A stretch of DNA of 64,000 nt. Origin: Utricularia gibba (lineage: Eukaryota > Streptophyta > Magnoliopsida > Lamiales > Lentibulariaceae). Below, piece by piece: positions 1-64,000 of this stretch (its first letter is position 1; each line of letters opens with the position of its first letter). The notes under the pieces are model-generated. The model saw only the letters and a list, made by a program, of their open reading frames with translations, did not search any database and was not told the DNA's origin. The stretch is from NCBI GenBank assembly GCA_002189035.1, contig NEEC01000004.1, positions 2,294,001 through 2,358,000 of the forward strand. Reading direction: 5' to 3'. A program made the position numbers and the translations under genes.

Positions 1-1423
1 AAAGGAGTCAATCAAAAGTGCAAAGACTTGGTTTATGAAGAGGGCTCCTTATGCAGCTGTTCTTGCCAAGGCACTTTGTGATAGAGTGTTCTCTTTAGAT
101 GATTTAGAGAGACAGTTGCAGATAATTTATCTGGCCAATGAGATTCTATTTGACAGTTGAACTCTCTCTCTCTCATTTTTTATTTTTGAAGCTTCCGACT
201 TCAAAGTGAAGTAAATTATTGACGTCATGTTGAAAATTATAGGCTTCGAGACTACTCTGAAAGCTTCTTTTAAACAAATATTTACTTGTCGACATCTGAA
301 ACATGCAGCTTGCAGAGCCGTGTCAACCCTCAGGAATTGGACAACGAAGCTGTTGCATTTAGGCCAGTTTTGGGTTCTATGTTGGTCGTTGTATTCAACA
401 ATCCACAAAACAAGGGGGAGAACCAGTCGAGCCTTCAGAAGATCTTACAATTTTGGGCTTCAAAAGAAGTGTATGATCATGATGCCATCCTTGCGCTTGA
501 TGCTGAAATGAAAAGTCAGGTTCTCCCACTTCATTTGGGTGATTTTTTTTTTTTTTTTTGGCCACTGCACCTTTTGTTAGTAGGGATCATTCCGCTACTT
601 CTGGTTTGTCTTCAGTCAGCACCATTTTAAATGCTTTTAAACGCTTTTCCCATTTATGCTTTCTAAGCCGACCTCCCATGGCTAACTAGCAGTTGTTTAA
701 CAGGAGTTCCTCATTTGCCACCTAATCTCAGTTCCTTACAGTGGCAACCTGGTGCATTACCGTCAAAACCGGATCATGCAGTTAAACAAGTTCCTCCAAT
801 GCCACCTCTACCACCCCTGAAATTGCTTCCTACCTCAGTTCCTTCTGCTGGATTAATTGCACCAGTGACTGCACCACCACCCGGGGATCAGCCAAATCCC
901 ACCTCGGTGCCCACCCCTGGGAAGCTAGCTGAAAAGCTGCCTCCATATCCATTGTTCCCACCAGGTCTCATTCCAGGTATGGTAAGAAAGGTGCAGATAG
1001 GCAGTGGAGTGCCCTACTCTCCTATAAGCCCTCTCGATATACCAGCAGTCATTCCAGCATCAAACGTATCCCCATTAGAAGTCCTTAGGAGGGTTTCGAA
1101 GTTCTTCAGAGAAATCGGAGAAGGGAACCCATCTGAAGGGCCCATAAAAGCATCAGAACCAGGAGATGATGATATTGATGAATACGGATACGAGAGAATG
1201 TCTCCCGTTCGAAAGGGGCCGCCTGCATCCCTCCTCCTCCCAGCCTTATGTTGATCCAGCAACAGGAACTCTTGCGGATGGCAGTGTACCAAGTAGACTC
1301 GAACTTGGTGCGACTGCCGACCGGAATGAACCAAATCAATACGATGATGTCTACTCCTCCTACAGGAAACAGAGAAGCACAAACTACCATTCATCCATGA
1401 GCGCTAGATTGGCAGGAAGGTGA
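1..1423 (+). CDS. CID-domain RNA-processing protein (CHERP-like), 3' part, frame-broken
   Basis: The 5' part lies outside the window. The first exon (to about 156) reads [16 protein letters not shown] then [20 protein letters not shown], a typical CID (RPR/ENTH-VHS-like) fold that binds the RNA polymerase II C-terminal domain. The second exon (from 309) continues with [20 protein letters not shown] and [15 protein letters not shown]. The last exon (about 704-1423) is Pro-rich, then has [35 protein letters not shown] and a C-terminus ending [20 protein letters not shown]. This order fits plant CHERP-like splicing proteins. No continuous frame exists. The donor after TTTGACAG reads TT instead of GT. 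The second junction is out of phase. The last exon shifts frame twice, at the G-run near 1215-1218 and the C-run near 1239-1241. It could be a decaying copy or carry base-calling errors. Family call fairly sure; functional status unknown. Confidence 0.75.
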
Positions 1424-1697
1424 AAAGCTGGTTCCCTCGGAATTTGTTTATTTTTTTCTAGGAAGCCTTCCACAAGCAAGCGCCTTCTTGCTTGTTGCCA
1501 TCGCAAGCAAATGGAAACAAGTAGTTGGAGAATTGTGTCATGTCATCATGTACAACATGTTGATGGCAGAATTATAATGATTAGTTTGATAGAATGATTT
1601 AACTTATGTCATATTAAATATAATTAGGATTAAATTATATCAAAACAAATAATTTATAAAAATATGAATGCACTTTATATGAAAGATTCGATTTAAA
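1424..1697. other. 3' flank of the CID gene
   Basis: Probable 3' UTR and terminator region of the upstream gene, becoming AT-rich after about 1560. No open frame or repeat was recognised. Confidence 0.4.
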
Positions 1698-2180
1698 TGT
1701 GATGGGGAATGAATCGACTGCGGATAATCAGCTCCTGCAAAGCTGTCAAAAGAAGCTCTGACAGGATAAAACCAGTTGACAGGCCCATACGTGTCAAAAT
1801 CTAACAAGGGCAGTATGGCTCAGTTTGAAGAGTAACCGAGTCACGGCAGAATGGGCGGCGATTGTTTGAAAAGCAAGATCATTGCGTAAGTGCAGAAAGA
1901 TAGCCGACACCTGCGAAGCTCATGATTCGGTCGGATCGGCCTCCCTTATAAATAGAAGAAATCATAACGAAGAGAGGGTCGGGTCCAAAACCTCCTACTT
2001 GTACTCTTCCCCACCACCTCCGTCTAGTAAAAATCTTCTCCAGCGAATCCCGACAGTTCCGTGGTTTTTCCGCCTCACGGTGGTTTCCACGTAAAAATCC
2101 CTGCCTATTTTCATTTCATCCGGTCAAATCAAACAAACCACGAAAAGAAACAATACATCCGATACCACCCGCTACGCGAA
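1698..2180 (+). mobile_element. candidate solo LTR (Ty1/copia-like)
   Basis: A GC-richer island in AT-rich DNA. It has a TATA box (TATAAATA at 1947-1954). About 100 bp further on lies a GGTTTTTCC...GGTGGTTTCCACGTAAAAATCC block (around 2064-2098) that resembles the R-U5 part of plant copia LTRs. There is no internal coding region next to it, hence solo LTR. The termini and a target-site duplication could not be fixed by eye. It could instead be a promoter and leader of an unrecognised transcript. Confidence 0.35.
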
Positions 2181-2713
2181 AATCGGTCCAGTCCATTATA
2201 CCGATTTTCGCCCTTAACAATATGTTTATTAAACTATTTTAATTAAATATTTATATATAACCATTTATTACGTATTTAGTAAAATAATATCATATTTTGT
2301 TATTGTGGAGATAATAAAATTCATCTAATACATAAGTTTGTATTTTCTTATACATGAAAATTTAGATAAAAAACCTAATAATACATGATGTCATTTATTA
2401 CTGTTTATAAAAAGATTCAATTAAAATACATATTTAATATAACAAAATCTGTCATATACTAATATATGAGCTCTAAAGGTTTGCTGATATATATTATTTG
2501 ATGACACCGTTTTAGACGGGACTGTTATAAACACACGTTGGGAGCAAATCTTTTTTGGAAATGATTTTCTGTTCACGTGGGCCTTGAGAAGAATGGGCTT
2601 TCAGTCCGTATTCGTCCTCTGTCCAGCTACTCGACGAAGGGACACGTTGGGTGCAAAGATTGAGTTCCACGTTTTCGACGTGTCGCCATTCGCCAACACT
2701 GTAACAGTAGGAA
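2181..2713 (+). promoter_or_regulatory. upstream region of POLL
   Basis: The stretch is AT-rich to about 2510, then a less AT-rich 200 bp precedes the POLL start. It contains a G-box CACGTG at 2574-2579, flanked by GGGCC/GGGCT motifs common in plant housekeeping promoters. A 16-bp direct repeat, ACACGTTGGG(A/T)GCAAA, lies at about 2533-2548 and 2642-2657. No convincing TATA box was seen. The regulatory role is inferred from position only. Confidence 0.4.
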
Positions 2714-5700
2714 ATGCCGCCAAACTCTACGAAGAAAGCTATATCTTGTGATCCTCATGGTATGTTCTCCGGAGTGATCGTCTTCTTCGTTGAAATGGGC
2801 GTTCAAGTTCGTCGGATTCAGGTTTTTGGTTTTCTTAGTCTGCTAACATTTGTACCAAAAGATTTGTGTATAACTGAAATCATCGTCTCATCTCTTCTAA
2901 GATTTGGAAGCAAAGATTGGTCCAGATGGGTGCTGTAATCCAGGACCGTTTGACCAAGAGTATCACCCACGTTTTTGCCAAAGATTTGAGTTCGGCGCTG
3001 GAGAAGCTTGGTCAGGAGACGCTCTCACGATTCAGAGGAGTATATTTCTAGATTTTTTTTTCATTAGGTACTATACTAGAAAGTACTCTCCTAAATAATG
3101 TGAATTTTTTGTTGCAAACATGTATTAGAAAGTTCTCAGCTATCAGTGGATAGAGGACAGCTTAAAGATGGGTGAAAAGGTTCTTGAAGATTCATACAGT
3201 CTCAGAATGCAAACTGATACGAGTGTCACTCGGCAAGCTGCAGAAAGCAATCCGCTGCAGCAAAATCAAGAGAATCTGAGGTTTTCTGACGATGACACGT
3301 TCCCTGCGAAAAAGAGCAAACCATGTCCGGAGGAGGCTAGCGATATCCTATCCTGCAAGGCTCCTGAATATCATCAGATAGATAGCAGTCCTTGTACCTC
3401 ATCAGGCTCCCTAAGTCATCGAGACCTAAGTTCACATGGACCTGTAAGTGGGTAGCTGTAGGGATGTCAAAACGTAGAAGAAACGTGATGAGTTTTGCTT
3501 AATTGAAGATGCTATTTGGATTATTTCCCTGATTGATCACAGTGTTTTCTGATGAGTTTGTGTCTGTGCAAATGAATAGGACGCTGTATCGGATACATCG
3601 TTGGTTTATAACCCTCCTGATTTGAATAGAAATGTAACCGAAATATTTGCAAAGCTTATGGACATTTATAGAGGTTAAGTGATTTCGAATCCTTTTTTTG
3701 GGTTTACTTGGATTCTTTCGTTGAAACTAATTTATTTTCTGGCATTACGTTCTAGCCATGGGAGATGATCGTAGGTCTTTTAGCTATTATAAGGCTATTC
3801 CAGTAATTGAAAAGTTGCCCTTCAAAATTGAAAGCAGGGAGCAGGTAAGGAATCTACCAGGGATTGGAAAGTCGCTGCAAGATCATGTAAGTAGCTAATG
3901 ATGTCATGTTTGAGTAGCATTTGTTATTGAAAAACACCTGAAATACTTCATAGCACACTTATCCGTCAATGATTTTACATTTTTGGGTCTTTAAACTACT
4001 TTTTGAATGACTCTTGGTATGGTACATGACTGGTAGTTGAAAATGATATTGCAGATTCAAGAAATTGTCAACACGGGTAAACTTTCTAAGTTGGAGAATT
4101 TCCAAAAGGATGAAAAGGTGTTCTTTATTTAAAAAAAAGACAATGAGCATTTCAATGTATTCATTTCAATGTATTCATAAATGATGCCCACCCATCAAAA
4201 TCTATATTTGTGAGTAACTTTGTTTAATTTACTGAAGAGTAATTGCTATCTTTTTTTGTTGGTGATAAAATTTTTCAGGTGCGTACCATTAGTTTATTTG
4301 CAGATGTTTGGGGCATTGGACCAGCAACTGCGTTGAAACTGTATGAAAAGGGGCACAGGACTCTTGATGATTTGAAAGCTGAGGAATCCTTAACAAATGC
4401 ACAAAGGTTAGGCTTGAAGTATTTTGAAGATATTAAAACAAGAATACCTCGCCATGAGGTGAGCCTGTGGGTTGAGTAATAAAGTTCTTTCTATTCAAAA
4501 TTTGGAATATCTCCTTTTATTGTGCTTCGCTATATGGTAGGTTGAAGAGATGGAAGGTATTCTTAAGAAGGTTGGTGAAGAAATTTTGCCTGGGGTAAGG
4601 ATGGGAGTTTAGTGCCATTGTTGCAAAGTTGAACACAAATTAGCCAACGGATCATGGATGATGTGAGGAAGTGCATGATGTACTATGGTCCTATTCTTTA
4701 TTCTTTAACAATGCACTTCTTTTGCAGGTGGCTATTGTCTGTGGAGGATCATACAGACGTGGAAAGGCATCTTGTGGGGATATGGATATTGTCATCACTC
4801 ATCCCGATGGTAAAAGGTATGATAATAGCATTCAAGGTCATAAACTTTTGTACTTTACGAGAATTCCGGTATTTGCTGAGAAACCCTTGGGGTCTTGCCG
4901 ACTTTCCAGTCATATTGGCTTCCTTCCGAAGTTTGTAAAGCGTTTAAAGGAAGTCAACTTCTTGAGAGAGCATCTGGTTTTTAGCGTGCACAGTGTCGAG
5001 GTAAGAGTTTGAACATTGTAAATAAAACTAATCTCACATTGTTTTTTAATTCGAACTTGCATACTTGCGGAGTTCAGCCTTGACCCAAAATAATATCCAG
5101 TTAATATGCGGCTAACAAGGCTAATGCTTGGTTCATTTCTTCATCCTTGTTTACCAACAGGGCACTGACAGTGGAGTGGATACTTATTTTGGTCTCTGCA
5201 CATATCCCGGACAAGAGCTTCGTCACCGCATTGATTTTAAGGTGTTCAGTTGTATTAACTGGATACCTTGCTTGTGCATTGTTTTCATTCAGTACACTCT
5301 GCCTCTAAAAATGATGAAATGAACTTATGGGCTAACATCTACTCTTAGGTATACCCGAGAGATATTTATGCATTTGGTTTGATAGCGTGGACAGGAAACG
5401 ATGTTTTGAACAGAAGGTCAGTCATCCTTTTTGCATTTGAATTATTCAACAAAGGCAGGTGACATGAGAGTCTAAGGGTGCAGGCTTAGACTATTGGCAG
5501 AGTCAAAAGGATTCAAGCTGGATGACACCGGGATCTTTCCTACCGTTGGAAATGTATGTTGTAACTAAGTAAAGTATGTTATTGTCGCCTGTTTCTGGAA
5601 TCTGAAACTTCAGTCCTTATAATCGCAGGTAAGAACAGGCATTTCAAGTTTGAAATTTGAAAGTGAAAAGCAAGTGTTTGATTTTCTGGGCGTCCCATGG

Positions 5701-5727
5701 CTTGAGCCTCATCAAAGGAACCTGTGA
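2714..5727 (+). CDS. POLL: DNA polymerase lambda (family X)
   Basis: Fills short gaps in base-excision and double-strand-break repair in the nucleus. Fourteen exons: 2714-2821, 2902-3039, 3129-3443, 3580-3673, 3756-3886, 4055-4117, 4279-4458, 4541-4594, 4728-4816, 4910-5000, 5161-5241, 5349-5416, 5484-5553, 5629-5727. All introns are GT-AG, phases agree, and the 526-aa product matches plant Pol lambda (about 530). An N-terminal BRCT domain spans exons 1-3 (GVQVRRIQ, RLTKSITHVFAKDL, LSYQWIEDSL). A Ser-rich linker follows in exons 3-4. Helix-hairpin-helix motifs are LPGIGKSL and WGIGPATALKLYEKGHRT. The nucleotidyltransferase core has CGGSYRRGKASCGDMDIVI with metal-binding Asp379 and Asp381, and Asp446 in HRIDFKV. 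The thumb has AFGLIAWTGND, and the C-terminus ends GVPWLEPHQRNL. All catalytic residues are present. It converges on the cyclin gene. Start chosen as the first Met before the BRCT exon. Confidence 0.96.
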
Positions 5728-6199
5728 AGTAAATAAATAAATGCGGGTAGTCTTATTTAGTTTGTACTGGAAATATCAAAATATCTGATCATCAGAGGAC
5801 GACGGCACCTGCCATGTTAGAAGAGAATGCTGCCCCGACTCATCCGCCGTTCCAATTTTTGTTTCTAACATAGGAAATGGTATGATGAGGGAAAGTATAA
5901 GAAATCCAGGAGAATGAGTGACACATGGACTGGATGGACGTACTGTAAAATGGTATAGCTTTACAACTTGTAAAGAATGGTGCCTTTAATCAAAGTTCAA
6001 CAGGTATGTAGGATTCACATCTACAATTCATCCCGGGTTTTCATGTTTTGAAGCAGCAAAAGAAGTGGCTTTGGCTGCGTCATGAGTTACATACAAAGGG
6101 TCAAATGACGAGACCAACAAGAGGAAAGCTCAACAAGAACACTGAGTTTGTGGCCCCTGCATTCTCTGATGCAGTCTTAGTTGACAGAAAAGCCTCTAG
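5728..6199. other. convergent intergenic region, POLL / cyclin B2
   Basis: About 470 bp between the two stop codons, holding the 3' UTRs of both genes. No other signal was recognised. Confidence 0.5.
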
Positions 6200-8368
6200 T
6201 TACATTTCTCCCTCAGCGAGGAGAAAAACAGCAGGCTCAACGTTAGCAGCATAGCCATATTTTGAAGTGCTGTACTTCTTATGCACACCAGTTATTTTCC
6301 CAGTTCCTGCTCTCTGATGGAAAGTTACCATCATCTTCGCACAATCACTACGAGAAGGCATAGATCATTTCTGTCTTTTGTGCCAGGAAATAAGCAGTAG
6401 AAAGTTGGTTGTGGATCACTTACAGGAGCTGGTTCTTTGTGTAATTTGTGTGAGTCTCACATGTAATGCTCCACTGTTTTTGCCCACTTACCGTGCACAG
6501 GCCTGTAAAGATTGCAGCAGCTGCCAGCAGGGACGGTGGGAACTGAAGCATCTCGTACTCAACTAGGCAGAGTTCGATTAAGAAGAACGATAGGAGCTCC
6601 AGCTGCTTGACAAGTTAGCAGTGGCGATGATCTTCCCAACACAGGTAAAAAGAAGCCGGAAGCACTAAAGAAACAAACCTTTTTATCCGACTGCGCAGCT
6701 TTCAGGAAACGCCGCATGAAAACATATGGAGTTGGCAAAGAAAGATTAAACTGCAAGGTGTTGATCATCAATTTCTCCTACAGCGGCGAACGCACACCAA
6801 AGTTAAAGACTTCTGCTGTTTTTCACGTTGCCAATTTACGGAGAGACTACCAACCATTTCAAGAGCCTCTTGTCTGCTGTAAGCTTTGTCTGAGATCAGA
6901 ATAAGGTCCTCCACGATGGGGACGGAAACTTCTTCGTATTTGCAGGCAAGAAGAAGAGCCGTGGCCCCGACTAGTTGCAGTTTCTTCCTTACCATTGGCT
7001 TGACTGCGAGGAACCTATCAATGAGATTGACAGTCAAATACAATGTCTCTTCCATCAGCTCGAACTTATAATGCACCTGCGATGATTAGAACACAAGTAG
7101 GTGATATGACGACATTTTCTTCTGAATAGAAGCATACAACAAAACGGATGAGGAATCTTCACCTCAATAAGCCAGTCAATGAGAATGGCTCTCATACGTT
7201 CATTAATGTCGGGTTGCTTTTCCATATAATTTGGTGGGACACAACTTAGCCTCTGTAACAAAAGACCAGGAACTAAAAAAGAATCTAAATGGAATGCGAC
7301 ATATGGACATCACAGAACATTGTGAAAAAGAGTAGATGCAAACGGGTTTGCTGGGACACTGATGGTTTGAACAAAAGGCTGTCTAGCATATACATGAAAG
7401 AATGTACCACCTCTGCTTTCTTGTAGTATGTGTAAATTTCATCAATGTACTCAGTAACTGCAAATGGATTTTTCTTGTCACTGCTGTCAATGTCCATCAC
7501 TAGCTCCTCCACTTCGTGAGAAATGTCTTCCATTTCAACTTCTACATCCTGCACAAAACTCAAAACATCAAGAATAACCAAGATGGAAAGGGGAAGAAAC
7601 AGAACTTGAGATGAAGGAGAAGTACCATTCTGTATATATCTTCCAGCATAGCTTCTGTATGTTGAACGAAAGATGGCACATCTTCATCTGCCTCCCAGAT
7701 AATGCAGTCTTCAGATTCAAAGGGAATTGGAGCAGCTTGAGGCAAGGGCTCCACTTCCTAAAATAGCAGCATATTGGCAAATTATCATCAGTCCCTATTA
7801 CGTACACCACAAGTGAATGTAACATTATGCAAGAAGAAAGGACAAGTACCTGAGGTGCTTGCTTCTGTTCTATTTCAGCTCTTTTTGCAAAGTTTCTGAA
7901 GAGCCATCACAAGTTTATATTCATGATGTGTGTCATGAGAAAAATGTTTTAAGAATACCATGAAAGTAGAATCAACGAACCTAGTATTTGGACGGTGAAC
8001 AAGGATACCACTCTTCTTGTTACTGGAAGAACAACTCAAAATAGAAAGCCATTTAAGGATAAATATGGTATTGAAAAACTCCTAAATATTTTGGCGATTC
8101 ATACTCTTTGAAACTATCCCTTTTGTACAGAGCACATGGGTAGGAAGGATCCACAATGATGTTCTTATCTATTGCACCCAATGCCCTCCTGTTGTTACCA
8201 AGCCTTGTGGATACTTTTCCATCCCCAGGCCTCATTGCCATCCCTATCAAGAAACATCGAAAAATGCCATCACTGTCCAGCACTTCAGTTAAAAGTGCCT
8301 TGAAAATTTAAATTACCTTGAGAATTTGAACAGTGCATCAGGCCTGGAAAATTTTCCTTAGATGACAT
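6200..8368 (-). CDS. CYCB2: G2/mitotic-specific cyclin B2
   Basis: Regulatory partner of a mitotic cyclin-dependent kinase, driving G2/M entry. Eleven exons on the minus strand: 8368-8317, 8243-8105, 8022-7981, 7895-7850, 7757-7626, 7548-7411, 7252-7163, 7076-6855, 6777-6679, 6605-6424, 6347-6200. Junctions are GT-AG and in phase. The product is 429 aa, normal for plant B2 cyclins. The N-terminus has a destruction box, [10 protein letters not shown] at residues 36-45 (RxxLxxI). The cyclin-N domain has [13 protein letters not shown], the B-type signature MRAILIDWL (203-211), [15 protein letters not shown] and [13 protein letters not shown]. The cyclin-C domain has [18 protein letters not shown] and [14 protein letters not shown], ending [13 protein letters not shown]. 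Exon 1 is short (17 codons) and the start is the first Met. Mitosis-specific promoter sites lie upstream. Subclass B2 rests on overall resemblance. Confidence 0.95.
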
Positions 8369-8836
8369 TATGATTTATCTTTCCGATACGGGTTCTTTGA
8401 AAACACAAACGATAACAAGATCAAAGAACCGCTAGCAAAAAAGTAGAATCTTGATTCAAATTTTCAAGATTGAACGCATATCAATGAGACCCATGTCAAT
8501 AAAACAAAGAAAAACTAAACCTTCAAATAAATCCTACTCAACAATCTCTGGGAAACTACAGAAACTCCTTCGAAAAAGATCAGTCGGAATAGAGAGGGAG
8601 TCTACATAGGAAACCCCGTTGAATGAGAATCAATCAACAGAGTGTTGAAAAGCAATGCAAGTAATCGGGAATCCAACTCCCCCTTCTCCCAAAATCGTGT
8701 AGGATATTTCGTTCTTGTGCGAGGTTCAGTTGAAAACATGGATAGTGAACGTAAACAGCGGATTTATGTCGGCACCCTCACTGAGATTACCAAGACCAGT
8801 CTATTTTCTTATTTTTCTTGGAATTTATTTGAAAAC

Positions 8837-8900
8837 AACGGCTAGTGAATGATGGCCGTTGGATGAAGCGCACCGCTCTTTCTCGTTTGTATGCAAACGG
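8837..8900 (-). promoter_or_regulatory. MSA (mitosis-specific activator) cluster upstream of cyclin B2
   Basis: TCCAACGGCCA (8853-8863, minus strand) matches the full MSA consensus YCYAACGGYYA. Two more AACGG cores in the opposite orientation sit at 8837-8841 and 8896-8900. MSA sites are bound by three-repeat MYB (MYB3R) factors and restrict B-type cyclin transcription to G2/M. The cluster is about 470-530 bp upstream of the cyclin ATG. A TATA-like CTATTTAAAAG lies on the minus strand at about 8914-8924. The perfect site is seen directly; function is inferred from the family. Confidence 0.7.
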
Positions 8901-8924
8901 CTATATTTCGTCTCTTTTAAATAG

Positions 8925-9709
8925 CCCCCACGTGTCCCTTTTCAAATAATTCCCTTTTTCTCTATATACATACAGAAAAATAATTAAGTTTCAATATACT
9001 AAAATTTAGTGCCCACGTGGAAGTAAAATTAAGTAAAATAATATAAATTTTTTATAGTAGGTTTTTATACTAAATGCTTATCCTTAAAATTATAAATTAG
9101 ATTTGAAACTTAAAAAATATTATTTAAATGTAAGTAATCATGAAATAAATTATATAATAAGTTGCATTTTTATTTAATTATAATATTATTTTTATATTAC
9201 TGTTGTTTTATTATCAATTTTAAATCTCAAAATTATCCATGATTGATGTTTCCACTTTTATATATTATCACAATGTACTGATTCTGGGTGTATTAGAAAT
9301 CTTTGATGAAGTGTGAAAATATTGGCCATTTTCGGTTAAAAATTTTTGATTGAATTTGTGAGATAAAATGAGAGGATGACCAGTTTTATAAATAACCATC
9401 TCCACTCCCTATCATTCGCTTTACAAAGTATTAATTAATGTTATAACTTTAATTTAAACAAACATTTATCCAAACCTTTATTAAAATATTTCTTGGATTT
9501 TATTTTGTTAGTATTCTGAAAAGATTGCATAAAATAAATATTTGAGATGATTCTAAAATCTGCTTTTTCTTTAATTTGTTATAAATTTTGAAATTACAAC
9601 TCAATTCGAAGTCCAACAAAAACAACTAAAGAAAGACGTGAAAATTTGAAGAAAGCTACATAATACAAAGGCGCTTCACTGGAGGCTGCTGCTCGCTCCC
9701 TGAGGCTGG
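8925..9709. other. AT-rich intergenic DNA between cyclin B2 and HAL3
   Basis: Low-complexity AT-rich sequence with no coding or repeat structure I could name. The last part before 9709 is the 3' flank of HAL3. Confidence 0.4.
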
Positions 9710-10430
9710 CTACCCCCTTGGAGCTTCACTGTTCTCAAAGAAGAGCCTGACAGATGAATATATGAGACTGGGCTCGGCCATGGCTCCGTTGCCGTAATCA
9801 CCGCAGGCCAGCTTCTCTCTCACAGGCGGGATCAGGGAAATTCCGAGTTCATCGATTGCCATAAGATGCTGTTCGGTGAAGGGATTACTCCACATCAGGG
9901 TGTTCATTGCTGGTGCCACGAACATCGGTTTGCTGGAGTCCCAAGCACGCACAATGCAGGTAAGTAAGTTATCAGATAGTCCATTAGCAATCTGCTCCAA
10001 GCCAGACACATACTGTCACTAAGCAAAAATGCCGAGTCCAAACGAGATGAATGGTATCCGGGAGGATAGGCAGTACACAAGGAGAAAGTGATACCTTGGC
10101 GAGAGTATTTGCAGACAGTGGTGCGATGACCAAAACATCGGCCCATCTTCGAAGCTCAATGTGCAGTACAGGATCACCTACCTTGTTCCAACTGGACCAT
10201 TCATCGTCATCAGTGTACAGAGTTACGCTGTTTGGAATTGAAGCCCTGTCGAGAAAATGGAGTGATGCTTTAGTAACCACTGCCTTTACTTCACCCCACT
10301 CAGCAAAACAGTGACAAAGATTCCCAAATTTTATCGCAGCCACACTTCCACTTGCTGCGAGTAGAATCCGAGGCTTCCTCGATGGTCCATTCAGCTGTAA
10401 TTCAGCAGTTACGGGTTTTGAGTTCTCCAT
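9710..10430 (-). CDS. HAL3: phosphopantothenoylcysteine decarboxylase (HAL3-type flavoprotein)
   Basis: FMN-dependent decarboxylation of 4'-phosphopantothenoylcysteine in coenzyme A synthesis; plant HAL3 is also linked to salt tolerance and growth. Two exons on the minus strand (10430-10095 and 9991-9710) joined by a GT-AG intron give 205 aa, close to the family's 200-220. The Rossmann-like start is RILLAASGSVAAIKFGNL. The catalytic His is H90 in HIELRRWADVLVIAPLSANT. The PAMN substrate motif is at residues 139-142 (FVAPAMNTLMW). The essential Cys175 sits in LACGDYGNGAMAEPSLIY. All active-site residues are intact. Start is the first Met; the N-terminal 18 residues are variable in the family. 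The upstream 100 bp is probably its 5' UTR. Confidence 0.95.
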
Positions 10431-12540
10431 GGTCTGATAATGGAAAAGCCACGGCCGGAAATATTACATAGCAATCATTCCAGGGGACAGAAGATTCGAA
10501 TGCACAGCAGGAAAAAAAACATTCTTGAAAAGCATTCAAATTGACAATGCATCTAACTGTTTGTCGCAAAACAAACTTTACAACAAAAGAGTCATGAAGA
10601 GTCTCATGACTTCCGCAAATCTTATCAAACAGATGAAACGACCGAAGGATGGAACTTTGGCTTTCCCTCTACCAGATTCTGATTCCACACAATGTTCAAC
10701 GTGCGGGAACCCTAAATTCCAACCAAGAAATTGGATCAGAACAATACCTCAATCAACAACGGGGAAAGCCCAGAAGGGTCATAGCAGAATACAGACTTGC
10801 ATGTGTACGGAAGAGAACTCGGAAGTCAGTAGCGAGTGAGTGCGGCTACCATCAGCATTACCTACAGCAGCTCTGCAACTTCCCTCCACACAATGATTAA
10901 AGTCAGCTCATTTGAAATTTGAATAATTTTTATACTTGAATCCTGTCTCTGAACCTCAGGTGACAACTGGGTCTAACCGGTAGTACCGCGATCCGTGGAT
11001 GTGGTCATTTAGAAATGGCGTCAAATATAACTACTATAAATTATATAATGTACAAATGCATTCACTACTTTTTTATTTGTAAAATATCATTTTTAATTTA
11101 AAAATTATTCTTATAAATATACATGTATGTGGTATCTAATATGAAAAATATTGTTATTTTAAATTTAGTTTGAACATATGTAAAAATTATATATTTTAAT
11201 TTTTATTTATTTGACTGTTTTATTAAAATAAATTAAAAAATTATACAATTAAAATAATAATGTAAATATAATTGAAGAAAATTATTATTTGAAATTATTT
11301 TTTAAACTATTTTTTAACATGAGTACATTTTTAGATTAATTTATTCTCATGTAAAATAATTTTACAATTATAAAAAAATTAAAATAATTATAATAAAATG
11401 GATTGTGAAATATACTTACAAAATACAATATAAATTATATAATACAAAAATAGGCATTCAAAGTTCTACAAATGATATTTATTTTTTTCAAAAATAATAT
11501 TAATTAATATATTTAGTAGTCAATTTTTTGCTTATAATTTGTCAATGTGCATCGGTCTAATCAATCAATTTTTTATCAAATTAAAATTGTTTTACAGAAT
11601 TTTTTATATCCAAAATTTTTTTCGAGAGAAAATGAATTGTCAATGCATTAAGTGCAATTCCATAACATGCAGAAGGTTGCATTATAAATATAAAAAATTG
11701 GATTACATAGATTTATTGTAAAAATTTGAAAACAAAATAAGTAAATAAAGAATTCAAGTAATGAATTGTATTCAACATAGACTTATAAGATGAGTGATAT
11801 ACTATAATATGTTAATGAAATTGTATTTTCCCTCAAATTAATTTATTTTTATAAATATATCATAAAAATTTCAACTTCATAGTATAATATTATTAGTAAT
11901 TAAATAAAAACTAAATCAATTTATTATCTTCGAAAATGTACTCCATCAATCACTTATATATATCTCTACAATTGAAAATATTATTAATAATTAAATAAAA
12001 ACTAAATTAATTTATTTGTATGATATATCACTCCAAGTATCCTTGGTAGTGAGGCGAATAGACTGTACCTATCACCCATCTTGCTTGCTTTATTCTTTTT
12101 TACTTTATTGCTCGCCCTGCTAACCACCTCATAGATACTCTAGTTGATCAGATTATCTATTGGGTATAGATTTTAAAAATATAATATTTTTAAATATATT
12201 GCAATAATATCTTACAATCATTAAGTTCCTAAATCATCATTAAAAAACCTAAATTTAAAAAATATACTAGTAAATCCAACTAATCGATAATGAAGGTTTG
12301 AATCTAAAATCTAATATATTGTTCAAAAATATCTTAAAAAAGATGGTTCATTTTTTAGAATTAAGTGAATGGCTTTCCTAAGATGGAATTTCTTTATCTA
12401 CTTTATCTTATTCCATCATTGGACAACTCTCGAAGGTTTTACAAGTATATTAACAAAAATATCAAATCATTTTTCATTTCATGTAGATTTAAATACATAA
12501 GAAAATAATTAACTCACTTTTTATTGATTTCTATGACCAA
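10431..12540. other. intergenic, mostly AT-rich
   Basis: 10431-10990 is moderately complex and likely holds the HAL3 promoter and leader. From 11030 the sequence is very AT-rich with no convincing coding stretch. A less AT-rich patch at 12040-12140 could be an edge of the neighbouring hAT relic, but no terminal repeat was recognised. Confidence 0.35.
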
Positions 12541-14300
12541 CCTTTGGCACACATGAGTACTTCCAATATTCAGATTGAGTCTTCTACGATCAGGATTTAG
12601 AATTCTACCACTTATACTAAATTCATATTCAAAAGAAACTATTGAAATTGGTATAACTAGAGTATCCTTAGTCATTTTTTTTAGAAGTTACCACTTAGAA
12701 CCTTCGATTTTCCACCAACTAAATATATCAAAAGTCTCACATCTAGGCAAAACTTCTGCTTCCAAGTAATGATCTAACTCTATTGCTAAACTTACATGTC
12801 TATTTTGTTCATTGAAAAAAATATCATATTCTGCTTCATCTTATAATGTCATACTTTAGGAAGTGATGATGTTAAAAACACTACTACTAGATATATTACC
12901 AATAGACGATTTGGTAATATTATTCATTCGACTTTCAGAATCCTTTAATAAAGAAATACAATTAACATGAACCTTTGAAACTTTTTCAATTGCATCATTT
13001 CTATATATTCTTGTAAAATAAAACTTTACAAATGCCACTTTATATCTAGGATCCAAAACCACTGTCAATGCTATCTTCACATGAATAACATCCCAATATT
13101 TCATGAATTTCTTCAACATACAACAAGCCATTTCTCTAAGCATATTATCATAACTAGTACACCATTCTTCTAATATGATATCATTTCAATCACTTGATAA
13201 AAGAGTTTCAACTTTTCACAAATGAATTTTGACTTTCTCCAATCCAATTGTGTTGGACAAGACTTGTAACTAACAACTTTCATGGATAACTCATATCTGA
13301 TATTTCAGTTACTTCATAAAAGAATTTCAACATTTCATAAATGAATGTTGTCTTTCTACAATCTTCCCATATTAAACAAGACTTGTATCCAACAACTCTC
13401 ATGGCAAGTCTCAAAAATACGTTTTTACATTTGATAGTTGTTTCTAGCATCAAGTAAGTGGACTTCTAATGTATCTTGCAATCAACAACCAATTCTTTAG
13501 AATATTGAATTTTTAGTTGAGTAGCATACTTTTTAGTCTTTTCTATTATTTTGGGTAACCTTGTTCAATACATAACACTATTTTGGGTTTCACAACAACG
13601 CATGTGTAACACTTTTTCTTGTAATGACATATCAAAATAAGCATGACGTCATTTGTCAAGCAATTATCAACCATTATTGAAGAGATTTTTCGATTGATAT
13701 TCCAATTCATAAGTAAGCAGGATAATTCCTCATATAAAGTTTCAACAATATATGAAGAGAGTACATATGCAAACCTATATCATATAAAAATTAGTATAAA
13801 AAAAAGATGATAAAAAGAAGAAAAACACTAAATTAACCTCAAAATAAAACTTTGAGGCTTCCACTCCACATTTATGAAATATGTTGTTATCACCTGATAA
13901 TCTTTCTTTTTACCATATGAAATCTACATATTAGTAGTGATTACTATCCTACAATTAAGATATCGAAGATTTGATAGCTCTTTTGTTTCTTATTTCCATC
14001 TATCTTCAAAATTATATTCTTTAGTGTATTTTGGCAAATAATTTTTGAATTTTGATTCAAATTGAAGTTTTTTTACATGCAATTACATAGTAGTTCTTCC
14101 GGTGTAATGTTTCATTTTTTCCTTTTTCTACAAGAAATTTCTTGCAATATTTGTATTTCGCTTTAACTTCTCTCTTAATATTTTTATGTTCTTTTTCTTT
14201 TTTTAGAAGAGTCTGATGTGCCACACTTCTTTATTATTTGTACATTATTATTATCAACCTCTTCTTAATTTTGAGATGGTTTAGAAGCAGGTGATAATTC
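12541..14300 (-). pseudogene. hAT transposase relic (BED finger, RICESLEEPER-like)
   Basis: Read on the minus strand, about 14160-14050 carries a degenerate BED zinc finger (VKAKYKYCKKFLVEKG...H...C). 13143-12856 reads MACCMLKKFMKYWD then LTVVLDPRYKVAFVKFYFTR, the conserved central hAT block. 12800-12570 gives LDHYLEAEVLPRCETFDIF with SWWK, then LVIPISIVSFEYEFSISGRI and LNPDRRRLN. This is the C-terminal hAT dimerisation domain, with the usual SESAFSTGGR diverged to FEYEFSISGR. Stops and frameshifts break the chain throughout, so it is a dead copy. Element ends and the 8-bp duplication were not found. Confidence 0.8.
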
Positions 14301-14689
14301 TCAATTTGAACAATGATCCATTAAAAATATCTATTGATTCCAGTTGATGTGTAATTTATTATGCAAACAAAAAAGTATAGTCCACTTTTAACTTGAAAAT
14401 TTCATTAAAATTTTTTCCCATCTGAAGAAAAAAAAACATATGCACAGATAAAAACAAAATTCTTTTTCAGTAGCATTTACAAAAATATAATTTTTCTTAA
14501 TTATGAAAAATTCCTTACCAATTACAAAAAGCATATAAAAAAGAAATAAAAAGTAATTTATTAAAAGTGACAACTCATTTCCCAACTATGCAATAAAAGT
14601 ATTTACAAAAGAAAAAAAAAACATGATCAATCCTAAAAATTACTAAAGAAAATCACTGAAAGTGACACGTCAAATAAACATGATGGACC

Positions 14690-15127
14690 CTAACGCTAGT
14701 GATGTGATTGCATTCATCTTATTTAAAGTATCAAATCTTACAATAAAAATAAGAAAATAAAAATATTTAATATTTTTATTAACATTTCTCCTAACTATGT
14801 ATTGAAAAATTTACCTTTGGTCTAGTTTAATTAGTAGATTTAGGATGCTTTTGAGAAAACTTGGGTTCCATTGGAGAATGTATCTAAACAAAACTTGTAC
14901 ACTATTTTTTAAATCCTGTTTTCACCTCTTTCACTAACATCACACCTTTTTTCCACTTTAGTGTATAGTGCTTCATGTTGTGAGTCCTGAAACATACATT
15001 CACAGTAAAAAAATATCGAAGCTCCACTTCAAGAGACAACTCCTCGCAAATACTCACAAATGTTAATAGAAATAGATTGTGAAATCAAATAAAACAAAGT
15101 AATCTCTAAATATTCTAATATTTTCTC
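14690..15127 (-). repeat. repeat family copy A, 3' segment (left of Harbinger-1)
   Basis: The reverse complement aligns closely with about 39525-39960 of copy B. Shared blocks include TTAGGAGAAATGTTAATAAA and AGTTTTGTTTGGATAC-like sequence, running up to CTAATATTTTCTCTAA at 15112-15130. It encodes the degraded C-terminal half of a plant transposon-domain protein (see 38930-39960). The segment stops exactly at the TAA where Harbinger-1 begins. Confidence 0.75.
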
Positions 15128-16254
15128 TAAGGGCATCTTTAGTGATTTCCGGAAATGTTGACGTGGATTTTCGGAAATCACTATTTTTTTTTCTGAAAAT
15201 CATTAATTTGAGGAAACTAGATGTTGCGGAAATCGGAAGCAGGAAGTTCCGTTTCCTCGCGTAAACAGGACTTTAAAACCTTTAATATATGCCCTAATTT
15301 ACTTCATCCCAATTCGTTCGGCGCTCCATTTTCTTAGCACCTCTTCGTGGTTGTCTTCAATTGACCTCCAATCAATTTGCTGATGTCTTTAATTGACCTC
15401 CAGGTATATTGACTCCCTTTGCTGCGTAATAGAAGTCCATAGCGACTAGAATAGGCTGAACATCATCAATTTGCATAGGTTTATGCACTGAGTCTGATAT
15501 TAATGAGCATGCTGGACAATTATGGCTTTGTATGTGTTGGGTTCGATAAGTTGTTTTTTTCAACAATCAATAATATGATCAGTGACTTACATTTGCTGAG
15601 ATGTAGGTTTCTAGACTCTTAATTGGTGCTTTGCAACATTGCCGTAGGTAACAAACATGTGGATGACAAATATTATAACTTCTAGAATTCACTACCACAT
15701 GCAAAACACCGTTCCCATTTTTTCCTGCGGGGTAGTAACCCCTGTTCTTTTCTTGATTTCTGCTATTTTTTATGATTTTTATTGTTTTCGATTATTTTTG
15801 CTGTTTTATATATATCCGTTGGTTTTACCATTTCTTAAAAAACATGAATGTACCTAGTTAAGTTTTCATTCCATTCACCAAGAAATGTTTTGGTTACTTT
15901 TGACAGATGGCTTACTAGTTGGATCAAGTGTTATTAAGTTTTCATTCCATTCTAAGATAGTATGTAGTTGGATTATTATGTAGTATTTGTTTAACTTTAT
16001 TATTGTTTTTATGTTATACGAATGATTTGTCTTTTAATTATGTTTTGTTTATTTTGGAATTTATGTATTACTTGACTTTATTAATATTTGGACTAAGTTC
16101 GATTTGCTTATATTATTTTATTTTTATAAATATTGGATTTATTTAAATTATACAAATGCAAATAATATTATTAGGTTCAAATGAAAGTTGTAATACAAAT
16201 AATATTATTAGTTGAATATAAAAGTAATAGGTGTAAATTATATTGTTAGATAAC

Positions 16255-16485
16255 ATTAAAATTGGTAGGTAAAATTAAAGTGGTAAATAGAATTTAAAAG
16301 TGGTAGATGAAAATGAAAGTGATAGTTAGAATTAAAAAGTGGTAGATAGAAGTAAAAAATGGTAGGTAAAAATAAAAATGGTAGATACAATTAAAAAATG
16401 GTAGGTGAAAATAAAAGTGGTAGATAGAATTAAAAAATGATAGATAAAAATAAAAGTGGTAGATAGAAAATAAAAGAAGATAGTT
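16255..16485 (+). repeat. degenerate 18-21-bp minisatellite
   Basis: About eleven imperfect tandem copies of a unit like GTGGTAGATAGAATTAAAAA (variants GGTAGGTAAAAATAAAAAT and GGTAGATAGAAAATAAAAG), inside Harbinger-1 just upstream of its transposase. Unit length drifts, so it is an old slippage-prone array. Confidence 0.75.
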
Positions 16486-16537
16486 GAAAATTTTGTCTAT
16501 TTAAGAACCTGGATGTTATTGTAATTCTATTCACATC

Positions 16538-17567
16538 ATGGATTCACCCTTTGGGAGTCACATAGTGAAGTTTTTCATAGAAGATGATGTTGATTATGCT
16601 GCAATTGTGCAATAGAGATTTGATTTCATTCCTCAACGAAGCACATGAGGAGCAACAAGAAACCTCAAGAAAGCGACGACCACGCCAATGTGGGGAGCGC
16701 AACCGTGAATTAGGACATGAAAGGTTGGTAGCTGATTACTTTTGCAATGATGCAACTTACACAAATGAACAATTCCGCGGGAGATTCCGAATGAAAAGAT
16801 CTTTATTTAAAATAATAGTTGAGACTATCCAAAGTCAAGATTCGTTTTTTCAAGAAAAGGTAGATTGCACGGGCCGTTTACGGCTTAGCCCTTTGCAAAA
16901 GTGCACAGCTGCTATATGTATGTTAGCTTATAGTTCTTGCGTTGATAGTGTAGACGAATATGTTAGAATTGGAGAGGCAACAGCTATCCAATGTATTCGT
17001 CATTTTGTTGTTGCTATTCGTACTTGTTTTTCAAAACAATATTTGAGAGCTCCCACCGTTGAAGATTTGGAACGTTTATTTGCTTGGGGGAAATCTCGAG
17101 GCTTTCCAGACATGCTTGGTAGTGTGGATTGTATGCATTGGGAATGGAAAAATTGTCCAATTACATGGCAAGGTCAATTTAAGCATGGTGATCATCGCAA
17201 ACCGTCACTAATGTTAGCAGCGGAAACCTCTACAGATACATGGATTTGACATGATTTTTTCGGAATGCCAGGTGCGAATAATGATCTCAATGTTTTATGG
17301 CATTCTCCATTATTAAATGGGTTGCATAATGGTGTTGCCCCTCGAGTGCAATTCACAGTAAATGGTGCTACTTATGACATGAAATATTATTTGGCTGATG
17401 GCATTTATCCTGATTGGGATATTTTCGTGAAATCTATTACACTTCCACAAGGGCAAAAAGCACGTCTTTTTGCTCAATTCCAGGAGAGTGCTCGAAAAGA
17501 CATAGAACGTACTTTTGGAATATTGCAAAGTCAATTCGGGATACTAACATCTCCTGCAAGAGCTTAG
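16538..17567 (+). pseudogene. Harbinger (HARBI1/ALP1-like) DDE transposase, one frameshift and one nonsense codon
   Basis: Probable start MDSPFGSHIVKFFIEDDVDY at 16538, then a frameshift near 16610 into the long frame. Conserved blocks follow in order: FRGRFRMKRSLFKIIVETIQ, LSPLQKCTAAICMLAYSS, GEATAIQCIRHFVVAIRTCF and FPDMLGSVDCMHWEWKNCP (first catalytic Asp). Next come MPGANNDLNVLWHSPLLNGL (second Asp) and ESARKDIERTFGILQSQFG (catalytic Glu). The only stop in the body is TGA at 17247-17249, where the family has a Trp (W-I-W-H). The domain is otherwise well kept, so inactivation seems recent. Some homology to the usual C-terminus continues past 17567 in another frame. Confidence 0.88.
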
Positions 17568-17984
17568 GATTGAAAAACTTTAGGGGATATCATATATGCA
17601 TGTATTATACTGCATAATATGATTGTTAAAAGTGAAGGACATTCTATTCCTGAAGATACTGCTGTGGATGAATATGATTGATCGACGATGGTCCAACCCC
17701 CGGAAAGTTACAAATATGTTGGAATGAATATAAAAAATTACCTAGGTCGAGTAGAGCATTCCCATGATAGCAATATTCATCGTTGCCTGAAAAAAGATTT
17801 AATCGAGCATGTTTGGGCAAATTTCAATTGATGTATTCTATGATTAGTAGTTGTTCAACTAATTTCGTATTATGTTTTGTATTGAAAATGTTTTAATATT
17901 ATGAAATTTATGTTTTAAATTATAAACAATGCTTTCGGAAATTGATAAAGTGAATAATGAAACTTCATAAAGGAAAGACACGTG

Positions 17985-18540
17985 ACAACATAAATGCTCC
18001 ATGCTCAAGACAAATCCAATTGGACCTACACGAGTGTGGAGTTCATTCTCAATTAACTTATTGGATTCTTTGTCTTAAATCTTATATTATCAAGAATCTA
18101 GTTATCAATTCTTCAAAAGTTTACATCTAAAAACAACCATAAGTATTATATAAGAAATCGAATTACAATATTTCCACAAAGATTCTTCAATTTAGAATAT
18201 AGATCAGCAACCCATAGTGAAAAATAAATCACTTACCTTATTTAATTTTCTTACCAGGGGATAGCAACTAGGGTTTTTTCCACTGACAAAGTGGGGATCA
18301 GGAGTGGGAGACGTGTAATATTCTCTATGGGTCTGCAAGAATTCGATTTTATTGACGAAATCATAGGATAATCGTTATGTGCAATAATTACATTAAATTG
18401 ATAAGTTTTCGGTAATAATTCTTGTTATTTTCGAGTGGGAAGACATAAATGAACTATGTTTCCTATGAATAATGTCCATCGGAGTGCGATTGCTCAACAT
18501 CGAATTACTACGTTTTTAGGAATAGAATACTAAGATCATT
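17985..18540 (-). repeat. repeat family copy A, 5' segment (right of Harbinger-1)
   Basis: The reverse complement aligns along its length with 38950-39500 of copy B. A near-identical block, GGTAAGTGATTTATTTTTCA then C(C/T)ATGGGTTGCTGAT, is at 18205-18241 here and 39255-39292 there. Others are CTAGTTGC...CCCCTGGTAAGA and CCCATAGA(C/G)AAT. The coding potential is ruined by stops. Together with 14690-15127 it is one older repeat, split by Harbinger-1. Confidence 0.75.
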
Positions 18541-19648
18541 ATATCTAGAAACATAAAATAAATAAATAGCATATAGAACATTATTAGAATCAATATTTAT
18601 GTTTTCGTGATTTTTAATGGAAAGAGCAACATCATCCGTATTAAAAGATTTTGAATTATATTTACAAATTAAGTTTTTACACCTCTAGATTTCACTCGAA
18701 TATCCAAAATCAGTATAGTAAGAAACAAATGTGGGATTTCATCAAAGTATTTCAAGTACTTAATTTTCATATTCCGCATTACATTTCCAAAAAAAATCAT
18801 AATCACCTTGATGATAAAAAAAAATAAACGAAATTTTACAAATATATAAAAGACCAAGTTGAGAATTTGAGCAATAACTACAACTCAAAATCTAAATATA
18901 AGAGTAAAATATTTCTAACAAATTCACTAAACTTTTTATTTTTTCAAAAATAGAATAATTCAAAAAATTGTAACCCTGGAAGGATTTACAAAATTCAAAA
19001 GAAAAATATTTTCATAAAAAATTAAAAAATTGTAACATATTATATATAAAATTTCATTTAATTGCATAATCACTTTTAAATTTATGATAACAAATATTTT
19101 CTTCTTGATAAATCTTTTTAAAATCATTTCTTTTATTAGGTGTAGTTCAAAATATCAATAGCATTAATGTAAGTATAGCATTATCCAAAGAAACTGAAAA
19201 ATCCTATGAGAAATTTCATAAAATGATGTCCTTTTTATATGATTTTTACAATGGTAAAGCCATTTTGTGGTGATGACTATTTTGAAAAAACTAAAATTCA
19301 TTTTTATATAAATTAAGAATTATCTATTCAAGAATATGTAATAACAATGTAACTTTTATTGTTGAAACATCTGTAATCATAACAAGTTAAACAAAAATTA
19401 TATTGTATAGATTTAAAAATAAAAATTAAAAAATCATGCATGTTTTTAAAATCTTCAAGTTCAATCTCAAGTTGTTTTTTCAATAAAATTTTTTGTACCT
19501 CGTTTAAGCTTATTTCAACATGTCATCAAAAGAATTTTTTTCAAATAATGAAAAAGTAAGTTCATTAAGTATGAAATAGGGCATCATAATAATTTGAAAT
19601 TTTTTATAATTAAATAAAAAATTAGATAATTCCACACTATTATCTGTT
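18541..19648. other. AT-rich spacer
   Basis: Low-complexity AT-rich sequence; nothing recognised on either strand. Confidence 0.4.
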
Positions 19649-21092
19649 GGGTTTCTCGTAGACATCGTATGTCTCAAAAGCAGCGGAATTTTAAAAATTT
19701 TGAGAAACCCCCAATGCAGATCTTGGAATACGGTATACATAAGACATAGGGATGTTCAAAGTACCTTTCAAATGACTCTGTTGTTCACCAACCGCCAATA
19801 GAAGACGGCCTCTATGGTATCCACACATGGAGCACTTCGTCGATAACCTTCTTAAAGCTCTTGAATGCTAGTCGAATTTCTCAGGTGCTAGTAGATTAAA
19901 ACGCCTCTTTGTGGATTAGTCTCAGAGAGCACGAAGACCTTGGAGCAGATCTCAAGATCTAAATCTTTTTGATAGATATATTGTGACATATCAAATCATA
20001 TCTATATGAGATCTTTTATTTTGAGTTTAATCAATATTAATCTCAAAATAATTCTCTATTTAATTTATCCACTTTATCAATTACATCTCATGTAATTGTG
20101 TCATTCTATTTTATATCGATGGGTGACTCCACTATTGTGTGTGACCCTACAGACTTCCTCAATCAAGGCCGTAATAATGGATTTATTAATTAACTTTTAA
20201 TTAATCAAATCCATCATTATCGATCATGAGTGATGTCTAGCAACATATCATGATCCCCAAGATTAAAGAATATTCAGGTGAACTGATTGAGCCTTTCCAT
20301 GACCAGCCACCATGCAATGAACAGCTTTCATCATACTTATATCTCATACGGTACCAGAACATGGGTGTGCGTCTTTCTGATGTATCGAACTTATAATTGC
20401 ATTCAAGCACTAACACTCAATGACCTACTCAAACAATTCGAGTGTCATTACCCTGGGCCCAGGACTTACTGTTAGGCTTTGATGCAATTATTTGAGATAT
20501 GATCTCATTGCTAACATGAGTGATGAATCCTTTATTGATCAATCAACTATCTCCAACCTTAAGGAGTCACATCCCTACTCATTCATACTAGGCAAGCCAT
20601 GGTTAGGCTCCCATTAGTAATGAGCGAAAATGTGAGCTTAAGATCAAAATAACTTTGTTAACCTCAAGTCTAAGCTTACTTGCACGGCTGTCATATTCGA
20701 GATCTTGCTACTGACACTTGGTTAGCTTCCCATAGTAGCATCTCGAAGATGAGTCATCCAGTGAATCGATTCTCTAATCGACACCCACACATAGGTTCTA
20801 GAAATCTCATTACATCAATTGTGAGAACCATTGCCTAAACTGTTTAGAAAACTCAATGTGTGCCAACTTATCCGTATTTGTGATATCCTCATTTCACAAA
20901 TACTCTAGCCAAGGAGATTTAACTTGATCATGAGTGCTTGAAGAATCTCACATTATGATCTCATCATAATTTCTATAGCACATAGATCAAGTAGAGGATT
21001 TTATCAATGATATAAATTTGATCACAATTCAAAGTAAATATCAAAAGATAAGATTTTCCAATGAATTGATTGTCTCTAGAACACATACACTA
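19649..21092 (-). repeat. copia 3' LTR, about 1.44 kb
   Basis: On the minus strand it starts TGTTAGTGTATGTG, just after the polypurine tract AAGTGGGAGAT (about 21093-21105), and ends GAGAAACCCAACA at 19649, the TG...CA form of LTRs. It is long for a plant copia element. Short open frames inside it are not genes. No matching 5' LTR lies in the window. Confidence 0.75.
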
Positions 21093-21262
21093 ACAATCTC
21101 CCACTTGAACTAGAGCCAATCAATCATGTATCTTATACCAATGGACTTTATGTGCTCCATGGACGTCCTAGTTCCATTGTGAATGAGCAGTCTTGCTTAG
21201 AACTTTTCTAAGTGACTGCACCTCCATTTAGCGTGAATATGTATCTTGATTGAGACGTCAAG

Positions 21263-23858
21263 TCAAATGAGATTTGAAACATATTCTCCCATTTCGAGAT
21301 CTTGACCACCATAAATCAGGAACATGTCTTTAGTACTTCTTAAGTGCTTAAGAATGCTCTTGAGAGCAGTCCAATGATCCATTCTAGGGTTCAACTCATA
21401 TCTGCTTGTAACACTTAAAGCATATGACACATTTGGTCTAGTACACAACGTGGTATACACTATTGACCTAATAGGAGAAGCATGTGGGATTCGAGCCATT
21501 TAATCCCTATCTTCTTCTATTTTGGGGCACATCACTTTTGATAGTGCTCTATGTGTCATGGGCAATAAACCTCTTTTGGAATCAGCCATGTTAAACCTCT
21601 TTAACACTTTATCGATGTAGGTCGATTGTTATAATCCAATAAGTTTCTTTGATCTATCCCTGTAGATCTTTATGCCCTATATATAAGCCACATCTCCAAG
21701 ATCTTTCTTTGAAAAGCTCTTGGATAACTAGATTTTTACTGATTGCATTGTTGCAACATCATTTCCCATTACTAATATGTCATCCACATATAGTATGAGA
21801 AATACGATTGCCAAGCCATCTAACTTCTTGTATACACAAGGTTCATCTTCATTTTGAGAGAAACCAAACTCTTTGATTGTCTCATCAAATTTGATGTTCC
21901 AACTTCTTGAAGCTTGCTTTAGCCCATAGATGGATTTGTTCAGTTTACACATTTTACTAGGATCTTGTGTGAAACCTTCAGGTTGTGTCATGTACACTTC
22001 CTCAGCCAGATTTCCATTTAGGAAGGCTATTTTCACATCCATCTGTCATATCTCATAATCAAAATGAGCAGCAATGGCAAGTAAAATTCGAATGGACTTC
22101 AGCATAGCAACAGGCGAGAAGGTTTCGTCATAATCAACACCTTGTTTTGGACGATACCCTTTTGCCACAAGTCGTGCGTTATAGGTAGATATATTTCCAT
22201 CTGTCAGTTTTCCTTTTGAATACCCACTTGCATCCAATAGAATTTACTCCCTATGGAGCATTGACCAATGTCCATACATTGTTCTCATACATGGAATCCA
22301 TTTCTGCCCCCATGGTAACAAGCCATTTACTTGACTCAGCACTATTGATTGCTTCATCATAAGTCCGAGGTTCCTCATCTAATATGAGGTCTCTCATGCC
22401 TTCGGCATCAACAATGAAACCATATCTCACAATAGGGTTACGTTGTCGGACTGATCTTCTGACAGAAAACGTGCTTGGTACATTTGGCAAGTCAGATTGC
22501 TCAGGTTGATTGCTCACTGGTACATTACCAGTTTCTACGACACAATTTCGAGATGGTGAGCCTAGATTACCTTTTGAGTCACCCACTGGCATCTCTATAG
22601 GTGTCATTGGCTCGTTCTCAAACATCTCCTCAAGTTCAAAACGACTCCCACTTGCTTCTTTGAGGAGAAACTCTTTCTCTAAAAAGACAGCATTCCTCGA
22701 AATGAAAACCTTTCCCTCTTGAGGATTATAGAAGTAGTATCTCATGGTTTCTTATGGATATCCCAGAAAGAAACACTTGTCAGATTTGTTCTCCAATTTA
22801 TCTGACTTCAACCTCCTTACATAAGCAGGGCATTCCCAAGCTTTGAGATAGGAGAAACTCGGTTTTCTGCCAGTCCAAATCTCATAAGGAGTGGTTTCAA
22901 CCGATTTCGATGGGGCTTTGTTCAAAACATGAGCCGCTACCTCTAAAGGATATCCCCACATGGACTTTGGTAGTTCTGCAAAACTCATCATGGATCGAAC
23001 CATGTCAAGCAAAGTTCGATTTCTCCTCTCAGAAACACCATTGTGCTCAGGTGTATCAGGAGGAGTTCTTTCTGAGACAATACCATTGTCCTTCAGATGA
23101 TTCTTGAATTCATTACTCAAGTATTCCCCACCACGATCTGATCGAAGTTTCTTGATGGAACGCTCAAGCTAGTTCTCGACCTCCATCCGAAACTCTTTGA
23201 ACTTTTCAAAGGCTTCAGATTTTCGTTTCATCAAGTAGATGCATCCATATCTTGAATGGTCATCTATAAAAGTGATGAAATACGAGAAACCCCCTCTAGC
23301 AGTGATGCTCATTGGACCACATACATCAAAATGTATTAAATCAAATAAGTTTTCAGCTCTTGCTCCTTTTCCTAGAAAAGGTTGCTTTGTCATTTTGTCC
23401 AATAAACAAGATTCGTATGTTTCGTAAGATTCAAAATCTTCTGAGTCCAAATATCCCAATCGATATAAGTACTCAACACGCTTCTTGTTTATATGGCCTG
23501 AACGACAATGCCAAAGGTAAGAATTCAAGACATTGTCAATTCTTGGCCTTTTTATGCACATGTTAATCTGTTCCGAATCATGTTGATCCAAAACATATAT
23601 TCCGTTTACTATCATAGTAGTACCATAGTGCACATTCCCTCGTCGTATGGAACAACAATTGTTCTTTATAGAAAACTCGAAACCAATCTTGTCCAAACAA
23701 GAAATAGAGACGATGTTCTTAGACAATGAGGGAACACAATAAACAGAATCTAATTCAAGAGATAATCCAGAAGGTAGGGCGATGTGGCAAGTCCCAACTG
23801 CCATGGCAGCAACTCGTGCACCATTCCCAACTCTTAGGTCAATATCGCCTTTCTTCAA
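21263..23858 (-). pseudogene. copia pol: integrase, reverse transcriptase, partial RNase H
   Basis: 23858-23169 holds the GAG-pre-integrase zinc region (LWHCRSGHINKKRVEYL) and the integrase core start (FDLIHFDVCGPM, FITFIDDHSRYGCIYLMKRK). 23120-22752 continues the core (ERTPPDTPEHNGVSERRNRT with the catalytic Glu, and SMWGYPLEVAAHVLNKAPSK). 22745-22251 is the linker (RRSVRQRNPIVRYGF). 22237-21728 is reverse transcriptase (YNARLVAKGYRPKQGVDYDE, MDVKIAFLNG, IYGLKQASRSW, catalytic LYVDDILVMGND). 21499-21263 is the start of RNase H (YALSVTSRYELNPRMDHWTA). Frames are separated by point stops, for example a Trp-to-TGA change before QMDVK. The RNase H end is lost. Confidence 0.9.
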
Positions 23859-23865
23859 GATTCAA

Positions 23866-24739
23866 CTACTCATTAGGTCCTGAAGCTGAATTCTCATTCT
23901 GCTTCTTGCCCTTGATTGACTCTAGATAGGCTTTGCAGTTTCTCTTCCAATGACCAGATTTCCCACAATAAAAGCATTCACCCTTAGCCAGTTTTTCAAC
24001 AGGCTTCTTCTTCTTGATCTCACTTTTAGCTTTGAGTTTCTTGTCTTGACTCTTCTTCTTGGAAACCTTTTTTCCTTGAAGAGACAAGCATGACATTCTT
24101 TTGTTCCTTTGTGATAGTTGTCTCAACAGACTTGAGTAACTGAATCATTTCAGGAACAGTTTGATCCATCTTGTTCATCTGATAGTTCATCACAAACTGT
24201 GAGTAGCTATCAGGTAGTGAGGTAAGGATTAAGTCAATACTCAAGTCCTTATCCAACACAAAACCAAGAGTGGACAACTTCTCAATCTAACTCAACATCA
24301 ATGTCGCATGATTAGTAGCAAAACTTCCTTCTGCCAAGTGACAATTGAACAACAGCTTTGATGTGTTGAACCTTTCAAGTCGTGAGTGCTCACCAAATAG
24401 ATCCTTGAGGTGTGTTATCATCTATTGGCAAGTCATTGCCTCATGCTGTTTTTGGAGATCAGGGGCCATCGAAGCAAGCATGATACAGGAGACAAGCTCA
24501 GCATCATCTAGATACTTCTGATATGCACGCCGAACATCTTCAGCTGCATTAGCCTTGGGTTGTGCAGGAACATCTTGCTCAAGGATATAAGCAATCTTCT
24601 CTACCTTGAGAACAATTCTCAAATTGCGGTGCCAATCAGTAAAATTCGAGCCAACCAACTTGTTGGACTCTAGAATGGATCTCAAATTCACACTAGAAGA
24701 CATATCTTCAACCTGAAGAAGAGAAAGCAAACACATCAT
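23866..24739 (-). pseudogene. copia gag with CCHC zinc knuckle
   Basis: 24739-24422 is a UBN2-type gag start (LVGSNFTDWHRNLRIVLKVE, DAELVSCIMLASMAPDLQ). A middle part at 24277-24026 has TSLPDSYSQFVMNYQMNKMD. 24126-23866 has a Lys-rich stretch and the knuckle CFYCGKSGHWKRNC. Interruptions separate the three frames. The knuckle itself is intact. Confidence 0.87.
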
Positions 24740-24905
24740 GTAGTGTTCCTTAAATCACATCTAACCGGTCTTTATTAAATGTGATATACTCCCACTATGT
24801 TTTTCGAGATGGCATCCCCTTACTAACAAAACGAGAAAATCAGATTTTCTTAGTGGGATAGTGTCCCATTTCATTCATCTCCACCTTGACTGTAGCCAAC
24901 AAGCT

Positions 24906-26060
24906 TTAAATATTTAAAACGTAAATTACAAAAAAAGCATAGTACGAGTATCGATCTCAGGAAGTTGTTTTTCGTAAAAAGTGTTTTGTAAAGAACTTTA
25001 CAAAATGTCACGGTTTTGTAAAAGGGGGTTGGTAAAATGCAGAAATAAAAGTTATAACTTAAGTGATGGGGCTTGACTATGGGAGTCAGTTCCTGGGAAT
25101 GAGATTCCGTCTCCTTCCTTTGTCCATCCTTGCCTCGGTTTTCACTGATTTCTTACGAATAGCTGGTTATAGAAGCAAGGAATAGCGTACTCTCCCTTAC
25201 ACTATGATTGACAAGGAGGCATATGAATAGGCTCTTGTGATTCCCCCTAGGACGATTAGGAAGACAAAAGGATTGACTTCGATTGCCTTCAAAACCGAAT
25301 TGCGCGCGTGTGCCCAACTGTTGCCAATGGCCTGGTAGGTCCGAGGTCACAACCTGTTCACTGTCGCGGTACTTAGGTCACAAACAATCCGGTACTTCCC
25401 TCGAACCAATAGGGTTGGAGTTGGTGCTCTTCACCTTGATCTTCACCAAAATCTACGAGGAGTGGCCTGTTACTCATGGACCTTGACTAGGAGTCGTTAC
25501 AGAAAGATTGCAACAAGATGCGTGGAAGTATGCAAAATCCGAATTGAATTTCAGCGAAGAACTGAGTGTATTGCTCAACACTTGAAAGGAAACTTCATCT
25601 TCTCCCAAAAACTAAAGGGTTTTAGCCACAAAGGGTCATGAAAACATAAACGAAATTGGAAACTAAGTGTTCTTCATCCTTGAGGGGAAGAAGAAGTCAA
25701 AAGTTCTAAGTCTAGAAAGGAAATGACAAAAGTTGAAAAGTTCTCAAACAAGTGTTCCAAGTCGGTTAATATCTCACTCCCCACGTGCATTAACTCCTTT
25801 GAGTCCCTTTCCCATCATTCCTTCTGTCTTGCGTGCGTAACCAGCTTTCCTTTATGTGCAAGTTAGTGCCCAATCATTGCTGCAGACTCTAATATGCCGT
25901 AAGTCAGGAGTCTTGACCAATGTCAGTCTTCCGCCCACAATTGTTCCAAGTCACTTTTGGTGCGAGTCTGACCTCCTATAATACTCATGCAATACTCCAC
26001 GATAGTTTCCTGACATGTCTTGGTCAATTAGTACGAAAAAAGACAGAAAATATATGTAAA
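24906..26060. mobile_element. non-coding retroelement-like repeat
   Basis: A less AT-rich block with no protein homology. It begins near AGTACGAGTATCGATCTCAGG, a phrase typical of the non-coding or LTR part of plant Ty3/gypsy elements, and fades at about 26060. It abuts the truncated 5' side of the copia element. A comparable phrase, GATCGTATCCACAGGG, begins the block at 35650. The assignment is only by resemblance. Confidence 0.35.
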
Positions 26061-27284
26061 ATAGGAAAAATGGATTTTCTAAGGAAAATCAATTACTTAT
26101 CAATATAATTTCTAATTGGACGACTTAATACATAATTAACACATAATAATACCTAATAATAAGCTAGAAAATGACATTTAACTGTATGATTTATAATCCA
26201 CATTTTTTTTCTCTTGAACATCATTTTAAGTGTCATTGAATATGAATAGTTTTTATTATATTATTAGTTTGATAAAAAAAATTATATGAAGATTTGTTGT
26301 ATTCAAGAAAAGAAAAGTTTAATGTACAATCTTCATTCATGGTGTTAATATGTAAAAAGTATTACATATAACAACAAATTTGTTTTTGTATATTTTAACA
26401 TGTGAAATTTTCTTTTACTCATATTTGATAACCAAAATTTAGTTTAAGTTGGAAAAAATAATAAATTAAAAAGTTATATACATTTTACTAAGGTAAATTG
26501 TTTTTTTTAAGTAATTTAAATGTATGAACACAAAAAAATTGCTCAATAAATTAAACAATTGTAAAAAAATATTGTTCCAGACAAAGTAAAAAATCCATGC
26601 TAACCGATTAACCAAATGGAATTCCCTTTAAAAGTGTCTCACGCAAGAGAGGGTTTGATAATATAATTTAATTATTCAATGTTTTTGAATTAATTGTATT
26701 TAAATAAATATGTACTATATAACTAAAATATACAATTTGTTTCATACATATTTTATAGATATATATATTTAAAATAATTTTATATTTAATTGATATATTT
26801 AGAATAGATTATTTATAACAATCACATACTTTATTTTCATTAATATTTAATTTAAAAAAATTTTACAACTAAAACTTTAACCTAATTCAAAAATAAAACT
26901 AAAAGATAAATAAAAGAATTAAGTCTAAATTATTTTTGTATACCTTATTATTTGTTTTTTACGAATATCTCATGTTTTGAAAAACACTTTTATCAAATAT
27001 GTATTATTTACAAATTTCATGTGTGCAGATGTCTAAATTCACCAATCAAACGCCCACTTAGTATCTTAATTTCCCACATTTGTGAGTAAATCGCCTTCTT
27101 CCCCTAGTGGGATTTGGATTAAGTTTCTTTGATTTACAATAATTATTACTATTGATTGGAAAAGTGATGTAGTAACAAGGGAACTCATAGACATGTTCAA
27201 AGAAATCAACTTTCGTATTTCAATACTTAAAAACATCTCAATGATAAAACTAAATTTCTAATGTCATCATAAAGGTGTACAACA
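26061..27284. other. AT-rich spacer
   Basis: Very AT-rich; no coding or repeat structure recognised. Confidence 0.4.
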
Positions 27285-28318
27285 ATGCTTGCATCACATT
27301 GTTCATATAAATTCTATCCCAAAACAAATTGTCCAATGGTCCAAGAAAATTGTGTTTTAATCAAATTATTCCAGGATGGACTTCCTTTAGATGGGCATGT
27401 ATATCATGGTACCCAAGTTGAAAGGAACTCATCTCAGGATTTGATTTTGATGTGTCTGATATTATAAATATTTAAACAATGAATAGAGAGGGGAGTTGAA
27501 TCCTATAGCTGTCGGCGTTAATGCAGCGAAGGTGATCGTATTATTTATTTGGATGAAATGACTATGTTCTCTGAACGTGTAATAAACTTTGGAAAGCCTC
27601 TTGCACTTGAAACAAGCACAAGGCAAAAACCAGGTATTTTTTATTCTAATTAAAAATTTGATTCCCATATGATTTATGCAAGATATTAAATTATTTATAG
27701 CAATTATATTTACATATCAATGGTGGAATCATTTTGGCTCAAACACCCTAGGACTTCAACATTTAGCTATCAAAATATTGGGGCAAACAAGTTCTTCTGG
27801 TTGTGAAAGGAATTGGAGTATTTTTTAATATATTCATACTAAGAAGAGAAATAAATTAGAACATCGTCTTTTGAATGATTTGGTTTTTGTGCACTACAAC
27901 CAATGTCTACAAGAGAGGTAATTTTATTGTTTAATGATTTTTGTCACATTTTTGTAATCTGATTTTTTTTGTCATATTTTTATTTTTTCTTAAGTGGAGT
28001 GATGAGGTTAAAGCCTTTGAACCTATAGATTTGGATTTAATTGCTAAATTTGATACATGGATAGTAGAAGAGGAGGAAGAAAGTGGAGAAGTATGGATAG
28101 GTGAAACTGAAATGCAACATGAAAAGGATTCTCCTTTTATTGATGATAATGAAAAATGTGTTTATCAAGAGTTGCAACCTCCTATGGTAAATGAAGAAAA
28201 TAATGCACCTATTTCCATTTCAAGTAGCTTGGATTTATCATCATTTACATATTTAACAATTGAAGATGTTAATTTGGAGCTTGGATATAAGGGCAACGAT
28301 GAAGAGACACAAGCTTAG
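27285..28318 (+). pseudogene. hAT transposase relic (DUF659 class), C-terminal part
   Basis: The clear part starts at about 27720: WWNHFGSNTLGLQHLAIKIL, then GQTSSSGCERNWSIF, a stop, and KKRNKLEHRLLNDLVFVHYN. These are the hallmark dimerisation-end motifs of DUF659/hAT transposases. After an interruption the frame 27941-28318 carries the family's acidic tail (PIDLDLIAKFDTWIVEEEEE) to its stop. Upstream, 27285-27680 has weaker, broken resemblance. The N-terminal half is absent. Confidence 0.8.
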
Positions 28319-28639
28319 AATTTCATTTAATGCTTTCATTTGATTTAAAAAGTGTTATTTTGATGTTTATGTGATGTTGAAACATTAGTTCTATTTGGAT
28401 TTCATTTGGATCTTGAATATTTATTTTCGTTTCATCACCGTTTTTTTAATAGTGGGACCTTTATAAAAACGAAACTTTCACTTGAACGTTTCATGCCTAG
28501 TACCGGTTTTTAAAATCATTGCACCAAACCAATCTTTTTGTCGTTTCTTGGTCAAGATCAATCAAAGCAAGTCCTCCCTGGCGAATTCAGCATGGGGTCT
28601 CTTTCAATCAGCTTGTCGTTTGTACCACTCATGGGCTGC
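28319..28639. other. spacer between hAT and gypsy relics
   Basis: Probably the 3' end of the hAT element; no terminal repeat was identified. Confidence 0.3.
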
Positions 28640-29140
28640 GGGGAGTGACACTCTGATAACCCCTTATGTGTCTGTCTTGTCTTGAGGCATGAACAAAATA
28701 CTCCACCTTCCCACTGATATGCATAGTGGATTCCATTGGCACTTGAATCCTTGGAACAACATATGAAATAATACCTGCCAGCTTGTTGGATGCATAACCT
28801 TCATCCACCATCTCGATTGGGCATTGGGAGAACCAGAGCGGAGGATAATGATAGTCTCCGGACTGTAGGATTTGCTCCATTCTCCAAGTGAATTTGATGA
28901 TCATAATCTCAGGAGGTAGACCAGTGGGCTCTTTGAAAATTCCATGATATGATTCGATGAGAGTTGATAAATATTATTTCCACCTTGATTCAAGATATCA
29001 ACACCCCTGATTATATTCCCTCAAATCGACTCTTATGAATTGGATTTGCTGCTGACTGAAATCCCATATCATCGGTGCTAACTCTTCTAACCAATTGTAG
29101 CTTAAGATACCTACAAATCCTCCAAGTGGTAATAGATAGA
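28640..29140 (-). pseudogene. Ty3/gypsy pol fragment (protease to RT junction)
   Basis: On the minus strand, 29130-29010 reads LPLGGFVGILSYNWLEELAP then MIWDFSQQQIQF, the C-terminal half of a gypsy aspartic protease domain. After a stop, 28960-28880 reads IFKEPTGLPP, the conserved lead-in to reverse transcriptase. Frame 28904-28629 continues with little recognisable RT. Only this scrap remains. Confidence 0.6.
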
Positions 29141-29907
29141 GTGCAGCTGGGTTGTATACATATCTATCTTCAGTGACACCCTTTCGCAGAATGCGCTCGT
29201 ACTTTCGTTCTGGGCATGATCACGAGATGAAGTGCTTCTGCCATGCTTTTCTAAATAAAGATGTGATTGCTGCTGTATGTATCAATCATAAATGGGAAAG
29301 ATTGGTGGCCGATCTGTACTGCTACGTTCATCAAACTCATCGACATGTTGGTGTAGTGGCTTGGAACTCTCAATCGAGTGCATTGGTGATAGTTTGCTTC
29401 TGACATGTATTTATTATCTGGGTGCTTCATATTGGTGTTTATTCATGCAATACAAGTGGCCATAATCACCTCAAATCTTGCTCATGGCAATGGAGTTCAA
29501 TACTAATGGATGTGAAGTATGAAGTGTTTCTCATGGTATGGATTTCGAAATTAATCAATTATAGTATTAGCCGAGGGATGAAGTGGAAGAAGGGAAGGCG
29601 ACTACTTTCTTTAAATTTTGCAATTAATTTTGTAAAATGACTCATCTTCTCAACGAATCAATCCTTAATTTAAGAATTACTTCTACTTTTTAAGAAGCAA
29701 TTCAAATTCCTATTAGAAGTTAATGATGGTAGATTCTATTTGTGAATTGATTTTGAATACAATTTTATAAATATACTTCTATTTTTTCATAAATAATTAC
29801 AATTGTTGTCTTTGTAAAATAATAATGTTGAATAAATTTTTTTATTTACATAAATTATTAAAATACTATAATTTTAAATTATAATTATAATATAAATTGA
29901 TTAAACT

Positions 29908-29958
<51 letters not shown>

Positions 29959-30717
29959 ATTTAATTATAAAAATACTTTTTATTTTTTTGAATTTTATAC
30001 ATGAATCAATTTTACAATAATTATTTTCAAAAAATAATTTTAAATACATATTAATTCTTATTCTATAAGAATTTTGAATTTTACTAAATTCAATATTACA
30101 ATGGTTTTAGTCACATCACATGGAGAAATGACCAGTCATTCTTCAATGTTTTTCCCATTACCCACCTCCACCCACCTCATGAATGACGTTTGCGCTCTTA
30201 CTTGAGCAAACGATAATGAATGTGGCCGCAAAGACGTCCAAATGCAATACCCTGACTTCACAGTCTCTGCACCGGAACATGCGAATGTGACCAAAATTGC
30301 GTCCAAATGCGTTCCCACAACTTCACATTTCGTGGTAATGATTTGGGTGGTTGCTCCACCGGACAATTCCACATGCTGCCACTCAGGAAAAAGAATCGTT
30401 CCTGGTTTATGAATATCAGAAAAATTAATTTGCAAAATTGATCTTATAATTTAAGAAAAATAAATATCCAATTTTGTGTATCGTTTCCCACTCCTGATTT
30501 TCCATTTTATTGTGTATTTATTGCTTGTTACCAAATTTGATGATTTTTCTTAAAATAAGCACTAGCCGTGCCTTGGGGAGATGAGATTTAAAATAGTTAG
30601 TTATATTAGGAAAGGATTTACTTTATTATCGTCATAATTATTATTTCATGACGTCAAATTATTACTTGGTGAAGGGTATTTCTGTCAAATCAACATCATT
30701 TTCCTCTTGTTCTCACG
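29141..30717. other. intergenic region upstream of the reductase gene
   Basis: AT-rich with a TA microsatellite (29914-29955). The block 30130-30430 is GC-richer and open on the minus strand for 99 codons but resembles no protein known to me; it may be a MITE. 30500-30717 is promoter-proximal DNA. Confidence 0.35.
29914..29955. repeat. (TA)n microsatellite
   Basis: About 21 uninterrupted TA dinucleotides in AT-rich DNA. Confidence 0.95.
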
Positions 30718-30727
30718 TATATATATA
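30718..30727 (+). promoter_or_regulatory. TATA box of the reductase gene
   Basis: TATATATATA lies 79 bp before the ATG at 30806, in GC-richer promoter-proximal sequence. This suits a short 5' leader of about 50 bp. Confidence 0.55.
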
Positions 30728-30805
30728 GGCGACGAGGATTGCCTCTTGATAGCGGCGGAGACAACCGATTCAGGTCACACTGTTCCCATTTCGAAGGGAA
30801 AACAG

Positions 30806-32067
30806 ATGGCGGAGAAGAGCAAGATTCTCGTGATTGGAGGTTCAGGGTATATCGGTAAGTACATTATACAAGCCAGCGCCAACTCTGGTCACCCCACCTT
30901 CGCCCTCTTCAGAGAGTCCACGCTCAATGATCCCGTCAAGGGAAAATTGGCCGACGAGTTCAAAAGCCAAGGCGTGAAGATCCTCATCGTATGTTCCGTA
31001 CAGCTGGATCTGGATGTGTGCGTATTATCTAGTTGCGATGCGTGATTTTTGTTTGTATGTTTGCTTGCAGGGTGATTTGCAGGATCATGAGAGCTTGGTC
31101 AAAGCGATCAAGCAAGTGGATGTGGTTATATCTGCTGTCGGTTCTTTGCAGTTGGCTGATCAATTGAAGATCATTGCCGCCATTAAAGAAGCCGGAAATG
31201 TCAAGGTTTCCATCAGATGCTTTCTTTAAGTTTTCCTTTCACAGTTTTAGGAATCGTGATCGAAATTATAATGGCCATGGTGCTCTGATTTTGATTCGGA
31301 TTATTCGTGCTGTTGATTGCTACAACAGAGATTCTTCCCATCGGAGTTCGGAAACGACGTTGACCGAATTCGGGCCGTAGAGCCAGCCAAGTCAATTTTC
31401 GAGATCAAAGTTAAAATCCGCCGCGCAATTGAAGCCGAAGGCATACCGTACACCTACGTTACTTCCAACTATTTTGCGGGATATTTCCTCCCGACTCTGG
31501 CGCAAGTGGGTATCACCGCCATTCCTCGAGAGAAAGTTGCTATCTATGGAGATGGAAACGTCAAAGGTGTGCTCATCTATGGGGATGGAATCCTGACATT
31601 CTAGCATCGGTTAATCTTGATTGTTTTGCAGCTGTGTTCAACGAGGAGCTTGACATCGGAAAATTCACGGTCAGGGCTGCGGATGATCCACGGACCCTGA
31701 ACAAGATTCTCTACATAAAGCCAGCGAGCAACACTGTCACATTCAACGAGCTGGTTGCTTTGTGGGAGAAGAAGATCAACAGGACACTCGACAAGGAATA
31801 CATCCCAGAGGAGCAAATTCTGAAGCAGATCCAAGGTAACCCGAATCGGAACTTGTTGATCATCTTAGCCCAAAAATCAAACATCTGTGCCTTTTTACAG
31901 AGTCACCAGTTCCAGTGAACATCATACTGTCGATCAACCACTCTGTTTTCATCAAGGGCGATCAGACCTACTTCGAAATAGAGCCGTCATTCGGCGTGGA
32001 GGCATCGGAGCTCTATCCTGATGTTAAGTATACCACAGTGGACGAGTACCTTGACCGCTTTATATGA
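30806..32067 (+). CDS. phenylcoumaran benzylic ether reductase / isoflavone reductase-like
   Basis: NADPH-dependent reductase of the PIP family (pinoresinol-lariciresinol, isoflavone and phenylcoumaran benzylic ether reductases), acting in the cytosol on lignan or related phenylpropanoids. Five exons: 30806-30988, 31071-31205, 31329-31566, 31632-31835, 31901-32067. All are GT-AG and in phase, giving 308 aa, exactly the usual PCBER length. The nucleotide-binding loop GGSGYIG is at residues 11-17. The fold continues with DVVISAVGSLQLADQLKIIA and RFFPSEFGNDVDR. The catalytic Lys is probably K133 in KSIFEIKVKIRRAIEAEGIP. TYVTSNYFAGYFLPTL lines the substrate pocket, and the C-terminus ends YTTVDEYLDRFI. 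All key residues are present. The start Met directly precedes the conserved strand; an upstream in-frame open stretch is leader. PCBER is the best guess within the family; substrate is not proven. Confidence 0.93.
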
Positions 32068-32716
32068 GCACTTGCTGTTCTCGTGTGTCCTCTATGAACT
32101 TCTTTGCTTTTGCTGCCTATGCGTCATGTTCCTGTGCTTAGATTTGTGTATCAATGGAATGTATCAAATTCAATTAATTTTCGGCGTCGCTGAAATTAAA
32201 TATATTTGAAATAACTTGTTTAAAATTGCCTACGTTGATTTTTTTAAAATTTATAGACTTGTATTTTCAATAATGTATTATATACATATACGTGCTAATT
32301 AAATCATTAGATATATAGAGTTAAATTTGGTATTTTGTGTACCTCTTCCAACTGTAGACATACATTGGAGAAATGACAACACCACATCGGAATTTGCCCT
32401 TGGAGACATTTCTGCCAATTTACATGGTCCTATCACTTGTTCTCACAGCTTAAATACATCACATTTGGTATTAGAACAATCGTTCCCAATCTGTGAAATG
32501 GAAGAATTAAAGGAAATGATAAAAACTAGAGATGCATGACGCCTGCATGCATGACGCCTTTAGAATTAAATACCTCTTCAGACCCAAATGGACGCATGCA
32601 TGACGCCTTTAGAGCAACAATTGGAGTCTCACAAGGGAACCATCTCTAGAGAGCTCCAATCGCATGGGCGAACAATCCAAAGTGGAGAACACATGATGGC
32701 CCTCATTACCAGAAAC
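32068..32716. other. 3' flank of the reductase gene with a short direct repeat
   Basis: 3' UTR, then AT-rich DNA. Two exact copies of the 20-mer GCATGCATGACGCCTTTAGA lie at 32545-32564 and 32594-32613, with a partial copy at 32533-32543. The hAT MITE begins at 32717. Confidence 0.5.
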
Positions 32717-33136
32717 TAGAGATGTCAATGGGCCGGGTTTGGTCCGGGTACTCTCAAAACCGAACCCTACCTGAGGAACCTCTGTTGGACTCAAACCCGA
32801 ACCGAACCTGGCAAGGACCCGAACCCAAACCCAAAACCCAACACCCAATGGGATCAATTTTGTTTCTAATAGAAATTTAAATATGATTTAAAAGGTATAT
32901 TTTTAAAATTTTCATTATAATAATTTTAAAAGTTAAAAGGATGAATTAGAATTAAAAATATGTTAATTATTAAGTTCATAAAAAAATTAAATTTTTTTAA
33001 TATTTTAAAAATATTTTATATCGGTTCGGGTTCGGGTTCTATGGGTCAAACAATTTGAACCCATAACCGAACCCGTTCGGGTCGGTTTCGGTTCGGGTCC
33101 GAGTAGACCCGACCCATTGACGTCTCTACCAGAAAC
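32709..33136. mobile_element. hAT MITE, 412 bp, with 8-bp target-site duplication
   Basis: The element is 32717-33128. It starts TAGAGATGTCAATGGG and ends CCCATTGACGTCTCTA, a 16-bp inverted pair with one mismatch. It is flanked by the exact 8-bp duplication CCAGAAAC (32709-32716 and 33129-33136), the length expected for hAT. Inside the ends are Arg-codon-like GGTTCGGGT / ACCCGAACC repeats facing each other, around an AT-rich middle. It has no coding capacity, so it was mobilised by a hAT transposase supplied elsewhere. Confidence 0.9.
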
Positions 33137-35649
33137 CTAGAATTGGCCAATTATGTCTAAACATGTCCAAATGTAATGGTGAATCAAACCTCTTAGGATG
33201 GCTTAACAAAACACAAATGTGAGCATGCATTAAACTATCATAACACCCACGATGAGAACAACTTCCATGGGCTTCATTAGGAAAATAGCTCTCCACAAAT
33301 TTTTATTTGTATAATATCCTAATTTGATACACATTAGCGAAATATACCTATTTTATATATTTATTTAATAAATATTCTGATTTTTCATATAATATACCGT
33401 ATCGTACTTCATCCCTAATAAAAATAATTAATTTGTATATAGAATATAATATTTAATACAAACTCAAAAAACATTATTAGAATTGAAAATTCTATTAATT
33501 CAATTAATTATTAATTTAAAATTAGTATTTACAATTAATCTAGTATTTATAATTCAACTGAAAATATAATGAATTAAAAAATCATGTATAAATTATTAAT
33601 TATTTATTTACTAAAATTTTCAATGATTAACGAAGAAACCCATTTATATATATTTTCTTATTAAACACATATACGAAAAATAGTCACGTCATTTATACTT
33701 TAACAATACTAATAATGTGAATGCTAATTCATCTTAATAATAAATTGGAAAAGAAATAATTTATTTTATCTGAAATATCAATATCTATTTTTGAAAAATA
33801 TTCATGAATATAGTTCTTATTCAAGACATTAATTTATGAGGATGAATTGAATTCAACAAGGTACAAGTACTTTGAATGATAATCTCTACATGGGTACTCC
33901 ATAGTAGAATGAATATCTAGGGTACACTGAATGCTCTCATCTTATTCATTATTGGAGGGAGCCTCAATGCATCTGAATATTGCATGCTTTGTGAGACTGT
34001 AGTACCTATTAGTTTGGCGCTCATCTCACTCAACTTCATCTCATATGAGGTTAAAGTTGATTGAGCATGTAACAATAAGTATCTTTATCAAGTATAATTT
34101 ATCAATAATCTTACGTGGAGATATATTGAAGATGGTGACATAGGAGGCTGTCATCATGGCTCTATTGTATTCTTCAACTCATATGTTAGAAAGATTATAC
34201 CGATGGTTGAGCACATATATATTTTTGTAATACGTAGGTGTAAATAATTAGTCTAAAAACGGCTGCACATAAATGACCTATGTGTAGACATCTGTGTATG
34301 GTGAAAAATAGTTACACATATATGGTTTATTTGTAAGTCATGCTTATGTATGATGAAAAGTAGCCAAGGGTGTGAATTATGCATAAGCTATGACCATGTG
34401 ACCTTTCTTCAAGATGGGGTTTAGGGTTGTATAGGCTTTGCTTAATTTAGAAACGGTGATTACACATTTATGAGAAAATAATTGTGACTCTCAACTTCAA
34501 ATGCACATTGCTATATTCTACGTGCATATTTATGAATCATTATATTCCTATGACAACATAATTCAAAAATTTACATCCTTATGAGATTTGGCATCAAATA
34601 AGAGGATACTTATTCCTACACAAGCAAGTCATTTGAAGTGTTTATGATAGTTTCTAAGTTGAATGACAAATGAACTATTCAAATTGTAAGTTCATTATGT
34701 TTTTTCCAATTTTGGACATAAAAAACATATTTTGACCTCTCTTAATAACCATGTAGGGAAGCACTACAATTTTCAAATGTGATTTTTTCTTAAAAAAAAA
34801 TATCATAAAGGCATCACTTAGATGTAAGCCACGGTGTGTATGGCAAAATATCAAAGGTGATGTTGATATATATATTTACTTATGTACACCCATCTTTATG
34901 AGATTTATTATAAATACATAGAATGCAATGAATATGTTAATATTCAAGTATACCACATATTTTATTAAATATGATATTTTAGCTTTATAATAATTAAAAT
35001 GAAATATTTTATGAATAAAATATGTATTAATATTCAAATAAACTACCTAATGAAAAACATGTTCAAGATACATGATTCAATACAGAATTGACTACATTTG
35101 ATACTTCTGATTGTGTTGACATGGCTGGCCAATATTGTGTTGCTCAACTTATGATGAGACATCATGCGTTTTGAGCAACTCAGCATAAGATTTTTTTCAC
35201 CCTCCATCTAGAATACGTGCCTAGGTTATTGTATAACACCTTTTCATCACCAACCCACTACATAGGCATGTGTTATGCCATAACCCATGCCCATATGCTA
35301 AATTCAAAAAATGTGATACGGGCATGAGTTATGGTATAACCCATACCTATAACAATTTTCACCCCTTGCCTATCAACAACCATAGGTTGTCTTATAACCA
35401 CTCTCGTAGAACACCTTTTTAGCCCTTACCCACCCTCCCCTTACCACATGGGCATGAGTTATGGCATAATACTTATATACATTTTTCAGTATGTAAATTT
35501 TTTATAGGACTCGAAAACAAGTCTTGATGAATGATGTAATTAGTTTCCAATTTTATTTTTCGTATATTTCTTTACATTCCTTACATTAGGAGTATACTAG
35601 AGAGTGACTCTTGTAAGACCTTTTTTTAATGTGTGTTAGTTTGAAGGGC
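33137..35649. other. AT-rich spacer
   Basis: No gene recognised. 34250-34400 and 35240-35480 contain imperfectly repeated phrases such as GGGCATGAGTTATGG and GTTATGCCATAACCCATG, probably old tandem duplications. Confidence 0.4.
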
Positions 35650-36850
35650 CAATCTTAAATTGATAGTGTAGGGTGATGGTGATTTTGCAAGTGCACAAAA
35701 ACCATCGAAGTAATAAAATAAGATCGTATCCACAGGGAATTGTTATTGGAATTTTCTTTTCAAACAAAGACTGAAAAAGACCGAAAACAAAAGAAATATT
35801 TGGTTTTAAAAACAAGAAGGAAAGTGACATTGGATCTGGGATCCATCTTACTTAAAACTCGCCCAAACTTGTGTGTGCAAACCTTGAAGACTGACCTGCT
35901 TGCGCAAGTTCTACAGGTGTTATTCTAAAGTAGTGCTACTCGGTGACCGTTATAACACCGTCCCTTGTTTTGTGGGATTATGGAATCAACCATGCCACTA
36001 GAGCCATTTCACCTCTTGTGATAACCCCATGTTTTCCCCACACCCAAATCTAACCCTTATACCTCACACCTCGCAGACAAATTAGACAGAATGTGCCTTA
36101 CCAACGATGTTTGATTGAGCCCTTCTCCTTAAATGATTGAGGCCAACCTTTGATTCTCTCACACTTCCTTCAGGTTATGTGATACTAAAGAACACGTTGG
36201 TAAAGAAAACGTTACGAAAAATAGAATCAAACCTCAATTTAAATATCGAAAAATATAGTAAAACAGTCACACATGCATGACTTGCGCAAGCAAGGTTTCA
36301 CCGCAGATCCTCAGCCACAAGCGCCTACACGTGCAGACCTGACTCTAACATGAAAATAGACACGAAAATAGGAAAAGTACAAAGGAAAAGTGGGCAAAGA
36401 CGTTTCTAATGGTTGAGAGGGTGGGTATTTATAGAAGAGTAGATCCAAGTCTTCGTATTGAGCTTATTTGATGGGTTTCGATGAGATCTTCTATCCAAAT
36501 CTTTTATCCAAATATTCAAAGATCTTCTTCATATATCTATTTTATCCACGAATCTTGGACGAAATCTTCATTATTTGACCGAGTCTTGGGCTGAGATTCG
36601 TGGCCCATCAAGTCCATAATTTGGTGGGTCTTGATTTCTCCTCAAATTGATCCAAAAGTATCCTAAAAATCCACAAAATACACTTTCTCTCCAAAAAGAT
36701 CAAAGTAGTGTGAAAGATGCAAAATCAATTGAGAATAATGAGAAAATGGGGTCTAAGATAAGTAAAAACAACACTCAAGAGTAGTGAAAGAATATGTTTT
36801 GGAACGACACAAAATCACTTATCATAAGGAAAGAAATGGACTGAAGTACT
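35650..36850. mobile_element. non-coding retroelement-like block
   Basis: Starts with TTTTGCAAGTGCACAAAAAC and GATCGTATCCACAGGG, sequence characteristic of non-coding or LTR parts of plant gypsy elements. It is then GC-richer and has no protein homology. There are no matching ends in the window. It resembles 24906-26060 in kind, not in detail. Confidence 0.35.
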
Positions 36851-38675
36851 TACATTACGGAGAAAAACGTAGACTAGTTATACATAAGGATAGAGGAATG
36901 GTAACGATATTGTTCAGTAATTACAAATGAGGGAGGTCATATGCTCGAATAAAATAATCATCTTAATCTTGTATGATACATTTTCCCTTAAAGGGAAGAA
37001 CTCAAAATGATGAAGATTAGATACCCAAAATAGATAATATCATACAAGTTTCTTTTGGCTTCATGGATTGCTAAAGATTTTACATTTGAGGACATACGCA
37101 ATTTAATTGTGTTAAGTGTCATTTTCTATATGTTTTATCATGTTTTCTTAGGTTTTTATTTTGGATAAAATCGACTACCTATGAGTTAATTTAGGTATTT
37201 ATGAATTCTTGCAAAAAAATTCAATTATTATTGTTCTTGTGTTTTTGTATGGTATTTTTCTTTATTTTTTTGTGTGAAATTCCAAGTCAGGTATAAGATC
37301 AAGGGTAGCAACTAAAAAATGGTCAGAAAATGAAGACAAAGATATGATATCCACATAAAAATATGTGATATCTTGGCTAAAAATGTACTAATCCGAATGC
37401 ATTTGAACTATGGAGAATCTAGTCTTCAAATACATATTACTTTCTTAAAAAAATATGGCAATAGTCTAGAGGAAGAGTGGATATTATATATTTATCATAC
37501 CATACTAAAAGAATGGAGAGTATAAAGAGTTTCTATGAATCGTAAAGAGGCAACAACACCACAAACAATTAACCATAGTAATGAGTGAAAAAGGTAAAGT
37601 ATATGGAGGTGCTTTTGTCGGAATAAACTGTTGCAAGGCTAGAGAGTTTTATTGTGCAGTATAGTTACAAGTGATTATGGGAGGTAAATAATTGTCATCC
37701 CTTATTGCATTAATTACAGTATAGTTTAACAAATATTATGTCGAGTCTATACAAATCCAGCTCATTTTGTGTTGAACCATACAAATTAACTAGTTTGTGA
37801 GAATTTCTTTAACAAAGACTTTCAATTATCAAAGTTGGAGGAATTGAGTAACAATTTCTTCTAGTTTCAAGGAACATTCCAAATCTTATCATGATAGTAG
37901 AATTGAGAAGAAGAAATTTCAGCAAGGTAGAAGGTACTTTTATATTGTTTCATGTTCAAGTTTTACCTAGAAAATTTGAAGTCGAATTTGCAAGGCCATT
38001 TACTGTAAAATTTTTGAACAAAAATCATTTGACAAAACTATTTAATAAATAGCCAAATGCCAAGACTCTTATTATAAATTTCAACGTATAAATAGGGATC
38101 AAGACTCCAAATCAAATAAAATTCAGATAATAAAAAAAAATGCATCTAGGTAGTATGAGTAATTAAGGCAACTCATACCTCCACAATTATCTCTCTATTG
38201 TAGGGAGGTTTATATATAATCTTAGAAGAGTTAAAGAAAATATGTCAATTATCTTAGCTTTCTATTTGCTACTAAGGTCATTGGATGAGCCCTCCCTCTC
38301 TGTGCCCTTAGTGTCATTGGAATGTTGAGAATTTCAATACATAGTTGATGACATCTTCGAGGCTTTTAGAGCCTTTTTCCCTTCAAAGACTTTGACCTCC
38401 TTCAACGTCTCTCCCAACTTCTCGTTGATTGTCTTATTCTCCTTTTGTATGGCCACCAAGATATTATTGAATACAACGTATTTGGTGCATATGCAGGGGA
38501 CACCCACCTAAGTCTCTGGCAGATTTGCGATTAGCTTCTTATTGAGGTCTCAAGAACCTCCACTTCATCAAGATCTCCACCCTCTCCATGAAGGTAAGCT
38601 AGATCCCATAGGTCATCATATTGAAGTGCTCCAAAAAGTTTCTTAAGGATTTCCTCTTCATTTGTATTCTAAGAC
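36851..38675. other. AT-rich spacer, possible old coding relic at its end
   Basis: Mostly AT-rich. 38270-38675 is less AT-rich and on the minus strand can be read as a broken coiled-coil stretch (about IQKENKTINEKLGETLKEVK). It is cut by the element that starts at 38684 and seems to resume at 42197. I cannot name the family. Confidence 0.3.
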
Positions 38676-38929
38676 CTCCAACTATAGGTGTCATTGGTTT
38701 GAACTAAAACCGTGGTTCAAACCAGAACCGATGGTTTCGGTTCCAATTAGGTTTCGAGAGATCAATGTCCGTATGGTTCCGGTTTTGGAACCAGAACCGT
38801 ACAGTTTCGGTTCGATTCGACATAATTGGAACCATGGAGCCGAAGGTTCCAACTTGCATTGAATCGTATGGTTCACGGTTCAGAACCCACATTAGCAGAT
38901 CTAGGTGCCTCAAAATTAAACTAATTATT

Positions 38930-39960
38930 AGACTTACATAAGGATTATACTCTAGGTTCATGTCGTTCAACTGAGCGACTCTTCCCACCTAAAAACAACA
39001 ACAATTACTATCGACAATATGCCAAAGTAGAGTAATCATTGCACCAACGATTACCTTATGATTTGGTTAATTAAACCGAATTCTCGCACACCCATAGACA
39101 ATGTTACATATCCCCACTCCTCAAGTTCTCAATGAAGACAACTCTAGTTGCCGCCCCCTGGTAAGATAATTTTCTTACAACTTCCCCCAAACCGAAATCG
39201 ATTGGCCACCCTATAATCCCACCTCCTACTTCAAATATTGTTACAATTATCTAAGGTAAGTGATTTATTTTTCACCATGGGTTGCTGATGTATGTATCGA
39301 ACTACCTTGTGGAATTATTGTAGCCTAATTTTTTTATACAATACTTATGGGTGTTGTAGATGCAAACTTCTGAAAAATTGAGAACTAGATTCTTCATATC
39401 GAATGAATATAAGATTTGGGACAAAGAACCCGATGAGTTGATTGAGAGTGAACTTCCAACTCGTTTGGGTCCAATGGGATTTGCCTTGAGCATGAAGCAT
39501 TTTCGTTTACCATTATCACCATTTTTAGAAAAGATATTAGCATGTTTAAAGATTCCTTTGTCTTGTTTGACTCTAAAGTCTATTTCAAATGTGTTGGACT
39601 TTGTGGGTATTTGCAAGGAATTCTCTCTTGAGGTGGAGTTTCATTATTTCTTTGTTGTGAGTGTATACTTTAGGACTCACGATATGAACCACTATACATA
39701 AAGGGGAAAAAGCGTTAGTGTTGGTGAAAGAGTTGAGAAGAGGATTTGAAAAATGGTAGATAAGTTTTGTTTGGATACGCCCTCCAATAGAACTCAAGTT
39801 TCCTCAAATGCACCCTTATTCTAGCGAAGAAGGCGAAAGGTAAATTTTTTATTGTATAGTTAGGAGAAATGTTAATAAAAATATGAAATATTTTTATTTT
39901 ATATTTTTATTTCTCTATTCTTATTATAGGATTTGATACCTTGTATAAAAGGGATGCACA
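38930..39960 (+). pseudogene. repeat family copy B: plant transposon-domain protein relic
   Basis: The open stretch 39360-39701 includes GPMGFALSMKHFRLPLSPFL then KIPLSCLTLKSISNVLDFVG. It resembles the plant putative-transposon domain (Transposase_28/PF04195-like: FPLHPF...L.P...R...GF). It is preceded by intron-like DNA ending GTTGTAG. Copy A (14690-15127 plus 17985-18540, minus strand) is homologous along the whole segment. Copy B lacks the Harbinger insertion. The domain assignment is by eye and moderate; the two-copy relation is clear. Confidence 0.6.
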
Positions 39961-40274
39961 AGATTTTATACCCATCTTCTCAAGTATGCAAAGGAATTTT
40001 AGTAACATTTTATCACCCTTTGTGGATGCACTGGGGACAAAACGCTATTGGTGTGATGTGTTGAAGAATCTTAGTGCACATAAGAAGAATGAAGATGCGC
40101 CTAGGGATTAGATGACTCAGGATGCTAATGATTTTGAAGGGGATGAGCACACACATGATATTAATGATATGGATGATAGACTTGCATTCATAACAAAGGA
40201 GAATGAAGAGTTTCGCTATAAGTTGGATTGATATGAGAGCCATTTAGCATATACCACACCTTCTTTGAGTACCT

Positions 40275-41115
40275 CTAAGCCACAACTAAAGTTGATTATC
40301 TTGGACATAAATGGTGTGGTCACAAACATTGTATATAGTGCTGAATTGTCAAGGTAACGAATACCTTTAAAAAAAATCATATATGGTCGATCAGGTACCT
40401 TAGCACAACACTTATTTTTATGTGTTATATGCATTAACTATTTGTGAGATATCGTAAATATTTTTTTACCTAATGTATGTAGTTTTTTTATGTCCATATA
40501 CCCATGACTTTATTAGGTGGTACTTGAATAATTTTGATGTAGTCATATGGTCATCCCGTGATGGGTACATGTGTTGCATCATATTTTTTCACCTTTAGAA
40601 TTGTGAAAATATCTTGCAAACGCTTTCTTTTGTAGGGAGCAATTACAAGCAATCACTAAATGGATATTTCAACCTTCATTATTTGATAAACTTATTTTCG
40701 TGTGAGACTGATTGATGACTATGGATATAGGTGTATGTGTTCACAACAATCCTAGCAACACAATCTATATGAAGGAGTCGAGTCATGTATGGGTTGTGAA
40801 CAATAGGTTGAACACAAGATATGACTATTACTATATCCTATTGATTGATGATTCAACTTACAAGTCAATGAAAAATCTGGTAAGCTATTTTTGCTATTCT
40901 CGTTTAGCATATACTTGGTTATATATCAAAACTAATCTTATATTTTTCAAGAAAATAATGCTATTTTTCCAAGCCCCTATTCGCATATCAATTGGGATGA
41001 TGCATTAATAAATGTTAATGGTGAGATGCGAACTTTACTTGAAGGATTACGATTTGATCATGATATTCCAAGCTATGTTAATGATAGTCAAATAGGATAC
41101 CCCCATCCGTGAGGG
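40275..41115 (+). pseudogene. FCP1/NLI-interacting-factor-type phosphatase fragments (captured host gene)
   Basis: Three pieces in the right order and with intron-like gaps. 40275-40354 reads LKLIILDINGVVTNIVYSAE (HAD motif region; this plant subfamily has LD-x-NG). 40510-40575 reads WYLNNFDVVIWSSRDGYM (the V-W-S-S motif). 40712-40880 reads YYYILLIDDSTYKSMKNL (the LLIDDSP-K motif, here with Thr), followed near 41030-41100 by GEMRTLLEGLRFDHDIPSYV. Plant FCP1-like HAD phosphatases dephosphorylate proteins such as the RNA polymerase II tail. Frames between the pieces contain stops. Retained intron-like gaps argue for DNA-level capture, not retroposition. Confidence 0.65.
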
Positions 41116-42196
41116 ACATGTCATATGAGATTATTATGTATGCCTAAGAAATAATTAGAGGCAGCTCCAATATTAGTACTTGTGAACAATTATGTCATAG
41201 TTAGAATACTTTTGTTGTTGACTTTTTTTTATAAAAGATAATTATATCGTTGTTAGGATTTTAATCGTGTGAAATATGTTCCAGTGAATAGTGATCCACG
41301 AGATCAATTCTGAGACACTCATAATAATTTCTAAGGGTGCCTATGATCACTTATGGACACACATAAACTTTTTTAAGTGTGCTTGGGCAGCATGTCGTTT
41401 ATGGTTATGGTTTTCGAATTTCCAGATACTCATATACATTCCTTAGGGTGCTTAGGATCTTCTCTAGACACTCTTAACAGTCCTGGAAACGGTTCCACAA
41501 AATATGTGTGAAATGTGTGATTTAATTTGGTAAATCTAATCTATTTAATCTTTTTTACTTTGGTTTCCAAAATAGATGAAGTTTAGAAAAAGCTTATTAA
41601 ATAAATGATGTTTTGATTTTAAATTGAAAAATACATAATATTTACAAAAGATTATATAAAAGTTATCTATTTAAATGTAAAATAAATATAAAAAATTTTA
41701 TTTGTTTTATATGATTTGTAATTTTGTTGTATTTATTTAAAAAAATTTAATTTTATCATATGTATTTTCAACTGTTGATAATTTTATCATTTTAATCATT
41801 TATTTCATTCATTTAAGTAATCAATATAATTTGTAGGTATATTTTACAAATTAATATAGTATATCATATAATATATCCAGTGAAATATGAAATTTTAACA
41901 TTATTAAATATATCATTTGGTATAAATATTATTACAAACTTCATTCTCAGACACTCATAATGTTTCATATGGGTGCTTGGAAAATGCATTCAAATAGTAA
42001 TTGGCCAGTGCCAGTTATGGTTTGATTCGAGATTATTGATTCTATTTTTTAACTGAAGTCGTCTTTATAGTTTTGATTTCAGTTCTATTCAAGGTTCCAG
42101 TATCCAGTTTCGAATTGAAACCAGAACCGTGGTCCACAGCGAACCGCAGTTTTGAAACCGTACAATTCAGAACCAATCGCAACCCTAGCTCCAACT

Positions 42197-43620
42197 CGGT
42201 TTTCTACCTTAGGATTTAGGTGTCATTGAAGCATTCTTGGACACCCTTTAGGAGTAGTAGATGTGATGCTCATTTGAATATGAAATAGGTTGAGATGTTG
42301 ACAAGGATCGCCCTCACCATTGAATTTGGGAAACCCCTCAAGTGTCTAATGTTTTAGCTTCAACATGTCGTTGATAACCTAGAAGGAGAAGGGGTTGTAG
42401 GAATATATTCTTGACAAGTAGCTTCTCTACCTCTTATATGCTTGGTAGGCCTCCATGGTTTATTTCATTAGATCCACCTTCTTAGGGTATACCTTGCATG
42501 TGAATTTCTCATACATTGAGTAGTTTTTTGGAGGCTCTCTGCCTTTCATGATGGTGGTTGCTTGGTTACATTTCTTAATGATCTCCAACTCGAGCACCAA
42601 CTTTCTAGCCCTTTTGGGATCAGGATCATCATCATGTTTGTTATTTTGGCATGTGAGAAGTAGGAAATAGAGAACTGATCCTTGCCATGAGAATAAGCTT
42701 TTGTGCTTATCCTACTGTTTTTAGGATAGTAGGTGGCATCTAAGCTCTCCTCTAATTTAGTAAGGGCAAGATCTTCACGATCTCAACCTCACTTTTGTGT
42801 ATCAATTATTTTTCTTGCTTCTTCCTACCATGGCTTCCTCCCAAGAGAGTTGCATCAAGTCCTAGATACTCCTTTATGAGGCGTAGGAATGCCTCCATCA
42901 GGCCTTCATCTTCCGGAAGAAGACTACAACTTGAGCTTCAAGGGAAGTATTGTTGTGGAAAATCCCCTTAAGCATGAGTATTAGAGGTGTGGTCATTCTA
43001 TCAATCTCATGGTTATTGTTCTACTCCTTCTCTTTATGTAAAGAATAGTGTTCTATTAAGACATCTTTCTTGTGACCCAATGCTAGAAGCATAGAATAGT
43101 CTATGCTCCTCAAACATCAATAAAAACTTATAGAAACTATAAAGCTTGAAATATTACGTTATTGAGAAGATTCTTAAGGGAGTACAAGTTGAGTTCAATA
43201 GAAAACACCAAATGTTATTGTTATTTGGAAAGGAAAAGGAAGACAAATAGATAGTGAACTGGAAAAAAAAAATCAAGGGTGGTCGCACATTACATGAGAG
43301 AAGATGTCTACCAAAGCTTGGTAAAAAATGTAAGGTTCACAATAGAAATTCGAGAACTCCAAGAAGCTGATTTTCCTCAATATGCATTTTCCTTTGTCAA
43401 AAAGTCATTCATTGTTTACTTCTTTCATTGCTCTTTATATATATACAAATAAGTGGGTGATAAAATGAAACTTTTCCTTTTCTTGTGTGTATCCCATATT
43501 AGCATTGATCTATTTCTTATTTTAGGGAAAGATTGCTAACTCTAATCATATTGTATTGGGATGACATCCCATCATTGGCTTCAGTTTGACGAGGTATTGA
43601 ACATAGGGGAGTACACCTCA
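42197..43620. other. flank between the hAT-like element and Harbinger-2
   Basis: 42197-43130 continues the less AT-rich unidentified relic seen at 38270-38675. The remainder is AT-rich. The last bases, before TAA at 43621, are the pre-insertion flank of the Harbinger tandem. Confidence 0.3.
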
Positions 43621-44559
43621 TAAGGGTATCTGCATTGTTTACCGGAAGGTTAATACGTGGCGCATACATGGCTGTCACGTAATAAATTTTTACACATCTT
43701 CTCTTTCTGCCCATCAATGCGAAGAACAAGTGTGGATGGAAACTAACTTTCCACAGAAAGTTGTGCCTAAAACATGGTTAAAAAGGGTGCCAGAATCTTG
43801 CGCTCTCCTTCCCCCTCAAGTAAAAAATTACTTCAACCAACAAAATCAATTTCTTAGAGTAGATTTTCGCACTTCTGAACAACTTTCTCACTTCTTGGTG
43901 ATAGAGGTAAATTGTAGTCTTGCTATTTACAATTCACAGTGATTTTAGTTGATGAATTGTTTAAGTTTACTATATTTATGATTTTTTTTGTGCAACCAGA
44001 AGTATCACTATCTACAATTGATTTTTGTTAATGAATTATTTATGCTTTATTCACTTATGGTTTTTTCGATAATTATTTAATATTATGAATAAAGATGAAG
44101 ATGTTAATACGTATCTATTTGTTTTTTTGGTTCATTTGTTTCATTTATTATCTTTATAACTTGTTTTTTATTTCATTTATGACTCTATTATTCATTTAAT
44201 GATTATTTGATTTCATTTATGGATGAAATTGAAGATGGATAAAAGCTAAAATAGTTTATACCATTTTTTTGTGTTTGTTGAATTTATAATACTTATATCT
44301 ATACTTATTCTTTATATACGTGTTCTTTTGAATTGTGTGGTAGTTAGATGCCAAAGAAATTTGTATTAATATAATGATTATGGGGCCATGCATGTTTGTA
44401 GTAGTTATGCAATTGTATCTTAAATTTATATTATTTTTTATTAAACTATCTAGTTATATTTATTTGGTAAGGGAGCACAAAATAATACATTTTCTTCAAC
44501 ACTAAAACTTTATATTTTCTTTCTTTTAATTTCTACAATTTCTTCTTATATCTATACGG

Positions 44560-45450
44560 ATTCTAGTCAAAGATGGACCGATGAAGAAGTTAAGTTTCTA
44601 GTTTTAGCATGGTTGAATACTTCAATGGATCTAAAAGTATGTTCTGTTCTGGAGGGGCATCACTGCATTCTATTGTGAGGTTGTGACAACTAATAAAGGA
44701 GATGCAAGAATCCGTGACACTAAATCCATAAGAAAGAAATAGAAGATACTCAGTACAGATGTGCAAGCTTTTTTAGGAAGATATGATCGAGTTTTACGTG
44801 CTGATCTAAGTGGGCATAAAAATTATGACTTAATAGAGATGGCATTGAAATTGTACAAGGAAGGGTTACGCAAATCATTCTCCTATTTGGATGTTTGGAA
44901 AGTATTACGTGATCAACCAAAATGGAGGACGGTAAAGTTTTTATGTGTTGATATTACATACTATTATTTGTGATTTTTATACCCTTTTTATCTTTTTAGA
45001 AAATAGACAATATCACAAAGAAGAAAAATAAAGGGAAGAGGCCACAAGATTCTCCTTCAGCTCATGTATCTTTGAATCCAATTGAAACTCAACCATCAAG
45101 TTGTATAGATGACATACCTATTGGGCAAAAAGCTGCAAAAAGAAGACAATTACAAGTTTCATCTAATATATTTTCACATGAAAAGAAGATAATTGTGGAT
45201 AGAGAAACTTAGCAACTATACAAAGAAAATGGAAGTCCATAACAAGATACTCCAACATGTTGCTGTGAATTCTGCACATGAATTGAGAAAATTATTGGAT
45301 ATGGATATGTCTCGAATGAATGAGTTTCAAAAGACAATGTATACTGAGACTTGTAGTCGTGCTTTGACAGCTTTTTTAGTTCCACTCCACCAACTCCTTC
45401 GGCTTCAAATACAACCCCTAAAAGCTCAAGATTTCCTCTTTTTCATATAG
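44560..45450 (+). pseudogene. Harbinger ORF1 (trihelix/NAM-associated DNA-binding protein), broken
   Basis: 44572-44630 reads RWTDEEVKFLVLAWLNTSMD, the SANT/trihelix start typical of plant Harbinger ORF1. After stops and a shift, 44761-44930 reads MQAFLGRYDRVLRADLSGHK and YLDVWKVLRDQPKWRT. The Lys-rich tail is KKKNKGKRPQDSPSAH and PIGQKAAKRRQLQ, then a coiled stretch in 45193-45450. The partner protein normally helps the transposase bind its ends. Inactive by several lesions. Confidence 0.72.
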
Positions 45451-45491
45451 GTGATGATCTTGATATTTGATGAATTGGAATCGTATTTGGT

Positions 45492-46790
45492 GTGCTTGAA
45501 ATGTGTTCATCTTTTGTGGCACTTGTAATGATGAATCAGGCTTCAAATACAACTCATGTCTTATATATAAAGGATCATTTTATACCATATCTACAAAATG
45601 CCATTGGAATTCTAAAATTCATGGATTCTCATGAGAATTCAAAGTATGATATTTCTTCTTCATCAGATCATTTCAATCTTACAAATATTCTAGTATATCC
45701 TTTCTTGGATAATGATATTTTTGTTAATGGTCATAATGTAGCTATTGATTTCATACTTGATGATGAGTGTGAGGAGACTTCAAAAAATAGAGGTAAGTGT
45801 TACTATATTGATCAAGATCATGAAAGAGGAAACACTTTTTTAGTGGTAGATTATTTTTTAATAAATTCTACCTATACTGATCAAATGTTTCATTGGTGTT
45901 TTAGAATGCACAGTTCTTTATTTGTGAGAATTATGAGAAGTGTTAGAGAAGTATGCCCATATCTTCAAGAAAGACCAAATGTAACTGGTTGTACCTCACT
46001 ATCTATGATGCAGAAGTGCACTACAACTATGAGGATGTTGGCTTATGGATATTTTGTAGATGCATGTGATGAATATCTTCAAATAGGTGAGTCCACTACA
46101 CTAAAATCTTTAAGATAAACGTACTCATTATACTTGAAGATGAGTACATGAGACTACCAAACCCAAATGACATGCAAAGATTTTGACTTGGGGAGAAGAA
46201 CGAGTTTTCCTTGATATGCTTGGAAGCCTAGATTGTATGCATTAGGAGTGGAAAAATTGTCTGGTAGCTTGGAGATGATAATATAATCGTAGTAATGAGT
46301 CTTCTTTTATGATATTAGAAGCAGCAAAGGATATGTGGATATGGCATTTCTTCTTTGGTACTCTAGGTTAGATCTTAATGTGTTGACTCATTCTCCATTA
46401 TTTGATGATTTACATCGAGATATTGCACTTCTGCGATATCCAAAAAACCCTTGAATTCTATGTAAATGAAAATGTGTATCAAATGGGATACTATTTAGCT
46501 GATGCTATTTATTTTGGATGGTCTATTTTTTTGAAAACCATCACACTTCTGCAAAATCCAAAAACACAGCTCTTTGCTCAGCATCAAGAGAGTGCAAGGA
46601 AAGATGTAGAAAGGACTTTTGGATTACGCCAAGAAAGATTTGATATTATTTATTCACCCTCGTGTTTGGGATCAACAAACATTAGTAGATATAATATATG
46701 CGTATATAATATTACGTAATATGATTATTGAAGATGAATGACATAATACCAAATCTGATCCTAGAGACTACGATCGAGTGAATACTATGG
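45492..46790 (+). pseudogene. Harbinger DDE transposase, broken
   Basis: 45492-46118 holds the N-terminal part (YTDQMFHWCFRMHSSLFVRI, MMQKCTTTMRMLAYG, YLQIGESTTLKSL). The first catalytic block survives out of frame near 46200-46250 (F-L-D-M-L-G-S-L-D-C-M-H). 46402-46719 has YYLADAIYFGWSIFLKTITL and ESARKDVERTFGLRQERFD with the catalytic Glu. Several shifts and stops. More decayed than the Harbinger-1 copy, of which it is a relative. Confidence 0.82.
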
Positions 46791-47447
46791 ATGGATGATC
46801 CACCTGATATTTTAGGACAAATCGCTCAAGCATTTGAAGCGTATTTGGCAAGAGCCATGAGATCTAGAGAAACAAGATTACATCGACAGCTCAAATCTGA
46901 TTTGATTAAGCATATTTGGACTAAATTTAGCTGATATTTTGTGATGGCTTTTAATTAATTTGCTATTCTGGTATTTATGTTTTTAATTAGTAGTATGTTT
47001 ATGTATAATTTTACTTTGTTAAATATGTACCTTTTATATTAGTTAAATATCAAATTTAAATGTAACTTTAAAATAATAAGAAGTACATAAAAATAATTTT
47101 AAATATAACTTTCCAACTAACAATGTAGAGGAAATGGAAAGTTAGATTTCCAAATAAATTTTTTATGATGTGAAATAAAAAATGTATTGAAGCAATCAAA
47201 GTGGACAATAAGCAATGGGGATGCCCTAAGGCTGTATTTGGTAGTAGTTTTAGTAATACTAGTATAATTTATACCAGATAAAAATTATCCCTCCTATAAG
47301 TACACATTATGTTTGGTAGTATGGAATTTATGAGTTGGAATAAAATATCCCATGACTTGTTTAGTAGACATATATTGGATTACTTTTTACAGATTTTGAA
47401 CAAAGACATTTTTACCCTTCTACATTTTTTTTATCTGGGTAGGGTTC

Positions 47448-48556
47448 TTGGCTTCGGCTCTTCAATCATTCTCCAATTTTCTGTGCGAAATGAGCACGTC
47501 CCACACAAAGAACAACAATGGTCAATCGAAATCGAAACGTGGGTGGAGCGTTGAAGAAGAACGTCTTCTTGTTATCGCTTTCAAGGATATTATTGACAGT
47601 GGGTGGAAGAGTGAAAATGGTTTTAGAAATGGGTATTATATAGCTCTTGAGAAGATGATGAAGAAACGCAAACCCACTTCAACTTTGACAGCTATTCCAC
47701 ACATTCCTTCGAAAATCAAGATCTGGAAAAAGGAATACTACATGATCATGGACATTCTTTCTCGATCGGGAATAGGGTGGAATAGCACAACAAGGATGTT
47801 AGAAGCATCAGACGAGATATGGGATGAATTGGTATTTTCTAGGAAAGTTCCTACTTTTATTAGTTTGTGACTATTAAGAATCCATTCTGCTAATTATTTG
47901 GGAATCGTTGTTGATATGAATTAGTTTAATCATATGGTTTTTGTAATTGTTTTAGAATCCATTTTATGGGAATTCTTACATTTTTTTATATGTTACTTGT
48001 TGTAAGTGTCTGAGAAAAGCTATCGCGAGTGTTGAATTTTGTTTTTAGGGAACCATCAAGGGACTGAAAGGCTTGAGAAATAAGGTATGGCCTTTTTATG
48101 AAGATTGGGTAGAGATTTTTGGAACAGATCGTGCTACCGGGAAAGATGAAGTTGCTCATGAGGAAGCTGCCAACCGTGCATCCACTGAAGTCGAAGTCAA
48201 TGACTATCATGTCAATATGAACAATGAACCAGAATCACCAACAACTAAAATACCAGCTTTTGTGCCAATTTCAGAAGCCGAATCATCTGCTCTTAATGGT
48301 GATGCTGCTGAGAACAGTGTAGGGTCACACAAGAGCAAAATTAAACAAGAGACAAAGAGAGGATGAAGTTATTGGAGAACTTATTGGAGAATTAAAAGCA
48401 ATGCGTGAAAGATATGCTATCACTGAACTTATACAACAAAAATTGATGGCACCTATTGATGCTCAATTAAAGCAACAAAATGAGGCTATATCCATCCTTC
48501 GTAAAATGGACATGTTACTGACACCCATTCAGATTGTGCATGTGTGTCAAGTATAG
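47448..48556 (+). CDS. Harbinger-3 ORF1, Myb/SANT-like DNA-binding protein
   Basis: Exon 1 (47448 or 47490 to 47831) reads RGWSVEEERLLVIAFKDIID, SENGFRNGYYIALEKMMKKR, IPHIPSKIKIWKKEYYMIMD and ILSRSGIGWNSTTRM. This is the Myb/SANT-like domain of plant Harbinger ORF1 and L10-interacting proteins. A GT-AG intron leads to exon 2 at 48049: KGLRNKVWPFYEDWVEIFGT then DRATGKDE, ending with a stop at 48364-48366. One frame over, 48367-48556 continues naturally (AMRERYAITELIQQKLMAPI, ILRKMDMLLTP). Either a one-base shift or a small extra intron separates them. It likely assists the transposase at the DNA ends. Two start Mets are possible. Confidence 0.75.
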
Positions 48557-49059
48557 TCTTACACAACTCTCATCATTTTTAATATCCCTATTGACAGATA
48601 ATTAAATCAGTTTTCTTATGTTCAGCTTGTGTTGAAGACGCCTGCGGACGTGCAATTGTTTTTGTGCCTCTTAGATGATGAGCGCAGAGCATTGGTCCAA
48701 CAACTTGTCTGGGAATAGGTTTTATCAATGGTGCAATATTTTTTTGGGCAGCATCATCCGTTGGTGCTCTTCAAGACCACGGAAAGGATCAGTTCATCCG
48801 ACTTCTTACATGCACCATAGACATTATATAGTTTTGAAACATCATAGTTTTGAAACATCAAAATTTAATGATTTATTTTTATGTGAATAATATACAACAT
48901 ATATTTCATTCTCGAATAATTACATAAATTGGAATTTTTTTAATATCAATTTTTGTTTTATTAATCTGTTTTACAATAAAAAACAATGTTCAACATAAAC
49001 TTTGATTTATGTATTTAAATTCATGTATTAAATTATTTTATATTAACGCTACCTACGAA

Positions 49060-49250
49060 ATAAGTAATTTGGTAAGAGTCCAATACACAAATGTGTTGGA
49101 CTCCTACCACATTACTTATTTCGTAGGTGCCATTAATGTGGGATACACACAGGCGTGGTTTATGCATAACCTATGTCCGTGTGTTGGATTTCTACCAAAT
49201 TACTTATTTCATAGGTAGTATTAATACAGGATACACATGGGTAGAGGTGG
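49060..49250. repeat. degenerate tandem duplication inside Harbinger-3
   Basis: Recurring phrases AC(C/A)...ATTACTTATTTC(G/A)TAGGT and TGTGTTGGA(C/T)T at 49083-49145 and 49170-49220, partly inverted around 49050-49130 (ACGAAATAAGTAAT / ATTACTTATTTCGT). Confidence 0.6.
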
Positions 49251-49305
49251 GTTTGGTTCGAACCGGAACTGTGGTTCGTACCGAAACGTTTGTATATATC
49301 TGGTT

Positions 49306-49750
49306 CCAGGCACCCACATGAGAAAAGGTGGGTGCCTGGAATTTGGTTACAGACTCACAAACACCCTCCCGAGGCACCCATATGAGAGAAGTGGGTGTCT
49401 AGAAAACTATCACAAATACTCCTTCCCAAACACCCATATCAGAGAAGTGTGTCCCTGGATATGATCTTACCCACTCTTCCTAGACACTCACACAATGCAT
49501 TATTTTGTAGGTATCGTCCAACTCTCTTTCCCAACACCCTCCCGAGGCACCCACATGAGGAAAGTGGGTGCCTGGAAATGGTCTTACCCACTCTTCCCAG
49601 ACACCCACACAATGCATTATTTTGTAGGTACCGTCTAACTCTCTTTCCCGACACCCTCCCGAGGCACCCACATGAGGGAATTGGGTGCCTGGAAATGGTC
49701 TTACCCACTCTTCCCAAACACCCACACAATGCATTATTTTGAAGGTGCCG
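49306..49750. repeat. 117-bp minisatellite with internal hairpin
   Basis: The unit starting TCTTACCCACTCTTCC recurs at 49465, 49582 and 49699, exactly 117 bp apart, with a more diverged start at 49306-49460. Each unit contains a hairpin, for example AGGCACCCAC (49545-49554) facing GTGGGTGCCT (49564-49573). Because 117 is a multiple of three and the unit lacks stops in several frames, long open frames appear on both strands here (49395-49742 plus; 49439-49729 and 49480-49755 minus). They are repeat artefacts, not genes. Confidence 0.88.
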
Positions 49751-50111
49751 TCCAAAGTATAACTAAGGATCGAATGCTAATAAAATTAAAAACTAAGAAA
49801 CTTTCATATTTATCCTATGGTTTAATAAATAACATATTTAAATTATTTATATTTTTAGTAAACATATGTCATATGATTATAAAAATATTTTTTTTTAATT
49901 GTTGCATCTCGCATGTTCTCGCGTGCTTAGAAATAAATATGATTTATAAAAATGCTGATAATAATCTTAAGTTCATTTTGCAACGACATGTTCTACCATG
50001 TTTAAAAATAACAAATGTTCAATCTTGGATATGATAGTTAACAAAAACACAAAAAACGAATGCTTATCTATTCATATACTCATTCCACATAATTCTTGCA
50101 AGCTCATCACG

Positions 50112-51443
50112 CTATGTGCACCACCCTGAAGAGGTTTCAACAGCTGTTATGAACTCACCAGCCCCTTGCTCAACAGATTCAGTAAAATTCTCTGACACTT
50201 CAGCTTCCAACGGATCATATGCCATATTCATTCTTACGAAATTGTGTAATAAAGCACAAGCAAGAATAATGCGACTTTGTGTTTGAACTGGATAGTAGGA
50301 TGCTGACCGAAGAATGGCCCATCGAGTCTTTAAAATTCCCCATGCTCTCTCAATTACATTTCTCGCTGAGGCGTGCCGCATGTTAAACAACTCTTTCGCA
50401 TTTCGAGGTGCTGAATTTCCAGTACCCCATTCTTTTAAATGATAGCGTACATTTCGATATGGAGCTAGGAAGCCATCACAATTGGTGTAGCCATTATCGC
50501 ATAGATAATAGCAACCTGCAATCACAACATGCATTTGTATAGTAAAATGTTTCTGAAAACAGCCTGAAAAAATGGAAATTTATGCATGGAAAAACCTTTA
50601 AAAATCTTACTAACTTCATAACTAACCTCTACGTACTCGTAGACCACCAACTTCCTTCAACAAAGCACTTTTAAGTATACGGATGTCAGCAGCCGATCCT
50701 TCCCAACCAGTAAGCATGTAAATAAAATTCATATTTTGATCACATACACCCAAGACATTGAAGGCTATTGTACCTTTTCGGGTTCGATATTTTGACTTAT
50801 CACACTCAGGCACCCGTGCCTCAATATAGGACCCATCTAAAGCACCTAAACAATTCTACACATATTACAAACATTCAACAATTAATAGTTATTAAGATAA
50901 ACATTGCATAACCAAAAAATGAAATAGTACCTCAAAGAAACAGAACCTTGCTGTGGCACTGGTAGTAGTAACAGGTTCACCCTTAACTAACAGCTTATCA
51001 TGCAGGCATAAAACAGCTGCAAGAACGGCCTTGAAGTGACAGCTAATTGTCCAAGTCAATCTTTTGAAGGATGACTTTTGAACTCGCATCTTCTTATGAT
51101 GGGCTAAAATACCTAAGAAAATACAGACTTTCTCACTGATAGTTACATACTTCGAGTCACAAAGCCCTGCATAATCACGAAGTAGACAACACAATCGTCC
51201 AAATACATCTTGATTCATCCTCAATTCCTCCAAAGCTGTGTTGTTCATGTTGCTAACTAATTCATGGAGATGTTCAATTTGTTTTGGCATTTTCAATGTA
51301 TAAGAGTATCGGCATTGCTGTCTTGAACCATGAGAACGTAGTCGGAGCAGTACAATAAGCATAATAATATGAGCAATTTCGAAATTCCTTTGCAACAAAT
51401 ATGCCAATAACAATAACTGAGCATTCTCATCAATTGATTCCAT
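50112..51443 (-). CDS. Harbinger-3 transposase (HARBI1/ALP1-like), intact
   Basis: Three exons on the minus strand: 51443-50931, 50855-50627, 50515-50112. GT-AG introns and matching phases give 381 aa without a stop. The N-terminus has a helix-turn-helix-like region (MNQDVFGRLCCLLRDYAGL, FLGILAHHKKMRVQKSSF). The DDE nuclease has Asp178 in LGALDGSYIEARVP, Asp228 in MLTGWEGSAADIRIL, and Glu303 in ASARNVIERAWGILKTRW. It also has the family's YYLCDNGYTNCDGFLAPYR and LACALLHNFVRMNM. It cuts and pastes the element at TWA targets in the nucleus. Domesticated relatives (ALP1, HARBI1) exist, but intact TIRs and TSD around it mark this as a transposon gene. Whether it is expressed cannot be seen. Confidence 0.9.
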
Positions 51444-52102
51444 CCAAAAAAATAATTTGGGTTCCTATAATTAATTCATCACATATAATAATTAATGCAA
51501 GAGAGACTACATGCTTATGCGTACCCACATCATGAACAAAGCAAACAATCAGAAAATACAAAATGAATATGTTTGCATTATTAAAGAAATTATTCATTCA
51601 TCTTGGCTACTGACCTTCGATTTTGATGTCTCCAAATGGGTGGGACACCGAATGAATACTTTGTTGTGCTGCCGAACAATCAAAACATGGACCTCAATTA
51701 CATGAATTTGAGACCCAACAATGGGTCTACGATCCAAATTTTGCTAGTCGGTATAGAAAATATTCACAGGTTGAGGAAGAAAATCTGTAGATAGAGGAAG
51801 AAATTCGCAGGTTGAGGGGAAACAGAATCGTAGGGTTGAAAAATAATTTTCCCTCAAATTTAATTCAAGATAAGATGTAGATGCATTTATGAGTATTTTA
51901 GACTTTTCATAATCAAAAAGTTATCCATGTGTAAGGTATAAAATTAAGGAGGGGTTTTGATGGGGATACATTTATAACTTATAGAAAGGAAAAAATTATC
52001 CCAGAAAAATTTACTTACACTTACCAAACACGTTATTATTATCCCGCATATTAGGATATCCCATCTTATCCCATGTTATCCTTATTACCAAACACGGACT
52101 AA

Positions 52103-52819
52103 GGTAATAAGGGAAAGACTCTATCACTCAACTCCTTTTGGCTCTTATTGGGCTGATTTGCAATACAGTGCAATGTAGGTCACACTTTCCTTCTATTTGA
52201 TCTTACGAGCTCCACTGAATGACTCAATGAAGAAAAAGCATAAAGCACTTGCAAAAGGATATGGAGGGTTTCCAGCAAGAGATCCTGACATTTTTCTTCC
52301 TATAAAAGTATTTGAGGTATAGTAGAGAATTTTGAAAATAATAAAAAAGCATAAGAGCAAGCTGGCACATTTTTTTCCAATTCTACCATTCTGGTGACTC
52401 TTATTTTGGAGAAGAGTTACCAATGAATTTATGAAACATTTGGCAATGCAATACTCTTCATCAATGTGCAGAAACCCTAATCTCAAACTTAAGTTCAAGC
52501 GAGTGAGGAAGTCAAGTTATCAATTGTATTAGTATTTTTGAGACTTTTTACATTCAGTATATTGCACGGATGCCCTCTGACTTGTGCATATTTCAAATAA
52601 CGCCCGTTAAATGGGAAGAAATCCGAAGTTGCTAATTGCGAGTTTGCGAATCCCTCTCCAGCTGTGGGTTCCGTATCCCCCTCCGTATAGCGGCTGCCGA
52701 CGCACATCACTGGAGCAGTGGGAATATCTTTCATCCACTGGACACTCTTGATCCCTAGAAGATAGAGATTTCATTTCATCGGCGCTGGAATTCAGGAAAA
52801 AGGAGATAGGTTCCGTTCA
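52103..52819 (+). other. upstream region of gamma carbonic anhydrase
   Basis: Promoter and leader of the gene starting at 52820. 52560-52800 is GC-richer and likely the 5' UTR. Nothing specific recognised before it. Confidence 0.4.
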
Positions 52820-54804
52820 ATGGGAAGCCTAGGAAGGGCAGTCTACACTTTGGGGAACTTGATTCGGGTTGCTGGTCAAGGCCTTGATCGGCTGGGTTCA
52901 ACTATTCAGGGAGGCTATTTCATTCCGGAAAGTAGTAAGTGATTCATCTTCTTCATCGATTTCTCTTTTCGGGGATTTTACGTGGAAACCCTGCATTTTC
53001 GCTTTTTTCGTTATGAAATTTGAAATTGGATCTGGATAAGAGAGCTGCGGTTGAATTGTAGAGTAAGAATTACCCTTGTTTGGGTTTTCGAAGCTCTCCT
53101 TTTTGGTAAGATTGTGGATGTTGGCACCATAACACGCCCACCTAATTTTGATTCTAGCCTAAAATTTGGGATCTTGAGCAGAACGTAAGGATGAATGTTG
53201 GATCATTTTGAAAGTACATGAATAATCCCTTGAAGTGAAGGGTGAAGTGACGGAAAGTTCATTGCAACGTGAAGCGATGCTGGGTTTTAAAGTTGGACGT
53301 TTTCATATGATGAGATACTAATACATTCATAGATGCATTATCATTTAGAAAACTTAAAATGGCCTGCTCTATGTGCTACGCTTTTCTTAAGAAGCTATAA
53401 TGGATTATGAAGCAGAATTTGATTGCAAGATGTTCTCTTTTGTAGATGGGTTTATTTAATTACTGAAACCTCTCAATTTTAACCATTGCTTCTGTACTGT
53501 GTCGTTTCTTTTGCATGTTAAACCAGTTAATTACTTGGTGGTTCCAACAGCTTGAAAATACTGATCGCAAACTGGAACCTAAATTAAACAGATGATAAAT
53601 GCACCTAGATTATCATAGAAATCTTTTTGTACTTATCTCAACATATGGTGAATTTTTCTTTGTATATTAGCTATGCGGGTATGATACTATATGTTGAATT
53701 TTCCTGTATGAATTAGAATGTTGTTTTTTTTTTTTTTTTCAGTTTCAAGGCACAGAACTCTGTTGAACGTCTATGACAAGTCTCCATTTGTTGACAAGGA
53801 TGCGTTTATCGCACCAAGTGCCTCTGTTATTGGGGATGTCCAGGTGGGACAAGGATCTTCGATTTGGTATGGAGCTGTCCTTCGAGGTAGGTCCTGATTC
53901 ACATCCTGAAGTGAAGAAAACTTCTTCCCCCAGCATTTGATATGATCGCACTTTCATTTGGATTGGTAGGTGATGTTAACAGCATCAGTGTTGGGAATGG
54001 AACAAATATACAGGACAATTCCCTGGTGCATGTAGCCAAATCAAACGTTGGTGGGAAGGAACTCCCCACTATCATTGGGAGTAATGTTACAATTGGTATG
54101 TAAATACGCCTACATGTTTTCTATGGAAGCTGTAGGCCTATTTTTTTTCTTGGATACTGTTATCAGAAAAAGCAGCCATTTCAAGGGGTCACTGAAAATT
54201 TGATCAACAGGCCACAGTGCAGTTCTACATGGCTGCACCATCGAGGATGAGGCCTTCGTTGGAATGGGAGCCACGCTTCTTGATGGTGTCATTGTGGAAA
54301 AGCATTCGATGGTTGGTGCTGGATCCCTTGTTAAACAGGGCACAAGAATCCCTTTCGGAGAGGTACACGTTTCTGTCTGCTCCATTCTTACCTGCTTGTT
54401 GCTCAACAAATAGAGGTTTTGTGCGTGAATCACAAGTTACACCTCTCTAAGTATCATGCTTTTAGCCTTCTGCAAAGGTTTCAAGTTGTCATCATTTTTG
54501 AGAGGTGCCTTTTCTTTCACAGATATGGGTAGGAAATCCAGCCAAATTTCTAAGGAAGCTCACAGATGAAGAGATTGCATTCATCGCCCAATCAGCCATA
54601 AACTACATCAACCTTGCTAAGGTTCATGCTGCTGAAAATGCAAAGCCCCATGAGGAAATCGAGTTCGAAAAGATGTTGCGCAAGAAGTTCGCTCGTCGTG
54701 ATGAGGAATATGACTCCATGATCGGTGTTGTTAGGGAAACCCCACAGGAACTCATCCTTCCGGACGACATCCTCCCTGGGAAATCACAGAAGCCCGCCCA
54801 GTGA
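52820..54804 (+). CDS. GAMMACA: gamma carbonic anhydrase, mitochondrial complex I subunit
   Basis: Part of the plant-specific matrix-exposed carbonic anhydrase domain of NADH dehydrogenase (complex I). Five exons: 52820-52934, 53743-53886, 53970-54095, 54211-54362, 54523-54804. All are GT-AG and in phase, giving 272 aa, the family length. The N-terminus MGSLGRAVYTLGNLIRVAGQ is the matrix-targeting amphipathic type. The left-handed beta-helix (hexapeptide repeats) follows: SVIGDVQVGQGSSIWYGAVL, NGTNIQDNSLVHVAKSN, AVLHGCTIEDEAFVGMGATL. The three zinc ligands expected in the trimer are present: His107, His130 and His135. The C-terminal helix (EEIAFIAQSAINYINLAKVH) packs against the helix bundle, and the end has ETPQELILPDDILPG as in GAMMACA1/2/3. 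Intron 1 is long (about 800 bp), with a T-run before its acceptor. It converges on the proteasome gene. Confidence 0.95.
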
Positions 54805-55311
54805 GATCACAGGGTCCGTCCTCTCCGGGTCACTAGCGTAAGTTTACCCGAACTGAATCGTTCATCGGTTCTTGCAAAATAAAACACACTGTTTGACTGA
54901 GGCTGTAACTTTGTGCTGCTATTTCTTGTACCCAAATCACCTGCTTGACTGTCTCGGTTTTTGCTGCTCACGAGCTTCATGTGGATTCTCTGATTAAACA
55001 AGAAAGGTTTATATCGCAATTTCTGCTACTAAAAGAAGGCGGTTCTAGGCCTACCCATCATCTCTGTGATAGACAAGTGCTCATGATGAACCATAAATCA
55101 TCTCTCCATAACATGAAGCGCGAAGTTCCGACAAGAGGAACCATAAGTCACCTGCTCGACATTGTCATCACTAGATTCTAATGAAAAAGCTTGAGAATAA
55201 GACTCAAGGAGACCACCCACTCTGGATGTCTAATCAACAGTGTAAAACAAATCCGACTGAAGTTCTGGAGAGAGGATTGAGCCTTTGATAAATTATCAGG
55301 CTTACTTACAG
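54805..55311. other. convergent intergenic region, gamma-CA / proteasome alpha-1
   Basis: 3' UTRs of both genes; no separate gene seen. Confidence 0.5.
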
Positions 55312-56843
55312 TCAGATATCCATAGGACTTGGAGCAACCCCTTGGTCGGAATTTCCCTCATCAGTAGTACCTGATTGGGGATCAGCATCGATCGGTTGAC
55401 CGGCAGCAGCTTCCTCCTCGGGCTGTTCATGAATAATCTCAAATTCATTGATTAGCCCTTGTACGGATTCTGGATCCAGTATATGGAAAGCCTCCCCTAC
55501 GCCCAGCACAGCGATTGTGCAAATTGAGCTGCTCAATTTCTCACCCTGCAATGTCTCATTCAGGGCAAATAGTGCATCCTTGATGAGGTCTTTTCGGGTG
55601 GATGACATGAAACCTACAAACTTTCGTTCCAAGTAAGTCTTTGCAGCCTGTGACCGGGAACCAATAGCAAATGCTTGATATTCAAAGTAGTTTCCGCTTG
55701 GGCAGTTGTAGTAGAGGTGTGCCCCAGACTCATCCAGACCACCAACAAGAAGGCCAACACCATATGGTCGTTTCCATGAACGCTGTGTGCAGACCTACAT
55801 ATCAAAAAGAGAAGTGAAAGTTAAAGTTTGTATCAGAGGTGACAGCCAATAGAATAGCACCGGTAACATCCATTGAATGGAGGAACTAACACGCAAAGGT
55901 AATGATGTCCAACAGAAAAAAACCAGAGCTCTCGAAAAACAGCAAGTTCCAGAGAATGAACGCATAATTGTGAATTCAGTCAGCTGGATCAACCGAGCAC
56001 GTTAATTCAGGAGCTTCGTAGCTAGAGCAGCATTCTTCAAAACCATAAAAAAAAACACATTTTTCTCCAAATCAATGGCTACATTGATGAAAAACAGAAG
56101 AAACGCAGTAAACAGTGTGCAGCGTAGGAAATATTACAAAGATTAAGAGTAGCATAAGAAACAACAGGAGGCTAAGATCCACTTAGTTCTAACTGCTCGT
56201 TTCTGTTTCAGGAGAACACAAAGAAGTACATTCCTTGGGCAAATTAATTTGCTCATTCCTCAAGCTGAGGCCAAAAGTAAAGTTACCACTTGCAACAGCT
56301 TACAACAATGAAATAAACATGTCGCCGGAGATTTTAAAACAAGAGAGATCGCAATTAAAATGAACACAGTTGTGAGATTAATAGAAAATTACACCCGTTT
56401 CAAGTCCAATCCTCTATCCCATAGAAAATTACAACAGCAACGCGTAAACAACCAGGCGGACAATCGCGATTTAACCAAACAACAATTCATACCTGAGCCT
56501 TGTCAGCTAGCTGGACAACAAGACGACCGACGGGCAGCGGAGACTCGTAAGTATAAGAGTAATTGATGCACTCGTTTCGCATATATCTGGATAGCACACG
56601 GCCGTCGGCTGTGAGCCCAGCAATGGCGATACCGATGTGGTTATCAACCTTGAAGATCTTCTTCTGGTGCGAAGAAAGTTCAGAGGATGCCTTGTTCACA
56701 CTAGCCAGCACCACATGAGTTTTGGATCGCAGCCCAATTGCCGCCGATCCCTGCTTCACCGCCTCCATTGCGTACTCCACTTGAAAAAGACGCCCCGCCG
56801 GAGACCACGTCGTAACATCGGTATCGTACTGGTTTCTGAACAT
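55312..56843 (-). CDS. PAF1: 20S proteasome subunit alpha type-1
   Basis: Outer-ring (non-proteolytic) subunit of the 20S core particle. Two exons on the minus strand, 56843-56493 and 55794-55312, joined by a 698-bp GT-AG intron in phase 0, give 277 aa (family about 278). The alpha-type N-terminal signature is [20 protein letters not shown] then [17 protein letters not shown]. The body has [40 protein letters not shown] and [18 protein letters not shown]. The acidic C-terminal tail ([15 protein letters not shown] ... GVAPSPMDI) is plant-like. No catalytic Thr is expected in alpha subunits. Start is the conserved first Met. PAF1 follows the Arabidopsis name for this subunit. Confidence 0.95.
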
Positions 56844-57639
56844 CTCGAATTTATTAAGCGCAACAGAAGGAAAGACGACTCAACGAGCCCTGAGTTTCCC
56901 GAACTCCGGTTAGATAGCAGGGAGGGTTGCTTCTTTCTTCTCAACTCTCAAGCCAATGCGGAAAAATGCAACATGCCAGATCTTATTGGGCCTACCTCAA
57001 ACAAATCCAATCACTGCTGGCCCAAATACGTCTTACAAGACGATTTCCTTATGAGTTATGACAAACCAATCCATATTTGACTAGTGAATTGGGCAGAGCG
57101 TTCAGGCTGATGGCCATGGACCTTTAGAATTGTTTCAATGCTAAACCAAATATAATGATCTCGTAATGTGATATTATTCGTTTTAAATATTTAATATTTA
57201 TCATTTTATGTTTTTCTCATCTTTGTCTATTTACCCAAAATGTTAATACATTTTCAAATTACTCCAAATAAAAAATGCTTAACTTTAGAGTTTTTATTAA
57301 GAAAGTTATACTATATTTGAGAAAATACTTCATCTAAGATTTAAATAATCATTCTACTCAATCTCATTTTTTATTTTATCCATTACTATGTGAGATTCAT
57401 CTAGACTTCTTCCACTCTTTCTAGAACAAGGCCTCACATTCTTCCCACATTAGAAACTTAATGTCCTTATTGAGATTTGTTTCACCATCAATTACTAAGC
57501 CAAATTTGCATATGATACCACATAATGTCATAAGGCCAAGCATATAGGTGATTGGGGACCAAATGAGGGATTGGTCACAAGAGAGAACGTGACTTGGCCT
57601 ATGGTGAGGATCATTCATCTGAGTTAGGAGGAAGCTAGA
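56844..57639. other. promoter side of PAF1, then AT-rich DNA
   Basis: 56844-57000 is the likely 5' UTR and promoter of the proteasome gene. The rest has no recognised feature. Confidence 0.4.
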
Positions 57640-57860
57640 GACAATGGCAATGTAATTTCCAATACTCTTTCTCTTAGTAACAATCAGGTCATGGTTTTAT
57701 CCGATTGTAGGGCAACCCATTCATTTGTAGCTACCAAGTGCGAGAGTAGATTACATGGGTTGGATGAAGGGGAGATTGCTCAATTGAAGGTGTGGACTCC
57801 CAATGGGGGATGGTTGGAGAGTAAGAGGAGGTATCCATTGATAGAATAAGATTTGGGGAG
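57640..57860 (+). pseudogene. Ty3/gypsy aspartic protease relic
   Basis: Reads VTNNQVMVLSDCRATHSFVA, where the protease consensus is DSGATHSF, followed by AQLKVWTPNGG like the L-V-T-P-G strand of the domain. The catalytic D-S-G is altered to S-D-C-R. It is short and isolated, so the assignment is tentative. It may belong to the pol relic beginning at 61270 or to another element. Confidence 0.4.
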
Positions 57861-59649
57861 TTATGGATATGCATGGATTTGTGAGAACTAGACTTGAGGA
57901 AAGTGAAGATGACCCTAAGTATGGATTAGTTGGGACACATCATGTGAAGATAGAATACCAAAAACAAGTGTTGGAACTTATAAAGATAAATAAGTCACTT
58001 AGATTTATACCTATTTCGATATGTTGTGTCTCATATATACCTGTTATGGACGAAAAATCGAATCGGCTTATGAGTCCGATTTTTTGGTGTTAAACCAATA
58101 ATGATTGTTCAACTTTCAAGTACTAAACAATTAGTAGCTATGTGCAAAGCAGTGAAGAAGAGTCATGGACTTTTTTTATAGGATAGGCTTACTCGATCGA
58201 TTTCTTTAGACGTCAACTACTTTCTACGTTTGGTGGTTGTACCGACCGCATAGGTGATCCTATTGACATATAATTACCACCTATATTGTGCCTCTTGCAA
58301 TTCGGTTGCTTTTCAAATTTTTTTGAAACGGTTGAAGCCTAACACTATTCCGTTCCAGTTCCTACAAGCCTACGCCTGCTTGTCGGGAGTTGGAATCCGA
58401 TTCTAATCCTTAATCGATATGGTTATGTTGCAACCGATTTGATGTTCACTTCCTATTGCCAATTTATGCCTCCATCCCTTGTTCCCCCTTGCACATCTAT
58501 CCTCAAGGTAAGGTGCAAGTCATTTTCCTCTTTTTCCAACATGGTATGCACTGATTTTTGACCTCATCAATACTAATCAGTCAAAATTTTATAAACTCAA
58601 TATAAACAAATACTAAACCTAGGGCGTCTGAAGCTTATTATTTAGCAAAAGTGTCACATAAATCCATTATGAGTCACAATATAAGTGATCTTTCGATACA
58701 TAATTAATCTATGTGCAAACTCAGTTGTAAATAATGTAAGTTTCTTCTTTAAATCTCCTCGTGTTCTTCATATTTATTCACGTCTTTCATCTCATTGTTT
58801 TCAAATTTATTGCTAAAGGGTAAAGCTAATCTTCAATGTATTCTTTTGGTCTTATAATAATTAACATCTTTATCTCACATTTGTTTGATTGGATATCATT
58901 TTTATATATTAACTAAAAGCATTGACATTGTTGTCTCAATTTTGGATATCAAAGATGACATGATATTCGAAATTCATCAATAACTAGTAATCATTTGTTG
59001 CAAGCAAAATTGGAAGGTGCAAAACGAGATGTAGTCTTGTATGAGAACATATTTCATAAGAAACATTAAGATTCTAGAAGTTTTTTTCACCTTCAACTCT
59101 ACTTAGATTAGTAGTATTGTTGGAAACATGGTCATGTTTGGAATTTTATTACGACTTATATTGTCTTCAACCCATCATATTTTATTCCTTATAACTAAGC
59201 ACTATAAAATCATATATCATCTGCTTTTATTTTTTTGGTAATACCATTATAGAAAAAAGCAGCATTCAATCTATTATATTTTGTAAATATAATCCATTAT
59301 CCTTTAACTATAAAAAAAACTCGAAAAAAACATAGATTTTCAAAACAAACAAAAACTTTGTAATATCATAGTCATTAAAAATAGTTGAGAGTTGCTCCTC
59401 CATATCACTACTCAATTTCTATGTAATCTTATACCTCTGACTCATTTCAATTTCTTTTTTTTTTGTTATATGTATCTCGTATTTCTATTTGTTTTGTTGT
59501 TATAGTATTTTTTATCTTCAAATTTTTCTTCTATTTTTCTGTATCATATGGTCGCTTTATTTTAACCATTGGATACACAATTTTACACCCAAGTTGTCAG
59601 ATATCTTATGATAGATAATTGATAGCAACATTGGTAACCCTTTGTGCTA
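57861..59649. other. AT-rich spacer
   Basis: One 76-codon open stretch (57863-58093) resembles nothing known to me. 58180-58520 is a less AT-rich patch without homology. The rest is AT-rich. Confidence 0.35.
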
Positions 59650-59935
59650 TATCGGTTAAGAAATGAAACAAGCTCTGAACTCAATTAAAGTTGGTTGGAA
59701 GAATGTTATTGCATAATTTACTAAATCATTTAGTATAGGATATACAAGAGATCAACTAAAATATCAATGTGATACATCGAAAAAATGTTAGTTAGTCTAG
59801 ATAAATTAAAGTCTAAAGTGTAAGACTTAGATATGATTGATACTAAAGATACAATCATTGCAAATAGCAATTGGTGGAAACATGTCACAACGGCAATAAC
59901 CTTTTCCTTTATACTTTTATAAGTATTCATATTAA
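59650..59935 (+). pseudogene. Myb/SANT-like (transposon ORF1-type) domain relic
   Basis: Reads ALNSIKVGWKNVIA, then FTKSFSIGYTRDQLKYQCD. After a frame change it has LVSLDKLKSKV and DTKDTIIASNSWWKHVTTAI. This is the pattern of the plant Myb/SANT-like domain (GW-N-I...F....Y-R-Q-x-K-x-W-D-x-L-K...WW). That domain is common in Harbinger ORF1 and in derived host genes. Stops interrupt it, and no transposase or ends were found beside it. Confidence 0.55.
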
Positions 59936-61269
59936 TCATGCCGATTGATTTCATTTAGTATTTTAACTTCATTTTTAAGAAGACAAAAGATTTAGTTGGT
60001 TTAAGAATCTTGGATAATTGCTGAAAAACAACAAGAAATGATGCTTGAAGATGTTATAGCTTATATAGATATATATTCATGCTTTTAGCTATATTGCCTA
60101 ATATTGAGATGAAAATAGAAATCCTAAAAATGATTACAAGAAAGATGAACATTTATGAATTCAAAACAAGTGCCCAACAAAATGATGGAGAATTGTCTCT
60201 CTTAGAAAAAGTTCAAGCAAAATAGGCATGAAAACAGTAAATTTGAGAGAACTAAATGAAATTATGAATGTTGGCAAATTTTGACGAACAAAAACAAATA
60301 AACTTGCTACTATTGATGTTGAAGTTGAACAAATATGCACAAATATATTAAATGAGATTAATGGTTAAGAAGTCAACAATACATGTTACTCCTAGACATT
60401 GAAATGGTTTGATAGCAAATTATATCAAGATTGGAATGTTTGCATAGCAAAATAGGTGGGATGTAGTTGTGAAATGTAACCAAATTTCTTTAGTTTCTAG
60501 ATAATGTTTATCTTACATGAATGTGGCAATTAGTGATATAATTATTATAGAATTTTATTTGTTGTCTTTTTTTAAATTTAATTTTTTTATGCATTTTATT
60601 CAATTTGAAATTTAGTGATCATATAATGTTTCTTTTATATTGATGATTTGCAATACAATTATTGATAAGATTACCATTATCTTTAAGATTATACTAATGA
60701 TGCCTTCAAAATAATTGAGTGATTCAAAATGACATGAGATAGAAAAGTATATTGTATGAACAATTAGACATGTGATATATAAAATTGTGTTATATTCAAT
60801 GTGTGCTAGAGCAAGTAGTGGTACTTTTCAAAGTAATTGTGATTATAATGAATCACAATGGTAAAAAAAATGCATCATTAATGATGATTGATATATATTA
60901 CAGCATATAGGTAGTTTTTCTATTCAAAAGAAATTAGTGATATTTATATTTATTATAGGTTTAGGAGTTGATGGAAGGAAGTTTTCTATAGGTGTCTCAG
61001 ACCTAAAAATTTTCCCATCAAAATATTTATAAGTTGAATTGGTAATTTGTAAATATTTTACATAAATATAAATTTCTGATGCAAACTATTAAGGTAGAAA
61101 AATAATAAGCAATACTCATATAAAAAAAATGTACTCTAGAACTCAAACATAAAATAAAAGCAAAAACTACTAATGAAATTAGTGAGTAACCGTTTAACTT
61201 AAAACTATAAGAGCCAATGTAATTTTAGTCTTTAACTATAAACAAATAACAAAAAAATGAAGTGAGAAA
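59936..61269. other. AT-rich DNA with weak coding-like patches
   Basis: 60000-60420 has codon-like stretches (for example AEKQQEMMLEDVIAYIDIYS) but nothing I can assign. The rest is AT-rich. Confidence 0.3.
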
Positions 61270-61389
61270 ATGGTCAAAGCAATTAGGTTAGATGGTTGAT
61301 GACATTGAAGAGATGTGTCCATCCATATGCATGCACATAATCTTTCTAGAGGATGATTCAAAACCAATTCACCAACCTTAACGACGTCT

Positions 61390-62386
61390 CAATCCAAACA
61401 TGATAGAGGTGGTGAGAAAAAAAATTGTTAAACTTCATGGCAATATGACTAATATCCCTATCCACGTTTCTCCCAAGAAGACTAATATGACAGTGGTGGA
61501 GAATGAGAGAGATGAATTTGTGCCACAAAGAGTGTAAAATAGATAGTGCATTTGCATAGATTACCGGAAATTAAATGAAGTGATAAAGAAAGACCAATAT
61601 CCTTTGCCTTTTATTGACCAAATATTGGAAAAATTGGTTGAAAAATCGTTTTATTGCTTTTTGGATAGATATTATGGATATAATCAAGTTCCTGTTTAAG
61701 GGCAATACCAAGATAAGACAACTCGCACATGTCTATTTGGAACTTATCCTTATAGAAGGATGCGTTTCAGGTTGTGTAATGTCTCATCCACATTTCAGAG
61801 ATGTATGACTAGTATTTTCTCCTATTTTAGTGAGGATTTTATTGAAACATTTATTGATGATTTTACGGTATATGGAGAAAATTTTGAGTCATGTTTAGAC
61901 TATTTGGATCAAGTTTTAAAAAAATGTGTGGAAAAGAACCTAGTTTTAAATTCTAAAAAATATCATTTTATGGTGTATTATAGAATTGTTTTAGGGCATG
62001 TGATTTCTACAAAAGGAATTGAGGTAAATAGAGTGAAATTTGAGATTATATCTAAGCATCGTTATTCTATTGATGTGAAAGGTGTTAGATTATTCTTAGG
62101 ATATGTTGGCTTTTATAGGAGGTTCATTAATAAATTTTCAAAAATTGCTTTGCCTCTTAAAAGGTTATTGTATAATGATGTTGTCTTTAATTTTGATGAT
62201 TTATGTAAGCATACTTTTAATTGCTTGAAGAAGGCTATTACTATTGCATCCGTGATGCAACCACTTGATTGGAGGTATGATTTTAAGATTATGTATGATG
62301 CTAGTAACCATGTTTTGGGATCAGTTTTAGGACAAAAAATTGAAGAGAAGCACCAACTTATTTCCTATGCTTTCAAAACCTCATAG
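61390..62386 (+). pseudogene. gypsy reverse transcriptase
   Basis: RRLNPNMIEVVRKK, then a short internal loss before the core. CIDYRKLNEVIKKDQYPLPF, FYCFLDRYYGYNQVPV, TCLFGTYPYRRMRFRLCNVS and the catalytic box FIETFIDDFTVYGE follow. Next are IVLGHVISTKGIEVNR, VRLFLGYVGFYRRFINKFSK and YDASNHVLGSVLGQK. Frames change at about 61675 and 61760. Most of the fold is recognisable in 61760-62386. Confidence 0.87.
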
Positions 62387-62389
62387 AAA

Positions 62390-62709
62390 AAGTACACCAT
62401 CACAAAAAGGGATATGTAATTTTTGCCTTGGAAAAATTTCATTCTTATCTTTTAGATAGCAAAATGGTGATTTACATGGATCATTTAGCAATAAAGGACT
62501 TGATGGAGAAGGACTCTAAACCAAGACTTATTAGATGGATCCTTTTGGTTCAAGAGTTTGATGTTGAAATCAAGGATAGACTTGGAAGAGAGAACTTGGT
62601 TGCTGATCATCTCAGCAGAATTGAAGGGAATGAAGATGATGAAACCGTCACAGAAACATTTCCAAATGAACAACTATTCTCAGTTCAACCTACTGTATGT
62701 GAACCATAA
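62390..62709 (+). pseudogene. gypsy RNase H domain
   Basis: Continues after a stop: [10 protein letters not shown] then [20 protein letters not shown] with [20 protein letters not shown]. It ends at the conserved connection [20 protein letters not shown]. The DH after the strand is the usual RNase H active-site position. Confidence 0.82.
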
Positions 62710-62754
62710 TTTTCTGATCTTGCAAACTTTGTTTCAATAGGAATGATGCAACCT

Positions 62755-62890
62755 AAAATAGATTATCATGTGAGGAACAAGTTGAAGACTGATGCCAGCT
62801 AGAATAGATTATCATGCGAGGAACAAGTTGAAGACTGATGCCACCTGGAATAGATTATCAAGGAGGAACAAGTTGAAGAGTGATGTCAAA
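62755..62890 (+). repeat. three tandem copies of a ~48-bp unit
   Basis: AATAGATTATCATG(T/C)GAGGA followed by ACAAGTTGAAGACTGATGCC is repeated at about 62757, 62803 and 62850; the last copy lost a few bases. It lies between RNase H and integrase, probably a replication-slippage duplication of linker coding sequence. Confidence 0.8.
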
Positions 62891-63850
62891 TATTACATAT
62901 AGGATGATTCATACTTATGGAGGAGATGTAATGATGGCATCATTTAAAGGTGCGTTCATGAAAATAAAATTTCAAAAATCAATGATTCTTGTCATGTAGG
63001 ACCTTTTTGTGGTCATCAAGAACTGAACTGAATAGCCAAGAAAATCTTAGATTGCGGATTTTATTGGCCTCACATCTTCAAAGATTGTTATGCTTATTGC
63101 AAAAGTTATGAATTGTGCCAAAGGGTAGGAAATTTATCAAATAGAAATGAAATGCCTCAACAAGGAATCTTGTATGTAAGTTTATTTGATGCATGGGATA
63201 TAGATTTTATTGTACTATTTCCTACTTCAACGGTTCACAATTACATTTTGGTTGCGGTTGATTATATATCCAAATAGATTGAGGCAATCCCCACATGGGC
63301 GGATGATGCGAAGACTATGATTAAGTTTCTATGCAATAATATCTTCATGAGACATGGAACTCCTAAGGCCTTGATCAATGATAGAAGAACCCATTTTTAC
63401 AATAAAACCTTGAGGAGTGTTTTGAAGCAGTTCAATGTTTGGTGCAAGTCTTCTACTACATATCATTTTCAAAACAACAGACAAACTAAAGTCTCCAATA
63501 AGGAAATTAAATAAATCCTGAAGAAAGCAATTCAATGTTGGGTGCAAGTCTTCTATTGGAGTTTGAAATGGAAGGATCCACTTTGTATCATATAGATAGC
63601 ATACAGGACTTCCATTAGGACCTCACCATTTTGATTGGTCTATGGTAACTTTATAGGCTGCTAGCAGCACTTGAGCACAAGGCTTAGTGCAAGTCATAGA
63701 AAGCTTCAACTTTCATGATGGATATGGCATTTTATTGTGAAGTACATTCTTCCAAACATCGCCATAGAGATATATGATGTAGATGTCAATAAGGAATTTT
63801 TAGTAAATGGGCATCAATTGCAAATTTTTATGAAAATCTTAAAAACATGT
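62891..63850 (+). pseudogene. gypsy integrase
   Basis: Zinc-binding remnant HVGPFCGHQE...YELCQRVGN. The core is WDIDFIVLFPTSTVHNYILV then AVDYISK (first Asp region), IFMRHGTPKALINDRRTHFY (second Asp region) and YHFQNNRQTKVSNKEIK (Glu region, here QNNRQTKVSNKEI). The tail ends EFLVNGHQLQIFM as in Athila elements. Many stops. A 30-bp direct repeat (about 63427 and 63528) interrupts the core. Confidence 0.8.
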
Positions 63851-64000
63851 TCACAAGAAATCTGAAGATGATCATGTTGGTGGATGCACAAAAAACATAG
63901 CCGAACCTGCTCCTGAAGAAGAGAATGTCACACCTAAAGCACAAACATTGCCTATCATTGAGAAAAATGCTGAGAAGTCCAAACATGAAGAAGAAGCATT

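Follow-up and report, generated by a model that had tools for sequence, protein, structure and literature searches.

A decayed hAT element in Utricularia gibba, the two-gene transposon family it derives from, and a probable accessory gene of the FCP1/NIF type

Host genes captured by DNA transposons are usually viewed as dead passengers. The locus described here raises the question of whether this view applies to it: a hAT-type element of ~3.5 kb contains an FCP1/NLI-type gene and no transposase. We studied it within the window, which is the whole stretch of 64,000 nucleotides presented above (C413:2294001-2358000), and within the 100-Mb, 516-contig assembly from which the window comes. The answer that we hold to be very probable is that this element is a decayed copy, with an internal deletion, from hAT1, a hAT family with two genes. 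The second gene of the family (gene 2) would be a selected accessory gene, present also in another hAT family (hAT2) and in two PIF/Harbinger families (HarbA and HarbB).

Borders of the window element and the hAT1 family

The alignment of family copies bounds the element at window 38683-42187. A preliminary description had placed it at 38676-42196, bounded by an exact 8-bp duplication. The element itself is real, but its ends are displaced. The exact repeat CTCCAACT is present at 38676-38683 and 42189-42196, and we replaced it as the border. The ends defined by the family shift the TSD by one base, to CCTCCAAC/GCTCCAAC, with a match of 7/8. The copies of hAT1 have the ends TAGAGGTG...CACCTCTA, that is, TAGAGGTG...CACC(A/T)CTA. 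At both ends, TAGAGGTG(GG/CG)TTCGGTTC constitutes a short hAT-type TIR. The terminal features are the following.

38675..38682, no strand: left TSD CCTCCAAC, 7/8 against the right TSD with the ends taken from the family TIR
38683..38700, + strand: 5' TIR TATAGGTGTCATTGGTTT (family TAGAGGTGGGTTCGGTTC / TAGAGGTGCGATTGGTTC)
38701..38885, + strand: 5' subterminal zone, dense in GGTTC/GAACC
38862..38887, no strand: deletion junction; window 38714-38887 resembles 14-193 of the full-length relative L034, and window 38862 onward resembles L034 from 4031 onward
42001..42169, + strand: 3' subterminal zone with GGTTC/GAACC motifs
42170..42187, - strand: 3' TIR (reverse complement TAGGGTTGCGATTGGTTC)
42188..42195, no strand: right TSD GCTCCAAC

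Other copies with the same ends were expected, and they exist. The family TIR TAGAGGTGGGTTCGGTTC, with one mismatch at most, has 80 matches in the 100 Mb, and its reversed control has 0. Likewise, the window element has matches in 95 stretches of the genome, mostly at 66-81% identity apart from the self-match. The subterminal density of GGTTC/GAACC that had been noticed is also confirmed by comparison with shuffled sequence. There are 12 motifs in the 5' 208 bp (38683-38890; 0.37 expected) and 4 in the 3' 187 bp (0.29 expected), with no excess in the middle of the element or in its flanks. Searching for an empty site, we found no paralogue of the joined flanks in the 100-Mb assembly.

The element was described as hAT-type and non-autonomous, and its TIRs, its TSD and the absence of a transposase agree with this. 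The absence is true of the window copy; the full-length relatives, however, carry the gene. At least three hAT1 relatives with both ends and 8-bp TSDs present a BED/hAT transposase followed by gene 2 on the same strand. They are L035 (6.4 kb, exact TSD AGTCTTCC), L037+L038 (13.8 kb with nested inserts, exact TSD GTCTCAGA) and L034 (8.0 kb, TSD GGAAAAAC/GGGAAAAC). The 8-bp duplication of the hAT superfamily is thus exact in the first two. It matches in 7/8 positions in L034, in the window copy and in the short deleted copy L002 (GTTGGCAT/GTTGACAT). Transposases of the relatives contain the hAT domain PF05699 (8.2e-23), zf-BED PF02892 (1.1e-5) and the hAT RNase-H domain PF14372 (2.7e-7).

Aligned with L034, the window copy lacks ~3.84 kb, including the whole transposase gene. 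The junction in L002 differs from that of the window copy. The window element is a decayed, internal-deletion derivative of hAT1 that has lost its transposase. With its ends and a dead gene 2, it would be mobile only if a transposase were supplied in trans.

The two-gene order is the prevailing one across the genome. At 18 gene-2 loci, the hAT1 transposase is on the same strand and 1.3-5.0 kb upstream of gene 2, and each other arrangement occurs at 5-7. About half of the transposase pieces at 55% identity or more lack a gene 2 in the 15 kb downstream of them. Gene 2 may be dispensable in hAT1, or often lost.

Other traces of hAT1 were observed in the window. A second, broken element occupies 14370-19644 on the - strand, and its ends were not found there. 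It consists of a transposase relic (19644-18438), the start of gene 2 (18248-17986), an interruption of ~2.9 kb and an N-terminal relic of gene 2 (15130-14370). A short non-autonomous copy probably lies at 49242-49737, where the hAT1 TIR TAGAGGTGGGTTTGGTTC precedes sequence that resembles the family and contains GTGGGTGCCTGGAAA repeats. Outside the window, the stretch between the two hAT1 genes repeatedly contains hairpin units such as CCAGACACCCACA-CGAGGCAA-TGTGGGTGTCTGG (position 7248 of the joined L037+L038, and other copies).

Gene 2 and its occurrence in several transposon families

Gene 2 is a complete gene of five exons that joins a PF04195 ('Transposase_28') domain to an FCP1/NLI (NIF) domain. 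The preliminary description had read this region as ordered pieces of an FCP1/NLI-type gene next to a relic of a plant transposon domain. An FCP1/NLI gene is indeed inside the element, but whole and not in pieces. The relic is PF04195-like (E 7e-4, which for this decayed copy is under the Pfam cut-off) and forms the N-terminal part of gene 2. In the window copy, the exons are distributed as follows.

39360..39840, + strand: exon 1, with a likely ATG at 39360 and the PF04195 part; in-frame stop and frameshift near 39702-39710
39930..40394, + strand: exon 2, with the linker and HAD motif I LIILDINGVV (family LIILDVNGVL)
40483..40564, + strand: exon 3, FLCPYTHDFIRW...WSSRDG
40636..40879, + strand: exon 4, with the phosphatase-like core to LLIDDS..KSMKN; stop codons present
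40951..41155, + strand: exon 5, with the C terminus; acceptor CAA where the family has CAG

As had been expected, the phosphatase exons are confined to the element. Exon 5 ends near 41155, and none lies past the element end. Three of the four introns read directly as GT-AG, and intron 3 has the donor GTACGT after a one-base shift of the boundary. Single copies of gene 2 present from 0 to 16 in-frame stops, with 7 in the window copy. The majority frame of 30 hAT1 copies is open over 493 codons. Its protein matches NIF PF03031 at 2.2e-14 (53.9 bits; the cut-off is 21.8) and PF04195 at 7.7e-9.

In HAD phosphatases, the catalytic motif I is DxDx(T/V). The transposon and host versions have DVNG at this place, where the second aspartate is replaced by asparagine; the window copy and the locus L063 show DIN. 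Because of this motif, it would be unsafe to credit the protein with normal phosphatase activity. The motif suggests a weak or altered catalysis, or the binding of phosphopeptides. The nearest solved structure of the core is UBLCP1, a weak match (3shq, E 5e-6), and no solved structural relative was found for the PF04195 part.

A search with the core gave 136 distinct gene-2 pieces once fragments were tallied, and 94 of them are at 29-54% identity. Among these 94 distant pieces, PF04195 occurs 0.5-3.5 kb upstream in 45 and downstream in none. By family, the 136 pieces correspond to hAT1 (42), HarbA (19), HarbB (10) and hAT2 (6), and the 59 left unassigned include host genes. Most copies that can be assigned are transposon genes, and this explains the apparent huge expansion of FCP1-like genes in this genome.

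HarbA (L041) is a PIF/Harbinger family with more than 30 copies. It carries a DDE_Tnp_4 transposase (PF13359, 1.2e-13), gene 2 and, on the opposite strand, a Myb/SANT-like gene (Myb_DNA-bind_3 PF12776, 3.8e-6). Its TIR is GGGCGCGTTTGGTTACTGGG, and its TSDs of 3 bp, TAA (L041), TAA and TAG in three copies, are those of PIF/Harbinger. HarbB (L042) is a second PIF/Harbinger family with gene 2. A second hAT family, hAT2 (L040), has gene 2 in the opposite orientation, convergent with the transposase. HarbB and hAT2 were assigned from their transposase ORFs, from the recurrence of gene-2 sequence in the same position in further copies, and from the single end located for each; a search of a further 2-3 kb did not reveal their 3' ends. 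All versions of gene 2 include the PF04195 part, 47-56% identical between families with a well-preserved hAT1 copy as reference. They also have intron positions in common.

Could gene 2 belong to another mobile element, one that entered the hAT and Harbinger lineages by separate ancestral insertions? PF04195 is annotated as 'putative gypsy type transposon' and has ~150 matches in the genome. Moreover, gene 2 can point the same way as the transposase or the opposite way, and L063 has it with no transposase within ~3 kb. These facts would suit such an origin. Against it, an unsystematic look around gene 2 inside the elements revealed no second TIR/TSD pair. Gene 2 also has a fixed place in each family, and it shares the descent and the selection of that family. 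We consider this origin unlikely, and we retain gene 2 as an accessory gene of the transposons that carry it.

Several observations accompany these families. The locus L063:1691-4625 has the full architecture of gene 2; it may be a stray copy or belong to a further transposon family. Two gene-2 matches with identical scores, C304:866475-867743 and C304:970548-971816, lie ~100 kb apart in opposite orientation, which suggests a recent inverted duplication. The hAT2 element has its own short repeated unit in the 3' part (L040:4246-4749). Within the window, a relic at 50206-50794 (- strand) resembles the transposase end of a Harbinger family that carries gene 2. Finally, a repeat of ~940 bp is present at window 24898-25819 and at L042:1101-2044, where it interrupts the Harbinger element. 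These two copies are 86% alike, and the genome has more than 25 copies at 88-91%.

Host relatives of gene 2 and selection during transposon spread

Three FCP1-like host genes (L054, L055 and L056) are situated away from transposases and have no PF04195 part. Their HAD core presents LDVNGLL as motif I, RP..DF...WSSR and LLLDD. The introns before RP, after WSSR and after NP are at positions common to these genes and the gene 2 of the transposons. The preliminary description took the intron-like gaps as a sign of capture at the DNA level. They are real introns, and their coincidence with the host paralogues points to acquisition as DNA. The core identity between the sampled host genes and the better-kept transposon copies is 31-43%.

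In the tree, the host genes form a separate clade (support 100). The gene 2 of hAT2 groups with HarbB (85) and not with hAT1. As far as these sequences tell, then, the relationships of gene 2 do not follow the transposon superfamily. The deep branches among the transposon versions are weak (support 50-63), so a single origin with transfer is not separable from repeated acquisition. Gene 2 would have passed between superfamilies, or each would have acquired it separately.

We compared variants private to one copy with those shared by at least 4 copies, using a majority-rule reference and wrong-frame controls. The neutral expectation for the ratio of nonsynonymous to synonymous variants (n/s) is 2.5-3.5. 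In the gene 2 of hAT1, private variants had an n/s of 3.60 and 41 nonsense changes. In contrast, the shared variants had an n/s of 1.24 (P = 8e-13), and stops were few among them. Both parts of the gene show the effect, PF04195 (P = 0.001) and the phosphatase part (P = 7e-7). The hAT1 transposase shows a similar change, from 3.39 (private) to 1.00 (shared). In HarbA, the values for gene 2 go from 2.15 to 0.86 (P = 0.004). The terminal branch of the window copy measures 0.116 substitutions per site.

Private variants are near-neutral and shared variants constrained; therefore, gene 2 was selected while hAT1 spread, and the inserted copies then decayed. This purifying selection was about as strong as that on the transposase. 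Two gene-2 copies on different contigs, L012 (C451) and L013 (C41), are nearly identical, which probably reflects a contig duplication or a haplotype contig. One of them was left out of the test.

The preliminary description had interpreted the element as a Pack-type capture by this copy. According to this reading, a non-autonomous element took up fragments of a host phosphatase as functionless passengers. Pack-hATs are known in maize (PMC8903248), and the window copy, with its hAT ends, no transposase and a gene broken by 7 in-frame stops, looks like one. The resemblance of gene 2 and its introns to host FCP1-like genes adds to this impression. Nevertheless, a Pack-hAT cargo should be absent from autonomous elements, and gene 2 occupies the same place in full-length elements with a transposase. 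It is complete, and its shared variants are under purifying selection. Likewise, the core identity to the sampled host genes fits an old acquisition and not a recent transduplicate. The reading was abandoned for these reasons, and we leave it very little probability: gene 2 is the regular second gene of an autonomous family.

The selection signal could itself be artefactual, produced by biased mutation or by the majority-rule reference. Transposons in plants carry methylation and are prone to C-to-T mutation, and some of the shared variants are recurrent. However, transversions alone agree with the whole set, with nonsense changes in 0/53 shared and 31/444 private variants. Both wrong reading frames are flat between private and shared variants. 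The signal is repeated in the transposase and in the independent HarbA family. An artefact is, consequently, quite improbable as the source of the selection that we attribute to gene 2.

It is hardly credible that ordinary duplication amplified a host gene family and that transposons came to lie nearby by chance: host FCP1-like genes do exist away from transposases, but they are without the PF04195 part, while the DNA similarity of the carried copies spans TIR/TSD-bounded units end to end and stops there, at a constant, same-strand spacing to the transposase.

Possible role of gene 2 and comparison with known systems

In the history that we propose, a full-length hAT1 would carry its BED/hAT transposase and the five-exon PF04195-FCP1/NIF gene in the same orientation. 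Purifying selection would have kept gene 2 as the family spread, and each inserted copy would decay on its own. We infer that the gene-2 protein helps the transposon. FCP1-type proteins act on RNA polymerase II. Because an FCP1-like core is paired here with a transposon-associated domain, a nuclear role in transcription or silencing would be the most likely one. Transposon anti-silencing genes (PMC5735166) provide a further analogy for this role. A more specific version is conceivable, although we lean against it. The fused gene may have passed between hAT and PIF/Harbinger as a working mobile accessory gene, for example a transcription or anti-silencing factor that targets RNA polymerase II or complexes involved in silencing; it might then be a pseudo-phosphatase that binds phosphopeptides.

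Under the accessory-gene reading, one captured gene would be an old and functional component of several transposon families that are unrelated, and in two of them the evidence of selection is direct. This opens a question that can be tested: which host process (transcription, silencing or control of the transposase) is worth hijacking repeatedly. We found no relevant paper on this gene (FCP1, NLI interacting factor, Transposase_28) in hAT or Harbinger elements in the open-licence literature, with Repbase outside the scope of the search, and a prior description is possible.

Several known systems resemble this one in part. Elements of the Pack-TYPE, including Pack-hAT and Pack-PIF (PMC8903248), also carry host-like coding sequence with introns, and the window copy is similar to them in having no transposase. 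Unlike their cargo, gene 2 is complete, old, kept by selection and present in full-length members too. In grapevine, Pifvine-3 (PIF) and Hatvine-6 (hAT) carry host exons and introns that are sometimes common to several copies (PMC2528002). Their cargo is variable and mostly made of gene fragments, whereas here the same two-domain gene recurs across families.

Accessory genes related to silencing offer a second comparison. VANC of the VANDAL elements are anti-silencing genes of transposons (PMC5735166). In the partnership of PMD with PP7-type phosphatases, a transposon-derived plant domain works with, or is fused to, a phosphatase in TE silencing (PMC7156037). Gene 2 could be like the first as an accessory silencing gene and like the second in its combination of domains, although the likeness is conjectural. 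PP7 belongs to the PPP-type phosphatases, and PMD is a different Pfam family. This partnership offers no more than a suggestive parallel.

The ULP gene offers the closest precedent. These SUMO-protease-like genes ride in plant MULE (KAONASHI) and CACTA transposons (Benjak 2008, PMC2528002; review PMC13317346). They lie downstream of the transposase, in either orientation, in unrelated MULE and CACTA families of high copy number (PMC2528002). Gene 2 is likewise a host-like enzyme gene downstream of a transposase, in either orientation, in more than one superfamily and in distant families with a high copy number. As would be expected of an accessory gene of the ULP/KAONASHI kind, the carried gene was under purifying selection during amplification, in hAT1 and HarbA. 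It differs in its FCP1/NIF-type enzyme, in its superfamilies (hAT and PIF/Harbinger) and in the PF04195 part joined to it in all the versions seen. Taken together, gene 2 and the ULP genes suggest a pool of accessory genes common to plant DNA transposons of different superfamilies.
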